Positions 1 to 64,000 of a DNA stretch of 64,000 nucleotides are shown here, in pieces. The notes beneath the pieces were generated by a model. It searched no databases. It was not told the DNA's origin and worked only from the letters and a program-made list of their open reading frames with translations. The stretch spans positions 1 through 64,000 of the forward strand of contig JAEKKJ010000020.1 in the NCBI GenBank assembly GCA_019510435.1. Reading direction: 5' to 3'. Made by a program: the position numbers and the translations under genes. This DNA is from Caulobacterales bacterium (lineage in GTDB: Bacteria > Pseudomonadota > Alphaproteobacteria > Caulobacterales > Caulobacteraceae). How positions within the stretch are numbered: position 1 is the first letter of the stretch; each line of letters begins with the position of its first letter.

Positions 1-1390
<1,390 letters not shown>

Positions 1391-1783
1391 CTAAATCTCC
1401 GAATTCGGCGCCGATCCCCTGCAAGGGACGGGCCGAAAGTGGTGGCCGGCGGAATAATGCTAAGGGGCCGCGACGATACGACCCGCCATCCGCCGATTTC
1501 GTTCCCAATCAAGATCATGCGTTCAAGCGTCCTCGCGCACACCACCGCTCGCCGGCCCTATGGGTCGGCGGCGCGGCAGGGCCGCAGGGACTTCCGCACC
1601 GCGAGGGAGGCATCACATCCGCGAAGGGGGCGCGCCCGAAGTCGCAGCGGCCCATCGATGCCTGTCATTAGCGCGCTAAATCCGCAGGGGGGCAGATGGC
1701 GTGCGCCGGCCCCAGAGTCAAGGCGCCGGGATGACGCAAGCGCGCAAGGCCTGCCACATTCCGGCCCGTCATGGCCCGTCCAG
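1391..1783. other. 393-bp intergenic stretch upstream of rpoD
   Basis: No convincing gene is visible. This must hold the rpoD promoter(s), reading leftward, and the 3' trailer of the amidohydrolase gene. A perfect 12-bp palindrome TTAGCGCGCTAA lies at 1668-1679 and could be a protein-binding site. No clear -35/-10 pair could be assigned by eye. Confidence 0.5.
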
Positions 1784-4700
1784 TCAAACCTCGGTGGCGA
1801 CGAACCGCCGGCGTGCCGTCGCCCCCAGGCCGCAGAACGGATCGACGCAGCAGGCCGCCCGGCCGGACTCCACATAGGCCGCCTCGTGCCACCAAAGCCC
1901 GGGGGCCTGGCGACGCGGCGGCGCCGCCACCGGCGTCGCGGCTGCGACGGACAGCTTGGCGAAGGGGCCGAGCAGCGCCGCCATGTCGTAGACCTCCCCG
2001 TTCTTGACCACCTGGCGCACGGCGGCCGCATCCTCGATGCGCGCCAGCGGGTCCCCGTCGACCACCACCAGGTCCGCCAGCATCCCCGGGGCGATGACCC
2101 CCAGCGGCTCTTTCAGGAACTCGCCGGCGTAACGGGTGGCCGTGGTCAGCGCCTGGTGCGGCGTCAGGCCGTACTTCACCATCGCCCGCAGGTTCATGTG
2201 CAGGCTGACTGCGTTGAAATCGATGGGCGAGTCCGTGCCGGTGATCACCCGCCCGCCGCCGTCCAGTATGGCTTTCAGGTGGGCCACATTGCCGGCCAGG
2301 GCCGCCAGGGCCACGCTGTTGTCGCCGCTCGCGGCCTGCTGCGCCCGCTGGGTCAGCTTGGCGTATTCCCAGGGCGGGTAGAGGGCCTTGACCCGCGGGT
2401 CGTCCACCAGGGAGCGGTCGGAGCCATAGAGCGCCGAGGCCGTGAACAGCGTCGGCGTGCGCCGCGCCCCGGTGGCGGTGAAGAGGGCGGTGACGTCCTG
2501 GTAGCTGATCCCCAGGGCGCTGGTGGTGCGCGAATAGCCGGTCCGGCTGGTGGCGCCCACGTGCTCCATTCCGTCCAGCCCGAACGCCAGGGCCGGATAG
2601 TGATAGTGCGAGGTCACCGGGATGCCGTGGGCATGGGCCCAGGCGGTGACGTCGCGCTGGGCCTGCAGCGGCTGGCGCACGTAGGACTTGATCAGGTCGT
2701 AGCCCAGGGCCTTGGCGCGGCTGAGCTCCAGCGCCATCTGCCCGGGCTCGGTCACCGGGCGCATGAAGTTGTAGAAGATCCGCCCGCCGTCGATGGCCTC
2801 GCCGGTGGAGAAATAGCGCGGCCCGATCCGCGCGCCGGAGTCGATCGCCTCCCGATCCTCGACCATGTGGTAGGCGGGCGAGCCGGGCGAGCGGGTGGTG
2901 GTCACCCCCAGGGACAGCCACAGGCGCCCCTCGCGGTCGCCGTAGGCATAGCCCTGCATCTGGCGGTGCGCGTGCATCTCCACCAAGCCTGGCATCACCG
3001 TGGCTCCGCGGGCGTCCACCACCTTGGCGTCGGCGACCGCGGCTCCCGCCGGCAGGACGTCGGCGATGCGGTTTCCGGCGATCACCAGGTCCACGTCCTT
3101 GCGCAGGGCCGTGGCCTTGCCGTCCCACAGGCGCCCCGCCCGCACCAGCACGCGGCCGGCGGGCTTGGCGCTGGCCCAGGTGATCCCGTGCGGCACGGTC
3201 TCGGCGGCCCCGCCAGCCGCCGGGACCAGCTTCAGCACGCCATTGCTGAGGTAGAGCAGGCTCTTGCCGTCGCCGCTCCAGGTGGGCGCGTCGGTCACCT
3301 CGGCGGTGAGCGCCCGCGGCGCGCCGCGGAAGCGGCCCTTGGAGTCCACGTCCACCACATGCAGGCGGCTGGCGAAGACGAACGCCATCCTGGTCCCGTC
3401 CGGCGACCAGACTGGGCCATCGTCGCCGCGGACCCCGATCGACTTGTGCGGAAATACGGGCTGGTAGCTGGCCGCGCCGGTGGCCACGTCCACCGTCAGC
3501 ACCTCGCTCAGCCCCTCGCGGAAGCGGGCCGAGTAGGGCTTGAAGGCGGCCAGGGCGAGGGTCTTGCCGTCGGCGCTCCAGCTGGGCTTGCCGGGCTCCC
3601 AGATGGGGTCGAACACGCGGGTGATCGCGCCGGTCTCCACCTCCACCGTGTGCAGGGCGCCCGTCTGGTCCAGGAAGGCGATCCGCCGTCCGTCGCGCGA
3701 CCAGGCGGCCGAGAGCGCGGCGTCCTTGTGGCGGGTCAGCTGGCGCTCGGCGCCGCTGGCCATGTCCCGCAGCCAGATGTCCAGCTTGCCGGCGCGGTCG
3801 GTGGAATAGGCCAGGGTCTTGCCGTCGGGCGACCAGGCCGGATCGCAGGTCCAGAACCCGTCCTTGACCAGCGGCTTGGCGGCCGGCTGGCCGCGGGTCA
3901 GCAGCCACAGGCCGTTCAGCGCCCGGAACACCACCTGCGTCCCGTCCGGCGACAGGGCCGGGCTGCCGATCCCCACCACGGCCCGGCGCGCGGGGCTGTC
4001 ATGGTCGCGGCGCCGGCGCGGATAGTCGGGCTTCACCACCGGGACCGTCACGGAGAAGGCGATCTCCGAGGGCGGCCCGCCGGCGGGTGTGCGTCGCCGG
4101 ATCTTGCCGTCCGCCGCATAGATGAAGTCGCCGCCGGGCAGCCAGGCCGGGCGGAACGGGAAGACGTCCTCGCCCGCCACCAGCGCCCCGTGCGGCCCGC
4201 GCAGCTCGGCCCGACCCTTGTCGATCACCCCGCAGGCGATCCCCTGCCCGTCCGGCATGAACGCCGGGCTGTGCAGTTCCACCGGCGCCAGCCGGTCGGC
4301 AGAGGCGGTGATGGAGGGCCCCACCGTGCGATGCCCCTGCGCATCCACGATCTCCACCCGCGCCCGCTCGACCGCGAAGGCGATCCGCCCGCCATCCGGC
4401 GACCAGGCTGGCTCGCAGGCCTGGCCCTCCGCGGCCGCCCACAGCCGGATCTCGCCGCTGGCCAGGTCCAGCACGTGGATCGCATAGGCGCCCGTGCGGT
4501 CCGAGGAGAAGGCGATGCGCCGGCCATCCGGCGAGAAGCGCGGCTCGCGGCAATCGAACGGGCCGCGGGTCAGCTGGGTGAGGCCCTTGCCGTCCGCGCC
4601 CACGGTCCAGACCTGAAACGTGCCGTCGCGGTAGGACTGGAACGCCAGCCGCTTGCCGTCCGGCGACCAGTCCGGCTGGGCGCCGTCGGTGAGGTCGTCG

Positions 4701-4960
4701 GTCAGGCGGCGCGCCGCCCCGCCCTCGACCGGGACGGTCCAGATCACCCCGTAGAGGTCGAACGCCAGGGTCTTGCCGTCCGGCGAGGCGGCGACCGCGA
4801 TATTGGTCCCCTCGTGGACGCGAACCTGGCGCTCGCCGCGCCGGCGGGCGCCCTTCGCCGCCGCCGCCGCGGACCCCGCCACCGAGGCCGCCGCCACCGC
4901 CGTGCCGCCCAGCGACAGCACCCGGCGGCGGTCCACGCCCCGGCCCTTCGCGTCCGCCAT
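1784..4960 (-). CDS. Tat-exported TolB-type beta-propeller amidohydrolase
   Basis: The predicted protein has 1058 residues. The N-terminus carries a twin-arginine signal (DRRRVLSLGG followed by an Ala-rich hydrophobic stretch), so export as a folded protein to the periplasm is likely. Residues about 45-600 contain many WSPDGK/FSPDGR motifs typical of TolB/PD40 propeller blades. The C-terminal third is an amidohydrolase (imidazolonepropionase-like) domain with the metal motif VEMHAH, later histidines in TSHYHYP, and the TGTDSP strand. ATG at 4960 is chosen because GGGGGAAG lies just upstream and the Tat motif follows; a longer reading to 5032 overlaps the upstream gene. It starts 22 bp after the TonB receptor gene, so the two probably form an operon for uptake and periplasmic hydrolysis of one substrate. 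The substrate is unknown. The extreme C-terminus carries three cysteines (ACCVDPFCG). Confidence 0.9.
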   Translation of the reverse strand: MADAKGRGVDRRRVLSLGGTAVAAASVAGSAAAAAKGARRRGERQVRVHEGTNIAVAASPDGKTLAFDLYGVIWTVPVEGGAARRLTDDLTDGAQPDWSPDGKRLAFQSYRDGTFQVWTVGADGKGLTQLTRGPFDCREPRFSPDGRRIAFSSDRTGAYAIHVLDLASGEIRLWAAAEGQACEPAWSPDGGRIAFAVERARVEIVDAQGHRTVGPSITASADRLAPVELHSPAFMPDGQGIACGVIDKGRAELRGPHGALVAGEDVFPFRPAWLPGGDFIYAADGKIRRRTPAGGPPSEIAFSVTVPVVKPDYPRRRRDHDSPARRAVVGIGSPALSPDGTQVVFRALNGLWLLTRGQPAAKPLVKDGFWTCDPAWSPDGKTLAYSTDRAGKLDIWLRDMASGAERQLTRHKDAALSAAWSRDGRRIAFLDQTGALHTVEVETGAITRVFDPIWEPGKPSWSADGKTLALAAFKPYSARFREGLSEVLTVDVATGAASYQPVFPHKSIGVRGDDGPVWSPDGTRMAFVFASRLHVVDVDSKGRFRGAPRALTAEVTDAPTWSGDGKSLLYLSNGVLKLVPAAGGAAETVPHGITWASAKPAGRVLVRAGRLWDGKATALRKDVDLVIAGNRIADVLPAGAAVADAKVVDARGATVMPGLVEMHAHRQMQGYAYGDREGRLWLSLGVTTTRSPGSPAYHMVEDREAIDSGARIGPRYFSTGEAIDGGRIFYNFMRPVTEPGQMALELSRAKALGYDLIKSYVRQPLQAQRDVTAWAHAHGIPVTSHYHYPALAFGLDGMEHVGATSRTGYSRTTSALGISYQDVTALFTATGARRTPTLFTASALYGSDRSLVDDPRVKALYPPWEYAKLTQRAQQAASGDNSVALAALAGNVAHLKAILDGGGRVITGTDSPIDFNAVSLHMNLRAMVKYGLTPHQALTTATRYAGEFLKEPLGVIAPGMLADLVVVDGDPLARIEDAAAVRQVVKNGEVYDMAALLGPFAKLSVAAATPVAAPPRRQAPGLWWHEAAYVESGRAACCVDPFCGLGATARRRFVATEV

Positions 4961-4982
4961 GTGCTTCCCCCTCGGCCCGAAC

Positions 4983-7430
4983 TCAGAACGCCACGTTGAG
5001 CTTGGCGTAGTAGAACCCGCCCCCGATGCCATAGGGCGAATACTGGTTGTAGTAGGTGAAGGGGTTCGCGCCGCCCCGATTTCCAGGCTGCACCACGTCC
5101 GGGTACATGTTGAACAGGTTATTGGCGCCCACCGAGACCCGGATCGCGTCGGTGAACTGGTAGGCCACGTCCAGGTCGACGATGCCGGTGGGCGAGATCT
5201 CCTCGTCCAGCAGCGGGTTGGAGCTGCGCTGGACGATCCGGCCGTAGCGGGTGGCGCGCAGGGTGGTGGTTAGCTTCTTCAGGTTCCACTCGACGGACAG
5301 GATCTCCTTGTCCTTCGGCTGGCCGGTGGTGAAGTCGCCCTGGCGCACCCGGTCGATCAGGGTGAAGCCGAAGGCGGGCGGGATCACATAGTCGAACTTG
5401 TTCTTGTTCTTGTTGGCCGACAGCGTCCACTTCACCGAGCCCCAGTCGCCGAAGTCGGTGGTGTAGTCCGCGACCACGTCGACGCCGGTGGTCTTGGTGT
5501 CGGCGGCGTTGGCGTAGAAGAACACCGCCTGCTGCGGGTTGAGGCCCAGGCTCTTCAGCAGGTTGCTGATCGTGGCGCTGGGGCCCAGCACTCCGGTCTG
5601 CAGGATGCGGTTCTTGATCTTGATCTCATAGACGTCGAGCGTGAGGTTCAGACCCGGCAGCGGCTGGGCCACGAAGCCCGCGGAATAGCTGGTGGACTTC
5701 TCCGGCCGCAGAGGCTTGGCGCCCAGGGCGGCGGCGGCCGGATTGTCGGGCGGCAACAGCTGGACCGGATAGAGCTGGGTGGTGGTGGCGGGCGGGACCA
5801 CCACGCCGATGGTGCTGGACGAGCCGTAGTGCTCCTGCTGCAGCGAGGGCGCCCGGAAGCCGGTCGAGATCGTTCCGCGCACGGCGTAGTGGTCGATCGG
5901 CTCCCAGCGCGCGGAGACCTTGTAGGTCTCGGTGCTGCCGAAGTCGGAATAGTGCTCGTAGCGCCCGGCCGCCGACACCTCCAGCCGCTCGGCCAGCTTC
6001 TGCTCGACGTTGAGGTAGAGGCTCTCGTTCTTGCGCTTGAACACGCCCGCCGCGAACGGCGAGAAGCCGCTGACCCCCTGCGAGCCGCCCTGGGTGATCA
6101 CCCCGGCGTTCAGCTGGCCGGGCGGGGCCACGTAGGTGCCGATCTGGTAGGATTCCAGCTGGCCCGCATCGATGGTGAAGGTGTCCTCGCGGTACTCCGC
6201 CCCCGCCGCGACGAAGGTCGGCTTGTAGAGGCCGAGGTCGAACTCACGGTTGACGTCCAGGTTGCTGGTCCACTCCTTGAACTTCAGCGTCCCGGCATAG
6301 AACGTCGTCGGGCTGGCCGGCCCCAGCGAGGCGTTCAGGGAGTTGGTGTAGAAGACGTTCTTGTTGCGCCCGAGGGTGGTCGACAGGTCCCAGTTGAAGC
6401 CGCTGAGGTCGCCCTTGGCCCCGATGGCGCCCTGGTAGTCGCGATCCCGCAGCAGGAGGCGCGGCGAGTAGCCGTCCGGATAGACCGAGATGATGTTGTT
6501 GCTGGCCGTGGGCAGGCGGTACGTCAGCCAGGCTGCGGAGTTGCGGCTGGACAGGGTGCCGAAGCTGTACAGCTCGACGTGGTCGGTCAGGTCGTAGCGG
6601 GCGTTGTAGCTGCCGACGTACAGCAGCGACTGCGGCGCGCCGGGGTGGGCCTTGTGGCGGTCGGCGGTGGCCTCGCGCGGGTCCGGCTGGCCGTTCACCA
6701 GGGGATAGAGCTGGGCGGTGACCGGCGAGTGGTTGCCGCGGTCGACCAGGTTGGTGGTCTGGGCGTTGAAGGTGGCGTTGAGGAAGCCGCGGTCGCTCAG
6801 CTTGAAGCCGTAGTTGATCGAGCCCTGAACGGTCTCGCCGTCACCGTAGTAGGTCCGGCCGGTGAGCAGCTGGCCGCTGCCGCCCTCGCTGTCCTTCAGG
6901 ATGATGTTGATCACGCCAGCCAGGGCGTCGGAGCCATACTGCGCCGAGGCGCCGTCGCGCAGCACCTCGATGTGCTGGATGCCCTGCGAGGGGATCAGGT
7001 CCAGGTCCGGCGGCGACTGGCCGTTCTGGGTGGTGCCGTTGACGAACAGGATCGAGGTGTTGTGGCGCCGCTTGCCGTTGACCAGCACCAGGGCCTGGTC
7101 GCCCGCCAGGCCGCGGATCGACAGGGTCTTGATGGCGAAGCTGGCGCCGGCGCCGGAGTTGGAGGTGTTGGCCGAGGGCACCAGGGTCGAGATCAGGTCG
7201 CGGGTGGAGATCTTGCCGCTCTTCTCCAGCACCTGGGCCGACAGGACGTCGATGGGCGCCAGGCTGGTGGTGACCGTGCGCGAGGTGGACCGCGTGCCGG
7301 TCACGATCACCTCGTCCACCGCCGCCGGGGCGGCGGGCGCCGCCGCTTCGGCCGCCGTCGCTGCATCGGCCAGGACCAGCCCGAGGCCCGACACCCCGGC
7401 CAGCAGCACCGTCTTCAGAACATTCCCCAT
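4983..7430 (-). CDS. TonB-dependent outer-membrane receptor
   Basis: The protein has about 815 residues and a signal peptide (residues 1 to about 27), followed by a TonB-box-like DEVIVTGTRS segment. The plug domain (about 40-150) contains IRGLAGDQALVLVNGKR and IEVLRDGASAQYGSDALAG. The rest is beta-barrel, ending in an aromatic-alternating strand with terminal Phe (KLNVAF), the usual outer-membrane assembly signal. ATG at 7430 is preferred over an upstream start because GGGGGA sits directly before it and the signal peptide begins there. Such receptors import siderophores, carbohydrates or peptides with TonB-ExbBD energy. No iron box or riboswitch was recognised upstream, so the ligand is open. 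The amidohydrolase gene follows in the same direction. Confidence 0.95.
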   Translation of the reverse strand: MGNVLKTVLLAGVSGLGLVLADAATAAEAAAPAAPAAVDEVIVTGTRSTSRTVTTSLAPIDVLSAQVLEKSGKISTRDLISTLVPSANTSNSGAGASFAIKTLSIRGLAGDQALVLVNGKRRHNTSILFVNGTTQNGQSPPDLDLIPSQGIQHIEVLRDGASAQYGSDALAGVINIILKDSEGGSGQLLTGRTYYGDGETVQGSINYGFKLSDRGFLNATFNAQTTNLVDRGNHSPVTAQLYPLVNGQPDPREATADRHKAHPGAPQSLLYVGSYNARYDLTDHVELYSFGTLSSRNSAAWLTYRLPTASNNIISVYPDGYSPRLLLRDRDYQGAIGAKGDLSGFNWDLSTTLGRNKNVFYTNSLNASLGPASPTTFYAGTLKFKEWTSNLDVNREFDLGLYKPTFVAAGAEYREDTFTIDAGQLESYQIGTYVAPPGQLNAGVITQGGSQGVSGFSPFAAGVFKRKNESLYLNVEQKLAERLEVSAAGRYEHYSDFGSTETYKVSARWEPIDHYAVRGTISTGFRAPSLQQEHYGSSSTIGVVVPPATTTQLYPVQLLPPDNPAAAALGAKPLRPEKSTSYSAGFVAQPLPGLNLTLDVYEIKIKNRILQTGVLGPSATISNLLKSLGLNPQQAVFFYANAADTKTTGVDVVADYTTDFGDWGSVKWTLSANKNKNKFDYVIPPAFGFTLIDRVRQGDFTTGQPKDKEILSVEWNLKKLTTTLRATRYGRIVQRSSNPLLDEEISPTGIVDLDVAYQFTDAIRVSVGANNLFNMYPDVVQPGNRGGANPFTYYNQYSPYGIGGGFYYAKLNVAF

Positions 7431-7935
7431 GACATCCCCCGTCGCCGCGCCAGTCACGCCGGGCGCGCGCCAGGATCGGCGGCCGGGTTAGCGCTCTCGG
7501 AGCCAAGGCTGGCCGTCCTGAGTGAAGAGTCGCAAGTCTTGCGGCGCTCGATAATACGATTTGATCCAATGCCGACTTTGAAAGTGCTCGTTTAGTTCGC
7601 GAGTGGATGAAATTGTTGCAGATAGATGCCGCGTCACGACTTTTATATGCACACGCCGAAATTATTTGTTCTTGATGATAAATTTCACAATCTTGTCGAA
7701 TACCGCTTCGGCGCGCCTGGGAATTCGACATGCCACACTCGACCAGCGCGGGATCGCCGCTTGGGGTTCGTCCGGTCTTCAGGCGCCGCCTCCCGTTCCC
7801 GGGATCTGTCGCAACCGATGGCCGTCGAAATCGTCGGCCGCCGCCATGGCCGAGTTCGGCGCAGGATAGGCCGCTGTCGGCAGGCCGGTATTGGACTGAA
7901 GCCCTAGGTCTTTGGGCCTAGCGCCGCCGCTCGCC
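7431..7935. other. 505-bp intergenic region with an AT-richer core
   Basis: This region lies between dnaG and the receptor gene, both reading leftward. It should contain the receptor promoter and the dnaG 3' trailer. The segment about 7550-7720 is clearly less GC-rich than the surroundings. A short palindrome CGCAAGTCTTGCG lies at 7531-7543, about 100 bp before the receptor start, and is a candidate regulatory site. Short open frames here lack ribosome-binding sites and coding character. Confidence 0.5.
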
Positions 7936-9849
7936 TCAGTGCGGCAGGACCGGGCGCATCTCGTCCTCGTGCGCCCAGTCGCTGTTGATCAGCTTGCGCA
8001 GGTGGTCGCGCTCGGCTTTCAGGCTCACGAGGGTGGTGGCGTCCTGGTCGCGCGCCAGGTCCTGGGCCGCGGCCGCCACCGCGCGCTCCAGCGACTCAAG
8101 CCGCATCAGGAGATCGAAGGCCTGCCGCCAGAGCAGCCGCACCTGGTCGCGCGCGACGGTGGGATCCAGGAACGGGGCGGCCACCCCGGCCCGGCTGGCG
8201 TCTCGTTCCACCCGGGCCAGGGTCTCGTCGTCGACCCCGCGGGCGCGCATGCGCCGCGCCACCGCATCGAACTCGGCGCCGTCGGCCTCGTAGCGTAGCT
8301 GCACCAGCTCGTGGGCGATGCGGTCCAGCCGCTCGTCGCCGAAGCCGCGGGCGCCCACCAGCTCGATGGAGTCGTCGATCAGGCTGGGGTCGCGCAGCGC
8401 CGCCTGGGCCAGGGCCGCGGCCAGGGGCTTCGACGACTGGCTCAGGGCCACTGCCGCCTGCTTGCCCTGCGCCGTGGCGCCGGAGAGCGGGGCCTTGCGC
8501 TTGTCCCAGCGGGCGCGCGACAGCTCCCGGCCCGCCGCGCCCACCGTGTAGACCGGCTCGCGCGTCGGCCAGAGGCCCTCGAAGCGGGCGAGCAGGTCCT
8601 CCTTGTACGCCGCGGCCAGGTCGGGGTCCGCGATGGTGGCCGCCAGCTTGCGCAGCCGCACCTTCAGCGCCGTCTTGCGCTCCGGCGTGTCCAGCGCCTC
8701 GCTGTCCTTCTCGCGGATGAACAGCGCCTCGGCGAAGGGCGTGGTCTTGGAGAGCTGGGCCTTCAGCGCTGCTGCGCCCTGCTCACGCAGCACGTCGTCC
8801 GGGTCCTTGCCGCCCTCGACGATGGCGAAGCGGAAGCTGCGCCCGGCCCGCAGCAGCGGCAGCGCCCGGTCCATGGCGCGCGCCGCGGCCTGTCGCCCGG
8901 CCCGGTCGCCGTCGAAACAGAGCGTCGGCTCCGGATGGTGGCGCCACAGCACCTCCATCTGCTCCTCGCCCAGGGCGGTGCCCATGGCCGCCACCGCGGG
9001 CACGCCCGCCCGATGGCAGGCGATCACGTCCATATAGCCTTCCACCACCACCAGCGGCGGCTCGTCACCGGCGGCCGCAGCGGCCAGGATCTTGCGCGCT
9101 TCCGACAGGCCATAGAGCTGATGGCCCTTGTGGAAGACCACCGTCTCCGGCCCGTTCAGGTACTTGGCCCGGGCCTGCGGATCCATCGCCCGGCCGCCGA
9201 AGCTGACCACCCGGCCGCGGGCGTCGAGGATCGGGAAGATGATCCGGTCGCGGAACCGGTCGTAGGGCTGGCCCCCGTCCTCCGGCGCGACCAGCAGGCC
9301 CGCGTCCACCAGCTCCGCCGGCCGGGCGCCCTTGGTGACCAGATAGTCCTTCAACGCGGTGCGGCCGCTGGGCGAGAAGCCGATGCGGAATCGCGCCCAC
9401 TCCGCCTCGGGCAGGCCGCGCTTCTCCAGATAGGCGCGCGCCTCGCGTCCCACCGGGCGGCGCAGCTCCGCCTCGAACCACTGGGCGGCCGTCTCCAGCC
9501 ATTCGGCGAGGCCCTGGCGGGTCTTCTCCTGCTCGGCCCCGCGCGGGTCCAGCGCCGGCAGCGCCAGCCCCGCCTCCGCCGCCAGCCGCTCCACCGCCTC
9601 GGCGAAGCTCAGCCGCTCGGTCTCCTGGAGGAAGGTGATCAGGTCGCCGTTCTTGCCGGACGAGAAGTCGAAGAACTGGCCCTTGTCGTCGTTCACGTAG
9701 AACGAGGGCGTCTTCTCCTTGTTGAATGGCGACAGGCCGACGAACTCACGCCCCTGGCGGCGCAGCTTGACGGTGCGCCCGATCACGTCGGACGGCCGAA
9801 GCCGCGACTTGATCTCCTCCAGGAACCTCTCGTCGAACCGCCCGACCAT
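7936..9849 (-). CDS. dnaG: DNA primase
   Basis: Primase makes the RNA primers for the replisome. The protein has 637 residues, normal for DnaG. The N-terminal domain is recognised by SPFNKEKTPSFYVND and FFDFSSGKNGDLITF. The TOPRIM catalytic core (about 255-345) shows VVVEGYMDVIACHRAG with the catalytic Glu and CFDGDRAG with the metal-binding acidic pair. The C-terminal helicase-interaction region follows. The positions that hold the four zinc ligands in E. coli DnaG are Ser, Asn, Phe and Ser here, so the CHC2 zinc ribbon is present in fold but lacks its metal ligands. That state is, to my knowledge, shared by other alphaproteobacterial primases. Start ATG at 9849; the ribosome-binding site is weak. 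Confidence 0.96.
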   Translation of the reverse strand: MVGRFDERFLEEIKSRLRPSDVIGRTVKLRRQGREFVGLSPFNKEKTPSFYVNDDKGQFFDFSSGKNGDLITFLQETERLSFAEAVERLAAEAGLALPALDPRGAEQEKTRQGLAEWLETAAQWFEAELRRPVGREARAYLEKRGLPEAEWARFRIGFSPSGRTALKDYLVTKGARPAELVDAGLLVAPEDGGQPYDRFRDRIIFPILDARGRVVSFGGRAMDPQARAKYLNGPETVVFHKGHQLYGLSEARKILAAAAAGDEPPLVVVEGYMDVIACHRAGVPAVAAMGTALGEEQMEVLWRHHPEPTLCFDGDRAGRQAAARAMDRALPLLRAGRSFRFAIVEGGKDPDDVLREQGAAALKAQLSKTTPFAEALFIREKDSEALDTPERKTALKVRLRKLAATIADPDLAAAYKEDLLARFEGLWPTREPVYTVGAAGRELSRARWDKRKAPLSGATAQGKQAAVALSQSSKPLAAALAQAALRDPSLIDDSIELVGARGFGDERLDRIAHELVQLRYEADGAEFDAVARRMRARGVDDETLARVERDASRAGVAAPFLDPTVARDQVRLLWRQAFDLLMRLESLERAVAAAAQDLARDQDATTLVSLKAERDHLRKLINSDWAHEDEMRPVLPH

Positions 9850-9987
9850 CCGTGCCAGCCATCACATTCCGCATCCGGGCGCGCGAGGCGGCCGGAGCTC
9901 AAGGCGGTGGATGCGCTGATTCCGCCTGTTGGCGAGCTGTGGATGACTCTTGCGACAGGCGCGGTCGTAAGGACGGCGAAGGAAGGG

Positions 9988-10021
9988 AACCGCGGAAAAC
10001 GCGGAAAGGCGCGGAAAGAAG
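9988..10021. repeat. Tripartite repeat TR1, left arm flanking GxxExxY gene 1
   Basis: Three consecutive copies of a CGCGGAAA-type 9-10-mer. It is the inverted counterpart of TR2 at 10475-10506, with only a few mismatches over about 30 bp. Together they bracket the GxxExxY gene and its LexA box. Confidence 0.8.
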
Positions 10022-10033
10022 GGGGAGAGTATC

Positions 10034-10048
10034 GTTCTTGTATTGTTC
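10034..10048 (+). promoter_or_regulatory. LexA box (SOS operator) of GxxExxY gene 1
   Basis: The sequence GTTCTTGTATTGTTC matches the alphaproteobacterial LexA consensus GTTC-N7-GTTC exactly, 30 bp before the ATG at 10079. The second GxxExxY gene has an equivalent box at the same distance, which makes chance agreement unlikely. The inference is LexA repression and induction after DNA damage. Confidence 0.8.
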
Positions 10049-10078
10049 CCGTCGGGCCGCGCCGCTAGGCTTCACGGC

Positions 10079-10507
10079 ATGCGATCCGACGGCGACGACC
10101 TGCTGTATGCTGAGGAGGCCTTCCAGCTGCGCGGCGCGGTATTCCACGTCTATCGCGCGATGGGCTCAGGGTTCCTGGAGGCGGTCTATCAGGAATGCCT
10201 CGTGATCGAACTTGCCCGCCGGGCCATCCCGTTCGTGGCGCAACCTTCGCTGGCGCTGGCTTACGAGGGCGTCCCGCTCAAGCAGAGCTACGTCGCCGAC
10301 TTCGTCTGCTTTGACCGTATCGTGCTCGAGTTGAAGGCGACGAGAAGCCTCGCGCCCGAGCATCGGGCGCAAGTCATCAACTATCTGCGGGCGACGGGTT
10401 TGAAACTCGGCCTTCTGGTGAACTTTGGCTCGGCCCCGCGAGTCGAAATCGAGCGCTTCGCGCTCAGTGGCCCGCCTTCCGCGTCTTCCGCGTTTTCCGC
10501 GGTTTGA
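10079..10507 (+). CDS. GxxExxY family protein (PD-(D/E)XK nuclease-like), copy 1
   Basis: The product has 142 residues. It shows the family signature GFLEAVY (G-x-x-E-x-x-Y) near residue 32, and a nuclease-like core in which DFVCFDRIVLELKA gives the Asp and the E-x-K of a PD-(D/E)XK fold. LAPEHRAQVINYLRA and GLLVNFG are also family-typical. It is about 60% identical by eye to copy 2 at 16976-17368. ATG at 10079 is chosen because it aligns with copy 2 and lies 30 bp after a LexA box. The family core ends at ERFAL. The last dozen codons (PPSASSAFSAV) and the stop are encoded inside tripartite repeat TR2. Biochemical function is not established for the family; nuclease activity is inferred from fold motifs. 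Confidence 0.88.
   Translation: MRSDGDDLLYAEEAFQLRGAVFHVYRAMGSGFLEAVYQECLVIELARRAIPFVAQPSLALAYEGVPLKQSYVADFVCFDRIVLELKATRSLAPEHRAQVINYLRATGLKLGLLVNFGSAPRVEIERFALSGPPSASSAFSAV
10475..10506. repeat. Tripartite repeat TR2, right arm overlapping the stop of GxxExxY gene 1
   Basis: Three tandem 9-mers of the form NTTCCGCGN, inverted relative to TR1. The repeat lies inside the coding frame and supplies the final codons of the gene up to its TGA at 10505-10507. This suggests the gene originally ended near ERFAL, as copy 2 does, and reads through into the repeat. Confidence 0.8.
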
Positions 10508-10522
10508 AAAACGGCGTCGCGG

Positions 10523-11386
10523 CTAGCTCCGCACGTGCTTCAGCTTCTCGGGGTTTCGCATCACATAGATGGCGGCGATCTTGCCGTCCTCGCCGGGTTC
10601 GAAGGCGAAGGTTTCGGGGCCGTCTTCCACCTCGAGCAGCAGGCCGGGGTAGCCATTGATCCGCACGGCCTCCAGGCTCTTGACCCCCAGGTCGCCGTGC
10701 CGCCACAGGATGCCCTGGAACAGGCGGATGACGTCGTCGCGGCCGACCATGACCCGCAGGGCCGCCGAACGCATGCCGCCGCCGTCGCTGACCAGGATGG
10801 CGTCCTCGGCCAGCAGCTCCGACAGGGCCTTGGTGTCGGCGGTGGCGCTGGCGGCTGCGAAGGCGGCCGCGAGCTTCATGGCCTTGGCCTGGTCGACGGA
10901 GAAGCGGGGCCGCGCATCCTGCACGTGCTCGCGGGCCCGGCTGGCCAGCTGGCGCACAGCCGCCTCAGTCCGCTCCAGGGTCTCGGCGACCACGGCGTAG
11001 TCCTGCTCGAAGACGTCGTGGAGCAGGAACACCGCCCGCTCCAGCGGCGACAGCCGCTCCAGGGCCAGCAGGAAGGCGATCGACACCTCCTCCGCCCGCT
11101 CGACCGGGTCGTCGGTCAGGGGCTCGATGAGGGGCTCCGGCAGCCAGGGTCCACGGTAGGCCTCCCGCTCGGCCTTGGCCGCCCGCAGCCGGTCGATGCA
11201 GAGCCGGGTGGTGGCTCGCACCAGCCAGGCGGCCGGGTCCTCCACGTCGGCGCCGGCCCGCTGCCAGCGCAGCCAGGCGTCCTGCACCGCATCGTCCGCC
11301 TCGGAGACCGAGCCCAGCATGCGGTAGGCCAGCCGCTTCAGGCGCGGCCGGTTGGCCTCGAAGGCCTCGGTGAGCGCTTGCGTCAT
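10523..11386 (-). CDS. ECF41-family RNA polymerase sigma factor with SnoaL-like C-terminal domain
   Basis: The product has 287 residues. Sigma region 2 (about 10-75) includes YRMLGSVSEADDAVQDAWLR; region 4 (about 105-160) includes LSPLERAVFLLHDVFEQDY. A SnoaL/NTF2-like extension follows from about residue 170. It carries VSDGGG and, at the end, NPEKL, corresponding to the DGGG and NPDKL motifs described for ECF41 proteins, where the extension controls sigma activity in place of a separate anti-sigma factor. ATG at 11386 is preferred to the GTG at 11395 because AAGGTGG lies 5 nt upstream. It is the last gene of a three-gene operon led by an exact ECF41-type promoter, so autoregulation is likely. 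The inducing signal is unknown. Confidence 0.93.
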   Translation of the reverse strand: MTQALTEAFEANRPRLKRLAYRMLGSVSEADDAVQDAWLRWQRAGADVEDPAAWLVRATTRLCIDRLRAAKAEREAYRGPWLPEPLIEPLTDDPVERAEEVSIAFLLALERLSPLERAVFLLHDVFEQDYAVVAETLERTEAAVRQLASRAREHVQDARPRFSVDQAKAMKLAAAFAAASATADTKALSELLAEDAILVSDGGGMRSAALRVMVGRDDVIRLFQGILWRHGDLGVKSLEAVRINGYPGLLLEVEDGPETFAFEPGEDGKIAAIYVMRNPEKLKHVRS

Positions 11387-11396
11387 GACCGCCACC

Positions 11397-11957
11397 TTAG
11401 GCCGCGAGCGCCGGCTGCGCGACCGGGTGCGGCGCGACCGGCTCGCCGGCCACCACGACCTTGGAGCACGCCTTGCCGTAGCCGAGGGCGTACTTCAGCG
11501 TCGGATACATGCGCGAGGCGGTCAGCGTCAGGCCGATGGCCACCAGCGCCGGCTCGCCCCAGCGCCGCACGATCTCGTCGCGCAGCGGGTCGCAGGCCTC
11601 CATGTCGCGCGCCAGGCTGGCCTTGGCGAAGCGGTAGGCCAAGGCCGCGGTCTCGCCCATCGCCGCCTCGTCGCCGGCCAGGATCGCGCGCAGCACCTTG
11701 GGATCGAGCCCTTGGGCGGTGGCGATGTCGACGCCCACCTGGGTACAGGGGCCGCAGTCCTCGCTGAGCGTGCCGACCAGGCCGGCGGCGACCAGCGCCT
11801 CCGGCGGCGCGGCCTTGCGGTCGGCGGCCTGGCTGCCCAGGGAGAACTTGAACAGGCTGGCGGGGCTGACTCGCAGCACGTGGCGCATGTAGCTGGCGTC
11901 GTAGTTGAAGGTCTTCTCGAACCCGTCGATCCAGCGGGTGAGGAACAGCTTCAGCAT
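11397..11957 (-). CDS. Carboxymuconolactone decarboxylase (AhpD-like) family protein
   Basis: The product has 186 residues. It contains EDCGPCTQVGVDIA near residue 67, matching the E-x-x-C-x-x-C catalytic segment of the CMD/AhpD family, whose members are peroxide- or thiol-active helical proteins. Genes for CMD proteins are typical neighbours and targets of ECF41 sigma factors. It starts 2 bp after the upstream membrane-protein gene and ends 10 bp before the sigma-factor ATG, so the three are co-transcribed. A redox-protective role is inferred from family and context only. Confidence 0.88.
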   Translation of the reverse strand: MLKLFLTRWIDGFEKTFNYDASYMRHVLRVSPASLFKFSLGSQAADRKAAPPEALVAAGLVGTLSEDCGPCTQVGVDIATAQGLDPKVLRAILAGDEAAMGETAALAYRFAKASLARDMEACDPLRDEIVRRWGEPALVAIGLTLTASRMYPTLKYALGYGKACSKVVVAGEPVAPHPVAQPALAA

Positions 11958-11959
11958 CG

Positions 11960-12352
11960 TCAGGCTCCTTTGGGCTTGGTGAAGAGGGCGAGGGCCAGCG
12001 GGATCGCCGCCAGCAGGTAGACGCCCACGAAATCGCGCTGGACGTCGGCCAGCGGGTGGGTCCCACAGGTCGCGTCATAGACGTGGATGGCGGCGTGCAG
12101 CGTCAGCCAGAGCGCCGCCCCGGCCAGCGCCGGCCAGCCCTGCGCGGGCCGCCAGGCGAACCACAGCAGGCCGGCCGCCGCGGCGGCGTAGATCGCGCCG
12201 ATGTCCTTGATGAAGTGGGCGTTGTAGGGCCCCGTCGAGGTCACCCCCGGCACCGCCTCGTACCAGGCCGGCCCCGCGAACAGCATCGCCAGGCCATTGC
12301 CCAGCAACACCAGCCCCGTCAGCCCGGCCACCCACCGCTGCCAGCTCGCCAT
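11960..12352 (-). CDS. Small four-helix membrane protein of the ECF41 operon
   Basis: The product has 130 residues with four predicted transmembrane segments (about 8-27, 48-66, 76-93 and 108-124). No named family is recognised with confidence; the layout resembles small DoxX-like or DUF-type integral membrane proteins. ATG at 12352 is supported by GGAGGG a few bases upstream and lies 26 bp below the -10-like CGTC element of the ECF41 promoter. As first gene of the operon it is probably a direct sigma target, perhaps involved in membrane redox protection together with the CMD protein; this is inference. Confidence 0.8.
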   Translation of the reverse strand: MASWQRWVAGLTGLVLLGNGLAMLFAGPAWYEAVPGVTSTGPYNAHFIKDIGAIYAAAAAGLLWFAWRPAQGWPALAGAALWLTLHAAIHVYDATCGTHPLADVQRDFVGVYLLAAIPLALALFTKPKGA

Positions 12353-12377
12353 GTTCCCTCCGTCCATCTGCAGCGAG

Positions 12378-12404
12378 GACGGCGGAGGCGCAGGGGTTGT
12401 GACA
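12378..12404 (-). promoter_or_regulatory. ECF41-type promoter (TGTCACA-N16-CGTC)
   Basis: On the minus strand TGTCACA (12404-12398) is followed after exactly 16 bases by CGTC (12381-12378). This is the consensus I know for ECF41 promoters. It sits just upstream of the operon whose third gene encodes an ECF41 sigma factor. Confidence 0.85.
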
Positions 12405-12490
12405 TTGGGCGGCACAAAAAAATGCGAAGGTCGAACCGCGGGAAGGCGGGCCGTCTTGGAGTTCCGCGCAGCGGAGGCTCGCTTATCCTT

Positions 12491-12518
12491 GTCCACGAAC
12501 CACACGAAAAGCACGAAC
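12491..12518. repeat. Tripartite repeat TR3, left arm of a perfect 28-bp inverted repeat
   Basis: Three CACGAA-containing units in tandem. The 28 bp are the exact reverse complement of 12554-12581, with a 35-bp spacer. No gene lies between the arms. The perfect match implies recent origin, gene conversion or selection. Confidence 0.9.
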
Positions 12519-12553
12519 GGGCTGACCTTCGCGCTGCGCTGGGCCGCTTCCCT

Positions 12554-12581
12554 GTTCGTGCTTTTCGTGTGGTTCGTGGAC
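12554..12581. repeat. Tripartite repeat TR4, right arm of a perfect 28-bp inverted repeat
   Basis: Three TTCGTG-containing units, exact reverse complement of TR3. The whole 91-bp structure could form a long hairpin in single-stranded DNA or RNA. The region 12353-12677 holds only this structure, the ECF41 promoter, the hairpin at 12596-12617 and TR5. Confidence 0.9.
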
Positions 12582-12595
12582 CAATAAGGACAGAG

Positions 12596-12617
12596 GCGCT
12601 TCGCGGCGCCGAAGCGC
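12596..12617. repeat. Short hairpin resembling the 3' end of GxxExxY genes
   Basis: GCGCTTCG and CGAAGCGC form an 8-bp perfect inverted repeat around a 6-nt loop. The right arm plus CTCG resembles the reverse complement of the codons for ERFAL that end GxxExxY genes and that also appear in the 100-bp tandem units at 16781-16980. It may be a relic of such a gene end. Confidence 0.5.
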
Positions 12618-12641
12618 TCGCTCTCTTCCGTGTCTCTCGCT

Positions 12642-12674
12642 CTCTTCCGCGTCTTCTGTGCCTTCTGCGGTTCG
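12642..12674. repeat. Tripartite repeat TR5, next to the HAD gene stop
   Basis: Three diverged 9-mers (CTTCCGCGT, CTTCTGTGC, CTTCTGCGG) of the same type as TR2, four bases from the stop codon of the HAD hydrolase gene. A further decayed unit precedes it at about 12624-12632. Confidence 0.7.
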
Positions 12675-12677
12675 AAA

Positions 12678-13373
12678 CTAGCTCAACCCCCGCACCCACG
12701 CCGGCAGGTCCGCGATGCTCGCCAGTTCGGCGAAGCGCGGATGGTCGGTGGGCGGGTCGGCGACTTCGTGGGCCCAGGTGATGTGGTAGGGGATGTGGGC
12801 GCCCCAGGCGCCGGCCTCGAGCGCCGGCAGGATGTCGGAGCGCAGGGAGTTGCCGGCCATCACCGCCTCGCCCGCCCCCGTGCCGTAGCGGTCAAAGACC
12901 CGGCGGTAGGTGGAGGCGTCCTTCTCGCTGACGATCTCCACGCCGACGAAGAGCTCCCCCAGGCCCGAGGCGGCCAGCTTCTGCTCCTGGTGCAGCAGGT
13001 CGCCCTTGGTGATCAGGACGAGGCGATAGTCCCGCGACAGCGCCGCCAGGGCCTCGTCCACGCCGGGCAGGGTCTCGACCGGGTGGTTCAGCATCTCGCG
13101 GCCCGCGGCCAGGATGTCGGCGATCATCGCCCCGGGTGCGGCGTTGCCGGTCAGCTCCATCGCCGTCTCGATCATCGACAGGGTGAAGCCCTTCACCCCG
13201 TAGCCGTAGAGCCGCAGGTTGCGCGCCTCCACCTCGGCCAGCTTGGCGTTCAGCGCCTCGGGCGGGGCGATGTCGGCCATCAGCGCCCGCAGCCGGTCCT
13301 GGGTCAGGCGGAAGATGGTCTCGTTGTGCCAGAGCGTGTCGTCGGCATCGAGGCCGACCGTGGTGATGCGCAT
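12678..13373 (-). CDS. HAD-superfamily hydrolase (phosphatase)
   Basis: The product has 231 residues. Motif I is LDADDTLWHN (D-x-D nucleophile and acid/base), motif II is the Thr in VLITKGD, and the acidic motif IV region is MAGNSLRSDILPALEAG. The insert between motifs is a helical C1 cap, as in phosphoglycolate-phosphatase-like members. Likely cytoplasmic and acting on small phosphate esters; substrate not predictable. ATG at 13373 is favoured over 13385 because GGAAG lies 5 nt upstream. The gene end abuts tripartite repeat TR5. Confidence 0.9.
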   Translation of the reverse strand: MRITTVGLDADDTLWHNETIFRLTQDRLRALMADIAPPEALNAKLAEVEARNLRLYGYGVKGFTLSMIETAMELTGNAAPGAMIADILAAGREMLNHPVETLPGVDEALAALSRDYRLVLITKGDLLHQEQKLAASGLGELFVGVEIVSEKDASTYRRVFDRYGTGAGEAVMAGNSLRSDILPALEAGAWGAHIPYHITWAHEVADPPTDHPRFAELASIADLPAWVRGLS

Positions 13374-13515
13374 GGCCGCTTCCATAAGAGCAGCGGGCGG
13401 CGGTGCGCAATCGCGCGGCGCCCGGCGCCACGGCGGCGGGCGCCGGGGCGCAATTCACGGGGGACGCGCCACCCGGCAAGCCTCCGGCAACGCCCGCACC
13501 CACTCTCTGAGGCCG

Positions 13516-14649
13516 ATGATTCGAAGACTCGCCCCGTTTTGGCTCGAAATCCTGTCCTGGCTGGATAGGATCACCGGCCGGGCCGCCGCTGACACGCGCG
13601 CGCGGCTGGCCGAGGAGCGCCTGCGCGATGTGATCGACGCGATCCCCGAGGGCGTCGTGTTCCTGGATCCCGAAGGGCGCTACATCCTCTGGAACCGGCG
13701 CTACGCGGAGATCTACCACCGGTCCGCCGACCTCTTCCGGCCCGGCGCGCGCCTCATCGACACCCTGCGCGAGGGCGTGGCGCGCGGGGACTATCCGGAC
13801 GCGATCGGCCGCGAAGACGCCTGGCTCGCCGACCGCGCGGCCAAGCTCGCCGCCGCCACCGGAGCGCGCCACGAGCAGCAGGTGGCGGACGGCCGGTGGC
13901 TGATGATCGAGGAGCGGCGCACCTCCGAGGGCGGCGTCATCGGCCTGCGGGTGGATATCACCGAGCTGAAGCGGCAGGCCGAGGCCCTCGAGCAGGCCCT
14001 GGCTCACGCCGAGGCGGCCCACCGCGCCAAGGCCGAGTTCCTGGCCGACATGAGCCACGAGCTGCGCACCCCGCTGAACGGCGTCACTGGGCTCGCCCAG
14101 GCGCTCGACGCCAGCGAACTCGACCCCGGCCAGCGCGCCCTGGTGGCCGACATCCGCGCGGCCGCGCGCCAGCTGGACCGGCTGGTCAACGGCCTCCTGG
14201 ACTATGGCGACGCCGACCTGGCGCCCGACGAGCGGCCCGTACCCGCGCCCGACCGGCCGCTGCGCATCCTGGCCGCCGACGACAACCCCACCAACCGCAA
14301 GGTCATCGCCCTGATGCTGGAGGCCGCCGGCGTGGAGGTGATGACCGTCGAGAACGGCTTCGAGGCGGTGGAGGCCTGGCGGGTTGGCGGGTTCGACGCG
14401 GTGCTCATGGACCTGCGCATGCCGGTGACCGACGGGCTCGCCGCGATCCGCGCCATCCGCGCCGAGGAGCACGGCACGGGCCGGCCGCGCACGCCCGCAG
14501 TGGTGCTGTCGGCCAACACCTCGCCCGAGGACCGGGCGGCCAGCGCCGCGGCGGGCGCCGACGGCCACATCGGCAAGCCGATCCGCGTGGAGGCGCTATT
14601 CGCCGCGCTGGATGCGGCCCTGCGGCCTCAGGCGGCGCAGGCCTCGTGA
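13516..14649 (+). CDS. PAS-DHp-receiver protein without an ATPase domain (histidine-kinase-like)
   Basis: The product has 377 residues. A PAS domain (about 38-150) carries VIDAIPEGVVFLDPEGRY and ends in VDITELKRQ. A coiled linker leads into a DHp/HisKA domain with the phospho-acceptor His in DMSHELRTPLNGV (about 176-188). After LLDYGDADLAPDE the chain passes straight into a receiver domain, with acidic pocket AADDNPTN, phospho-acceptor Asp in FDAVLMDLRMP and Lys in HIGKPI. The N, G1 and G2 boxes of the HATPase_c domain are absent. It therefore cannot autophosphorylate by itself. It may act as a phosphotransfer scaffold, or accept phosphate from another kinase. Start ATG at 13516 follows GAGGCC. 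Its end overlaps the convergent DUF1272 gene by 22 bp. Confidence 0.9.
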   Translation: MIRRLAPFWLEILSWLDRITGRAAADTRARLAEERLRDVIDAIPEGVVFLDPEGRYILWNRRYAEIYHRSADLFRPGARLIDTLREGVARGDYPDAIGREDAWLADRAAKLAAATGARHEQQVADGRWLMIEERRTSEGGVIGLRVDITELKRQAEALEQALAHAEAAHRAKAEFLADMSHELRTPLNGVTGLAQALDASELDPGQRALVADIRAAARQLDRLVNGLLDYGDADLAPDERPVPAPDRPLRILAADDNPTNRKVIALMLEAAGVEVMTVENGFEAVEAWRVGGFDAVLMDLRMPVTDGLAAIRAIRAEEHGTGRPRTPAVVLSANTSPEDRAASAAAGADGHIGKPIRVEALFAALDAALRPQAAQAS

Positions 14650-14873
14650 GGCTTGGTGAACCGCTCGCTCGAGGCCGGGAACTTCGCCAGCAGATGCGCG
14701 GGCCGGATGGGTCGCGCAACGAAGTCCCCGCCGCAGTTGGGGCAGGCGCCGCCGAGCCGGGTCTCCACGCAGTCCGCGCAGAAGGTGCATTCGAAGGTGC
14801 AGATCCGCGCCGCCGGGCTCTCCGGAGGCAGGTCGCGGTCGCAGCACTCGCAGTTGGGCTTGAGGATCAGCAT
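14628..14873 (-). CDS. DUF1272 domain protein (small Cys-rich)
   Basis: The product has 81 residues. Cysteine clusters CECC, CTFECTFCADC and CPNCGG match the DUF1272 family, predicted to bind zinc through paired cysteines. The family is widespread in proteobacteria and its function is unknown. ATG at 14873 gives the full conserved N-terminus (MLILKPNCECC). The gene converges on the preceding signalling gene. Confidence 0.9.
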   Translation of the reverse strand: MLILKPNCECCDRDLPPESPAARICTFECTFCADCVETRLGGACPNCGGDFVARPIRPAHLLAKFPASSERFTKPHEACAA

Positions 14874-14968
14874 GGGGCGATGATGGCGCCGGATGGGGCT
14901 GGCCGGAATGACAACGTCCCCTCGATTTCGGCCAGGGTGGGTCGCGTGTGAGCGCCAGCGCCCCGCCT

Positions 14969-15403
14969 CTAGTGTCCCAGCTCTCCGCCCTCGGCGAGCG
15001 GCGCCAGGCGCAGCAGCCGCGAATCCTCCACCGCGGCCGTCCGGTGCGGCACCACGTGCTCGCGGTAGTGCGGGTCGCGGACCATGTCGATGAAGGCCTG
15101 GGCGTTCGGGTACTCGGCGATGAAGGCCAGGTCCCAGGCCTCGGACGCCGGCCCCGTCACCATCACCTGCGGCTGGCCCGCCCACACCTGGCGCGCGCCC
15201 AGCCGCTCGAACACCGGGCCAATCGCGCGGCCATAGGCGCGGTAGGCCTCGGCGCCGGAGAGGCCCTTGCCGTGCTCGGGGCGCCCCTTCGGATAGTCGG
15301 CCTTCGCCTTCAGCTTCACCAGGTTCAGCATGTGGATGGGCTGGTCGCGCGGCAGGCCCTTGAAGACCTCCCAGGCCTCCCGGTCCGGATCGATGTACGA
15401 CAT
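14969..15403 (-). CDS. DUF1330 family protein
   Basis: The product has 144 residues. The pattern HMLNLVKLKAKADYP near the N-terminus, and AFIAEYPNAQAFIDMVRDP followed by HR in the second half, is typical of the DUF1330 dimeric alpha/beta-barrel (ferredoxin-like) fold. The function is not established. ATG at 15403 is preceded by GGGGGC. It is transcribed divergently from carA, with about 120 bp between the starts that must hold both promoters. Confidence 0.85.
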   Translation of the reverse strand: MSYIDPDREAWEVFKGLPRDQPIHMLNLVKLKAKADYPKGRPEHGKGLSGAEAYRAYGRAIGPVFERLGARQVWAGQPQVMVTGPASEAWDLAFIAEYPNAQAFIDMVRDPHYREHVVPHRTAAVEDSRLLRLAPLAEGGELGH

Positions 15404-15522
15404 TCTGCCCCCGATTGATTGACCCGCCGTCCGGGACTCACTACCTACGCGCCCGTTTGCCCAGGCGCCTAGAGGCGCCAATCCTCTAGCCGTCGCGCCC
15501 AGCGCGCGACAGGAGCGCGCCC

Positions 15523-16689
15523 ATGAGCCGTGATCTGCTGCCTGGCGTCACCGGCGTTCTCGCGCTGGCGGACGGGACCATCCTCCAGGGGATCGGCGTC
15601 GGCGCCGTCGGCGAGGCGGTGGGCGAGGTGTGCTTCAACACCGCCATGACCGGCTATCAGGAGATCCTCACCGACCCCTCCTACATGGCCCAGATCGTGG
15701 CCTTCACCTTCCCGCACATCGGCAATGTCGGGACCAATCTGGAAGACGTCGAGCAGATCGCCGGCACGGCCGAGACCGCCGCCCGCGGGGCGATCTTCCG
15801 CGACCTGCCCACCCGCCCGGCCAACTGGCGCGCGGACGCCGACCTGCCCACCTGGATGGCCCGTCGCGGCGTGGTCGGCATCGCCGGCGTCGACACCCGC
15901 GCCCTCACCCGCGCCATCCGCGAGCGCGGCATGCCGCACGGGGTGATCGCCCACCATCCGCAGGGCGAGTTCGACCTGGACGCCCTGGTCGCCAAGGCCA
16001 AGGCCTGGACGGGCCTCGTGGGCCTGGACCTCGCCAAGGACGCCTCCTGCCTGCAGCCCTTCGTCTACGAAGAGGGCCTGTGGGACTGGGAGGGCGGCTA
16101 CGCCAAGCTGGGCCAGCCGAAGTACGACGTCGTGGTCGTGGACTATGGCGTCAAGCGCAACATCCTGCGGGCCCTGACCTCGGTGGGCGCGCGGGTGACG
16201 GTGGTGCCGGCCAAGACCACGGCGGCAGAGATCCTGGCGCGCAACCCGGACGGGGTGCTGCTCTCCAACGGCCCCGGCGACCCGGCGGCCACCGGCGAAT
16301 ACGCCGTGCCGGAGATCCGCAAGCTGGTGGACAGCGGCAAGCCGGTGTTCGGCATCTGCCTCGGCCACCAGATGCTGGCCCTGGCGCTGGGCGCGACCAC
16401 CGTGAAGATGGACCAGGGCCACCACGGGGCGAACCATCCGGTGAAGGACCTGACCACCGGCAAGGTCGAGATCGTCTCCATGAACCACGGCTTCACCGTG
16501 GACCGCGACAGCCTGCCGGCCCCGATGGTCGAGACCCACATCTCCCTGTTCGACGGCACCAACGCGGGCCTGTCCCTGACCGACCGCCCCGTCTTCTCCA
16601 TCCAGCACCACCCGGAAGCCTCCCCCGGGCCGACCGACAGCCTCTACCTGTTCGAGCGGTTCGCGGGCTACATGGACGGGGCGAAGTAG
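15523..16689 (+). CDS. carA: Carbamoyl-phosphate synthase small (glutaminase) subunit
   Basis: CarA hydrolyses glutamine and channels ammonia to CarB for carbamoyl phosphate, the precursor of pyrimidines and arginine. The product has 388 residues, full length. The N-terminal CPSase domain contains [17 protein letters not shown]. The class I glutamine amidotransferase domain shows SNGPGDP, the nucleophile Cys in FGICLGHQ, and the His/Glu pair in [13 protein letters not shown] at 15523 follows AGGAG at 7-nt spacing. carB lies about 4.8 kb downstream on the same strand instead of directly adjoining. Confidence 0.98.
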
Positions 16690-16709
16690 GCGGCGGCGTC
16701 GTTTGGTTT

Positions 16710-16742
16710 GTCCACGAATGCACACGAATGAACACGAATGCG
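16710..16742. repeat. Tripartite repeat TR6, 20 bp after the carA stop
   Basis: Three tandem CACGAATG-containing 10-mers. It is inverted relative to TR7 and TR8 with few mismatches over 33 bp. The intergenic region 16690-16975 consists mostly of TR6 and the two 100-bp units. Confidence 0.88.
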
Positions 16743-16839
16743 CCCGTGGCCGATCCGCGGCCGTTCTCCATGAATAAGGAGCGCGAAGCGCTCGGGAACG
16801 TCTAGCGATCCGCTGCCCGGTAGCGCGCCAAGCCCGTTG

Positions 16840-16872
16840 CGCATTCGTGTGTATTCGCGTCCATTCGTGGAC
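16840..16872. repeat. Tripartite repeat TR7 (in 100-bp unit 1)
   Basis: Three ATTCGTG/ATTCGCG-containing 10-mers, inverted relative to TR6. Differs from TR8 by one base. Confidence 0.88.
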
Positions 16873-16939
16873 AATTCAAAGCACGAAGCGCTCGGAAACG
16901 TCTAGCAGTCCGCTGCCCGGTGGTACGCCAAGCCTGCTA

Positions 16940-16972
16940 CGCATTCGTGTGTATTCGTGTCCATTCGTGGAC
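16940..16972. repeat. Tripartite repeat TR8, next to the GxxExxY gene 2 stop
   Basis: Three ATTCGTG-containing 10-mers. On the gene strand the repeat begins within 4 bases of the TGA of GxxExxY gene 2. In gene 1 the corresponding repeat overlaps the last codons. Confidence 0.88.
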
Positions 16973-16975
16973 AAT

Positions 16976-17368
16976 TCAAAGCGCGAAGCGCTCGATCTGT
17001 ATTTTCGCCCCAGCCCCGAAGTTGATCAGCAGCCCGACCTTGAGATTTCCCGCCTTCAGGTAGTTCAGCACTTGCGCCCGATGCTCCGGCGCCAGCGTCC
17101 TGACCGCCTTCAGCTCGACGACAATGGCGTCAAAGCAGATGAAATCGGGCGTATAGGTCTGCTGCAGCGGGACCCCATCGTAGCTGAGCGCCAGCCGCGG
17201 CGTCGCTCGAAACGGCACACCGCGCCGGCCAAACTCGATGGTCAGGCACTCCTGATAGACGGCCTCGAGAAACCCGCAACCGATCGTGTTGCTAACCGCG
17301 AACGCGGCGCCCTGAATCCGGAAGACTTCCTCCGGAAAGAACAATTCCGAGCCTTGAGCGTCGTCCAT
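16976..17368 (-). CDS. GxxExxY family protein (PD-(D/E)XK nuclease-like), copy 2
   Basis: The product has 130 residues. It shares GFLEAVYQECL, the nuclease-like DFICFDAIVVELKA with E-x-K, LAPEHRAQVLNYLKA and GLLINFG with copy 1. It ends exactly at IERFAL, which marks the natural family end. ATG at 17368 follows a LexA box by 29 bp, the same geometry as copy 1. The stop codon abuts tripartite repeat TR8. The two copies are diverged (about 60% identity by eye) and lie in opposite orientation 6.5 kb apart, so they are not a recent duplication. Function is unknown; DNA cleavage or processing under SOS control is the natural hypothesis. Confidence 0.88.
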   Translation of the reverse strand: MDDAQGSELFFPEEVFRIQGAAFAVSNTIGCGFLEAVYQECLTIEFGRRGVPFRATPRLALSYDGVPLQQTYTPDFICFDAIVVELKAVRTLAPEHRAQVLNYLKAGNLKVGLLINFGAGAKIQIERFAL

Positions 17369-17397
17369 GAACGCACGATAGCTTCCTTGTTCGATAA

Positions 17398-17412
17398 GAA
17401 CAATACGGGAAC
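17398..17412 (-). promoter_or_regulatory. LexA box (SOS operator) of GxxExxY gene 2
   Basis: On the minus strand the sequence GTTCCCGTATTGTTC matches GTTC-N7-GTTC exactly and shares a GTATTGTTC half with the box of copy 1. It ends 29 bp before the ATG. Confidence 0.8.
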
Positions 17413-17429
17413 ATATGAGTTCCAGGGAT

Positions 17430-17451
17430 GGGGACCGCCTTGGCGGGCCCC
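17430..17451 (-). terminator. GC-rich hairpin after the fasciclin gene
   Basis: A 10-bp stem with one mismatch (GGGG-CCGCC against GGCGG-CCCC) and a 2-nt loop, 8 bp after the stop of the fasciclin gene. There is no U-run, so termination is only probable. Confidence 0.4.
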
Positions 17452-17458
17452 GGCTGGA

Positions 17459-18028
17459 TCAGGGCATCAGGACGGTGTCGACGACGTGGATGACGCCGTT
17501 GGACTGGTTGACGTTGGCGATGGTGATCTTGGCCATGCCGCCGCGGGTGTCAGTGAGCCACAGGGCGCCGTTCTTCTCGGTCACCGTCAGGTCCTCGCCG
17601 GCCGCGGTCTTCAGCATCGCCTTGCCGCCGCCGGCCTTCACCTGGGCGGCGAGGTCCATGGACGACAGGCGGCCGGGCACCACGTGGTAGGTCAGCACCT
17701 TGGTGAGCGTGCCCTTGGCGTCGGGCTTGAGGAGGCCGTCCACCGCGCCCGGCGGCAGCTTGCCGAAGGCCGCGTTGGTGGGCGCGAAGACGGTGAAGGG
17801 GCCCGCGCCGGACAGGGTGTCCACCAGGCCGGCGGCCTTCACGGCGGCGACCAGGGTGGTGTGGTCCTTGGAGTTCACCGCGTTCTGGATGATGTTCTTC
17901 GACGGATACATGGCCGCGCCGCCCACCTGGACAGTCTTCTCGGTGGCGGCGGCAGGCGAAACCACCGCGGCGGTCGCGACGGACATAGCAACGGACGCCA
18001 GGACAGTGGCGATGATCTTGCGGGACAT
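17459..18028 (-). CDS. Secreted fasciclin (FAS1) domain protein
   Basis: The product has 189 residues, with a signal peptide ending about residue 28 (VSPAAA) and one FAS1 domain. FAS1 hallmarks are GPFTVFAPTNAAFGKLP (H1-like motif), LTYHVVPGRLSS, and the terminal NGVIHVVDTVLMP (H2-like). FAS1 proteins mediate adhesion or are envelope proteins of unclear role. In mycobacteria, secreted FAS1 proteins MPT70/MPT83 belong to the SigK-RskA regulon. A SigK/RskA-like pair lies 1.5 kb upstream on the same strand, and the regions just before the two transcription units share sequence, so a regulatory link is possible. Confidence 0.93.
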   Translation of the reverse strand: MSRKIIATVLASVAMSVATAAVVSPAAATEKTVQVGGAAMYPSKNIIQNAVNSKDHTTLVAAVKAAGLVDTLSGAGPFTVFAPTNAAFGKLPPGAVDGLLKPDAKGTLTKVLTYHVVPGRLSSMDLAAQVKAGGGKAMLKTAAGEDLTVTEKNGALWLTDTRGGMAKITIANVNQSNGVIHVVDTVLMP

Positions 18029-18196
18029 TTCAGCGTAACCTATCGGATTGCCGTCGCCTCAACCGGCGACACGACAGATACGCTGCGACGTCTTGGATCG
18101 ATGCCGTGAGCGGCAGCCCGTTTTCGCAGACCCGTTCTGCCCGCCGCTCCGCATCCAATCAGGGTGGGAGGCGAGGAATTCCACGCGACCGAGGCG

Positions 18197-18637
18197 TTAG
18201 GTTCTTGCGATAGGTTCGCGAGCACCGACACCGTCGTTCGCCTCGGAGCCGCTGACGAACCAACGGATATTCGAGAAACGGGCGTCGCTCGTCAGCTCGC
18301 TCGCCAGCCCCTTTAGAATATCCAGGAAGATCTGAGAATTCCGGCCCAGCATCTTGTCTAGCCAGGAGGGATTTTCCACCAAGAGCCAATAGTCTTCGAT
18401 GAGATTGAGTCGCGCGCCAAAATTCCTCCCAGCTTTCTGGACACCGAGCTCCCATATAAGACCTGCGGCCGGTCCTGGGCCGTAGTAGACATCACAGCCC
18501 ATCCTCCGAAAGACTTCCGCGAGGGCGTCCGCCGCGCTCTTCCCAGGCGGCTGGGTGAAGCCGTGTTCGTCTTCAAAGAGATCCTCCGGAAGCGACGACT
18601 CGAACCGCGCCCACCGGCGAACAATCATCGACGCCAT
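18197..18637 (-). CDS. Hypothetical protein, possibly an orphan immunity protein
   Basis: The product has 146 residues, soluble, no signal peptide. I do not recognise a named family with confidence. The composition (acidic, Trp-rich, single small domain) and its isolated position beside another immunity-like gene fit polymorphic-toxin immunity proteins. ATG at 18637 is preferred over 18676 because GGAGGGCG directly precedes it. Codon use and GC content are lower than in neighbours, which suggests transfer. No cognate toxin gene is present in the window. Confidence 0.65.
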   Translation of the reverse strand: MASMIVRRWARFESSLPEDLFEDEHGFTQPPGKSAADALAEVFRRMGCDVYYGPGPAAGLIWELGVQKAGRNFGARLNLIEDYWLLVENPSWLDKMLGRNSQIFLDILKGLASELTSDARFSNIRWFVSGSEANDGVGAREPIART

Positions 18638-18887
18638 TCGCCCTCCATTCCGTTGATCGGCGGCCCGGCTGACCAAGGTCGGTCCAACGACCGCTTTGGT
18701 TGCTGGCGAGGTTCCGTAGGTAAGTTCGGCCCACCGAAGCCGCAGGCCATTCGCGACAGTGTGAGCTGACAGCTAAGACCGCTTCTCGCGAGCAGGCCAA
18801 GAGCCGGCTTCGACCCTCAGGCGAGGTTGCGAAGGTCCGGTTGTCGGTGCGGGTTATCCAGCTAAGCTCGCGACAGGAGGCGCAGCC

Positions 18888-19307
18888 ATGTTGTCGAAAC
18901 TGTTCAAGCCAAAGCCCAAGGTCACCGCCAAGAGCGCTGACCCGATGCAAGAGATTGGACGCTCGATTCTCGCTGCGGTTGCCAATCCGGATGGCAAGAT
19001 GCTGCTCTATGTCGAAGCCGAGTATGGCGTCATCTCAGCCGACATATTCTCCCAGGATCAGCCCGACGAAGTGAGTTTCCGCTTCGCACCAGCGGACCTC
19101 AAGGCGATGCTTTATCAGCTTTGGGAGGCGACACCCGAAGTGGAACGCTGGGCGACGATGGCATTTGTTGTTGAGCGTGGGCGTTTCGACTGCTCGCTCC
19201 GCTACATGTCTGCCTTGGTGGCAGATGAGGATTTATCGGACCGGCGCCCTAGAGCGGTGAAGGCAGTTTTTGGTGACGCGACGGTGAACTACGGCTCCGC
19301 GCGCTAA
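18888..19307 (+). CDS. YezG/DUF600-like immunity protein (tentative)
   Basis: The product has 139 residues. The pattern LLYVEAEYGVISADIF in the first half and ERWATMAFVVERGRFDCSL followed by Y in the second resembles the YezG/DUF600 immunity fold. ATG at 18888 follows AGGAGG at about 7 nt, a strong ribosome-binding site, so expression is likely. It is divergent from the preceding hypothetical gene and lies in DNA visibly less GC-rich than the window average. Orphan immunity genes can protect against toxins of related strains. Family assignment is by eye and needs a profile match. Confidence 0.6.
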   Translation: MLSKLFKPKPKVTAKSADPMQEIGRSILAAVANPDGKMLLYVEAEYGVISADIFSQDQPDEVSFRFAPADLKAMLYQLWEATPEVERWATMAFVVERGRFDCSLRYMSALVADEDLSDRRPRAVKAVFGDATVNYGSAR

Positions 19308-19488
19308 CGTCATCTATCCACCCTGTACCGCCGGCGCGAGAGTCCGCTTCCCGGCCGGGAGCTCAGGGCAGTCCGCGACCCTTAGACGACATCGGGAACG
19401 TCAACTCACCGGCTTCCAGTGATCGAAGGAACTCTACGTCACGCTTAAAGGGTGATCTCACGCCACCCGATCTGTCCGGTTGCGGTCA

Positions 19489-19519
19489 GAAAAAAGAAGC
19501 CCCCGCTTTCGCGGAGGCT
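19489..19519 (-). terminator. Intrinsic terminator of the sigma/anti-sigma operon
   Basis: On the minus strand a 9-bp GC-rich stem (AGCCTCCGC with GCGGGGGCT) closes a GAAA-type loop and is followed by TCTTTTTT. It lies 54 bp after the anti-sigma stop. This is the clearest U-run terminator outside the RTX gene. The rest of 19308-19572 holds nothing else recognisable. Confidence 0.85.
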
Positions 19520-19572
19520 CCATGCAATTCGAGATCTTCCTCTCAGCCGCCTGCGGCCTGCGCCGCGAGCGC

Positions 19573-20310
19573 CTACAGCTTCGACAGCGAACCGGCGCCC
19601 ACCACCGGGCCTTGCGGGCCATTGGGGTCGGTGGAGCCGCCGGGGGCTTCGATGGAGACCGCCAGGGTGGCGCCCTCGGCCACCTGGCCGGCGAGGTCGG
19701 TCCGCAGCGGGATCACCTTGGACTTGCCGGGCTCCAGGAAGCCCAGGGGCTTGGGATGCTCCTTGCCGGCGATCAGCCACAGCTCCTGCACCTTCTGCGG
19801 ATTGGAGCCCGCGGGCAGCAGCGAGGTGATGATGATCGCCTTGCGGTCGGGATCGTAGGCGGCGATGAACAGCGGCTGGGTCTTGCTGCCCTGGGTGGAC
19901 ACCAGGCTGGCGTTCAGCAGCGAGCCGGTGGGCTGGATCGTCTGCACCTTGGTCACCACCTGCGCCGGCTGGGCGACGAGGATCAGGGCGGCGGCGATGC
20001 CGGCGGCGGCCAGGCCGAAGCCCCCCATCGCCGAATTGCGCCAGAACCGCACGCGACCCAGGAGCTCGCCATTGTCGTTGGCCGGCAGCAGCCGCTCGAT
20101 GCGGGACCAGAGACCGCCGGGCGCCGGGACCGGGTCGATCTCCCCCAGCATGGGCGCCAGGCGCTCGCGCCAGGCCTCCACGTCGGCGGCGAAGACTGGG
20201 TCGCGCGCCATGCGCGCCTCGGCGTCCGCACGTTCGCGTGCGTTCAGAACCCCCAGCGCATGTTCCGCAGCCAGGGCTTCGTTTTCGGAAAGGTCAGGCG
20301 CCTCGCTCAT
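19573..20310 (-). CDS. Membrane-anchored anti-sigma factor, RskA-like
   Basis: The product has 245 residues. The cytoplasmic N-terminal part (about 1-95) is the sigma-binding region and lacks the zinc-binding H-x3-C-x2-C motif. One transmembrane helix lies at about 97-112 (AAAGIAAALILVA). The periplasmic C-terminal part has the RskA/PF10099-like pattern, including KVQELWLIAGKEHPKPLG and the terminal STDPNGPQGPVVGAGSL. Its ATG overlaps the sigma-factor stop (ATGA), a standard sigma/anti-sigma arrangement. It presumably sequesters the sigma factor until regulated proteolysis. Confidence 0.9.
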   Translation of the reverse strand: MSEAPDLSENEALAAEHALGVLNARERADAEARMARDPVFAADVEAWRERLAPMLGEIDPVPAPGGLWSRIERLLPANDNGELLGRVRFWRNSAMGGFGLAAAGIAAALILVAQPAQVVTKVQTIQPTGSLLNASLVSTQGSKTQPLFIAAYDPDRKAIIITSLLPAGSNPQKVQELWLIAGKEHPKPLGFLEPGKSKVIPLRTDLAGQVAEGATLAVSIEAPGGSTDPNGPQGPVVGAGSLSKL

Positions 20311-20852
20311 GACTGAAGGCATCCCTTGAGCTTGGCGAGGCCGCGCCGGATCCAACTCTTCACCGTACCCAGCGGAGCATCCATCCGTCTGGCTAAGGCT
20401 TCGTAAGTGATCCCCTCGAAAAAGGCCGTTCTGATGACCTTTTCGGTGCGATCGTCGAGTTCGCCCAGGCAATGGGACAGGCGATTGCGGTCGTCGGCGG
20501 CCGACAGCAGCGTTTCGGCGCTGTCGGAGCCGTCGGCGATCTCCAGCTCGTCCACGGGCTCGGCGTAGGCCATCGGTCCGCGCGCCCGGAGCCGGTCGAT
20601 GGCCCGGTTGCGAGCGATCGTCGACACCCAGGTCATGACGCTGGCGCGCCCCGAATCGAAACGGTCAGCGCGTCGCCATATGGTGACGTACACGTCCTGC
20701 AACACGTCCTCACTTTCCTCGCGGTCAGAGAGGATACGTAGACAAACCCCAAAAAGCTTCGCGGAGGTGGCCTCGTAAAGTTGTCGCAGGGCGTCGCGTT
20801 CGCCGGCCGCGATGCGGGTCATCAGCGGCGTGAGGATGTCGGAGGTCGTCAC
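20307..20852 (-). CDS. ECF RNA polymerase sigma factor, SigK-like
   Basis: The product is about 181 residues. Region 2 shows LFGVCLRILSDREESEDVLQ and VYVTIWRRADRFD; region 4 shows VIRTAFFEGITYEALARRM and APLGTVKSWIRRGLAKLKG. There is no C-terminal extension. The start is uncertain: GTG at 20852 is taken, with TTG at 20864 or an internal ATG as alternatives; no good ribosome-binding site is visible. It is translationally coupled to its anti-sigma gene. The pair resembles SigK/RskA. Confidence 0.92.
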   Translation of the reverse strand: MTTSDILTPLMTRIAAGERDALRQLYEATSAKLFGVCLRILSDREESEDVLQDVYVTIWRRADRFDSGRASVMTWVSTIARNRAIDRLRARGPMAYAEPVDELEIADGSDSAETLLSAADDRNRLSHCLGELDDRTEKVIRTAFFEGITYEALARRMDAPLGTVKSWIRRGLAKLKGCLQS

Positions 20853-21021
20853 AGCGGCGGCCAAGGCGGCACCTAGGGTTGCGTCCGCTCAAACGGCGAA
20901 CCGGGTCACGGCGAAGCTGCCCTCCCGCGCCGAAAGACGCAAGGGCGCTCCCGTAACAAGGTATCGCCAAAGCTGTGGAGGCCGGAAGCCCCGGCCCCAC
21001 GCTGTGCAGACGCGCCTGCAA

Positions 21022-21252
21022 TCAGGCGGCGGCGCGCTTCAGGGTGGCGCGGCGGGTGGCGGCGCGTTTGGCCTTGGCCCGCTCCATGCGCGCCTCGCGG
21101 CGCTGGTTCGACTCGCCCTCCAGGGCCGGCAGGAGCTCGGCGGCGGCGGCCTGCTGCTTGTCGTCTCCCTGTTCGGCCAGCCTGCGCGCGTTGGCGAGCA
21201 GGTTCGCCACCTCCTCGTCGCTCAGGGTCGGGATTCTGTCCAACAGGCTCAT
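21022..21252 (-). CDS. Small basic hypothetical protein
   Basis: The product has 76 residues. The N-terminal half (LLDRIPTLSDEEVANLLANA) is helical and acidic. The C-terminal half is strongly basic (KAKRAATRRATLKRAAA), suggesting nucleic-acid contact. ATG at 21252 is preceded by GGAG; an upstream start at 21306 has no such site. No named family recognised. It lies divergently from carB. Confidence 0.7.
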   Translation of the reverse strand: MSLLDRIPTLSDEEVANLLANARRLAEQGDDKQQAAAAELLPALEGESNQRREARMERAKAKRAATRRATLKRAAA

Positions 21253-21500
21253 GGGAACTCCACACGTCTTGCGCCGGGACATCGACGCTTTCCTGACAAA
21301 GGACATGGGGCGGAGCTTAGTTGCATGATTCCGCTGATAAATTCCGGGGAACCAAACGCGGCTTCGGGGCTTGCGCGGCGCGGGGCCGGAAGCGGTGTTG
21401 CGCGCTGGTCCGCAAGTCCCTAAAGGGACGCCTTAACCTGCAGTTTTGACCGGTGTCGGGCGCGCTGAACCGCGCGGCCGCCATCGCGCGCGAAAGAACT

Positions 21501-24799
<3,299 letters not shown>

Positions 24800-24803
<4 letters not shown>

Positions 24804-25069
24804 GCCTCCTCGTCGTCCTCCGACGCATCCTCGGCCTGCCCGGCGTCCAGCACCGCGAACGCCTCCTGGAAGCGCTTGAGCGCGGCGATCGAGGCCTGCA
24901 CCCGCTGGGTCGCCGCGCCGCCGTCGCCCTGGGCGGCGTTGATCACGGCCAGATTGGTGCTGGCCACGGCGTCGGCCAGGGCCTTCAGGCAGCCCTTCAA
25001 GGCCGCGAAGTCGGCGGCCACGTCCGGGCCTTCATCGCCGTCGTCGATATAGTCGTCGAGGTTGACCAT
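24800..25069 (-). CDS. Small acidic hypothetical protein
   Basis: The product has 89 residues, predicted mostly helical, with an acidic tail ([10 protein letters not shown]). The segment [20 protein letters not shown] suggests an amphipathic helix. No family recognised. It ends 4 bp inside the carB stop, convergent. ATG at 25069 follows GAGAGGCGCGC. Confidence 0.7.
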
Positions 25070-25219
25070 GCGCGCCTCTCGGGTTCGGCCCCCACTTAGC
25101 GCCGCGGGCGCCGGCCCGCCAGGGCGCGACTTGCGTGAGATCCATCAAGGTCCGGGGCCGGGGCGGCGATAGTATCGCCTCGCCGTCACATCTCGAGCGG
25201 CGCAAACTTGGAGCTCCGC

Positions 25220-25915
25220 ATGGCGCCGCGCCACCTCGAACGCCACGCCGTCCACCGCATCGGCTGGCTCCGCGCCGCCGTCCTGGGCGCCAATGACGGC
25301 ATCGTCTCCACCGCCAGCCTGCTCGTGGGCGTGGCCGCCGCCGCCCAGGGCCGCAGCGAGGTGCTGCTGGCTGGGGTGGCCGGTCTGGTCGCGGGCGCCT
25401 TCTCCATGGCGGCCGGGGAATATGTCTCCGTCAGCTCCCAGGCGGATACCGAAAGCGCCGACCTCGCCCGTGAGCGCGCCGAGCTCGTGGCCCAGCCGGC
25501 TGTCGAGCGGGAAGAGCTGGCGAATATCTACGCCGCCCGTGGAGTGGAGCTGGAGCTGGCCCGCAAGGTGGCCGACCAGCTCATGGCCAAGGACGCGCTC
25601 GGCGCCCATGCCCGCGACGAACTGGGGATTTCCGAGGTCACCACGGCGCGGCCCATCCAGGCGGCGCTGACGTCGGCCCTCACCTTCTCCGCCGGCGCGG
25701 CCCTGCCCGTTCTGGCGGCCATGCTGGCCCCGCAGCGCCTGGTCGTGGCCACGGTCTCCGTCGCGGCGATCGTCCTGCTGGCGGTGCTCGGCGCCATCGG
25801 CGCGCGAACCGGGCGGTCCAGTGTCTGGAGGGCGATTGTGCGGGTGACGTTCTGGGGCGCCCTGGCCCTGGCCGCGACTGCGGGCGTTGGCGCGCTGTTC
25901 GGGGTGGCCGCCTAG
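25220..25915 (+). CDS. VIT1/CCC1 family transporter (iron/manganese)
   Basis: The product has 231 residues. The N-terminal part shows the family motif GWLRAAVLGANDGIVSTASL and the second-helix motif AGAFSMAAGEYVSVSSQ. A cytoplasmic acidic helical segment (about 75-140) follows, then three further transmembrane helices. Family members export Fe2+ or Mn2+ out of the cytosol. ATG at 25220 with GGAG about 9 nt upstream is chosen over an in-frame TTG at 25208. Confidence 0.92.
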   Translation: MAPRHLERHAVHRIGWLRAAVLGANDGIVSTASLLVGVAAAAQGRSEVLLAGVAGLVAGAFSMAAGEYVSVSSQADTESADLARERAELVAQPAVEREELANIYAARGVELELARKVADQLMAKDALGAHARDELGISEVTTARPIQAALTSALTFSAGAALPVLAAMLAPQRLVVATVSVAAIVLLAVLGAIGARTGRSSVWRAIVRVTFWGALALAATAGVGALFGVAA

Positions 25916-26167
25916 GGCATGCTCGCAAAAGTTGAGCTGCGTTAACCACCGCTGACGCTAGTTCATTGACCGCGGTTCCGAGCAGGCGCAAACTTTCTGC
26001 ATCGTCTGACTGAGACAGACGGCAAGGGCGCGCCCCGGCGGCCCGCATACGCTCCCCCGATCCCTTGGTGAGGAGGGGGTGGGCGAACTTCCGGGGGACG
26101 CCGCTGGCGTCTGCCGCAGCCTGGCGTGGAGACCAAGAAACTCCACCGAGGATTGCGAGGAATAGTC

Positions 26168-26341
26168 ATGCATACCGAGCCGCAAACGGGCCACGTCAAA
26201 CATCACAAGCCGAAACACCTGGCCGAGCGCTTCGAAGGGGTGATCGGCATCGTGATGGTGGCCGCCATCGTGCTTCTGGCGATCGGCCTGATCTACGGCA
26301 TCGTCACCACGCACGATACGACGCCTTCCTGGATGAAGTAG
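26168..26341 (+). CDS. Small single-pass membrane protein
   Basis: The product has 57 residues: a His/Lys-rich N-terminus (HVKHHKPKHLAERFEG), then one transmembrane helix (about 24-45, IGIVMVAAIVLLAIGLIYGI) and a short outer tail. ATG at 26168 follows GAGGA at 6-nt spacing; an in-frame GTG at 26126 is less supported. No family recognised. A GC-rich inverted repeat (about 26397-26426, GCCCGCC with GGCGGGC) follows and may end transcription. Confidence 0.7.
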   Translation: MHTEPQTGHVKHHKPKHLAERFEGVIGIVMVAAIVLLAIGLIYGIVTTHDTTPSWMK

Positions 26342-26533
26342 CGGGCCCGACGGCCCGGCCCCGGCCGCTGGCCGGGCGCCGCCGCGAAATCTCCAGACGC
26401 CCGCCGGGTCCTCCTGGCGGGCGCAGGGGATTGCATGATCCTGTCGCTACACGCTGACCGCCAGCGCCACTGGCGGCGCTCGTTCGCGTGCGCTACGACC
26501 TCAAGTTAACAGCGATAATGAGGGAGACGGCGC

Positions 26534-27316
26534 ATGGCGGGACGGGTGGACGGCAAGGTGGCCCTGGTCACCGGCGGAGCCAGCGGGATCGGACGTCGGT
26601 GCGCCGAGCGGCTGGCCGCCGAAGGCGCGAGCGTGGTCATCACCGACATCCAGGACCACCTGGGCGGTGAGGTCGTCGCCGGCGTTCAGAAGGCCGGGGG
26701 CCAGGCCAGCTACATCCGCCACGACGTCACCAGCGAGGACGCCTGGATCGACGTCATCGCCCAGGTCCGCGCCCGCCACGGCCGGCTGGACATCCTGGTG
26801 AACAACGCCGGCATCGGCCTGGGCGGCTCGATCCTGGACATGACCCTGGCCGACTGGCGCAAGCAGACGGCGGTCAACCTGGACGGCGTCTTCCTGGGCG
26901 TGAAGCATTCGATCCCGCTGATGCGCGAGGGCGGCGGCGGCTCGATCATCAACATGTCCTCGGTGGCCGGGCTGAAGGGTGCACCCACCCTGGCCGGCTA
27001 CTGCGCCACCAAGGGCGGCGTGCGCCTGTTCACCAAGGCCGTGGCCCTGGAGTGCGCCAACGCCAAGGACGGCGTGCGGGTCAACTCGGTCCACCCGGGC
27101 ATCATCGAGACGCCGATCTGGGTGACGGTCTCCGGCGGCCAGCCGGGCGTCAACGCCCCGCCGGACCTGGACGCCATGTCGGAAATGGCCGTGCCGATGG
27201 GCGTCAAGGGCGTGCCGGACGACATCGCCAATGGCGTCCTGTGGCTGGCCTCGGACGAGAGTCGCTACGTCACGGGCGCGGAACTGGTGATCGACGGCGG
27301 GCTCAGCGTCCGCTAA
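26534..27316 (+). CDS. Short-chain dehydrogenase/reductase (classical SDR)
   Basis: The product has 260 residues. Cofactor motif TGGASGIG at about 13-20, NNAG at about 88, catalytic Ser in INMSSVAG and the Y-x3-K pair in YCATKGG are all present. The acidic Asp at the end of beta-2 (ITDIQD) points to NAD(H) preference. ATG at 26534 follows AGGGAG. The substrate cannot be told. The P-loop kinase gene starts 9 bp downstream and may be co-transcribed. Confidence 0.95.
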   Translation: MAGRVDGKVALVTGGASGIGRRCAERLAAEGASVVITDIQDHLGGEVVAGVQKAGGQASYIRHDVTSEDAWIDVIAQVRARHGRLDILVNNAGIGLGGSILDMTLADWRKQTAVNLDGVFLGVKHSIPLMREGGGGSIINMSSVAGLKGAPTLAGYCATKGGVRLFTKAVALECANAKDGVRVNSVHPGIIETPIWVTVSGGQPGVNAPPDLDAMSEMAVPMGVKGVPDDIANGVLWLASDESRYVTGAELVIDGGLSVR

Positions 27317-27325
27317 GCGCGGGCC

Positions 27326-27826
27326 ATGCCCCCTACCCTGCATGTGATCTTCGGCCCCTCGGGCGCCGGCAAGACGACCTACGCCCACGCCTTCGCCCGC
27401 CGGGAGAAGGCGGTGGCCTTCATCCTGGACGACTGGATGGCGCGGCTGTTCGCGCCCGACATGCCCGAGCCGATCGAATACGAGTGGATGATCGAGCGGG
27501 TGGGCCGCTGCGAGGCGCAGATCTGGTCGACGGCCGCCGGCGTGCTGGCCGCGGGCACGTCCGTGATCCTCGACATCGGCCTGATGCGCAGGGCCGACCG
27601 GGCCCGGGTGCGCGACATCGCCGACGCCGCCGGCCTGCCCCTACAATGGCACTTCGTCACCGCCAGCGCCGAGGCGCGGCGGGCCCGCGTGGCCGAGCGC
27701 AACGTCATCCGCGGCGAGAACTTCGCCATCGCCGTGACGCCCGAGATGTTCGACTTCATCGAGGGCGTCTTCGAGGCGCCGGAGCCGGACGAGCTGGCGG
27801 GCGCGACGATCAGCGAGAGCGCCTGA
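27326..27826 (+). CDS. P-loop kinase-like ATPase (AAA_33 type)
   Basis: The product has 166 residues, with Walker A GPSGAGKTTYA at residues about 10-20. DDWMARLF follows at the position of a Walker-B-like acidic turn, and an Arg-rich lid RRARVAERN lies near residue 120. This layout is typical of small AAA_33 kinases related to zeta toxins and gluconate-type kinases. The substrate is unknown. It is not associated with an antitoxin gene here, so a toxin role is unlikely. Confidence 0.85.
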   Translation: MPPTLHVIFGPSGAGKTTYAHAFARREKAVAFILDDWMARLFAPDMPEPIEYEWMIERVGRCEAQIWSTAAGVLAAGTSVILDIGLMRRADRARVRDIADAAGLPLQWHFVTASAEARRARVAERNVIRGENFAIAVTPEMFDFIEGVFEAPEPDELAGATISESA

Positions 27827-27835
27827 ACCGCCGCC

Positions 27836-28474
27836 TCAGGTCGCGGCGCCCACCGGGAAGAGGTGCGATGGCCAGGTGGCGTCGGCGGCGCGGTGGAAGG
27901 CCGGGCGGGCGGTGAGGCGGGCGTTGTAGTCCAGGAGGACCGGCGTCTCCGGCAGCAGCTTCTGGTACAGTAGCCGCGAGATCGTGCCGCCCAGCACCAC
28001 GTCGGCGGCGCTGAAGCGGTCGCCCAGCAGGTACTTGCGGCCGGTCAGCACCCCGGTCAGCACCGCGACCATGTCCTCGAACGAGCCGAAGCTGACCCCG
28101 AACCCGGGAAGATCGATCTTCTGCTCGTGCAGGGTCGCCACCGGGTCCACCACCGCCGTCGAGAACACCATCCACTTCAGGTAGGCGCCCCGGTCGGCAT
28201 GCTCGATGCGCGGCGCGAGCTGGCCATAGCTGTAGCGGTCCGCCAGGTAGATGGCGATCGCCGGGTTCTCGCTGACCACCACCTCGCCGTCGGTCAGGGT
28301 CGGCACCTTGCCGGCCGGGTTCAGCTTCAGGAATTCGGGGTCCTTCTGCTCGCCCTTGCGGATGTCCACGGTGCGCACGTCGAACGGAACGCCGATCTCC
28401 TCCAGCATCCAGTAGGCGGTGAACGCCCGGCTGGCTGGCGAGTGATAGAGGGTGATCCCGCGCTTGGCGGCCAT
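27836..28474 (-). CDS. Glutathione S-transferase family protein
   Basis: The product has 212 residues. The thioredoxin-like N-terminal domain shows ITLYHSPASRAF (catalytic Ser region), NPAGKVPTL with the cis-Pro, and the SENPAIAIYLAD glutathione-binding segment. The C-terminal helical domain includes LLGDRFSAADVVLGG. ATG at 28474 follows GGAGAGC. Cytoplasmic detoxification or reductase activity is likely. Confidence 0.93.
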   Translation of the reverse strand: MAAKRGITLYHSPASRAFTAYWMLEEIGVPFDVRTVDIRKGEQKDPEFLKLNPAGKVPTLTDGEVVVSENPAIAIYLADRYSYGQLAPRIEHADRGAYLKWMVFSTAVVDPVATLHEQKIDLPGFGVSFGSFEDMVAVLTGVLTGRKYLLGDRFSAADVVLGGTISRLLYQKLLPETPVLLDYNARLTARPAFHRAADATWPSHLFPVGAAT

Positions 28475-28669
28475 GGCGCTCTCCTCGAAGAGCCCCTAAG
28501 CTAAGGTGGAAAGCCGCAAGGGCAAGGCGCGCCGCGATCTCTATCAAAAGAGACTGGGCGACCGGTGCTCTTGATTTTTGCGCCGCACAATCCTAGCCTA
28601 TTTGCCCCCGGGACGCCTGCGCCCGCGGCCCGGGCCAGGGGATCAGATCAGGGCGAACTTCGAGTCACG

Positions 28670-29143
28670 ATGGAAAAAGTTCCGATGACCGTCGAGGGCT
28701 ACAATGCTCTCGACGAAGAACTGAAGCGTTTGAAAACGCTGGAGCGTCCGGCGGTGATCGCCGCGATCGCCGAAGCGCGATCGCACGGCGACCTGTCCGA
28801 AAACGCCGAATACCATGCCGCTAAGGAGCGGCAGGGCTGGATCGAAGGCCAGATCGCCGAGATCGAGGACCGCATGGCCCGCGCCCAGGTGATCGACGTC
28901 TCGAAGCTCAGCGGCAGCCAGGTGAAATTCGGCGCCACCGTCTCGGTGGTGGACGAGGACACCGAGGAAGAGGCCCGCTACCAGATCGTGGGCGAGCACG
29001 AGGCCGACGTGAAGCGCGGCCGCGTCTCCATCACCTCGCCGATCGCGCGCGCGATCATCGGCAAGGAGAGCGGCGACGTGGTCGAGGTCAACACGCCCGG
29101 CGGCGTGAAGGCCTACGAGATCACCAAGGTGGAGTGGGTCTGA
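28670..29143 (+). CDS. greA: Transcription elongation factor GreA
   Basis: The product has 157 residues, the usual GreA length. The N-terminal coiled-coil carries the active acidic tip in [20 protein letters not shown], and the C-terminal FKBP-like domain includes [18 protein letters not shown]. GreA stimulates RNA polymerase to cleave backtracked transcripts. ATG at 28670 gives the canonical N-terminus; longer in-frame readings upstream have no support. Confidence 0.98.
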
Positions 29144-29153
29144 GCCCAAGCCC

Positions 29154-30122
29154 ATGGACGGGCCCCGTCCCTTAAGGATCTGGGCCGTCTCCGACGGGCG
29201 CGCCGGCATCGAGGCCCAGGCTCTGGGCCTCGCCGAGGCGGTGGCGCGTCGCCGCCCCGCCCTGGTGACGGCCAAGCGCATCCGCTGGAAGGCGGGTCTC
29301 GGCCGCCTGCCCTGGCGGCTGATCCCGCCGTCGGCCCGCACCGGCGACCCGATCGCCCCACCCTGGCCCGATATCTGGATCGCGGCCGGGCGCGCGACCC
29401 TGCCGCTCTCGACCCGGATGCTGGGCTGGAGTGGCGGCCGCACCTTCGTCGTCCAGACCCAGGACCCCAAGGCCCCGCTCGGCGCGTTCGACCTGGTGGT
29501 GCCGCCCGAACATGACGGGCTTACGGGCGACAACGTCTTCCCGATCCTCGGCGCCCCCAACCGGCTGAGTCCGGAGAAACTGGCCGTCGAGCTGGCGCGG
29601 TTTTCCGACCGGCTCGGGGCCCTGCCGCACCCGCGCGTCGCGGTGATCGTGGGCGGCGATTCCAAGGCCCATCGCCTGCCGGCCTCGCGCGCCCTGGCCA
29701 TGGCGCACGAGATCGCCGCCGCGGTGCGGGCCGCCGGCGGCTCGATCCTGGTGAGCTACACCCGCCGCACGCCGCCCGCCGCCCGCGAGGCGATGACCCG
29801 GGCGCTCGCGACCCTGCCGGGGATCATCTGGGACGGGACCGGCGACAATCCCTACTTCGCCTTCCTGGCCGCAGCGGACGCGATCCTGGTGACCGAGGAC
29901 TCCACCAACCTCGCCACCGACGCGGCCAGCACCGGCAAGCCCTTGTTTATCCTGGCGATGGAGGGGCGCAGCCCGAAGTTCGAGCGCTTCCACGCCGAGC
30001 TGGGGCGACGTGGCGTCGCACGTCCCTTCGCCGGCGAATTGAGCGCCCCGCCCTACACGCCCCTTGCGGAAACCGAGCGCGCGGCCTCAGAACTGTTGCG
30101 CCGATACGACGGACGGCCCTGA
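29154..30122 (+). CDS. ELM1/GtrOC1-like putative glycosyltransferase
   Basis: The product has 322 residues. IWAVSDGRAGIEAQALGLAE, PDIWIAAGR, VVQTQDP and LVTEDSTNLATDAASTGKP follow the ELM1 (DUF1022) pattern, a GT-B-like fold shared with the plant mitochondrial fission protein ELM1. Bacterial members often sit among envelope-sugar genes. This one lies 130 bp before the RTX gene and the sugar island, consistent with a cell-envelope role. It starts 11 bp after greA stops. Confidence 0.88.
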   Translation: MDGPRPLRIWAVSDGRAGIEAQALGLAEAVARRRPALVTAKRIRWKAGLGRLPWRLIPPSARTGDPIAPPWPDIWIAAGRATLPLSTRMLGWSGGRTFVVQTQDPKAPLGAFDLVVPPEHDGLTGDNVFPILGAPNRLSPEKLAVELARFSDRLGALPHPRVAVIVGGDSKAHRLPASRALAMAHEIAAAVRAAGGSILVSYTRRTPPAAREAMTRALATLPGIIWDGTGDNPYFAFLAAADAILVTEDSTNLATDAASTGKPLFILAMEGRSPKFERFHAELGRRGVARPFAGELSAPPYTPLAETERAASELLRRYDGRP

Positions 30123-30252
30123 ACGGCGGACAAAACACAACTTAAAGCAATGGCTTCTTGCCGGTCTCTCGTGGTCCGGTAACTTTAGCTAAGGAATTCT
30201 GGATACCCTCCCGGGCAAGGGACATCGCTGATTCGTTTTTGGGGGCCGCACA

Positions 30253-32856
30253 GTGGCGACTTATTTCTTCGAGCAGATCACGGCCGACCAGGCCCTCGCC
30301 TTCAGCAGCGCCGCTGGCGACCAGCTGATCATCCAGACTCAAGGCGTCACGGCCGCCCAGATGTCGGTGGCGTTCGTGCCGTTCACCATCAGCACGCCGG
30401 ACATGATCGTCCTGACCGGCGCGGGCCGCACGGTCACCTTCAGCGACCCCAACGGCTTCCGGGCTCCGTCCAACACCGGCGGCTCGGCCGCGATCTTCCC
30501 TGACGGCTCCCTGCTGTACGCGGGGACCACGGGCGCCGACACCGTGACCGGCACGGCCGCGGCCGACGGCCTCTACGGCGGCCTGGGCGACGACACGCTG
30601 GACGGCAGCGCGGGCAACGATCTCCTCCAGGGCAACCAGGGCAACGACACCCTGAACGGCGGCTCCGGCGACGACGTCATCTATGGCGGCAAGGACAACG
30701 ACGTCATCGACGTCGGCACGGGCACCGGCCCGGCGGTGATGCAGTTCGCCCAGGGCAACCTCGGCGACGACACCATCACCGGCAGCGTCGGCGCCGACCT
30801 CCTGCTCGGCGGCCAGGGCAACGACCAGATCACCGGCGGCGGCGGCAACGACTTCCTGCTGGGCAACCTGGGCAACGACACCGTCACCGGCTCGGCCGGC
30901 AGCGACACGATCCAGGGCCAGGACGGCGACGACGTGCTGAACGGCGGCGCGAGCGGCAGCGATTCCCTCGACGGCGGCGATGGCAATGACAACATCACGA
31001 CCGGCGCGGGCGTCAACATCATCAGCGGCGGCAACGGCAACGACACGGTCGACGCCAGCGCCAGCGGCCCCGACACCATCACCCTGGGCGCCGGCGACGA
31101 CAAGCTGATCGGCGGCGCGGGCGCGGACCTGATCGACGGCGGTGCGGGCAACAACACCATCGGCGGCGGCGCGGGGGCCAACACCATCACGGCCGGCGTC
31201 GGCAACGACGTCGTCACCACCGGCACGGGCTCCAGCAGCATCTCCACCAGCGACGGCGATGACACCATCACCGCCGGGGCCGGCGCCAACACGATCCTCG
31301 CCGGGGCCGGCAACGACAAGGTCACCAGCGGCGCGGGCGACGACAGCATCAACCTGGGCGACGGGGATGACACCCTGACCTCGGGCGGCGGCGGCGCCGA
31401 CACGGTCGACGGCGGCAACGGCGCCAACAACATCACCCTCACCGCCGGCGGCTCGGTCATCACCGGCACGGGCGCCGACACCATCGACGGCGGCGCGGGC
31501 GACGTGTCCATCAGCTCGGGCTCCGGCAACGACAACGTCACCACCGGCGCCGGCAACGACAGCGCGACCCTGGGCGACGGCGACGACACCCTGACCGATG
31601 GCGGCGGCATCAACACCGTCTCGGGCGGCAACGGCAACGACAACATCACCACCGGGACCGGCGCCGACACCATCGATGCCGGCGAGGGGAACAACACCGT
31701 CGCCGCCAGCGCGGGCAACAACAGCCTGACCAGCGGCGCCGGCAACGACAACCTGAGCTCGACCGGGAGCGGCAACGACACCTATTCGTCCGGCAGCGGC
31801 GACGACACCATCTCCAGCGCCGGCGGCCTCGATCTCATCAACGCCGGGGCCGGCAACGACAGCATCACCTTCACGGGCCGCGGCTCGGTGATCGCGGCGG
31901 ACGGCGACGACACCATCGACGGCCACACCAGCACGGTCGACAACATCGTCGACGGCGGCAACGGCAATGACAGCGTCAGCCTCGGCTCGGGCAACGACAC
32001 CATCACGGGCGGCGCGGGCAACGACACGATCTCCGCCGGAACCGGCCTGAACTCCGTCGACCTCGGCGCCGGCGACAACCAAGGGACGGTCGGGGCGCTT
32101 TCCAGCACGATTACCGGGGGCGCCGGCAACGACACCATCACCGCCGGCAACGGCGGCAACAGCATCAACGTCGGCGACGGCGCCAACTCGGTCACCTCGG
32201 GGACCGGGGCGGACACCATCACGACGGGCGCCGGCGCCGACACCATCGTCGGCGGCGGCACGGCCAGCGACTCGATCAGCGCAGGTGGCGGCAACGACAC
32301 CATCAGCGGGTCGGGCTCGATCGACGCTGGGACCGGTGACGACACCATCGCCGGCTCGGGCGCCTCCGACACCATCCTCGGCGGCGACGGCAACGACACG
32401 ATGTCCGGCTCGGGCGTGCTCACGGGCGGCCTCGGCAACGACACCATCGCCGGCGGCGCGACGGCCGACACCATCACCGGCGGTTCGGGCGTGGACAAGC
32501 TGACCGGCAACGGCGGCGCTGACGTGTTCCAGTTCAGCACCGGCGAGACGGGCATCACGGTGGCCACGGCCGACTCGATCACCGACTTCGCCGCCGGCAC
32601 GGACAAGCTGAAGTTCGGCCTGGCCGCGGGTTCGGGGACGAACTTCTACGTCGGCGCCGCCGGCGGGGCGGACGACTTCGCTGCGGCCCAGACCGCCGCC
32701 AACGCCCACCTCACCGGCACGGTGACCTACGCCTCGATCACCTACAACGCGGCCGGCACGACCGCGGTGTTCGTGGACACCAACGGCGACCACATCGCCG
32801 ACGAGGTGGTGATCCTGGTCGGGGGCGCGACCCTGACCTCGGGCGACATCATCTAA
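30253..32856 (+). CDS. RTX (hemolysin-type calcium-binding) surface protein, S-layer-like
   Basis: The product has 867 residues. An N-terminal domain (about 1-95) ends in FPDGSLLYAG. From residue about 96 to 750 the protein consists of glycine/aspartate-rich nonapeptide-like repeats (GGxGxDxI/L, for example GGLGDDTLDGSAGNDLLQG). These are expected to fold into calcium-binding beta rolls. The C-terminal part (VFQFSTGETG, SITDFAAGTDKLKF, then a hydrophobic end) resembles the serralysin/RTX type I secretion signal. No Sec signal peptide is present, also in line with type I export. The start codon is GTG at 30253 behind GGGGG. Gly/Asn/Asp/Thr make up most of the sequence. The Caulobacter S-layer protein RsaA is of this class; that role here is inference. 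No type I transporter genes are in the window. Confidence 0.9.
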   Translation: MATYFFEQITADQALAFSSAAGDQLIIQTQGVTAAQMSVAFVPFTISTPDMIVLTGAGRTVTFSDPNGFRAPSNTGGSAAIFPDGSLLYAGTTGADTVTGTAAADGLYGGLGDDTLDGSAGNDLLQGNQGNDTLNGGSGDDVIYGGKDNDVIDVGTGTGPAVMQFAQGNLGDDTITGSVGADLLLGGQGNDQITGGGGNDFLLGNLGNDTVTGSAGSDTIQGQDGDDVLNGGASGSDSLDGGDGNDNITTGAGVNIISGGNGNDTVDASASGPDTITLGAGDDKLIGGAGADLIDGGAGNNTIGGGAGANTITAGVGNDVVTTGTGSSSISTSDGDDTITAGAGANTILAGAGNDKVTSGAGDDSINLGDGDDTLTSGGGGADTVDGGNGANNITLTAGGSVITGTGADTIDGGAGDVSISSGSGNDNVTTGAGNDSATLGDGDDTLTDGGGINTVSGGNGNDNITTGTGADTIDAGEGNNTVAASAGNNSLTSGAGNDNLSSTGSGNDTYSSGSGDDTISSAGGLDLINAGAGNDSITFTGRGSVIAADGDDTIDGHTSTVDNIVDGGNGNDSVSLGSGNDTITGGAGNDTISAGTGLNSVDLGAGDNQGTVGALSSTITGGAGNDTITAGNGGNSINVGDGANSVTSGTGADTITTGAGADTIVGGGTASDSISAGGGNDTISGSGSIDAGTGDDTIAGSGASDTILGGDGNDTMSGSGVLTGGLGNDTIAGGATADTITGGSGVDKLTGNGGADVFQFSTGETGITVATADSITDFAAGTDKLKFGLAAGSGTNFYVGAAGGADDFAAAQTAANAHLTGTVTYASITYNAAGTTAVFVDTNGDHIADEVVILVGGATLTSGDII

Positions 32857-32879
32857 CGGCCAGCACGGCCGACCTTTCA

Positions 32880-32905
32880 GGGCCGCCCTTCGGGGCGGCC
32901 CTTTT
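32880..32905 (+). terminator. Intrinsic terminator 1 after the RTX gene
   Basis: Stem GGGCCGCC with GGCGGCCC closed by a C-TTCG-G tetraloop and followed by TTTT, 24 bp after the stop codon. First of three near-identical hairpins at 37-38-bp spacing. Confidence 0.85.
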
Positions 32906-32918
32906 GCTTGGTAGAGGC

Positions 32919-32942
32919 GCCGCCCTTCGCGGCGGCCCTTTT
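32919..32942 (+). terminator. Intrinsic terminator 2 after the RTX gene
   Basis: Stem GCCGCC with GGCGGC, loop CTTCGC, followed by CCTTTT. It is a diverged copy of terminator 1. Confidence 0.8.
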
Positions 32943-32956
32943 GCTTTGGTTGAGGT

Positions 32957-32985
32957 GCCGCCCTTCGGGGCGGCCCTTTGCTTTT
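32957..32985 (+). terminator. Intrinsic terminator 3 after the RTX gene
   Basis: Stem GCCGCC with GGCGGC and a TTCG tetraloop, followed by CCTTTGCTTTT. Together the three hairpins should insulate the next gene from a highly expressed RTX transcript. Confidence 0.8.
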
Positions 32986-33056
32986 GGGGCGCATCGGCGC
33001 ATGTGCGGGGCGATGAGCGCCATCCTGCCGCCGCCTTTGCCGGGCGATTTCGCCCC

Positions 33057-34079
33057 ATGAGCGGACCCCGGATCCTGTTCGTGGTCAACGCCGGCCCCAC
33101 GGTCGGCGGAGGCCACGTCATGCGCAGCCTGACCCTCGCGCGGGCCCTCGAAGGCCAGGGCGCCGCCACCGTCTTCGCCGGCCCGCGGGCCATGGCCGAG
33201 CTGCTGGACGCCTTCTCGCCCGACAGCTCTCGCCAGGTGGCGGACGACGCCGCCGCGGCCGCTGCGCGCGAAACCTTCGACGCCATCGTCTTCGACCACT
33301 ACGGCCTGGCCGAGCCGGACCACCGCGCCCTCGCCCGCGGCAAGCCCAGCCTGGTGATCGACGACCTGGCCGACCGGCCGATCGGCGGCGACCTGGTGCT
33401 GGACTCCGGGCCGGGCCGCAAGGCCGAGGACTATCTGGGCAAGGCGCCGGAGGACGCGCGCCTGCTGCTGGGCCCGCAGTTCGCGCCCGTACGGCCCGAG
33501 TTCGCCGCCCTGCGCGAACCCGCCCTGGCCTGGCGCGGCGAGCCCGTGCTGCGGATCCTGGTCAGCCTCGGCCTCACCGACGTTGGCGGCGTCACGGCGC
33601 GCATCGTCGAGCGGCTGCGGCCGCGGGTGAACGAGGTTGGGCTGGACGTGGTGCTGGGCGCCGCCGCCCCCAGCCTGCCGGGCCTCGCCAAGGTCGCCCG
33701 CCACGACCCGCGGCTGGTGCTCCACGTAGACACGCCGCACATGGCCAGGCTGACGGCGGAGGCCGATATCGGGGTCGGCGCCGCCGGCTCCTCCACCTGG
33801 GAGCGATGCGTCCTGGGCCTGCCCAGCCTGATGGTGGTGCTGGCCGACAACCAGCGGGCCGCCGCCCGGGCGATCGCCGAGCGCGAGGCGGCCCTGGTCG
33901 TGGATCTGGCCCAGCCGGATTTCGAGGCCGCGTTCGACCGGGCGCTGCTGCGTCTGCTGCGCGACGGCGACCTGCGCCGCAAGCTGGCGGCCGCCAGCGC
34001 CGAGGTCTGCGACGGCCTGGGGGCCGGCCGGGTGGCGGAGGTGTTCCTGCGGCTGATCGCGGGCCGCGCACCTGTCTGA
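33057..34079 (+). CDS. pseG: PseG-like UDP-sugar hydrolase (nonulosonic acid pathway)
   Basis: The product has 340 residues. GGGHVMRSLTLARAL is the SpsG/PseG nucleotide-sugar motif, and VIDDLADRPIGGDLVLDSG and GVGAAGSSTWERCVLGLP are the other family blocks. PseG removes UDP from UDP-2,4-diacetamido-2,4,6-trideoxy-L-altropyranose to give the sugar that PseI condenses with phosphoenolpyruvate. A PseI-type gene is at 45354-46409. ATG at 33057 is chosen because the readable sequence upstream is the terminator array. It is convergent with the GT61 gene 6 bp away. Confidence 0.88.
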   Translation: MSGPRILFVVNAGPTVGGGHVMRSLTLARALEGQGAATVFAGPRAMAELLDAFSPDSSRQVADDAAAAAARETFDAIVFDHYGLAEPDHRALARGKPSLVIDDLADRPIGGDLVLDSGPGRKAEDYLGKAPEDARLLLGPQFAPVRPEFAALREPALAWRGEPVLRILVSLGLTDVGGVTARIVERLRPRVNEVGLDVVLGAAAPSLPGLAKVARHDPRLVLHVDTPHMARLTAEADIGVGAAGSSTWERCVLGLPSLMVVLADNQRAAARAIAEREAALVVDLAQPDFEAAFDRALLRLLRDGDLRRKLAAASAEVCDGLGAGRVAEVFLRLIAGRAPV

Positions 34080-34085
34080 CCCGCC

Positions 34086-35276
34086 TCAGCCTGCGAGGGC
34101 CTCGGCCGCGTCGAGGCCGTCCAGCACATGGCGAAGATCGACCTGCAGGTTGCGGTCGGGGGAATTGGGATCGAAGGCGTCCTCGCCCGGCGCCGGCTCT
34201 GCGCTCACGTGCACGATGGTCCCCGCCCCGGCCGCGGCCGCCAGCCGCCGCCAGTACCAGTAGCCCGGGCTGCGGTGCTTCATCACCACCACCACCGGGC
34301 AGTCGGGCGGACAGAAGACCAGGTTGGTGATCGCCGCGCCGGTGGTCCCCGCCACCATCCGCGCCCGTGAGAACAGGGCGACCTGCGCCTCGAGCGACAG
34401 CCGGTCGGTCTCCACGACCTGGAACCCGCGCGCGGTCAGCGCCGCCTCGATCTCCGGCTCGTTGACCAGGTGGCGCACCACGGTGTTGCGGCGGAGCAGG
34501 AACAGCTTGGGCCGCTCCCCGCCTTCGTCTTCGCCGCCCGCCCCGCTCCGTAGCGCCGCCACGCTGGCCCGCAGGGCCGCGCTGGCGAACAGGCCGTCGA
34601 CGATCGCCTCCCGCGGCTGTGGCCGCAGCTTGAAGGCGCCGTAGCCGGTGGGCGAGACGTTGTGCAGCACGCCCACCCGCACCGCCTGGTCCACGGCCAG
34701 GCGCACGATCTCCACGTCCCGGCCAGCCACCAGGCCGATGGAGCGCATCAGGTTCGGATGCAGGTCGGCGTCGACGATCAGCGGCGCGACCCCCGGCCCC
34801 ACCGCGCGCAGATAGGCGGCGATCCGCGGCAGCACCTCGGTCATCCAGTGGGCGTAGTTGGCCGAGCTGCCGTCGGTGAAGGCGGCCGCTTCCGGCAGGT
34901 AGCCCACCGCGAAGGGATCGCCACCGCCCCACGCCGCGGACACCCCGTCCTCGGAGATCGTCAGGCGGGTGTAGTACTCCTCCGGCGTGATGTCGGTCGC
35001 ATGGACGATCAGGCCGTGGCGCACGATGGCCTCGGGCGTGGTCAGCAGGTTCGACTTGCCGCGCACCACCACCTCGCGCAGCGTTGTCACCGTCACCGCG
35101 GGGAAGTCGTAGGCCAGGGGCGCGCGGCCATGGAACGCCGCCTCCGACGCCGGAAGCACCACCGGCGGGCCCATCTCCACCCGCTCGGCGGAGAACAGCT
35201 CGCGTCGCGCCAGGCCCTGCGCCCGCGCATAGGCCGCCTCGCTCACGAAGGGCAGGATCAGGCGCGCGGCGGGCAT
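34086..35276 (-). CDS. Glycosyltransferase family 61 (DUF563) protein
   Basis: The product has 396 residues. SSANYAHWMTEVLPRIAAYL and the later KLFLLRRNTVVRHLVNE, ARMVAGTTGAAITNLVF and SPGYWYWRRLA are GT61 hallmarks. The family transfers sugars such as xylose or GlcNAc onto glycans or proteins. It is part of the sugar island. The ATG at 35276 is 90 bp from the divergent FlmG-like gene, so the short gap must carry both promoters. Confidence 0.88.
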   Translation of the reverse strand: MPAARLILPFVSEAAYARAQGLARRELFSAERVEMGPPVVLPASEAAFHGRAPLAYDFPAVTVTTLREVVVRGKSNLLTTPEAIVRHGLIVHATDITPEEYYTRLTISEDGVSAAWGGGDPFAVGYLPEAAAFTDGSSANYAHWMTEVLPRIAAYLRAVGPGVAPLIVDADLHPNLMRSIGLVAGRDVEIVRLAVDQAVRVGVLHNVSPTGYGAFKLRPQPREAIVDGLFASAALRASVAALRSGAGGEDEGGERPKLFLLRRNTVVRHLVNEPEIEAALTARGFQVVETDRLSLEAQVALFSRARMVAGTTGAAITNLVFCPPDCPVVVVMKHRSPGYWYWRRLAAAAGAGTIVHVSAEPAPGEDAFDPNSPDRNLQVDLRHVLDGLDAAEALAG

Positions 35277-35366
35277 GGGCTCCAGGTCGCGGTGGGTGAC
35301 ACCGGCTCAGGTTCGGCGGATCATCCTGACGCAATCTGCGATTCCAAGCGCGCCCCGCGAGCCGCC

Positions 35367-36998
35367 ATGCCGCCCAGCCCCGCCGAACCTTCTCCGGACG
35401 CGGGCCGGATCCTGACGGACCAGGCCGAGGCGCTGCTGCACGACGGCCGCTTCGAGGACGCGGTGAAGCGCGCGACGCGGGCGACCGCCCTGGGCGGCGA
35501 GCTCGGCCGCACCTGGGCCATCCTGGCCCGCGCCTTCATGGGGATGCGGGATCCCATCTCCGCCTACGGCGCTTACGGCCAGGCCCTGGCGCATGCGGCC
35601 CTCGACCGGTCGGAGCTCAGCCGCGAGATGGGCCTGCTCGCGCTCAGCCTCGGACATGCGGACCAGGCCGAGAGCCTGCTGGCGGCGCACCTGGCGCAGG
35701 AGCCTGCCGCCACCCCGGAGACGGTGGCGGCCCTGGCCCAGGCGCAGACGGCGATCATGGCCTACGACCGCGCCCACGCCACGCTGAAGGCGGCGCTGGA
35801 GGCCAATCCTGAAGCGCCAGGCCTCTGGCTCGCCCTTGGCCAGCTGCTCTGCGCCGAAGGCCGCCACGGCCAGGCCGGCGTGTTCTTCGAGGAGGCGCTG
35901 CGCCTCGATCCCGCCCTGGCCCTGGCGCGCGACGGACTGGCGGACGCCCGGCTGCTCGGGGCCGGCGACGCCCCGCGGGCGCTGGCGGCCGGAGACGCCG
36001 CGCTCGCCGCAGCGGACGACTCGCAGCGCGCAGCCCTGGCCGCCCATCAGGCGCGGCGGCGGCTCGCGCTGGGCCAGCTGGACGCGGGCTGGGCGCAGCT
36101 TGCCCATGCGAGCGATGTGGAGGTGCGCGCCGCCGCGCCGGCCTGGGATGGCCAGTCCACGCTCCGGGGCCGCCTGCTGCTGATGGGCGAGGACAGCCTC
36201 ACCGACGAGCTGATGCTGGCGGCGGCCGTGCCGGAGCTTGCCCGGTCCGGCCCGCCGCTGATCCTGGCGGTCGATCCGCGCTGGGAGGCCCTGGCGCGGC
36301 GCTCGTTCGCCGGTGTGCAGGTGGTCCCGCGCCTCACCCGCACCTTGCGCGGGCGCCGCCTCGCCGCCGCCGAGCTCGACACGCCGCATCTGCACGCCGG
36401 GGAGCTGGTGGGCGCCTGGGCCCCGCTTCGCGCCGTGGCCGGTCCGCGCCTGGCCACGCTCGCCGCCCCAGCCCCGTACCTGCAGCCCAATCCGGAGCGC
36501 GTCGGCCACTGGCGGGAGCGGCTGGCAGGGCTTGGCCCCGGCCTCAAGATCGGGGCGGTCTGGCCGGTCGCCACCGCCGACGGCGCCGAGCCCTGGGAAG
36601 CCCCGCCGCTCGCGCCCCTCGCGGCGGCCCTGGCCCTTCCGGATGTACGCGTCATCGCCCTTCGGCCCCGCGAGGCGCTGAGCGACGTCGGCTGGATCGA
36701 TCCGCCGCCCGAGCTGCAGACCGAGAGCCTGGACGACCTGGCGGCCTTCGCCGTGACCCTGGACCTCGTCATCGGCCCGCCCGACGCCCTGACCTACGCC
36801 GCGGCCGCCTGCGGGGTGGCGACCTGGCTGCTCGCCACGCCCCGCCACTGGGCCCGGCTGGGCGCGGACACCTATCCCTGGCTGCCCGGTGCGCGCGTGT
36901 TCTGCGCCGCCGCGCCGGGCGACTGGACCGCCGCGCTCGAGGCTCTCCGGGCGGCGCTCATGACGCAGCTCGCGGCGGGCGGAGCGGCCGGGCCCTAA
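35367..36998 (+). CDS. TPR protein with glycosyltransferase-like C-terminal domain (FlmG-like)
   Basis: The product has 543 residues. The N-terminal half is TPR helices (for example RFEDAVKRATRATALGG and GRHGQAGVFFEEALRLDP). The C-terminal half follows the pattern LLLMGEDSLTDELMLAAAVP, PPLILAVDPRWEALARRSF, LKIGAVWPV and VTLDLVIGPPDALTYAAAAC, a GT-B type domain seen in TPR glycosyltransferases including the Caulobacter flagellin glycosyltransferase FlmG. With PseG and PseI in the same island, transfer of a pseudaminic-acid-type sugar to flagellin or another surface protein is a reasonable inference. ATG at 35367 lacks a strong ribosome-binding site but fits the domain start. Confidence 0.82.
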   Translation: MPPSPAEPSPDAGRILTDQAEALLHDGRFEDAVKRATRATALGGELGRTWAILARAFMGMRDPISAYGAYGQALAHAALDRSELSREMGLLALSLGHADQAESLLAAHLAQEPAATPETVAALAQAQTAIMAYDRAHATLKAALEANPEAPGLWLALGQLLCAEGRHGQAGVFFEEALRLDPALALARDGLADARLLGAGDAPRALAAGDAALAAADDSQRAALAAHQARRRLALGQLDAGWAQLAHASDVEVRAAAPAWDGQSTLRGRLLLMGEDSLTDELMLAAAVPELARSGPPLILAVDPRWEALARRSFAGVQVVPRLTRTLRGRRLAAAELDTPHLHAGELVGAWAPLRAVAGPRLATLAAPAPYLQPNPERVGHWRERLAGLGPGLKIGAVWPVATADGAEPWEAPPLAPLAAALALPDVRVIALRPREALSDVGWIDPPPELQTESLDDLAAFAVTLDLVIGPPDALTYAAAACGVATWLLATPRHWARLGADTYPWLPGARVFCAAAPGDWTAALEALRAALMTQLAAGGAAGP

Positions 36999-37053
36999 TC
37001 GGGCGTTAACCGTAACCGTGTTGCCTGGGGCCTGGCCTTCGGAGGGACCAGGC

Positions 37054-38637
37054 GTGGCCGCCAATCACCCGCAGCCGCAAGACGCGCGGCCCGCACCCAG
37101 CGCGACGCCGGCCGGCGTCGAGCCCCTGGTCAAGCTGGTGGAGCTGCAGACCATCCCCATGCCCAACGGCATCCTGGGCGTGGCGGAGGTGTCCAAGCAC
37201 ATCGGCTTCCCGGTCCACCGCGCCTACTACATCCGCGACGTGCCCACCGGCCACGGCCGCGGCAGCCACGGCCACCGGGCCCTGCGCCAGTGCTTCCTCT
37301 GCCTGCGCGGCAGCGTGCGGCTCAGCATCACCAAGGACGGCCGCACCGAGGTGGTCGAGCTGAACCGGCCGAACCAGGCCGCGGTGGTGCCCGCCGGCTG
37401 CTGGCGCGACCTCAGCGACTTCAGCCACGACTCGGTGATCATCGTGCTGGCCTCCGACGAGTACGACGAGGCCGACTACATCCGCGACTACAACGACTTC
37501 ATGCGCTGGGAGGCCGGCGACGAGCCGATCACGGCGGTCCCCTACCTCGACCTGCGCCGCGCCGCGCCCATGGTCGGGGCGGACATCGAGCTGGCCCTGC
37601 GCCGGGTGATGAAGTCCGGGGCCTATGTGGGGGGGCCCGAGCTGGCCGCCTTCGAGGGGCGCTTCGCCGCCTACAGCGGGGCCGACCACACCGTGGGGGT
37701 AGGCACCGGCCTCGACGCCCTGCGCATCGCGCTGCAGGCCTGGGGCATTGGCCCGGGCGACGAGGTGATCTGCCCGGCGCACACCTTCATCGCCACCGCC
37801 CTGGCGGTGGACGCGGTGGGCGCCACGCCCGTGCTGGCCGACGTCGAGCCTGACACCGGCCTGATCGACATCGCCGCCGTGCGCGCCGCCATCACCGAGC
37901 GCACCCGCGTCATCATCCCGGTGCACCTGTACGGCCACCCGGTGGACATGGACGCCCTCAGCGAGGCCGTCGGCGGGCGCGACATCAAGATCCTGGAGGA
38001 CGCCTGCCAGGCGCACGGCGCCCGCTACAAGGGCCGGCGCTGCGGCGGCCTGGGCGACGCGGCCGCCTTCAGCTTCTATCCGACCAAGAACCTGGGCGCC
38101 CTGGGCGACGGCGGGGCGATCACCACGCGCTCGCCAGCCCTCGCCGACGATGCCCGGATGCTGGCCAACTATGGCGCGCGGGTGAAGTACCGGCACGAGA
38201 CGGTGGGCGGCAATTCGCGGCTCGACCCGCTGCAGGCGGCGGTGCTGGGCGTGAAGCTGGAGCACCTGGACGTCTGGAACGCGCGCCGCGGCGAGCTGGC
38301 GCTGCGCTACTTCCTGGGCCTGGCCCATGTGCGCGGGCTGGAGCTGCCGGCGGTCCGGGTCTGGGCCCAGCCGGTCTGGCACGTGTTCGCGGTGCGCGCG
38401 CCCGGCGTGCGCGACGCCCTGCAGGCCTTCCTGGCCGACAAGGGCGTCGGGACCAACATCCACTATCCGATCCCGGTGCACCTGCAGCCCTGCTACGCCG
38501 GGCGGTGGGCCGCCGGCGCGTTCCCGGTGGCCGAGGCCCTCGGCGCCTCCCTGCTCAGCCTGCCGCTGGACCCGACCCACAGCGACCGCGAGATCGACTA
38601 TGTGATCGCCTGCGTCCGCGAGTTCTTCGGCGCATGA
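37054..38637 (+). CDS. Fusion of FdtA/WxcM-like sugar isomerase and DegT-type aminotransferase
   Basis: The product has about 527 residues. The N-terminal domain (about 25-155) is a cupin of the FdtA/WxcM type with GHGRGSHGHRALRQ. These convert dTDP-4-keto-6-deoxyglucose to the 3-keto sugar. The C-terminal domain (about 160-527) is a DegT/DnrJ/EryC1 aminotransferase. It shows VGVGTGLDALRIAL, LEDACQAHGA, the PLP-binding Lys in SFYPTKNLGALGDGGAI, and SRLDPLQAAVL. The fusion couples isomerisation and 3-amination, giving dTDP-3-amino-3,6-dideoxyhexose (Fuc3N or Qui3N). GTG at 37054 is chosen because GGAGG lies 8 nt upstream; an earlier GTG at 37018 lacks one. Its stop overlaps the methyltransferase ATG. 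Confidence 0.9.
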   Translation: MAANHPQPQDARPAPSATPAGVEPLVKLVELQTIPMPNGILGVAEVSKHIGFPVHRAYYIRDVPTGHGRGSHGHRALRQCFLCLRGSVRLSITKDGRTEVVELNRPNQAAVVPAGCWRDLSDFSHDSVIIVLASDEYDEADYIRDYNDFMRWEAGDEPITAVPYLDLRRAAPMVGADIELALRRVMKSGAYVGGPELAAFEGRFAAYSGADHTVGVGTGLDALRIALQAWGIGPGDEVICPAHTFIATALAVDAVGATPVLADVEPDTGLIDIAAVRAAITERTRVIIPVHLYGHPVDMDALSEAVGGRDIKILEDACQAHGARYKGRRCGGLGDAAAFSFYPTKNLGALGDGGAITTRSPALADDARMLANYGARVKYRHETVGGNSRLDPLQAAVLGVKLEHLDVWNARRGELALRYFLGLAHVRGLELPAVRVWAQPVWHVFAVRAPGVRDALQAFLADKGVGTNIHYPIPVHLQPCYAGRWAAGAFPVAEALGASLLSLPLDPTHSDREIDYVIACVREFFGA

Positions 38638-39401
38638 CCTCGCGCCCGGCCTTGGACCTCGCGACCCTGGAGCTCGACTACGAGGGCTTCCGCCGGCTGG
38701 CCCGCGAGCCGGGGCTCAGCGCGCACGAGAAGATCGGCTTTCCGGACTCCTACCGCGAGGGCTTCGAGCCCGCGATCCTGGCGGACATCGTGGCCAAGCT
38801 GCCGCGTCTGGCCAGCGACGAGGGCCTCAGCGTCGTCGACATCGGGCCGGGCTGCGCCGCCCTGCCCCGGATGCTGATCGACCTCTGCCGCGACCGGCGT
38901 CACACGATCACCCTGGTTGACAGCCCGGAGATGCTGGCCCTTTTGCCGGACGTCGCCGGGGTCACCCGCAAGGCGCCAGGCCTCTTCCCGAAGAACGCCG
39001 CCGAGGTGCGCGCCGCCGCCGGCCGGGCCGACGCCCTGATCTGCTACAGCGTGCTCCATTACATCTACGTGGACTGCAACCTGTTCGACTTCGTGGACGC
39101 CACGGTGGCCCTGCTCGCCCCCGGCGGACGCGCCCTGATCGGGGACATCCCCAACCACTCCAAGCGCCGCCGCTTCTTCGCCACCGAGGGCGGCCAGGCC
39201 TTCCACCGGGCCTTCACCGGCTCGACCGAGCCCTACGTGGTGCCGCACGACACCCCGGTCCCCGGCAAGATCGACGACGCGGTGCTGATGGGCCTGATGC
39301 AGCGGGCCCAGGCCGCCGGCTGTGACGCCTATCTCCTGCCGCAGCCGGCCGACCTGCCCATGGCCAACCGCCGCGACGACCTGCTGCTCGCGAGGCCCTG
39401 A
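38634..39401 (+). CDS. SAM-dependent methyltransferase (sugar island)
   Basis: The product has 255 residues. SVVDIGPGCAALPRMLIDL is SAM motif I, ITLVDSPEM carries the acidic residue for the ribose, and ICYSVLHYIYVD with LLAPGGRALIGD gives the later motifs. The ATG overlaps the preceding stop codon (ATGA), so it is translationally coupled to the sugar aminotransferase. N- or O-methylation of the amino sugar is likely. Confidence 0.85.
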   Translation: MTSRPALDLATLELDYEGFRRLAREPGLSAHEKIGFPDSYREGFEPAILADIVAKLPRLASDEGLSVVDIGPGCAALPRMLIDLCRDRRHTITLVDSPEMLALLPDVAGVTRKAPGLFPKNAAEVRAAAGRADALICYSVLHYIYVDCNLFDFVDATVALLAPGGRALIGDIPNHSKRRRFFATEGGQAFHRAFTGSTEPYVVPHDTPVPGKIDDAVLMGLMQRAQAAGCDAYLLPQPADLPMANRRDDLLLARP

Positions 39402-39403
39402 AC

Positions 39404-40078
39404 ATGGCCGAAAAGCCCCTGGTGATCATCGGCAACGGCGAGATCGCCGAGATGGCCTGCGAATATTTCGCCTACGACAGCGACCGCGCGGTGGCGGCCT
39501 TCGCCATCGGCGCGGAGTACATCAAGGACGCCACGCTGCATGAGCGGCCGGTCGTCGCCCTCGACCAGCTGGCGACCCTCTATCCGCCGGATTCCCACGA
39601 CGCCTTCGTGGCCATCGGGGACGGCCAGCTGAACCGCCTGCGCCGCCGTCACGTGGACGCCGCCAAGGCCCAGGGTTACCGGCTCGCCAGCTACGTCAGC
39701 TCCAGGGCCTTTGTCTGGCGCAACGTCGAGATCGGCGAGAACTGCTTCATCCTGGAGCACAACGTCCTGCAGCCCTTCACCCAGGTCGGCGACAACGTGA
39801 CCCTGTGGAGCGGCAACCACATCGGCCACCGCTCGGTGATCGAGGACGACGTCTTCATGTCCTCGCACGTGGTGGTGTCGGGCTTCTGCCGGATCGGGGC
39901 GCGCAGCTTCGTCGGCGTCAACGCGGCCCTGGCGCACCAGGTGCAGATCGGGGCGGACAACTTCATCGGCATGGGCGCGGTGATCACCGCCTCCACCGAG
40001 CCGGACGGCATCTACCAGGGCAACCCGGCCGAGCGGCGCACGATCTCCGCCAAGCGCTTCTGCCGCGTCCGCGAGTAG
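39404..40078 (+). CDS. NeuD/PglD-like sugar O/N-acetyltransferase
   Basis: The product has 224 residues. An N-terminal Rossmann-like part begins VIIGNGEIAEMACEYFA. The C-terminal left-handed beta-helix has hexapeptide repeats (VEIGENCFILEHNVLQPF, TLWSGNHIGHRSVIEDDVF). His in NHIGHR is the likely catalytic residue. It starts 2 bp after the methyltransferase gene. Together with the FdtAB fusion it fits acetylation of a 3-amino sugar. Confidence 0.87.
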   Translation: MAEKPLVIIGNGEIAEMACEYFAYDSDRAVAAFAIGAEYIKDATLHERPVVALDQLATLYPPDSHDAFVAIGDGQLNRLRRRHVDAAKAQGYRLASYVSSRAFVWRNVEIGENCFILEHNVLQPFTQVGDNVTLWSGNHIGHRSVIEDDVFMSSHVVVSGFCRIGARSFVGVNAALAHQVQIGADNFIGMGAVITASTEPDGIYQGNPAERRTISAKRFCRVRE

Positions 40079-40082
40079 GCGC

Positions 40083-41015
40083 GTGGAGGTCCGCCGCTAT
40101 GGCCCGCCGCTGCGGGAGGCCTGGGACGCGCTGAACCGGCGCGCGGTGAACGGCCACTTCCTCTTCGACCGCGGCTTCATGGACTACCACGCCGACCGCT
40201 TCACGGACGCCTCGCTGGTGGTGCTGGACGAGGGCGAGCCGGTGGCCCTGCTGCCGGCCAATATGGTGGGCGAGGAGGCCTGGAGCCACCAGGGCCTGAC
40301 CTTCGGCGGGCTGGTGCACGAGGGCCTGGGGACCGCCCGGGCGATGGCGGCGCTGGACGCCTGCGCCGCGGCGCTGGCCGGGGCCGGCGCCAAGGCGCTC
40401 ACCTACAAGGCCCTGCCGTGGATCTATCCTGCGCAGCCGGCGCAGGAGGACCTCTACTGGCTCTTCCGCCGTGACGCGCCGCTGGTCCGACGCGACGTCA
40501 CCGCCGCCATCGACTACCGCGCCCGCGGCCGGGTCTCCAGCCGCCGGAGCCGAGGCGCGCGGAAGGCCGAGAAGGCGGGGATTGTCTTTGCCCGGTCGCA
40601 GGACTGGCCGGGCTTCTGGCGGCTGCTGGAGGCCGTGCTGGCCGAGCGCCACGGCGCCGCGCCCGTGCATTCCCTGGCCGAGATCGAGCTTCTGGCCGGC
40701 CGCTTCCCGGACGAGATCGCCCTGCATGCGGCGACGCAGGACGGGGTCCTGCTGGCCGGCGTGGTGATGTTCGCCTCCGCCCACGTCGCCCACGCCCAGT
40801 ACATCGCCGTCGGCGAGGCGGGCCGCGAGGCCGGGGCGCTGGACGGGCTCTTCGAACACCTGATCCAGGCGCATGCCGCCAGCCACCGCTGGTTCGACTT
40901 CGGCATCTCCAACACCGACGGCGGCCGTGGGCTCAACGAGGGCCTGATCCGCCAGAAGGAGGAGTTCGGCGCCAGCGCCGTCGTCCACGACGTCTATCGG
41001 GTGGCGCTGGGCTGA
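40083..41015 (+). CDS. FemAB/GNAT-like acyltransferase of the sugar island
   Basis: The product has 310 residues. The N-terminal FLFDRGFMDYHADRF and the central VALLPANMVGEEAWSHQGLTF, together with the C-terminal HRWFDFGISNTDGG RGLNEGL block, follow the double-GNAT FemAB-like fold found in polysaccharide clusters (PEP-CTERM/FemAB type). The start is GTG at 40083, four bases after the previous stop. It is the last gene of the rightward sugar operon. The acyl donor and acceptor are unknown. Confidence 0.75.
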   Translation: MEVRRYGPPLREAWDALNRRAVNGHFLFDRGFMDYHADRFTDASLVVLDEGEPVALLPANMVGEEAWSHQGLTFGGLVHEGLGTARAMAALDACAAALAGAGAKALTYKALPWIYPAQPAQEDLYWLFRRDAPLVRRDVTAAIDYRARGRVSSRRSRGARKAEKAGIVFARSQDWPGFWRLLEAVLAERHGAAPVHSLAEIELLAGRFPDEIALHAATQDGVLLAGVVMFASAHVAHAQYIAVGEAGREAGALDGLFEHLIQAHAASHRWFDFGISNTDGGRGLNEGLIRQKEEFGASAVVHDVYRVALG

Positions 41016-41022
41016 GCCGCGG

Positions 41023-42711
41023 TCAGGCTGCGCCGCGGGCCGTGGCGCGCAGCCGCCAGGCGTCGAACATCTCGCCGCACGCCGCCTCCAGCCGCCGGGT
41101 GAAGCCCGCCTCGTCGCAGATCGGCCCGGCCTCGAACCCCGGCCGCACCCGCGCCCGCAGCGCGTCCAGGCGCGGCAGGTCGCTAGCGAGAGCCACAGCG
41201 CGCTCCACGAAGTCCTCCGGGCTCTCGGCGATCAGTTCGGCGAGGCCGCTGGCTTCCAGGATCGTGCGCACATAGTGGCCGCCGCTGCAGGCCGTGGGCT
41301 TGGCCAGCACCGGCACGCCGTTGGAGAGGGCGTCCAGCGTGGTGGTGGAGCCGGGGGCGGGCCAGCTGTCCAGCATCAGGTCGACCTGCTGGAAGGCCTG
41401 GAAATAGGCCTCGCCGGTCGAGAAGCCCTCGAAGGCCAGCCGCTCGGGCGCCACGCCGCGGGCGGCGAACCGCGCCTGGGTCGCGCGCTGCAGCACCGGG
41501 TCGACGAAGTAGCTGTACTTGAGCAGCAGGCGTGAATTCGGTGCGCCGCGCAGCGCCGCCGCCCAGGCGTCCAGCGCCCAGTCGCTGAGCTTGGAGGGAT
41601 GCAGGAACGAGCCGAAGGTCACCTCGCCGCGCGCCAGCGCCGGCGTCGGGACCGGATCCAGCCGGCCGCTGGGCGGGCGGAAGGCGGTGAACACCGGGCC
41701 GATCCGCCAGATCGCCTCGCTGAACACCTCGCCCGCGCCGCTTTCCGGCCCGTCCGCGTGCAGCACGTAGTCCATCTCCGGCAGGCCGGTGGTCTGCACG
41801 AAGTTGATCCAGGCGAACTGCACCGGCGCCGGGCGGCGGGCGAAGACCGGCAGCCGCGAGCCCGCGGTGTGGCCCCAGCAGTCGGACAGCACGTCGATAT
41901 GGTCGCGCCGGATCAGCGCCGCGGCGTCCGCGTCGCTGAGCGTCCCGATCGGGCGGACGCGGATCCAGTCCGGCCACATCCCAGCCTCGGTGTCGGCCTT
42001 TGCGGGATAGAGCGTCACCTCCACCGCCTTGGGATCGTGCGCCTCCAGCACCGGGGTGATGAACTGGCGCACCTGCGAGCGGGCGAAGGTGGGGGCGACG
42101 TAGCCGATGCGCAGCTTGCGCCCGGCGCGCGGCGCATGGCCGAACGGCGGCGCGGCGACCGAGGGCGCATAGCGCTGGGCCCAGTCGGCGGCGGCGGCGG
42201 GATAGCGGGTCTCGCGGTCCTGGCAGAGCAGGAGGGCGAACAGCAGGAACTGGTGCGCCTGGGCGGACGGGAAGCTCTCCGCCACCGCCTGGAAGATCTG
42301 CGCCGCCTCCTCCATCCGGCCCTGGTGCTGCAGGCTGAGGCCGTAGCTCAAGAGGCCCATGGCATCCAGGCTGCCCCCCGCCAGCGCCAGGGCCCGCACC
42401 ACGCCCGAGAGGCCGACGAGGTGGCGGCCATAGAGCTCCTGGGCCACGGCGGCGGCATAGGCCGCATCGGTCCGCAGCCGGGCGGTGTCCGCGCCCATGG
42501 CCTGGGCCAGCGGCAGGGCCTGCAGGACCCGGGCGTCGTTCATCGCCTGGTCGGCGTCGGGCGCGCCGGCGGTCAGCTTGGCGCTGGCCAGCCAGTAGCG
42601 GGCTTCGGCGTCGCCCGGTTCGCGCGCGCAGAGCGGCTCCAGGATGGCGATCGCGGCCAGCGGGTCGCCCGAGAGCTGCGCCTCGCCCGCGGCCTGCAGC
42701 TCGCCGGTCAT
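41023..42711 (-). CDS. SPINDLY/OGT-like glycosyltransferase (GT41-type) with TPR-like N-terminus
   Basis: The product has 562 residues. The N-terminal third is TPR-like helices (for example SYGLSLQHQGRMEEAAQIF). The catalytic part starts at RKLRIGYVAPTFARSQVR and includes VQFAWINFVQTTGLPEMDYV, FGSFLHPSKLSDWALDAWA and LDSWPAPGSTTTLDALSNG, the GT41 C-terminal pattern. Such enzymes transfer sugars to Ser/Thr of proteins. It is the second O-linked-type protein glycosyltransferase in this island. It starts 4 bp after the PhyH gene ends, so they form an operon. Confidence 0.87.
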   Translation of the reverse strand: MTGELQAAGEAQLSGDPLAAIAILEPLCAREPGDAEARYWLASAKLTAGAPDADQAMNDARVLQALPLAQAMGADTARLRTDAAYAAAVAQELYGRHLVGLSGVVRALALAGGSLDAMGLLSYGLSLQHQGRMEEAAQIFQAVAESFPSAQAHQFLLFALLLCQDRETRYPAAAADWAQRYAPSVAAPPFGHAPRAGRKLRIGYVAPTFARSQVRQFITPVLEAHDPKAVEVTLYPAKADTEAGMWPDWIRVRPIGTLSDADAAALIRRDHIDVLSDCWGHTAGSRLPVFARRPAPVQFAWINFVQTTGLPEMDYVLHADGPESGAGEVFSEAIWRIGPVFTAFRPPSGRLDPVPTPALARGEVTFGSFLHPSKLSDWALDAWAAALRGAPNSRLLLKYSYFVDPVLQRATQARFAARGVAPERLAFEGFSTGEAYFQAFQQVDLMLDSWPAPGSTTTLDALSNGVPVLAKPTACSGGHYVRTILEASGLAELIAESPEDFVERAVALASDLPRLDALRARVRPGFEAGPICDEAGFTRRLEAACGEMFDAWRLRATARGAA

Positions 42712-42715
42712 GCCC

Positions 42716-43663
42716 TCAGGCCTTGTTGACGGTGTTGTGCTTGATCACCGCCGAGCCGTCGGCGGCGAGGTCGGCGCGGGTGTCGCTGAGGCTCAGCGGT
42801 CCGCGCAGGGTCTCGTTCACCGCGTCCATGCCGGTGCGGCCGGCGTGGCGCTTGGCGATCAGGTAGCGCAGGGAGATCCGCTCGTGGTCGGCGGCGTCCG
42901 GCTGGGTGCCGTGCAGGGTGCAGGCATGCCACATGGCGGCGAAGCCCGTGCCCCCGGTCAGGATGTGCTGGCGCACCGCTGCTTCGCCGTGCGGGCCGTT
43001 GCGGTAGAGCCAGCTATCCTCGCCGGTGCGCGTCAGGTCGTGCGGGAAGACCGAACCGCCCAGGGCATGGCTGCCCTCCAGCAGGTAGAGCGGCGCGTCG
43101 GCCCGGGTGACCGGGTGCAGGTAGATGTAGAGGGTGATGAAGTCGGCTTCCCGGGCCTTGTAGTCGATCAGGTCCTGGTGGAAGTCGATGCCGTAGAAGT
43201 AGGTGATGTCGCGGTGCTGCGGCCGCACATAGGCGCCAAGGTTGTTGACCGGGTTGCCGAGGATCCGCTGGCGCAGCCAGTCCGGCACCTCGCTGGCGGG
43301 CACCCCGCAGACCACCTTCTTGTTGAGGATCTCGTAGTCGGCGCCCAGCAAGGCCGTAAGCGCCTCGACGATGGCCGGGTCCTGTTCGACGAAGCCCAGT
43401 TGGGCCTCGAAACGCTCCAGCAGGTTGCGCCCGGGCCTGGGGTTCACGCCGGTGTACTGCGGGTCGGCGTCGAACTCGGCTTCCGACTGGAAGAGGCTGG
43501 CGTCGAAGGCGCGGGTGGCGCGGATGGCGGCCAGGAGGGCCGCGGCGGCGTTCGGGTCCAGGGGCTCGGCGAAGCGATGGGCGCCGGCGCGGATGAAATC
43601 CTCCACGACGGTCTCGGCAAGCGCCGGGCGCGGCAGGTCGCGCGGCTTCGGCATGGCGTTCAT
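42716..43663 (-). CDS. Phytanoyl-CoA dioxygenase (PhyH) family protein
   Basis: The product has 315 residues. The Fe(II) motif is His-x-Asp in DFHQDLIDYK, with the distal His in WHACTLHGTQP and the 2-oxoglutarate Arg in ERISLRYLI. A hydroxylation reaction is expected. Being co-transcribed with the GT41-like gene, it may modify a sugar or glycan. ATG at 43663 is chosen because GGAGG lies 6 nt upstream; the preceding TTG is less likely. Confidence 0.87.
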   Translation of the reverse strand: MNAMPKPRDLPRPALAETVVEDFIRAGAHRFAEPLDPNAAAALLAAIRATRAFDASLFQSEAEFDADPQYTGVNPRPGRNLLERFEAQLGFVEQDPAIVEALTALLGADYEILNKKVVCGVPASEVPDWLRQRILGNPVNNLGAYVRPQHRDITYFYGIDFHQDLIDYKAREADFITLYIYLHPVTRADAPLYLLEGSHALGGSVFPHDLTRTGEDSWLYRNGPHGEAAVRQHILTGGTGFAAMWHACTLHGTQPDAADHERISLRYLIAKRHAGRTGMDAVNETLRGPLSLSDTRADLAADGSAVIKHNTVNKA

Positions 43664-43702
43664 CAATGGCCTCCGGGTCGCTCCCAGAGGCCCTGATTTC
43701 GT

Positions 43703-43717
43703 TTAATCCGTGGTTAC
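43703..43717. promoter_or_regulatory. CtrA-like half-perfect box upstream of the PhyH gene
   Basis: TTAA-N7-TTAC matches the Caulobacterales CtrA site TTAA-N7-TTAA at 7 of 8 positions. It lies about 40 bp before the PhyH start. Cell-cycle control is possible but not shown. Confidence 0.3.
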
Positions 43718-43728
43718 CATGTTGCGGA

Positions 43729-45225
43729 TCACGCGGCCCTGACGGCGGCGGCCTGGCCCTCGTAGACGAAGGCGGCGTCGTCGAGGTCGATGGCCGGCAG
43801 TTCGTCCTTCTCCCGCCAGTAGTCCTGGCTGTGCCGCCACTCGGGCTTGTCCCCGCTCTTGGGCAAGAGGTTCATGCCGCGCATCAGGTAGCCGGGGTTG
43901 AAGTTCTCCGGGTCGATCCATGGCGACAGGGCCATGCCCTCGTCTTCCGGCCGGAGCGCCACGCTGACCTTGCGCGCGCCCTTCTCGTCCATGTGCTGGA
44001 GCAGGCGGCAGACGAAGTCGGAGACCAGGTCGGCGCGCAAGGTCCAGCTGGCCCGGAAGTAGCCGAACACCCAGACGAGGTTGGGAACGCCGGTGAACAT
44101 CATGCCCCGGTAGGTGACCGTGTCGTTGAAGGTCAGCGCCTTGCCATCGATGCTGAAGGCGATGTCGCCCAGGACGTTGAGGTTGAAGCCGGTGGCGGTG
44201 ATGATCACGTCGGCGTCGAGGCGCTCGCCGGACTTCAGCTGCAGGCCGGTCTCGGTGAAGCGCTCGATCTCGTCGGTGACCACCGAGGCCTTGCCGTCCC
44301 GGACCGACTGGAAGATGTCGCCGTCGGGCACGAAGGCGATCCGCTGGCGCCAGGGGCGATAGCTGGGCGTGAAGTGCTTCTCGGTCACCTCGGGGCCGAC
44401 GAATTCGCTGACGCCGGCCAGCAGCTCCTGCTTGACGGTCTCGGGCTCCTCGATCGCCCGACGGGTGAAGACGTCCTGGTCGAGCAGGATCTTGCGGCGG
44501 ACGATCTCGTGGATCCACGTCTCGTCGATCTTCAGTTCGCGCAGGGTGTCGGCCAGCTCATTGGCGTTGCGGCCGGGGATGAAATAGGTCGGCGAGCGCT
44601 GCAGCAGGGTCACGTGGGCGCAGTCGTCGGCGATGTTGGGCAGCAGGGTCGCGGCCGTGGCCCCGGAGCCGATGATCACCGCCCGCTTGCCCTTCAGGTC
44701 CAGGTCGTCGGGCCAGGTCTGCGGGTGCACGATGCGGCCCTTGAAGTCGCCCATGCCGGGCCATTCGGGCGTGTAGCCCTTGGACTGGCGGTAGTAGCCC
44801 TGGCACATCCACAGGAAATTGGCGGTGAAGCGCCGGACCTCCCCGGTGTCGGTCCGCTCGGCCAGGATGTGCCAGAGGTTGTCGGCGCTGGACCAGGCGG
44901 CCTGGGAGATGCGGTGGCGGTAGCGGATGTGGCGGCCGAGGTCGTTCTCCTCGATCACCTCGCCCATGTACTGCAGGATCGCCTCGGCCGTGGCGATGGG
45001 CGGCCCCACCCACGGCTTGAAGCGGTAGCCGAAGGTGTAGAGGTCGCTGTCCGAGCGGATCCCCGGATAGGTGTGGGTGCGCCAGGTGCCGCCGAAGTCG
45101 TCCAGCGCCTCCAGGACCAGGAAGGTCTTGTCCGGGCACTGCTGGGTCAGGTGATAGGCCCCGCCCACCCCGGAAATCCCTGCGCCGACGATCAGCACGT
45201 CGAAGTGTTCAGGCGAAGCGGTCAC
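43729..45225 (-). CDS. Flavin-containing (Baeyer-Villiger type) monooxygenase
   Basis: The product has 498 residues. The FAD motif is VGAGISGVGGAY, the NADPH motif is IGSGATAATLLP, and the segment FKGRIVHPQTWP matches the BVMO fingerprint F-x-G-x3-H-x3-W-P. FGGTWRTHTYPG is also typical. It oxidises ketones or related carbonyls using NADPH and O2. GTG at 45225 is preferred because GGGAGG lies 6 nt upstream; an ATG at 45243 would place that site inside the frame. Two palindromes and a TTGACA box lie upstream, suggesting its own regulated promoter. It interrupts the sugar island without an obvious link. Confidence 0.92.
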   Translation of the reverse strand: MTASPEHFDVLIVGAGISGVGGAYHLTQQCPDKTFLVLEALDDFGGTWRTHTYPGIRSDSDLYTFGYRFKPWVGPPIATAEAILQYMGEVIEENDLGRHIRYRHRISQAAWSSADNLWHILAERTDTGEVRRFTANFLWMCQGYYRQSKGYTPEWPGMGDFKGRIVHPQTWPDDLDLKGKRAVIIGSGATAATLLPNIADDCAHVTLLQRSPTYFIPGRNANELADTLRELKIDETWIHEIVRRKILLDQDVFTRRAIEEPETVKQELLAGVSEFVGPEVTEKHFTPSYRPWRQRIAFVPDGDIFQSVRDGKASVVTDEIERFTETGLQLKSGERLDADVIITATGFNLNVLGDIAFSIDGKALTFNDTVTYRGMMFTGVPNLVWVFGYFRASWTLRADLVSDFVCRLLQHMDEKGARKVSVALRPEDEGMALSPWIDPENFNPGYLMRGMNLLPKSGDKPEWRHSQDYWREKDELPAIDLDDAAFVYEGQAAAVRAA

Positions 45226-45281
45226 GAGCGGCCTCCCATGCATTTGCTTATGGCCAAGGTCGCGCCCTGTGCAGGTAGCGG

Positions 45282-45317
45282 CCTTGAGCTATGTCAAGGA
45301 TAGGTTATCGCTGATAA
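45282..45317 (-). promoter_or_regulatory. Promoter/operator region of the monooxygenase gene
   Basis: CCTTGA-N6-TCAAGG (45282-45299) and TTATC-GCT-GATAA (45305-45317) are perfect inverted repeats. On the minus strand TTGACA lies inside the first and could be a -35 box. The arrangement suits a TetR/LysR-type operator; the regulator is not in the window. Confidence 0.5.
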
Positions 45318-45353
45318 TAAATCGGCGCGAAAGCCCCGATTGCGTGATCGCGG

Positions 45354-46409
45354 TCAGGCCAGCATGTCCCAGGCCAGCGGCTCGCCGCGCCTTAGGTCCC
45401 GCGCGGCCCGCCGGGTCAGCACCCTGTCCAGCTCGGCGGGCGGCAGGCCGTTGCCGGGCCGGATCGAGCGGACATTGGCGCGGGTCAGCGGCTCGCCGGC
45501 CCGGACGTCCGCGGCCACATAGAGCGAGCGGCGGAACTGGGCGTTGCCGCGCTCCGAGCCCAAAAGGTCGTAGTGCGCCCGGCCCAGGGCCTGCCACGCG
45601 GCCTTGGTGTCGGCCACCAGGGCCTTGAACTCCGCGGGCTCCAGGCTGAAGGCCGCGTCGGGACCGCCGTCGGCGCGGGCCAGCGTGAAGTGCTTTTCGA
45701 TTACGCTGGCCCCCAGGGCCACCGCCGCCACGGACGCGGCCGTGCCGTGGGTGTGGTCGGAAAGGCCCACCGGGCAGCCGAACCGGCCGGCCATGTCGGC
45801 CACCGTGCGGACGTTGGCGTCCTCCAGCACCGCGGGGTAGCTGGAGACGCAGTGCAGCAGCACGACGCCGGGCGCGCCGCCGGACAGCGCAGCATCCCTC
45901 GCCGCCTCGATCTCCGCCAGGTTGGCCATGCCGGTGGAGATGATCAGCGGCTTGCCGCGCGCGGCGGCGTAGCGGATCAGCGGCAGGTCCACGGCCTCGA
46001 ACGAGGCGATCTTGAACGCCGGCGCGCCCAGGCCATCCAGCAGGTCCACCGCCGTCTCGTCGAACGGGCTGGAGAACAGGATCACGCCCCGCGCCCGCGC
46101 CCGCTCGAACAGCGCCGCGTGCCATTCGTAGGGGGTCTGGGCCTCCTGGTAGAGCTCGTACAGGCTGCGGCCGTCCCAGAGGCCGCCGTGGATTTTGAAC
46201 TCCGGCCGGTCGACGTCCATGGTGATGGTGTCGGCGGTGTAGGTCTGGATCTTGATGGCGTCGCAGCCGGTCGCAGCCGCCGCGTCGATCATGCTCAGCG
46301 CCCGATCTAGGCTGCCGTTGTGGTTGCCGCTGAGCTCGCAGATGACGAACGGCGGATGGTCGGCCCCGACCTTGCGGCCGGCGATCTCGATCTCGGGCGA
46401 AGCGGTCAT
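45354..46409 (-). CDS. pseI: Pseudaminic acid synthase-like (NeuB/PseI family)
   Basis: The product has 351 residues. The TIM-barrel NeuB domain shows ICELSGNHNGSLDRAL, DAIKIQTYTADTIT, FKIASFE, ISTGMANLAEI, VGLSDHT and ASVIEKHFT. The C-terminal SAF/antifreeze-like domain begins near SLYVAADVRAGEPLTR. The IQTYTADT segment suits the pseudaminic acid branch more than sialic acid. PseI condenses the product of PseG with phosphoenolpyruvate. PseB, PseC, PseH and PseF are not in the window. Confidence 0.92.
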   Translation of the reverse strand: MTASPEIEIAGRKVGADHPPFVICELSGNHNGSLDRALSMIDAAAATGCDAIKIQTYTADTITMDVDRPEFKIHGGLWDGRSLYELYQEAQTPYEWHAALFERARARGVILFSSPFDETAVDLLDGLGAPAFKIASFEAVDLPLIRYAAARGKPLIISTGMANLAEIEAARDAALSGGAPGVVLLHCVSSYPAVLEDANVRTVADMAGRFGCPVGLSDHTHGTAASVAAVALGASVIEKHFTLARADGGPDAAFSLEPAEFKALVADTKAAWQALGRAHYDLLGSERGNAQFRRSLYVAADVRAGEPLTRANVRSIRPGNGLPPAELDRVLTRRAARDLRRGEPLAWDMLA

Positions 46410-46447
46410 GTCGGCCAGAGTTCTAGGCCGCGCCGCTGAAGCCGGCG

Positions 46448-46651
46448 TTAACTAAGCTGTGAGGTCGGCTGGGCGGCGATGCGGGCCGTCTTCGGCGCTC
46501 CGCCATACGCCACGCCCAGGGCGATGCCGGTCCCCAGCCCCACCATGGCCAGGGCCGAGAAGACCCGCAGCCCCATGCCCAGGGCCAGCCCGGCGCCGAC
46601 CGCCGCGCCCAGGCCCGCCACCACGCCGAGGGTCTTCAGTTCGTCCTTCAA
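46448..46651 (-). CDS. Small hydrophobic membrane protein
   Basis: The product has 67 residues and two glycine-rich transmembrane segments (about 8-27 and 32-50). The start codon is TTG at 46651 with GGAGG 8 nt upstream; no ATG gives a comparable reading. No family recognised. It lies between pseI and the divergent trxB. Confidence 0.6.
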   Translation of the reverse strand: MKDELKTLGVVAGLGAAVGAGLALGMGLRVFSALAMVGLGTGIALGVAYGGAPKTARIAAQPTSQLS

Positions 46652-46728
46652 GGGTCCGGCCTCCGCTCATGCCGTAGCGGAAACGCTCAGCCGTCGCACC
46701 GGTTCGGAATCTTCACTACATAGGAGCC

Positions 46729-47730
46729 ATGTCCGAACCCCGCTCCGTCCGCTGCCTGATCGTGGGCTCCGGCCCCGCCGGCTACACCGCCGCCGTCTAC
46801 GCCGCCCGCGCCCTGTTGAAGCCCGTGCTGATCCAGGGCATCCAGCCCGGCGGCCAGCTCACCATCACCACCGATGTGGAGAACTACCCGGGCTTCGCCG
46901 AGGTGATCCAGGGCCCCTGGCTGATGGAGCAGATGCAGGCCCAGGCCGAGCACGTGGGCACGGAGATCGTGAGCGACATCGTCACCAAGGCCGACCTCAG
47001 CCAGCGCCCCTTCCGCCTGGAGACCGACAGCGGCCAGGTGTGGCTGGCGGAGACCCTGATCATCGCCACCGGCGCCCAGGCCAAGTGGCTGGGCCTGGAG
47101 ACGGAACAGAAGTTCCAGGGCTTCGGCGTCTCGGCCTGCGCCACCTGCGACGGCTTCTTCTACCGCGGCAAGCAGGTGGTGGTGGTCGGCGGCGGCAACA
47201 CGGCGGTGGAGGAGGCCCTCTTCCTCACCAACTTCGCCGAGCGGGTGACGGTGGTGCACCGTCGCGACGAGTTCCGCGCCGAGCGCATCCTGCAGGAGCG
47301 GCTCTTCAACCACCCGAAGATCGTGGTGGTGTGGGACCACGCCATCGATGAGGTGCTGGGCGACAGCGATCCGCTGGGCGTCACCGGCGTGCGGCTGAAG
47401 AACGTCAAGACCGGCGCGACCCACACCCTGGCCTGCGACGGCGTCTTCGTCGCCATCGGCCACGCCCCGGCGTCCGAGCTCTTCAAGGGCCAGCTGGAGA
47501 TGGACGCCAGCGGCTATCTGAAGGTGAAGGCGGGCACGGCCTCGACGGCGATCGAAGGCGTCTACGCCGCCGGCGACGTCACCGACGACGTCTACCGCCA
47601 GGCCGTAACCGCGGCCGGCATGGGCTGCATGGCCGCGCTGGAGGCCGTGCGCTTCCTGGCCGAGCAGGATCATCAGGCGGCCCACCAGCCGATCAGCCAC
47701 CAGGAGGCGCAGAAGATCGGGGTTTGGTGA
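46729..47730 (+). CDS. trxB: Thioredoxin-disulfide reductase
   Basis: The product has 333 residues. The FAD motif is VGSGPAGYTAAVYAARA, the redox pair is CATC in SACATCDGFF, the NADPH motif is VVGGGNTAVEEALFL, and the C-terminal FAD contact is YAAGDVTDDVYRQAVTAAG. It reduces thioredoxin with NADPH. ATG at 46729 follows TAGGAG. The length and all motifs are normal. Confidence 0.98.
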   Translation: MSEPRSVRCLIVGSGPAGYTAAVYAARALLKPVLIQGIQPGGQLTITTDVENYPGFAEVIQGPWLMEQMQAQAEHVGTEIVSDIVTKADLSQRPFRLETDSGQVWLAETLIIATGAQAKWLGLETEQKFQGFGVSACATCDGFFYRGKQVVVVGGGNTAVEEALFLTNFAERVTVVHRRDEFRAERILQERLFNHPKIVVVWDHAIDEVLGDSDPLGVTGVRLKNVKTGATHTLACDGVFVAIGHAPASELFKGQLEMDASGYLKVKAGTASTAIEGVYAAGDVTDDVYRQAVTAAGMGCMAALEAVRFLAEQDHQAAHQPISHQEAQKIGVW

Positions 47731-47794
47731 AAAAATTCCAATTGTTAACAAGCTAGGTCGGAAACCCGACGCCCCGCCCGCGTGTTGCAGCACC

Positions 47795-48016
47795 GTGGTG
47801 GATCCCGAAAACCTGAATGCAAGCGATCGCTACCGGCGCCAGGCCGAGGTCGTCATGCGCCTGGCGGCCAAGGCTGGGAGCCAGACGGAGAAGGACGTCT
47901 ACCTCCAGATCGCCGAAGGCTGGCGCAAGCTGGCCCTGGAGGCGCTGCGCAATGAGCGCCAGGACATGCCCCGCGCGGCGGGCGAGCAGCGCAGTTTCCG
48001 ACACGACCGCGACTAG
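47795..48016 (+). CDS. Small hypothetical protein
   Basis: The product has 73 residues, helical and charged, with DRYRRQAEVVMRLAAKAG and VYLQIAEGWRKLALEAL as its core. The start is GTG at 47795 (or GTG at 47798). Short helical proteins with this LA-x2-W-x-K-LA pattern are common in alphaproteobacteria, without known function. Confidence 0.65.
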   Translation: MVDPENLNASDRYRRQAEVVMRLAAKAGSQTEKDVYLQIAEGWRKLALEALRNERQDMPRAAGEQRSFRHDRD

Positions 48017-48050
48017 CCTCGCGACCGGCGCAAGGGGATAAGCTGGCGGC

Positions 48051-48536
48051 ATGATCCGCTACGCCCGCGCCGCCGACCATGCCGCCATCGCCGAGATCGT
48101 GGAACAGGCCTTCGGGCGGCCCGACGAAGCCGGACTGGTGGCCCGGCTGCGCGAGGCCGGGGACGTCCTGTTCGAGCTGGTGTCGGAGACGAATGGCCAG
48201 CTCGACGGGCATATCCTCTTCAGCCGCCTCTGGGCCGACCGCGCCGAGCTGTTCGCCGCCCTGGCGCCGCTGGCGGTCCGGCCGGAGAGTCAGCGGGCCG
48301 GCGTGGGCGGCGCCCTCGTCCGCAGCGGCCTGGAGAGCGCCCGCGAGTTCGGCGCTCACGGCGTCCTGGTGCTGGGCGATCCCGCCTACTACCCGCGCTT
48401 CGGATTCGCGGCGGAGACGGCGGCCCAGGTGCGCTCGCCGTTCTCCGGCGGGCCGGCCTTCATGGCCCTGGCCCTGGAGGCCGGCGCGTTCGACGCCCCG
48501 CTCAGCGTGGCCTATCCGGACGCCTTCTCAGTCTGA
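48051..48536 (+). CDS. GNAT family N-acetyltransferase (YhbS-like)
   Basis: The product has 161 residues. The acetyl-CoA loop is LAVRPESQRAGVGGALV and the C-terminal FGAHGVLVLGDPAYYPRFGF is typical of the YhbS-like subgroup. The substrate is unknown. It overlaps the convergent SleB-like gene by 9 bp. Confidence 0.92.
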   Translation: MIRYARAADHAAIAEIVEQAFGRPDEAGLVARLREAGDVLFELVSETNGQLDGHILFSRLWADRAELFAALAPLAVRPESQRAGVGGALVRSGLESAREFGAHGVLVLGDPAYYPRFGFAAETAAQVRSPFSGGPAFMALALEAGAFDAPLSVAYPDAFSV

Positions 48537-49718
48537 GGCGGCGGGCGCGGCCGGCGTCGCAGGCGCCGGCTTGTCGTCGGTCCCGCGCTCCAGGGCCTCC
48601 AGGCTCTGGTTGATGCGCTTGATCTCCTCGGGCGTCGGCTGGCGGCGCGAACTGGTCAGCACGCCGGAGCGCCCCATGGTGACGCCCGGGTCGACCACCG
48701 TGAAGGTCCGCGTCTCGCCCGCCATCGCCAGGGTCACCTTGCGCTCGACCGGTCCGGTGGCGACCTGTGGCTCCATCAGCCCGCCCTGGATGCGCGCATC
48801 GACGCCGCCCAGGACCGCCGGCGACAGGTGCGCCTCGCCGCCCTCATAGCGGCCGGTGAAGGCCGGCGGCTCGCCCCATGGCCCGGTCCAGCGATAGAAG
48901 ATGTGCTGGCCCACCTGGGTCATCTTCACCAGGGTCGGGGCCCAATAGGGCGCCACATAGTCGGCGTGGTAGTGGGTGGCCGAGCCCACCTGCTTGTCCA
49001 CATAGCCGGCCAGCGCCCGCTCGGCGACCTGCCGCGCCCGCCGCCAGAGCGTCGGCTCGGGCGCCCAGCGCAGGGCGCCATCGCAGGTGAAGGTGAACTG
49101 ACAGCCGGTCGGCCGGGCGGCCCCCTGATAGACCACGCCGCAGACCGACTTCGGATAGGCCGGGTGCCGCACCCGGTTCAGCACCACCTGGGCGATGGCC
49201 TCCTGGCCGACCTCCGGCTCGCGCGCCGCTTCGTAGTAGACCGCCTGGGCGAGGCAGGTCAGCGCCCGCTCCCGGTCCTCGCCGGCCGCCGCGGGCAGCA
49301 CGAAGGGGCGCATCGGTCGGATGGCCTCGTGGGCGAAGGGCAGCAGCGCATTGAGCTCCTGGGCGGTCTCGCCCGGCGCGGCCTGCAGGCCCAGGTCCGG
49401 CGGCCGGCGCAGGTCGAGGTTGCTCCAGCCCTCGGGCCGGCCCCAGAGGTCGGCGTGGCGCAGCGCCGGGTCGTGCCGCTCGGCCAGGGCGCGGGTCGCG
49501 GGGTCGAGGCTGCCCGCCACGCGCAGCACCGCCGGGTCTGCCAGGCTGCGCGAGGCGAAAAGCGCCTTCTCGTGGGGCGTGACCGTCGAGCCGGAGGGCG
49601 CGCAGCCGCCGGCGGCCAGCAACGCTGCCAGCACCACCCCCGCCATCGCCATACGCGGCGTGCGCCCTCGGTCTTTGCGGCTCAGGATCCCGACCTCTGT
49701 TGGCTCCGGGATGGCCAT
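48528..49718 (-). CDS. SleB-like cell wall hydrolase, lipoprotein
   Basis: The product has up to 396 residues. A lipobox LAAGGC at about residue 34-39 predicts lipid attachment at Cys. The hydrolase_2 (SleB/CwlJ) domain (about 150-260) shows the catalytic Glu in AVYYEAAREPEVGQEAIAQV, and RHPAYPKSVCGVVYQGA, CQFTFTCDG and ATHYHADYV. It should cleave peptidoglycan at the inner face of the outer membrane or in the periplasm. The start is uncertain: ATG at 49718 gives a long basic n-region, ATG at 49652 a minimal one. A second SleB-like gene is at 61237. Confidence 0.88.
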   Translation of the reverse strand: MAIPEPTEVGILSRKDRGRTPRMAMAGVVLAALLAAGGCAPSGSTVTPHEKALFASRSLADPAVLRVAGSLDPATRALAERHDPALRHADLWGRPEGWSNLDLRRPPDLGLQAAPGETAQELNALLPFAHEAIRPMRPFVLPAAAGEDRERALTCLAQAVYYEAAREPEVGQEAIAQVVLNRVRHPAYPKSVCGVVYQGAARPTGCQFTFTCDGALRWAPEPTLWRRARQVAERALAGYVDKQVGSATHYHADYVAPYWAPTLVKMTQVGQHIFYRWTGPWGEPPAFTGRYEGGEAHLSPAVLGGVDARIQGGLMEPQVATGPVERKVTLAMAGETRTFTVVDPGVTMGRSGVLTSSRRQPTPEEIKRINQSLEALERGTDDKPAPATPAAPAASD

Positions 49719-49871
49719 ATAGGCTCAAACCGGCGGCATTTGGACCGCGCGCCGCAATTTTCATGCTAGCGCCGGGTCTTACGGGACGCCGGCCGCGACA
49801 ACCTACGCGGTTGCAACGCGAGGAGCGCCGACCCATCCTGGCGTGGCCTAGCGGGCCGAGGGGGGCCGTTG

Positions 49872-51854
49872 ATGACGCCAGCGCAGTGGCCGCTTCGCCT
49901 TGTGCCTCGCCGGTCGCCGCGGTTCCTGACCGGGCTGGCGATCAGCGGCGGCGCGCTCGCCGTGGCCATGGGCGTGCGCGGCGCGACCGTCGGCTTCCAG
50001 TACGCCAGCGGCCTTTCGGTCACCACCCTGCCGGCCCTGATCATCGCCACGCTCTATGCCGGCCCGCGATGGGGCTGGGGGATGCTCGCGGTGGCGCTGG
50101 CGGCCGGCCGCCTGTCGCCGATCAACTCCAACTTCCCCGACGCGGCGATCCTGATCATGTACGTGATCTCCGCCGCCCTGACCGTGCTGGTCTCCTCCAG
50201 CCTGCGCGAGGCGCTGCTGCGCCTGGACGAGGCCAACGCCGCCCAGGCCGCGGCCCAGCTCAGCCTGGAGGTCACCGAGGGCCGCTTCCGCGCCCTGGCC
50301 GACAGCGCGCCCATCCTGATGTGGGTGACGCGCACCGACGGCCGCCGCGAATTCGCCAACCAGACCTACGTGGACTTCCTGGGCGTTCCCTACCCGCAGG
50401 CGATCGATTTCGATTGGCGCCAGGTGCTGCACCCCGCCGACCTGCCGCGGATCCTGCAGGAGCAGGTGGCGGGCGAAAGCTCGCGCAAGCTGTTCACGCT
50501 GGAGGCGCGCTACCGCCGCCGCGACGGCGAATACCGCTGGGTCCGCTCCATCTCCCAGCCGCGCTGGAGCCCGGACGGCGAGTTCGGCGGCTTCATCGGG
50601 GTGGGCTTCGACGTCACCGACGCCAAGCGCGCCGAGGAGGACCTCAAGCACATCAACGACCTCCTGGCCGAGCGGGTGCAGGCGGCGCTGTCGGAGCGCG
50701 ACGAGGCCGAGGCCGCCCTGCAGCGGGCCCAGAAGCTGGACGCGGTGGGCCAGCTCACCGGCGGCGTGGCCCACGACTTCAACAACCTGCTGACCGTGAT
50801 CATCGGGGCGCTGGACATGATGCAGCGCCACCCCGCCGACGCTGCGCGCCGTGACCGGATGATCGAGGCCGCCCTCGGCGCCGCCCGCCGCGGCGAGCGC
50901 CTGACCCAGCAGCTGCTGGCCTTCGCCCGCCGCCAGACCCTGCGGCCAGAGCCGGTGGAGGTGGACGTCCTGCTGGAGGAGGCCGAGCCCCTGTTGCGCC
51001 GGGCTGTCGGCGAGGCCGTCACCCTGGTCGTCGCGCCGGGCGCCAAGGACGTCGTGGCCCACCTCGATCCCAGCCAGTTCGAGGCGGCGATCATGAACCT
51101 GGTGGTCAACGCCCGGGACGCGACGCCGAGCGGCGGGGTGATCCGCATCGAGACCCGGCCGGTCTCGCTTCGCGCCCACCAGGTGGAGCAGCTGGAGGCC
51201 GGCGACTATGTCTGCATCGCCGTTCACGACACCGGCGTCGGCATGGACGGCGAGACCATGGCGCGGGCCTTCGAGCCGTTCTTCACCACGAAGCCCGCGG
51301 GCCGCGGCACCGGGCTCGGCCTGTCGCAGGTCTATGGCTTCGCGCGGCAGAGCGGCGGCGCGGCAACGGTGGACAGCGCGCCGGGCAAGGGCTGCACCGT
51401 CTGCCTGCACCTGCCGCGCGGCCCCGCGCTGCCGCAGGCGGCCAACGAGGGCGCCGCCCAGTCGGACGATACGCGGGGGCCCGCCTTGACGGTGCTGCTG
51501 GCCGAGGACGACCTGCAGGTGGCCGAGCTGGTGGGCGCCATGCTGGCCGACCTGGGCCACAGCGTGCGCCACGCCGAGAACGCCGACATGGCCCTCAAGC
51601 GCCTGCGCGCCGACGAGCCCTTCGACCTCCTGCTCACCGACCTGATCATGCCGGGCGACAAGACCGGCGTGGACCTGGCGCGCGAGGCGGTGGCCATGCG
51701 GCCCGGCCTGCCCGTGGTGCTGACCTCGGGCTATACCGGCGAGGTGCTGACGCCGGCCGAGGACACGCCCTGGCCGCTGCTGCGCAAGCCCTATGGCGCC
51801 GAGCAGCTGGCGCGGGTGATCGCCGAGGTCCTGCGGCTGAAACACGAGGTGTGA
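49872..51854 (+). CDS. Hybrid sensor histidine kinase with membrane sensor, PAS, kinase and receiver domains
   Basis: The product has 660 residues. Three to four transmembrane helices (about 18-110) form an N-terminal sensor resembling MASE1/DUF4118. A PAS domain follows (about 140-260, ALADSAPILMWVTRTDGRRE to GVGFDVTDAKR). The HisKA domain has GQLTGGVAHDFNNLLTVI; HATPase_c has NLVVNARDA, DTGVGM and GTGLGLSQVYG. The receiver has the acidic pair in LLAEDDL, Asp in LLLTDLIMPG and Lys in LLRKPYG. It is a complete hybrid kinase, unlike the one at 13516. ATG at 49872 follows an in-frame TTG. Confidence 0.95.
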   Translation: MTPAQWPLRLVPRRSPRFLTGLAISGGALAVAMGVRGATVGFQYASGLSVTTLPALIIATLYAGPRWGWGMLAVALAAGRLSPINSNFPDAAILIMYVISAALTVLVSSSLREALLRLDEANAAQAAAQLSLEVTEGRFRALADSAPILMWVTRTDGRREFANQTYVDFLGVPYPQAIDFDWRQVLHPADLPRILQEQVAGESSRKLFTLEARYRRRDGEYRWVRSISQPRWSPDGEFGGFIGVGFDVTDAKRAEEDLKHINDLLAERVQAALSERDEAEAALQRAQKLDAVGQLTGGVAHDFNNLLTVIIGALDMMQRHPADAARRDRMIEAALGAARRGERLTQQLLAFARRQTLRPEPVEVDVLLEEAEPLLRRAVGEAVTLVVAPGAKDVVAHLDPSQFEAAIMNLVVNARDATPSGGVIRIETRPVSLRAHQVEQLEAGDYVCIAVHDTGVGMDGETMARAFEPFFTTKPAGRGTGLGLSQVYGFARQSGGAATVDSAPGKGCTVCLHLPRGPALPQAANEGAAQSDDTRGPALTVLLAEDDLQVAELVGAMLADLGHSVRHAENADMALKRLRADEPFDLLLTDLIMPGDKTGVDLAREAVAMRPGLPVVLTSGYTGEVLTPAEDTPWPLLRKPYGAEQLARVIAEVLRLKHEV

Positions 51855-51913
51855 TCGCGGCCGCGCCGAAAGGCCCTTGCGCGTCCCGGCGGCGGCGCTA
51901 TATGTGTCTGCGT

Positions 51914-51940
51914 GGCTTTTGCTCCAAGTGAGCAAAAGCC
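51914..51940. promoter_or_regulatory. Operator-like palindrome 1 upstream of nadA
   Basis: A perfect inverted repeat with 11-bp arms and 5-bp centre; core TTTTGCTC-N5-GAGCAAAA. It shares the TGCTC-N5-GAGCA core with palindrome 2, 75 bp before the gene. Confidence 0.75.
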
Positions 51941-51986
51941 GTAAGCGCCAGGGCCCGCCTTGAGCGCCTTTTTATAGGCCTGAGAA

Positions 51987-52003
51987 ATGCTCAATTTGAG
52001 CAT
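51987..52003. promoter_or_regulatory. Operator-like palindrome 2 upstream of nadA
   Basis: ATGCTCAA-T-TTGAGCAT, 8-bp arms, core TGCTC-N5-GAGCA. It abuts the ribosome-binding site AAGGAGGG (52004-52011), so a bound repressor would block transcription or its start. The pair is a candidate NadQ-type operator (inference). Confidence 0.75.
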
Positions 52004-52015
52004 AAGGAGGGTTCC

Positions 52016-53101
52016 ATGGCCGCCGACGGATTCCAGTTCGCGTTCACGCCCGAGATCGAGGCCCTGACCCTTCCTGCGTGGGAGAAGGTCAAGCGGCACG
52101 TCACGCCCATGGAGTGGCGGCTGCAGGCCCCGCTCATCGCCGAGATCAACCGGCTGAAGCGCGAGAAGAACGCGGTCATCCTGGCGCACAACTACATGAC
52201 GCCGGAGATCTTCCACGGCGTCGGCGACTTCGTGGGCGACAGCCTGGCCCTGGCCAAGGAGGCCGCGCGCTGTGACGCCGCGGTGATCGTCCAGGCCGGC
52301 GTGCACTTCATGGCCGAGACCTCCAAGATCCTCAGCCCGGAAAAGCGCGTCCTAATCCCGGACCTGCGCGCCGGCTGCTCGCTGGCCAGCTCGATCACCG
52401 GCGCCGACGTGCGGCTGATCAAGCAGCGCTACCCCGGCCTGCCGGTGGTCACCTACGTCAACACCACCGCCGACGTGAAGGCCGAGACCGACATCTGCTG
52501 CACCAGCGCCAACGCGGTGCAGGTGGTCGAGGAGGCCGCCCGGCTGTGGGGCGTCGATCGCGTGATCCTGATCCCGGACGAGTTCCTGGCCCGCAACGTG
52601 GCCCGCCAGACCGACATCGGCATCATCGCCTGGAAGGGCCGCTGCGAGGTGCACGAGCGCTTCAACGCCGCCGACATCCTGGAGCTGAAGGCCGCCTATC
52701 CCGACGCCGAGGTCCTGGCCCACCCCGAGTGCCCGGCCGAGGTGCTGGAGGTCTCGGACTTCGCGGGCTCGACCGCGGCGATGAACGACTATGTGCTGAA
52801 GCGCAAACCCAAGCGGGTGGTGCTGATCACCGAGTGCTCCATGGCCGACAACGTGGCGGCCGACGCAGTGGACACCGAGTTCGTACGGCCCTGCAACCTC
52901 TGCCCGCACATGAAGCGGATCAGCCTGGAGAACATCTACGAGGCCCTGGTCCACGACCGCTACGAGGTGACGGTGGACCCGGCCATCGCCGAGCGCGCGC
53001 GGCTGGCGGTCCAGCGGATGGTCGACCTGCCGCCGCCGGCCAAGCCGGCCCGCTACGACCTGGTCAAGGCGCGCCATCACGTGGACGTGGAGCTGATCTG
53101 A
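52016..53101 (+). CDS. nadA: Quinolinate synthase A
   Basis: The product has 361 residues. Three [4Fe-4S] ligand cysteines are visible in [17 protein letters not shown] and CNLCPHMK. Also present are [27 protein letters not shown] and TECSMADNV. NadA condenses iminoaspartate with dihydroxyacetone phosphate to quinolinate. ATG at 52016 follows a strong AAGGAGGG. Its TGA overlaps the nadB ATG by one base. Confidence 0.98.
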
Positions 53102-54624
53102 TGGCCGAGCGTATCCGCCACGACGGCGTCCTTGTCGTGGGCGCGGGCCTGGCCGGGCTCTCCGCGGCGTTGGCCGCGGCGCCCGCCAAGGTGCTGGTGC
53201 TGACCGAAGCCCCGCTGAACAGTGGCTGCTCGTCGGCCTGGGCGCAAGGCGGCGTCGCCGCGGCCCTGTCGGCGGACGATGCGCCTGCGCTGCATGCCGC
53301 CGACACCGAGGCCGCAGGCGCTGGCCTCGTGGTTCCCGAAGTGGCTCGCCTGCTCGCCGAGGAAGGACCGGAGGCGGTGCGCCTGCTGGCGGCCCTCGGC
53401 GCGCCCTTCGACCGGCGGCCCGATGGCGGCTTCGCCCAGAGCCTGGAGGCGGCCCACTCGCGGCCGCGCGTCGCCCGGGTGAAGGGCGACCAGGCCGGCC
53501 GGGCGATCATGGCGGCGGTGACGGTTGCCGCGCTCGCTGCGCCGCACATCCAGGTTCGGCCCGGCGCCAAGCTCGTGGGCCTGCTGCGCGATGCGGCCGG
53601 CCGCATCGGCGGCGTCGTGGCGCGGATCGACGGCCAGCCGGTGGAGATCGCCGCCCGCGCCGTGATCCTGGCCACCGGCGGCGTCGGCGGCCTCTACGCC
53701 GTCACCACCACGCCCGCGGAGCTGCGGGGCGACGGCCTGGGTCTGGCGGCCTTGGCCGGGGCGGTGATCGCCGACCCCGAGTTCGTGCAGTTCCACCCCA
53801 CCGCGATCGACATCGGCCGCGACCCGGCGCCGCTCGCCACCGAGGCCCTGCGCGGCGAAGGCGCGGTGCTGGTGAACGCCGAAGGCCAGCGGTTCATGGC
53901 GGCCTACCACCCCGCCGCCGAGCTTGCCCCGCGCGACGTGGTGGCCCGCGCCATCCATGCGGAGCGCCAGGCCGGCCGCGGCGCCTTCCTCGATGCGCGC
54001 CAGGCCGTGGGCGCCCACTTCCCGGACGAGTTCCCGGCCGTCTTCGCCGCCTGCCTGGGGGGCGGCGTGGATCCTCGCACCCAGCCGATCCCGGTCGCCC
54101 CGGCCTGCCACTACCACATGGGCGGCATCGCCACGGACGATCAGGGCCGCACCACCCTGCCCGGGCTCTATGCGGCGGGCGAGTGCGCCTCCACCGGCGT
54201 GCATGGGGCCAACCGGCTGGCGTCCAACTCGCTGCTGGAGGCCGCGGTGTTCGGCGCCCGCGCCGGCCGCGCCGCGTCTCTGGAAGAGGACCTGGCTACG
54301 GCCGGCCTGCAGGCCGTCGCCGCTGCCGACCTGCCCGGGCCGGCGCTCCAGGCCCTGCGCCAGGCCATGAGCCGCGACGCCGGTGTGGTGCGCGACGCCG
54401 CCGGGCTGACGCGGCTTATCGACCTGATCGACGCCCTGGAGGCCGCCCACGGCCGCAGCGCGCCCCTGGTGGCCGCCCGCTTCGTGGCCGCCGCCGCCCT
54501 GGCGCGGCGCGAGAGCCGCGGCGGGCACTTCCGCGCGGACTTCCCGGGCGCCCTGCCGCCGGCGCGCAGCTTCCTGACCCTGGCCGAGGTCGAGCGCCCC
54601 GGCCTGAAGTACGCCGCCGAATGA
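53101..54624 (+). CDS. nadB: L-aspartate oxidase
   Basis: The product has 507 residues. The FAD motif is [15 protein letters not shown], followed by [46 protein letters not shown] and [19 protein letters not shown]. It oxidises aspartate to iminoaspartate for NadA. Translationally coupled to nadA (TGATG) and to nadC (ATGA). Confidence 0.97.
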
Positions 54625-55472
54625 TCGAACCCCTGCCCGACCTCCTGGTCGCCCCGATCGTGCGCGCCGCCCTGGCAGAGGACCTGGGCCGCGCCGGCGA
54701 CATCACGGCCCTGGCCTGCGTGCCCGCCGACGCGCGGCTCACCGCGGTGTTCTCGGCCCGGCGCGGCGGCGTGGTGGCCGGCCTCGCCTGCGCGCGCCTC
54801 GCCTTGGCCGAGCTCGATCCCACCGCGAGCTTCACCCCGATGGCCGAGGACGGTCAGGTGATCCCGGCGGGCTCGGCCCTCGCCCAGGTGAGCGGCAACG
54901 CCCGCGCCATCCTCACGGCGGAGCGTACGGCCCTGAACCTGCTGGGCCGGCTCTGCGGCATCGCCACCCTGACCCAGGACTATGTGGACGCCATCGGCGG
55001 CACGGGCGCCAAGATCACCGACACCCGCAAGACCACGCCAGGCCTGCGCGCGCTGGAGAAGTATGCCGTGCGCTGCGGCGGCGGCGTCAACCACCGCTTC
55101 GGCCTGGATGACGCGATCCTGATCAAGGACAACCACGTGGCCGCCTGCGGCTCGGTGGGCGAGGCGGTGCGGCGCGCCAAGGCCTTCGCCGGCCACCTGG
55201 TCAAGGTGGAGGTCGAGGTGGACAGCCTGGTCCAGCTGCAGGAAGCGCTGGCCCACGATCCGGACGTGATCATGCTGGACAACTTCACCGTCGCCGACCT
55301 GCGCGAGGCGGTCAGCCTGGTCGCCGGCCGGGTGACGCTGGAAGCCTCCGGCGGCGTCACCCTGGAGACCGTGCGCGACATCGCCGAGACCGGCGTGGAC
55401 GTGATCAGCGTGGGCGCCCTCACCCACTCCGCCAAGGTGCTGGACATCGGCCTGGACGCCCTCAGCAACTGA
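54621..55472 (+). CDS. nadC: Nicotinate-nucleotide pyrophosphorylase (quinolinate phosphoribosyltransferase)
   Basis: The product has 283 residues. [49 protein letters not shown] and [20 protein letters not shown] are the family blocks, including the Arg/Lys that bind quinolinate and PRPP. It forms nicotinate mononucleotide and closes the nadABC operon. The ATG overlaps the nadB stop. Confidence 0.98.
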
Positions 55473-55549
55473 GGCGCCGCGGGCAACTAGACGCGACCGG
55501 CAACTAATCGGCCCGCCCTGGGTTCACCTCCCTCAAGGAGGACCCTCAC

Positions 55550-55762
55550 ATGGCGTCGAAAGCTCCCCCGATCCCCCCCGAACAGCGCGCGCATCCCGGC
55601 GACAAGCCGGACGTGGAAGGCGCCGACATCGGCCGCCGCGACCGCACCACCGGCGACCAGTCCGAGCAGCCGGGCGACAGCGACATCAACCTCAAGGAAC
55701 AGGGTCGCCACGGCAACATCAACCAGAACACCCACCACCAGGGCTACCAGCAGGACCGCTGA
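55550..55762 (+). CDS. Small disordered hydrophilic protein
   Basis: The product has 70 residues, with almost no hydrophobic residues and rich in Asp, Gln, Gly, His and Asn (ending HGNINQNTHHQGYQQDR). ATG at 55550 follows AAGGAGGA, a strong ribosome-binding site. Similar small disordered proteins occur in rhizobia and Caulobacterales. The function is unknown; a stress or desiccation role would be a guess. Confidence 0.72.
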   Translation: MASKAPPIPPEQRAHPGDKPDVEGADIGRRDRTTGDQSEQPGDSDINLKEQGRHGNINQNTHHQGYQQDR

Positions 55763-55763
55763 C

Positions 55764-55994
55764 ATGCCGGACAAGCACCCGAACACCGAACGCTGGGGCG
55801 GCCCCGGCGCGAGCCACGAAGACCGCACCGAGCGGCCGCCGAAGCGCCGCGACCCGCGCGCCCCGGGCGAGCCCACCAACACGCCCTTCAGCCACGTGTC
55901 CGGCGGCGGCGGCGAACGCGACCGCCACCACGGCCACGACGCCAAGGCCAAGCGCGACACCGAGGAGAACAGCGTCCAACGGGCCAAGCCGTAA
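55764..55994 (+). CDS. Small disordered basic hydrophilic protein
   Basis: The product has 76 residues, Arg/Pro/Gly/His-rich (RTERPPKRRDPRAPGEP, HVSGGGGERDRHHGH). It starts one base after the stop of the preceding small gene and is surely co-expressed with it. No family recognised; probably intrinsically disordered. Confidence 0.68.
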   Translation: MPDKHPNTERWGGPGASHEDRTERPPKRRDPRAPGEPTNTPFSHVSGGGGERDRHHGHDAKAKRDTEENSVQRAKP

Positions 55995-56004
55995 TTCGGC
56001 AGCC

Positions 56005-57015
56005 CTACGCCCGCCCGATCCCGGCGTAGCCGCGGACGCTCATTGGCGCGAAATGGGCGCGGTAGTCGGCCGGGGTCATGCCGGTGCTGCGCTTGAAGAG
56101 GGCGCGGAAGAACGCCACGTCGTCGTAGCCGACCTCCACGCTGATCTGCTGCACCGGCTTGGCGTCGCGTTCCAGCATGGCCTTGGCCGCCTCGACCCGC
56201 AGGGCCTGCAGGTAGGCGCCCGGCAGGCGGCCGGTGGCGGCCTTGAAGTGGCGCACGAAGGTCTTGGGCGCAAGGCCCGCGCGCTCGGCCAGGTCCTGGG
56301 TGGTCAGCTCCTCGCGGAAAGCCCCCTGCAGATAGGTCTCCACCTCGCGGATGCGCGCGTCCTCGTGCGGGCGCGAGACCGGCAGCATGGCGTAGCCGCT
56401 CTGGCTCAGCCGCGGCATCGGCAGCAGCAGCGACTTGGCGGTCTGCACCGCCACCTCGTGGCCGCACAGCTTCTCCACCAGGTAGAGGCTGAGATCCATG
56501 GCCGCGTAGAGGCCGCCCGAGCACAGCAGCCGCGAGTCCTCGGTCACGAACAGCTCCGGCCGCCAGCAGACGCGCGGATAGCGGGCCGCCAACCCATCGG
56601 CCACCGCCCAGTGGGTGGTGGCGAGCCGGCCATCCAGCAGCCCAGCCTCGGCCAGGTAGGCCGCGCCCATGCAGACCCCGGCCACATAGGCGCCCTCGGC
56701 GTGCCGCTGCCGCAGCCAGGGCAGGAGCGCCCCATGCTGCGACAGCTTCAGGTCCAGGTTCAGGCCCGAGGTCGGCACCACCACGATGTCGCTGCGCGTC
56801 ACCGCCTCGATCGGCGCGTGGGGGGCAAGGCCCACGCCCTGCGGATTGCGCACGGGCGCGCCGTCCAACGACACCGTCGTCACCCGGAACGCCGGCTCGG
56901 CGGGTCGCCCGTGCAGGTCGTTCCACAGCGCGCCGGCGGCGTGGAAGATCTCCACCGGCACGATCGCCGTGGAGGACAGGCCGTCCTCCAGCAGCACCAC
57001 GGTCACGTCGAGCAC
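56005..57015 (-). CDS. GlxA family transcriptional regulator (DJ-1/PfpI plus AraC)
   Basis: The product has 336 residues. The DJ-1/PfpI-like N-terminal domain (about 1-180) keeps the nucleophile-elbow Cys in VAGVCMGAAYLAEAGLLDG and HW in ATTHWAVADG. The AraC DNA-binding domain (about 225-325) shows LTTQDLAERAGLAPKTFVRH and QISVEVGYDDVAFFRALFKR. The ligand is unknown. It shares its layout with the regulator at 58803-59738. Confidence 0.93.
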   Translation of the reverse strand: MLDVTVVLLEDGLSSTAIVPVEIFHAAGALWNDLHGRPAEPAFRVTTVSLDGAPVRNPQGVGLAPHAPIEAVTRSDIVVVPTSGLNLDLKLSQHGALLPWLRQRHAEGAYVAGVCMGAAYLAEAGLLDGRLATTHWAVADGLAARYPRVCWRPELFVTEDSRLLCSGGLYAAMDLSLYLVEKLCGHEVAVQTAKSLLLPMPRLSQSGYAMLPVSRPHEDARIREVETYLQGAFREELTTQDLAERAGLAPKTFVRHFKAATGRLPGAYLQALRVEAAKAMLERDAKPVQQISVEVGYDDVAFFRALFKRSTGMTPADYRAHFAPMSVRGYAGIGRA

Positions 57016-57067
57016 CAGCGTCCCTCCGTCCTGCCCGGAACGCCTACGCCAAAGCCGCGCCGCTGTC

Positions 57068-57340
57068 TCAATTGGCGGTGGCGGGATCGATCACGCCGCT
57101 GATCTCGGTGATCTTGGTGGCGGGGAAGCCGCTCAGCCGGGCATGCTCGCGGATCACGTCCTCGTCCTCGGCCAGGTAGACGCAGAAGGTCTTGTCGCCG
57201 GTGACGTAGGACTGCTGCCACTGCACCTTGGGCCCCAGCTGGCAGAGCGCCGCATTCGAGGTCGCCGCCGCGCCCTTCAGCTGGCCGCCGTCCATCTGGC
57301 CGACGCCGGGGATGTCGCGCTCGATCATGTACTTCTTCAT
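57068..57340 (-). CDS. DUF4242 domain protein
   Basis: The product has 90 residues. MKKYMIERDIPGVG, QWQQSYVTGDKTFCVYLAED and IREHARLSGFPATKITEI fit DUF4242, a small ferredoxin-like domain; one homologue is described as nickel-binding. ATG at 57340 follows GGGAGACC. The gene lies just upstream of the GlxA-type regulator on the same strand, so they may be co-transcribed. Confidence 0.88.
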   Translation of the reverse strand: MKKYMIERDIPGVGQMDGGQLKGAAATSNAALCQLGPKVQWQQSYVTGDKTFCVYLAEDEDVIREHARLSGFPATKITEISGVIDPATAN

Positions 57341-57497
57341 CGGAAGGTCTCCCTTGTTGTCCCGCAGACCCTGCGCCGTCCGGGACACGCGGGTAAGGCG
57401 GCGATCCGGACAATGAAGCGGGGCGATAGCGCCGCGGGGCGGCGGCAATGCGCGGGCGGCATTAGGCGCCGGCGCCGCGAGGGGCTATCTGCAGCCC

Positions 57498-58037
57498 ATG
57501 CTCAAGCTCGCACCCACGGCCCTCCTGCTCGCCATCCTCGCCACGGGCGCCCAGGCGCAGCCCGCCGGGGGCGCCTTCCCCAAGACGATCCCGACCGCTG
57601 GCGGCGAGGTGGTGATCCCGACGGATCGGGCGCAGGCGGCCTACGACCAGATCCACTATGCGCCGGCGCGGCGGGCCGGGGACTATCTCTACATCTCCGG
57701 CGTGATCGCGGGTCCGCGGGCGGGCGAAGGGCGCGACGCCGCGGCGTTCAAGGACCAGGCGCGCCGGGCTTTCCGGACCATCGAGGCCACGCTGAAGGCG
57801 GAGGGCCTGACCTTCGCGGACGTGACGATGATCAACAGCTTCCACGTCTGGAACGGCCCCGGCTTCACCGGCAGCCGCGAGGAGCAGTTCGCGACCTTCA
57901 GCGCGGCGAAGGACGAGTTCATGCCCGCGCCGCATCCGGCCTGGACCGCCGTCGGGACCACCGGCCTCCTGGCTCCGGACGGCGTGGTGGAGATCCAGAT
58001 GATCGCCTATGCGCCGAAGCGCGGAGGCCGCCGTTAG
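57498..58037 (+). CDS. Secreted RidA/YjgF-family protein without the catalytic arginine
   Basis: The product has 179 residues. The signal peptide ends about residue 21 (GAQAQ). The YjgF/RidA domain shows YAPARRAGDYLYISGVIA, TIEATLKAEGLTFADVTMIN and VVEIQMIAYAP. The position of the imine-deaminase Arg of RidA (normally PARST-like) reads PAWTAVGT, so the known activity is not expected. A periplasmic location is unusual for the family. Overlaps the convergent DJ-1 gene by 4 bp. Confidence 0.88.
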   Translation: MLKLAPTALLLAILATGAQAQPAGGAFPKTIPTAGGEVVIPTDRAQAAYDQIHYAPARRAGDYLYISGVIAGPRAGEGRDAAAFKDQARRAFRTIEATLKAEGLTFADVTMINSFHVWNGPGFTGSREEQFATFSAAKDEFMPAPHPAWTAVGTTGLLAPDGVVEIQMIAYAPKRGGRR

Positions 58038-58720
58038 GCCGGCGTCAGCCGGGCGGCCGCCGCCTCCACCGCCGCACGCCGGCTCTCGGCCATCGGGCCC
58101 ATGCGGGCGCGCACCTGGGCCAGCACCTGCGGCGGCGCGAGCTCCGGCCGGCCAGCGTTGAACGGCGGCGCGGGGGCGTATTCCAGGCCCAGCTGGATCG
58201 ACTGGGCGTAGGCCTCGCCCGCCAGCTCGGCCAGCAGCACCAGGGCGAAGTCGATCCCTGCAGTGACGCCGCCGCCGGTGATCGCGTTGCCGTCGCGCTC
58301 GACCCGCGCTTCGCTGACGATCGCGCCGAACGGCTTCAGGAAGTCCCGCCAGGCCCAGTGGCAGGCCGCGCGGCGCCCGGTCAGGAACCCGGCCGCCGCC
58401 AGGATCAGCGAGCCGGTGCAGACCGAGGTCAGGTACGTCGCGCCGGCGCCCAGCCGCCGGATCTGGGCCATGAAGGCCTCGTCCAGCATGGCGTCGGCCG
58501 TCCCAAGGCCGCCGGGGACCAGCAGCACGTCGCACCGTTCGACCTTGGCGAGGTCCGCCAGGCCGGCGAACCGCAGCCCCTCGGCCTCGATGTCCTGAGC
58601 GCCGAGCGAGGCCACCACCACGTCTGCGTTTGGCGTACGCACCAGCACCTGGTGCGGCCCCGTGAAGTCGAGGTGCGTGACGCCCGGATAGAGGGCGATG
58701 ACGATCTGGGTGCGCGACAT
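58034..58720 (-). CDS. DJ-1/PfpI family protein (isonitrile hydratase-like)
   Basis: The product has 228 residues. The elbow Cys lies in TSVCTGSLILAAAGFLTG and DFTGPHQVL is typical of the InhA-like (isonitrile hydratase) subgroup. There is no AraC domain. ATG at 58720 follows GGAGGG. It is divergent from a GlxA-type regulator that starts 82 bp away, a common regulator-target pairing in this family. Confidence 0.9.
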   Translation of the reverse strand: MSRTQIVIALYPGVTHLDFTGPHQVLVRTPNADVVVASLGAQDIEAEGLRFAGLADLAKVERCDVLLVPGGLGTADAMLDEAFMAQIRRLGAGATYLTSVCTGSLILAAAGFLTGRRAACHWAWRDFLKPFGAIVSEARVERDGNAITGGGVTAGIDFALVLLAELAGEAYAQSIQLGLEYAPAPPFNAGRPELAPPQVLAQVRARMGPMAESRRAAVEAAAARLTPA

Positions 58721-58802
58721 GGGGGGCCCTCCGGGGATTGACGCCGGCAGGCTAGGCGCGCCACGGTCTGGCTGGAATGCCATTGTTCCCACGGATCCTG
58801 CC

Positions 58803-59738
58803 ATGACCCGCACCCTCGCGATGGTGATCTTCCCGGGCTTCCAGTTGCTGGACGCCGCCGGCCCCATCGCCGCCTTCGAGATCGCCGAGCGCTATTGCCC
58901 GGGGGCCTATGCCCTGTCGGTGCTCGCCCCGGGCGGCGGCCAGGTGCGCAGTTCGTCCGGCGTCGCCTTCGCGGCCGAAGCGCTGGCAGACGGTCCGTTC
59001 GACACGGTGGTGATCTCCGGCGGCGACGGCACGCGCGCCCTGCCGCAGCTGGCCGAGATCGTCGCCTGGCTTCGGCGCACGCCGATCCGGCGGCCGGCCA
59101 GTGTCTGCTCCGGCGCCTATCTGCTGGCCGAGGCAGGGCTGCTGGACGGACGCCGCGCCACCACCCACTGGGGCCGCACCGACGACTTCGCGCGGCGCTA
59201 TCCGAAGGTGCGGCTCGACGCCGACCGCATCTTCATCCGCGATGGCGAGGTCTGGACCTCGGCCGGGATCTCCGCGGGAATCGACCTGGCGCTGGCCATG
59301 GTGGAGGCGGACCTGGGGGCCGAGATCGCCCGGCGCGTCGCCCAGCAGCTGGTGGTGCACCAGCGCCGGCCGGGCGGGCAGTCGCAGTTCTCGGCCCTGA
59401 TCGACCTGGGCGGCCGCTCGGGCCGCTTCAGTGAGCTGATGGACTGGATGCGCGGCCACCTCGGCGAGCCGCTCACCGTCGAGCGCCTGGCCGAGCAGGC
59501 GGCCATGAGCCCGCGCAACTTCGCCCGCGCCTTCGCCGCCGAGACCGGGACGACGCCGGCCAAGGCGGTCGAGCGCCTGCGCCTGGAGGCGGCCCGCACC
59601 GCGGTGGAGACCAGCCACGCGCCCATCGACCGGGTGGCCGAGCACGCCGGCTTCGGCGATCCCGAGCGCATGCGCCGCGCCTTCCTGCGCGCCTTCGGCC
59701 AGCCGCCCCAGGCCCTCCGCCGCGCCGCCCGCGCCTAG
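58803..59738 (+). CDS. GlxA family transcriptional regulator (DJ-1/PfpI plus AraC)
   Basis: The product has 311 residues. The DJ-1-like domain (about 1-185) has PASVCSGAYLLAEAGLLDG and ATTHWGRTDDF; the AraC domain (about 210-305) has LTVERLAEQAAMSPRNFARAF and DRVAEHAGFGDPERMRRAFL. It probably regulates the divergent InhA-like gene. Its TAG stop is supplied by the first base pairs of the adjacent palindromic element. Confidence 0.93.
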   Translation: MTRTLAMVIFPGFQLLDAAGPIAAFEIAERYCPGAYALSVLAPGGGQVRSSSGVAFAAEALADGPFDTVVISGGDGTRALPQLAEIVAWLRRTPIRRPASVCSGAYLLAEAGLLDGRRATTHWGRTDDFARRYPKVRLDADRIFIRDGEVWTSAGISAGIDLALAMVEADLGAEIARRVAQQLVVHQRRPGGQSQFSALIDLGGRSGRFSELMDWMRGHLGEPLTVERLAEQAAMSPRNFARAFAAETGTTPAKAVERLRLEAARTAVETSHAPIDRVAEHAGFGDPERMRRAFLRAFGQPPQALRRAARA

Positions 59739-59849
59739 AGCACGATGACGTTTGTCGGAATCGACAAACGTCTGAATCGTGCTCGTCGACCAAAAGTGAC
59801 GAGCCTGTTCTTCCCGTTTTGATGTTCCATCACAACGGGACAGGCTCTA
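59736..59849. repeat. Double-palindrome element filling the gap between two convergent genes
   Basis: Two compound hairpins. The first (59738-59784) has outer arms GAGCACGAT/ATCGTGCTC and inner arms GACGTTTGTC/GACAAACGTC. The second (59801-59847) has outer arms GAGCCTGT/ACAGGCTC and inner 12-bp arms with one mismatch. The element begins TAGAGC and ends GCTCTA, and its two ends provide the TAG stops of both flanking genes. Repetitive palindromes of this GAGC-ended kind are common in alphaproteobacteria. It may also act as a bidirectional terminator. Confidence 0.8.
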
Positions 59850-60395
59850 GGCCTTGCTCTCCAGCCGCGCCTTGAGGAGGCGGATCGCCTCGCCCTGGCG
59901 CTTGAGCAGCTCCACGATCTGCTCGTCGCGCAGGGCGTCCAGCTTGTCGTGCAGGTGCATGATCTCCAGCTCGGCGCGCAGGTTGACCACATAGTCGTGC
60001 TCGGCGGCCTCGCGGTCGCGCTGGGCGGCGCGGTTCTGGCTCATCATGATCACCGGGGCCTGGATCGCCGCCAGCATCGACAGCATCAGGTTCAGGAAGA
60101 TGAAGGGGTAGGGATCGAAGGTGATCCCCAGCCGCTTGCCGAAGACGTTCCAGATCATCCAGACCACGAGCACGACGGCAAAGGCGATGATGAAGCCCCA
60201 GGAGCCGCCGACCGCGGCGACCCTGTCGGCCAGCCGCTGGCCATAGGTGCGGTCGTCCACCTTGGCGTGCGGGCCGAGGCCGGTCGGCGCCTCGTTGGCG
60301 ATGAGGTCGATCACGCTGCGCTGGACCGGCGTCAGCTCCTCATAGGTGCAGGACAGCAACTGCCGGGCCAGGTTGTCACGCGCGTCTTCGGTCAT
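59847..60395 (-). CDS. DUF1003 membrane protein
   Basis: The product has 182 residues. Two transmembrane helices (about 68-88 and 98-118) enclose the family block YPFIFLNLMLSMLAAIQAPV followed by IMMSQNRAAQRDREAAEHDY, diagnostic of DUF1003. The C-terminal helix (ELEIMHLHDKLDALRDEQI) is likely cytoplasmic coiled coil. The function of the family is unknown. Confidence 0.92.
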   Translation of the reverse strand: MTEDARDNLARQLLSCTYEELTPVQRSVIDLIANEAPTGLGPHAKVDDRTYGQRLADRVAAVGGSWGFIIAFAVVLVVWMIWNVFGKRLGITFDPYPFIFLNLMLSMLAAIQAPVIMMSQNRAAQRDREAAEHDYVVNLRAELEIMHLHDKLDALRDEQIVELLKRQGEAIRLLKARLESKA

Positions 60396-60452
60396 CCGTT
60401 TGCTCCTCCGCCGCGCTCGCGGTGTAATCGGGACCTTCAGGGGGACTCAGCC

Positions 60453-61274
60453 ATGGCGGCAAGCGGCAAGGCGCAGGCGGACGGCCGGCGGGCCATCTTC
60501 ATCACCGGCGCGGCCAGCGGAATCGGCCTGGCCACCGCCCTGCGCTTCGCGCGCGAGGGGTGGTTCGTGGGGCTGGCCGACATCGACGCCAAGGGCCTGG
60601 CCCTGGCGCTGGAGGCGATCGAGCCGCAGAACGGCTCGACCCACGCCCTGGATGTGCGCCTGCGGTCGGCCTGGAAGCACGAGCTGGCCGCCTTCGCCAG
60701 GCTGACCGGCGGGCGGCTCGACGTGCTGCTGAACAACGCCGGCGTCGCCAAGGGCGGCTACCTGGAGCAGCAGCGGGCCGACGACGTCGACCTGCAGGTG
60801 GACGTGAACCTGAAGGGGGTCCTGAACGGCTGCCAGGCGGCCTTCGAGCTGCTGGCGGCGACGCCCGGCGCGATCCTGGTCAATGTGGCCTCGGTGGCCG
60901 GGGTCGTCGCGCCGCCGCGGATGAGCGTCTACGCCGCCACCAAGTTCGCCGTGCGCGGGCTCTCCGAGGCGCTGGAGGCCGAGTTCGCCCGCGTCGGGGT
61001 CGGCGTCCGCTGCATCATGCCCTGGTTCACCGACACGCCCCTGCTGGACAAGGCTGGCATGTCGGACAACGAGCACCTGCGCGTATCGCTGCGCCAGGAG
61101 AAGGTGCCCATCTACCCGGTGGAGGCGGTGTCGGACGCCATCTGGGCCGCCGTCACCGGCAAGCCGCAGCTGCACCACCTGGTCGGCGCCCAGGCGCGAC
61201 AGGTGGGCCTTTTGGCCCGCCTCGCCCCGAAGCTGGTCAGGAAGCGCCTGCGGACACAGGTTGAAGCCCTGTGA
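60453..61274 (+). CDS. Short-chain dehydrogenase/reductase (classical SDR)
   Basis: The product has 273 residues. Cofactor motif TGAASGIG, NNAG, Ser in NVASVAG and Y-x3-K in YAATKFA are intact; LADID after beta-2 suggests NAD(H). ATG at 60453 follows AGGGGGA. The 3' end overlaps the convergent SleB-like gene by 38 bp. The substrate is unknown. Confidence 0.94.
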   Translation: MAASGKAQADGRRAIFITGAASGIGLATALRFAREGWFVGLADIDAKGLALALEAIEPQNGSTHALDVRLRSAWKHELAAFARLTGGRLDVLLNNAGVAKGGYLEQQRADDVDLQVDVNLKGVLNGCQAAFELLAATPGAILVNVASVAGVVAPPRMSVYAATKFAVRGLSEALEAEFARVGVGVRCIMPWFTDTPLLDKAGMSDNEHLRVSLRQEKVPIYPVEAVSDAIWAAVTGKPQLHHLVGAQARQVGLLARLAPKLVRKRLRTQVEAL

Positions 61275-62154
61275 GCGCGGCGGCCTCGGCCGGCTTCGCA
61301 GGGGGCTGCTGAGCAGGCTTGGCCTTGGCGTCCGGCGCCGTGGCGACCGGCTGCAGCGAGGCCTCCACCGCCTTCTCCACTAGCGCCGGCTCCAGCCGCA
61401 GCTGCGGGATCTGGGCCTGAGGCTGGCTGGTCAGCACCGCCCGCTCGGCCAGGGCGTCCACGTTCAGGTCGCGGTGATAGGGCGAGGGCTTGTAGAACAC
61501 GTGCATCCCCACCGTGGCCACGCGCAGCATCTGAGGCGCCCAGTCCGGCGAGACGGTCAGGGTGTGGAAGTGGGTCGCCGCGCCGATATTGACCAGCGCC
61601 GCGCCGGCCAGCACCCGCGCCGCCACCTGCCGCGCCCGGTCCCAGGCCTCGCCCTCGCGGGCCTCATGCATGGAGCCGTCGCAGGCGAAGCTGAACTGGC
61701 AGCCGTGGCCCGCGCGCTGGAACACCACCGCACAGACGCTCTTGGGGAAATTCGGGTGCTTCACCCGGTTCATCACCACCTGGGCGACAGCCGCCTGGCC
61801 GCGGGCGCTCTCGCCGCGGGCTTCGTAGTAGACCGCGTCGGTCATGCACTCGAGGTCGGCGCGATGGTGCGCCTCGGCGGCCTGCTTGGGATCGCTGACG
61901 CGGACCGGAGCCGCGCCGGCGCCGTAGCGCGCCAGGCCGGCGCGCAGCCCCTCGCCCTGGGCGTCGAGGTAGGAGCCCGCATAGCCGCGGGCCACAGCGC
62001 CGGCCAGCCGCGCTGCGCGGGCCTGGTCGGCCGCGGGCCCGAGGGTCGCTGCGGCGAAGAAAATGGCGCCCAGGCCCAGGCCCATGCCTGTTCCCGACAA
62101 AACGGCGCCCGTGAGCGCACGCCAATCGGCGCGCACCTGGGATGCAAATGACAA
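61237..62154 (-). CDS. SleB-like cell wall hydrolase, membrane-anchored
   Basis: The product has about 305 residues. One N-terminal transmembrane anchor (VLSGTGMGLGLGAIFFAAAT) is followed by the hydrolase_2 domain with catalytic Glu in AVYYEARGESARGQAAVAQV, KHPNFPKSVCAVVFQRAG, CQFSFACDG and ATHFHTLTV. The C-terminal Ala/Pro-rich tail is probably unstructured. No ATG is available before the anchor; TTG at 62154 (GAGGA 10 nt upstream) is taken, with TTG 62196 and GTG 62136 as alternatives. It is a paralogue of the lipoprotein at 48528. Confidence 0.85.
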   Translation of the reverse strand: MSFASQVRADWRALTGAVLSGTGMGLGLGAIFFAAATLGPAADQARAARLAGAVARGYAGSYLDAQGEGLRAGLARYGAGAAPVRVSDPKQAAEAHHRADLECMTDAVYYEARGESARGQAAVAQVVMNRVKHPNFPKSVCAVVFQRAGHGCQFSFACDGSMHEAREGEAWDRARQVAARVLAGAALVNIGAATHFHTLTVSPDWAPQMLRVATVGMHVFYKPSPYHRDLNVDALAERAVLTSQPQAQIPQLRLEPALVEKAVEASLQPVATAPDAKAKPAQQPPAKPAEAAALTGLQPVSAGAS

Positions 62155-62629
62155 AACTGAACGGTCCTCAGCGGCGAGGGCGAACCTGCCCCCCAACTCA
62201 GATGTCGCCCCGGTCGCCCCTGCTCATGCTGGCAGCGTCCCGGCGGCAGGCCTGACCCCGAGTTCCGTAGTGGGGCAGGCGACGGCAAATGGTGAAGGGT
62301 TTATGAATGCGAGGCGGGGCGATGGCAAGAGTTTTTTGCGCTGCAGCATTAACCTTGGGCGTCGCGCTCCGGGTGAAAGAGCTCAACCGCCCAACCCACC
62401 GCGTTGAGAAAGCTGCACAATCGCGCATGCCTGCATCTGGCCTGCATCTAGACTGCCCAAAACCACCATTTCTATTTCAACGGTTCACGTTCACCTTTAA
62501 CCATGCGCCGACAAGCTTTCGCTCTTCAGACATGGCCGCGGCATGAACTGTGCATGCCCGGCTGCGGCGGCCTGTCGCATCTGCGCGCGCGCTGGGCCCG
62601 TACCTGCGGTCGAGGAACGGAAACCCACG
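62155..62629. other. 475-bp intergenic region between divergent genes
   Basis: No convincing gene. The part about 62440-62520 is AT-richer than the rest and may hold the promoter for the rightward genes. No operator palindrome or riboswitch was recognised. Confidence 0.45.
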
Positions 62630-62707
62630 ATGCGAAACCTGATCTTTGCTCTCGCCGCCCTGGTCGGCGTCCTGATGCTGGCGGCCGAGGCGGCGCGCGG
62701 CTTCTAG
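62630..62707 (+). CDS. Possible 25-residue membrane peptide
   Basis: ATG at 62630 opens a 26-codon frame ending at TAG 62705-62707. After MRN it encodes one hydrophobic helix (LIFALAALVGVLMLAAEAA) and RGF. A purine-rich GAGGAACGG lies upstream at longer than ideal spacing. It resembles the small hydrophobic peptides often missed by annotation but has no recognised family, so it is a candidate only. Confidence 0.4.
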   Translation: MRNLIFALAALVGVLMLAAEAARGF

Positions 62708-62763
62708 CCGGCGCGCGCCCGGCGGCGTATCACTGACGGCGTAAATCCATGGGGAGGACGCCG

Positions 62764-63681
62764 ATGATCCGCACTCTGATGGCGCTTGCCGCGGCGCTCG
62801 CGATCGCCGGCGCCGCCCAGGCCGCGCCCAAGGACGAGGGGCAGGCCAAGGGCCAGGACCGCTACGCCGAGAACCACGGGGTGAAGATCCACTATGTGGT
62901 GTCCGGCAAGGGCCCGCTGGTGGTGCTGATCCACGGCTTCCCCGACTACTGGGCCACCTGGAAGCCGTTGATGGCGGAGCTCAACGCCGCCGGCTACCGC
63001 ACCGCCGCCCTCGACCTGCGCGGCTACAACCTCTCCGACAAGCCGCAGGGCGTCGCCGCCTACGCCATGCCCAACCTGATCGGGGACGTGGCCGCGGTGA
63101 TCGGCGCCGAGCACCAGAAGGACGCCATCGTCGTCGGCCATGACTGGGGCGCGGCCATCGCCTGGCAGACGGTGCTGAACCGGCCCGAGCTGGTGAACCG
63201 CCTCGTCATCATGAGCGTGCCCCACCCCGCTGGCCTGGCCCGCGAGCTGGCCACCAACAAGGCCCAGCAGGAAGGCTCCAACTACGCCCGCAACTTCCAG
63301 AAGGAAGGCTCGGAGAAGTTGCTCACGGCGGAAGGCCTCGCCGGCTGGGTGAAGGACCCCAAGGAGAAGCCCGGTTATCTGGAGATGCTGCGCCGCTCCG
63401 ACTTCGCCGCGATGATGAACTACTACCGCGCCAACTATCCGCGGCAAGTGGGCGACAGCACAGCGCCGCCGCCGCAGTTCCCGCAGATCAAGGTCCCGCT
63501 CCTGGTGATCCACGGCATGAAGGACACCGCGCTCAATGCGGCCGGCCACGCCGGCGTCTGGGACCATGTCGACGCCGACACCACGATCCTGATGGTCCCC
63601 ACCGCCGGCCATTTCGTCCAGCACGATGCGCAGGCCCTGGTCGACCGCACGGTCCGCGACTGGCTGGTCGCCCGGCGCTGA
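62764..63681 (+). CDS. Exported alpha/beta hydrolase (epoxide hydrolase/haloalkane dehalogenase-like)
   Basis: The product has 305 residues. The signal peptide ends about residue 20 (GAAQAA). The fold shows the oxyanion segment LIHGFPDYWATWKPLM, the nucleophile Asp in VVGHDWGAAIAW (epoxide hydrolase type, Asp not Ser) and the catalytic His in PTAGHFVQHDA. Periplasmic hydrolysis of an epoxide or ester-like substrate is likely. ATG at 62764 follows GGAGG at 6 nt. Confidence 0.92.
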   Translation: MIRTLMALAAALAIAGAAQAAPKDEGQAKGQDRYAENHGVKIHYVVSGKGPLVVLIHGFPDYWATWKPLMAELNAAGYRTAALDLRGYNLSDKPQGVAAYAMPNLIGDVAAVIGAEHQKDAIVVGHDWGAAIAWQTVLNRPELVNRLVIMSVPHPAGLARELATNKAQQEGSNYARNFQKEGSEKLLTAEGLAGWVKDPKEKPGYLEMLRRSDFAAMMNYYRANYPRQVGDSTAPPPQFPQIKVPLLVIHGMKDTALNAAGHAGVWDHVDADTTILMVPTAGHFVQHDAQALVDRTVRDWLVARR

Positions 63682-63781
63682 GCCCGGCCAACGCCCGCTG
63701 CTGCCAGGAAGCTGTCAGCAGCCCTGCGGCAAGTCATGCGCTATGGTGGCCAAACTCCAGTCCCGACCCCAAGTTGAGGTC

Positions 63782-64000
63782 ATGCCCCGAACCGCCGCGC
63801 CCACCGGCGTCGCCGACATGTCGGCGACCTTCGACTACGACGAGAACACCATGCCGATGCTGTGGAAGCCGCACCGGCCGGTGCGCCCGCAGAAGTCGGA
63901 AGGCGGCAGGACCTTCAAGCTGGCCTCGGCCTACCAGCCGGCGGGCGACCAGCCGACCGCGATCCGCGACCTGGTGGCCGGCCTGGAAGGCTCCGAGCAC
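63782..64000 (+). CDS. uvrB: UvrABC system protein B, N-terminal fragment at the window edge
   Basis: Seventy-three N-terminal residues are visible before the right edge cuts the gene. FKLASAYQPAGDQPTAIRDL and VAGLEGSEH match the start of UvrB, including the residues before the first helicase motif. The N-terminal extension before this block (about 45 residues) is longer than in E. coli. UvrB loads on damaged DNA in nucleotide excision repair. No GTTC-N7-GTTC box is seen in the 100 bp upstream. Confidence 0.93.
   Translation, partial: MPRTAAPTGVADMSATFDYDENTMPMLWKPHRPVRPQKSEGGRTFKLASAYQPAGDQPTAIRDLVAGLEGSEH

Follow-up and report, generated by a model that had tools for sequence, protein, structure and literature searches.

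GxxExxY nuclease genes and matching three-part inverted repeats: a possible, previously undescribed type of mobile DNA

Together with three-part inverted repeats that match them, genes of the GxxExxY family appear to form a mobile DNA system of a type not described before. Each repeat, or arm, consists of three CRCRRA units spaced about one helical turn apart, and the arms are well supported as cognate partners of the gene. We infer that the nuclease is also the mover of the repeats. The reading we favour, with a probability of roughly 0.6, is that GxxExxY and its cognate miniature hairpins form a RAYT/REPIN-like system, built on an unrelated nuclease, that spreads doublets in trans.

GxxExxY genes and arms in the window

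The window, a 64,000-nucleotide stretch of a Caulobacterales genome (G000), contains eight tripartite arms, three on the + strand and five on the - strand (Table 1). The initial annotation had described two GxxExxY genes, a GTTC-N7-GTTC box 29-30 bp before each ATG, and at least eight repeats arranged in inverted pairs at or near the gene ends. Both genes were confirmed by profile searches, in which their proteins matched PF13366/TIGR04256 with E values of 7e-39 to 3e-39, scored 133-135 bits against curated cut-offs of 22 and 35, and hit no other Pfam or TIGR profile at E 0.001. The boxes lie as described, and the count of eight arms stands. The pairing is less regular: no clean partner matches the arm at 12646, and gene 2 is unbracketed, its inverted pair sitting wholly 3′ of the gene. 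Nor are all of the window's repeats tied to its own genes, as the solo pair at 12494-12578 has an arm identical to that of a third GxxExxY gene (G000 C1:234893) and neither window gene is its owner. The lone arm may be what is left of an older pair that was interrupted when the solo pair inserted. Arms 16844 and 16944 are contained in a 100-bp tandem duplication (16780-16879 and 16880-16979).

Table 1. Coordinates of genes, arms and boxes in the window.
Feature	Position	Strand	Remarks
Gene 1, upstream tripartite arm	9991-10015	+	CGCGGAA flavour, periods 9,10
Gene 1, LexA-box-like GTTC-N7-GTTC	10034-10048	+	between arm and gene; ends 30 bp before ATG
GxxExxY gene 1	10079-10507	+	PF13366/TIGR04256, PD-(D/E)XK nuclease family
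Gene 1, downstream inverted arm	10478-10501	-	overlaps last codons of gene 1
Solo (gene-less) pair, left arm	12494-12517	+	CACGAACCA-CACGAAAAG flavour
Solo pair, right arm	12555-12578	-	pair folds as hairpin, z -10.4
Lone arm	12646-12669	-	CGCAGAAGG flavour
Arm of pair 3′ of gene 2	16713-16738	+	CACGAATG flavour, periods 10,10
Inverted partner of gene-2-side arm	16844-16869	-	inside 100-bp tandem duplicate
Second copy of inverted arm, gene 2 side	16944-16969	-	in duplicated 100-bp unit
GxxExxY gene 2	16976-17368	-	PF13366/TIGR04256; convergent with carA
Gene 2, LexA-box-like GTTC-N7-GTTC	17398-17412	-	upstream; ends 29 bp before ATG

On the predicted model, the GxxExxY protein is a PD-(D/E)XK nuclease of the Cas4/RecB/lambda-exonuclease branch: the catalytic D, ExK and QxxxY are present, the fold is Cas4/lambda-exonuclease-like, and the model matches PD-(D/E)XK nucleases. 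The closest fold in the structure list is a Cas4 DNA nuclease, with tRNA-splicing endonucleases ranking lower. Cas4 carries iron-sulphur-cluster cysteines, whereas cysteine is absent from the invariant and nearly invariant columns of the GxxExxY alignment, so that GxxExxY gives no sign of such a cluster. Among four proteins scanned against profiles of known defence proteins, one showed weak Cas4 similarity (E 0.002) and none a confident match to a known defence gene. Very weak matches to an endonuclease PHROG (E 0.028) and to T7 endonuclease I (E 1.7) were set aside.

Association of arms with the gene family

The strict arm motif, which permits only N4 in its second gap and thereby leaves 9-9 arms outside the count, occurs 73 times in the 5.1-Mb genome of the window, against 2 occurrences of the reversed motif. 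One query protein retrieved 7,526 homologues. Of 153 GxxExxY genes from many phyla, archaea among them, 108 have three exact, correctly oriented units within about 260 bp (gene 2 is not among the 108), compared with 0/153 for the reversed motif; exact arms in the opposite orientation adjoin 26/153. The reversed-motif controls rule out chance repeats.

Arm and protein also agree in sequence. The two arms of one gene match each other (0.88 vs. 0.50 when shuffled), and arm sequence follows protein sequence rather than genome position (Mantel r 0.55, null maximum 0.10), a coupling that holds across phyla. Within the genus set, the period pair by itself showed no relation to the protein (r -0.08). 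The seventh base, following CRCRRA, is largely clade-specific, and the predicted code relates G, T or A/C at this position to three motif groups of the protein. An exception is gene 2, which lay outside the 102-gene set: it encodes an FLE..YQ protein, yet its arms carry T at base 7. Enrichment, matching arms and arm-protein coupling together support the repeats as specific partners of the GxxExxY gene, and thereby part of the earlier interpretation.

Arms also occur in genomes that lack the family: 14 of 242 PF13366-negative genomes have at least four, for example G018, which has '- +' pairs, and G026 is a further PF13366-negative genome with arms. Several other owners and known categories were considered and rejected. 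The four-helix-bundle family PF05635 was found in 3/15 genomes, and 0/5 of its loci had an exact arm. An Rfam element is ruled out, as neither the window nor 11 loci gave a match at gathering score. One query protein found matches in 8 of the 72,556 plasmid records searched and in none of 50,697 from phages, and phage or plasmid cargo was rejected; in a single scan, a typed query had no relative among viral contigs. No conserved neighbour gene was found at 75 loci, and a partner gene was rejected: the commonest neighbour cluster (9 loci) resembles the antisense frame of the GxxExxY gene itself, and the next, an ABC-transporter-like protein, is present at 5/75.

Dispersed pairs and LexA boxes

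Loci fetched from G000 contain 38 distinct inverted pairs, one of which adjoins gene 2, vs. 5 GxxExxY genes in that genome. These pairs bear the flavours of resident genes. A fifth flavour without an owner also exists in the genome, and the CACGGACCAT pair at C54:272888-272954 has no counterpart among the resident genes. Flavours differ widely within the genus. The exact 24-base arm of one gene is present in 15 copies in G000 and was found in 1 of 100 congeners. G338 carries three exact copies of the G000 arm, and the two genes fetched from G338 belong to other flavours. Nested pairs occur. Five pairs folded with DNA parameters gave strong hairpins (z -6.7 to -10.9); arm likeness was 0.897 within pairs vs. 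0.900 between different pairs of the same flavour, and covariation thus lends the hairpin no support. Among the 38 pairs, no target-site duplication was seen above the palindromic end signal.

Each of the three window sites has counterparts in relatives in which the flanking genes are the same and the element is missing. Flanks in the relatives are 68-93% identical, so the junctions are approximate, and no event of excision or insertion could be placed to the base; the presence/absence comparison proposed in the initial annotation gave a difference without precise junctions. At site B, relative G259 has a GxxExxY gene where the window has the solo pair. The flavours differ, and hence the G259 gene does not represent a filled form of that pair. 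Many GxxExxY genes are inherited in place, with gene and site conserved vertically, and the C1 gene differs from its orthologues in the same way in both of its arms. Genes adjacent to carA are somewhat clustered in the tree (10/500 shuffles as low), which means that a repeated-target reading rests on four forced changes. Presence/absence between conserved genes and lineage-specific copies point to mobility; together with the association of gene and repeats, they indicate that the earlier idea of a small mobile module was in the right direction.

Alphaproteobacterial LexA has GTTC-N7-GTTC as its operator, and one such box was located 40 bp from where the lexA domain starts. In the window's genus, the box precedes 23 of 29 GxxExxY genes in one protein clade and 0/17 in the other (reversed-box control, 1/46), and 22 of the 23 end 27-33 bp before the called ATG. 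It was found at 0/19 GxxExxY genes of other alphaproteobacteria, 0/29 in a phylum set and 0/78 at named loci; CTGT-N8-ACAG was found at 0/153. General LexA control is rejected on these counts, and the box is confined to one clade of the genus, in which its placement suggests that the gene is probably under LexA. The box is outside the upstream arm in 6/23 boxed genes. Eight boxed genes, of 46 in the genus, have no upstream arm, and in the five of them inspected (L003, L105, L126, L131 and L134) the whole pair is 3′ of the gene.

Mechanism, alternatives and related systems

In the mechanism we propose, each minimal Cas4/RecB/lambda-exonuclease-type nuclease would recognise its own arm flavour of three CRCRRA units, two inverted arms making a hairpin-capable doublet either around the gene or next to it. 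Acting in trans on scattered doublets, the protein would bind the arms and cut their outer ends (consensus TTSAAC followed by CRCRRA, cut between the two), and host repair would paste the hairpin at another genome site, so that doublets spread as miniature non-autonomous elements. Because the boxed clade's gene is probably under LexA, movement there may be tied to DNA damage. Several findings count against this mechanism: the approximate junctions, the lack of target-site duplication and of covariation, the opposite-orientation arms at 26/153 genes, the CACGGACCAT pair, the G338 copies, base 7 in the arms of gene 2, the inheritance of many genes in place, and the PF13366-negative genomes with four or more arms. 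A stronger form of the proposal, to which we give slightly less than even odds, is that a stand-alone Cas4-like nuclease of ~120-140 residues may be the sole enzyme of a mobile-element class in bacteria and archaea, reading CRCRRA plus a seventh-base code, mobilising doublets in trans and, in one lineage, being damage-induced.

Alternatively, the protein could be a resident nuclease for genome processing or repair that one clade induces in the SOS response, with the arms as its autoregulatory operator or processing site and the pairs kept by selection rather than selfish. Vertical conservation of gene and site, the fixed register of arm and LexA box to the start codon, and the scarcity of matches in plasmid and phage records (one query) would suit this role. 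Presence/absence at three sites, the lineage-specific burst of one exact arm, nested pairs and very different flavours within one genus speak against it, and we regard it as unlikely. Still less probable is an unrelated mover, such as a RAYT or an IS transposase acting in trans, with GxxExxY merely inside or beside the repeats: arm sequence tracks GxxExxY sequence across phyla, dispersed flavours agree with the resident gene and the neighbouring gene is not conserved, although such an enzyme would accommodate the arm-rich PF13366-negative genomes, including G018, and the boxed genes without an upstream arm, in five of which, on inspection, the pair was wholly 3′. We give very little credence to the pairs being RNA hairpins (terminators or processing sites) bound or cut by the protein as an RNase, since the strong folds of five pairs are countered by the lack of Rfam matches, by a unit code and helical spacing that seem suited to reading of duplex DNA, and by a nearest fold that is a DNA nuclease, even with tRNA-splicing endonucleases lower in the list. 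Equally slight is the chance of homing-endonuclease-like spread, in which a gene-less pair is cut by the nuclease and acquires the gene by repair copying; the G259 gene at site B and the like divergence of the C1 arms would fit, but the site B flavours differ and pairs outnumber genes in G000.

The RAYT/REPIN-like reading has several parallels and differences. RAYT enzymes are thought to spread REPINs. Bertels and Rainey (2011; PMC3116915) describe REPINs as extragenic, hairpin-folding inverted doublets that have a cognate gene close by on the chromosome; a genome holds several flavours with one gene apiece, and copies are clustered. GxxExxY shares the dispersed hairpin-capable doublets (38 pairs in G000, five folded), the clustered copies, and the cognate gene with several flavours each tied to a resident gene, the CACGGACCAT pair and G338 being exceptions. 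It differs in its enzyme (a PD-(D/E)XK nuclease rather than a tyrosine (Y1/HUH) transposase), in its arm (three direct CRCRRA units rather than a short palindrome), and in its occurrence in archaea and many phyla, with a LexA box in one clade.

We know of no cognate repeats for Rpn nucleases. According to Kingston 2017 (PMC5350276), Rpn (YhgA-like, PF04754) is a nuclease with a PD-(D/E)XK core, as GxxExxY is, that promotes recombination; RpnA has little, if any, sequence specificity, and one paralogue is reported to have inserted independently at the same place. GxxExxY belongs to another Pfam family, and the window proteins have no PF04754 match at E 0.001. From the Cas4/lambda exonuclease/RecE/MGME1 branch it differs in lacking conserved cysteines and conserved neighbours, and to our knowledge Cas4-like nucleases are not known as transposases. 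IS-derived MITEs are short, carry no gene and have inverted ends that relate them to a copy with a gene, and the gene-less GxxExxY pairs resemble them in this; unlike them, the unit has no DDE transposase, and no target-site duplication was seen in the 38 pairs. The open-licence literature yielded no description of a GxxExxY-repeat system, although one may exist elsewhere; no relevant paper there contained the repeat sequences, and mentions of GxxExxY were incidental.

If the proposed system is real, a function could be assigned to proteins so far known by a motif name alone, and short repeats in many environmental genomes could be explained as a single family whose protein-DNA code is partly readable. 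The system would provide a nuclease-only route to DNA mobility and, in the stronger form of the proposal, a transposition enzyme class beyond the DDE, HUH, serine, tyrosine and reverse-transcriptase classes. Its specificity could be tested directly through the unit-base code.

Anatomy and generality of the repeat arms

Profile matches identified both genes named in the initial annotation as GxxExxY proteins, and a motif scan of the window recovered the eight tripartite arms and two GTTC-N7-GTTC boxes that it had described. The window lies on contig C55 of a 5.1 Mb genome, and the named proteins among the closest GxxExxY homologues come from Phenylobacterium and Caulobacteraceae. Each arm consists of three CRCRRA units; matched arms mostly have period pairs of 9-9, 9-10, 10-10 or 9-11, with period 8 also found once the search permits it, and inverted pairs are the usual arrangement.

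Coordinates of features in the window and elsewhere in the same genome
Feature	Sequence	Position	Strand	Remark
Gene 1	window	10079-10507	+	GxxExxY gene
Site B	window	12320-12700		region compared with relatives
Solo pair	window	12494-12578		exact arm of the third gene
Tandem duplication	window	16780-16979		3′ of gene 2; 100-bp unit, 89% identical, carrying one inverted arm
Gene 2	window	16976-17368	-	GxxExxY gene
Third gene	C1	234893		GxxExxY gene
CACGGACCAT pair	C54	272888-272954		from genome motif scan; outside fetched loci

The strict arm motif occurs 73 times in the whole genome vs. twice for the reversed motif. Four of the five resident GxxExxY genes carry arms in their fetched 3.3-kb loci, each with a separate unit sequence or flavour (CGCGGAA, CACGAAT, CGCAGAG and CACGAACC), and none were found in the 3.3-kb locus of the fifth (L001). 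Across the loci fetched from this genome, 38 distinct "+ -" pairs were counted, including one next to gene 2; the end consensus TTSAAC|CRCRRA was common to both ends, and no target-site duplication was seen at any of them. Read by eye, their flavours were CGCGGAA (19), CACGAAT (12), CGCAGAG (5) and CACGAACC (2), in every case that of some resident GxxExxY gene; dispersed and resident-gene flavours also coincide in genomes G306, G321 and G322. For the CACGGACCAT pair no resident gene of that flavour was seen, and in G259 and G312 this flavour accompanies GxxExxY genes. Folding of five pairs as single strands of DNA yielded hairpins, with z-scores of -6.7 to -10.9.

Enrichment of tripartite repeats near GxxExxY genes, which the initial annotation had put forward as a check, was borne out in a uniform set made up of 46 genus, 29 phylum and 78 named genes, 153 in total. 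At 108 of these (36 genus, 27 phylum, 45 named), three exact units with periods of 8-12 were present in the expected orientation, vs. 0 of 153 for the reversed motif, and exact arms in the opposite orientation lay beside 26. Permitting one mismatch gave 136 genes but raised the control to 20, so the exact-match figure is the safe one. Among 80 named loci taken from one scan of public genomes, three units lay within 250 bp of the gene at 33 (reversed control 0) and two units at 64 (control 1). Among these loci are Planctomycetota, Verrucomicrobiota, Chloroflexota, Acidobacteriota, Bacteroidota, Cyanobacteria, Spirochaetota and Methanosarcinales archaea; arms are present in all, Cyanobacteria being included only if period 8 is permitted (arms at 4 of the 5 cyanobacterial genes re-examined). 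Other alphaproteobacteria had arms at 7 of 19 genes (control 0). Four or more arms were found in 38/57 PF13366-positive vs. 14/242 PF13366-negative genomes; because family f28 makes up much of both groups, these genomes are less independent than the Fisher p of 2e-22 implies. Two PF13366-negative genomes, G018 and G026, hold CGCAGATTT-type arms, those of G018 as outward "- +" pairs.

Placement of arms and the LexA-like box

Among the 46 genus genes, nine have the order arm-LexA-gene, six LexA-arm-gene (arm within the first codons), eight a LexA box without an upstream arm, 14 an arm without a box, and nine neither. In the five inspected among the eight boxed genes without an upstream arm (L003, L105, L126, L131, L134), the entire pair lies 3′ of the gene. 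Bracketing by arms is not constant, and the layout is nearer to that of RAYT genes with REPINs alongside than to a fixed-end transposon.

Several local arrangements were also observed. In addition to inward pairs, G306 (L236-L255) has outward doublets that are spaced about 71 bp, share a similar core and resemble REP clusters. The inter-arm stretch of L243, L246 and L254 contains an inserted repeat of a second family, of TCATCCCGG...CCGGGATGA type. A cluster of four-helix-bundle-like protein genes, named by eye, lies near 3 of 75 GxxExxY loci (L203 and two others); exact arms were not found at five PF05635 loci in other genomes.

The proposed LexA box held for one genus clade (23/29 genes) and failed in the other (0/17); as a general alphaproteobacterial feature of these genes it was contradicted (0/19 in other alphaproteobacteria), and it was absent from the phylum (0/29) and named (0/78) sets. 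Its end lies 27-33 bp before the called ATG in 22 of 23 boxed genus genes, the exception being L125, whose start codon is uncertain. The genome's own lexA domain also has such a box 40 bp away, in the other orientation. Since GTTC-N7-GTTC occurs 118 times in this genome (vs. 33 for the reversed form), a lone box means little, and the evidence is its fixed position.

Correspondence between arm and protein

In 69 genes with both arms, the arms matched each other at variable positions at 0.88 vs. 0.50 when shuffled (maximum of 2000 shuffles, 0.58), and their periods agreed at 0.87 vs. 0.41. Arm similarity also correlated with protein identity across 102 genes (r 0.554, null maximum 0.099) after 234 syntenic pairs had been taken out, with values of 0.52, 0.29 and 0.39 within separate sets. 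Unit base 7 follows a protein motif, in counts that include related, non-independent proteins: G in 63/66 GLLE, C or A in 29/29 FLE..YQ, T in 5/5 FLE..YE and A in one FLE..YH. Gene 2, an FLE..YQ protein whose arms have T, contradicts this pattern; it was left out of the set because its inverted arm is just over 260 bp away.

Distribution among relatives and a proposed mechanism

Presence/absence comparison, also suggested by the initial annotation, revealed relatives without an element at three sites of the window. At site A (dnaG/sigma factor), the element is present in the window and G333, no arm occurs in the other eight of nine fetched relatives, and the sequence shown between the genes is only 72-126 bp long in G312, G395, G259 and G396. 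Site B, compared with five relatives, holds a solo CACGAACC pair in the window, 56 bp without an element in G324, a single arm and another repeat in G331, one pair nested inside another in G318, a GxxExxY gene with CACGGATTT arms in G376 (sequence containing Ns), and a GxxExxY gene with a CACGGACCAT pair in G259. At site C (carA/fasciclin-like gene), the window's neighbour recurs in 11 of the 40 carA regions fetched from relatives; ten of the 11 have no exact arm between the genes and one (G355) has nested arms.

The exact 24-base arm of the third gene occurs 15 times in its genome, or 23 times if one mismatch is permitted. Of its congeners, G338 has three exact copies and the other 99 have none. 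The second unit of the upstream arm differs in the orthologues of G340 and G356, and in G340 that of both arms; in the present genome both arms are altered alike. We read these altered arms and their exact copies as pointing to recent within-lineage spread or homogenisation. Counting against easy mobility are the in-place inheritance of many GxxExxY genes and their near absence from plasmids and phages in searches with one query protein. Genes just downstream of carA in the genus do not form one clade: of nine label changes, well-supported branches force at least four. Their arm flavour follows protein clade, not location. GxxExxY genes of different clades occupy this region in different species, and it is likely a repeated insertion site.

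The literature searched contained no paper on the GxxExxY-repeat association. In the excerpts consulted, REPIN-RAYT (PMC3116915) offers a parallel for the logic of the system, which its enzyme places outside REPIN-RAYT, and Rpn nucleases (PMC5350276) a parallel for a PD-(D/E)XK enzyme that promotes recombination. Most likely, we infer, the nuclease would bind the three units of each arm and the two arms of a doublet and cut the hairpin at its outer ends, and the excised piece would then be joined elsewhere by host repair.
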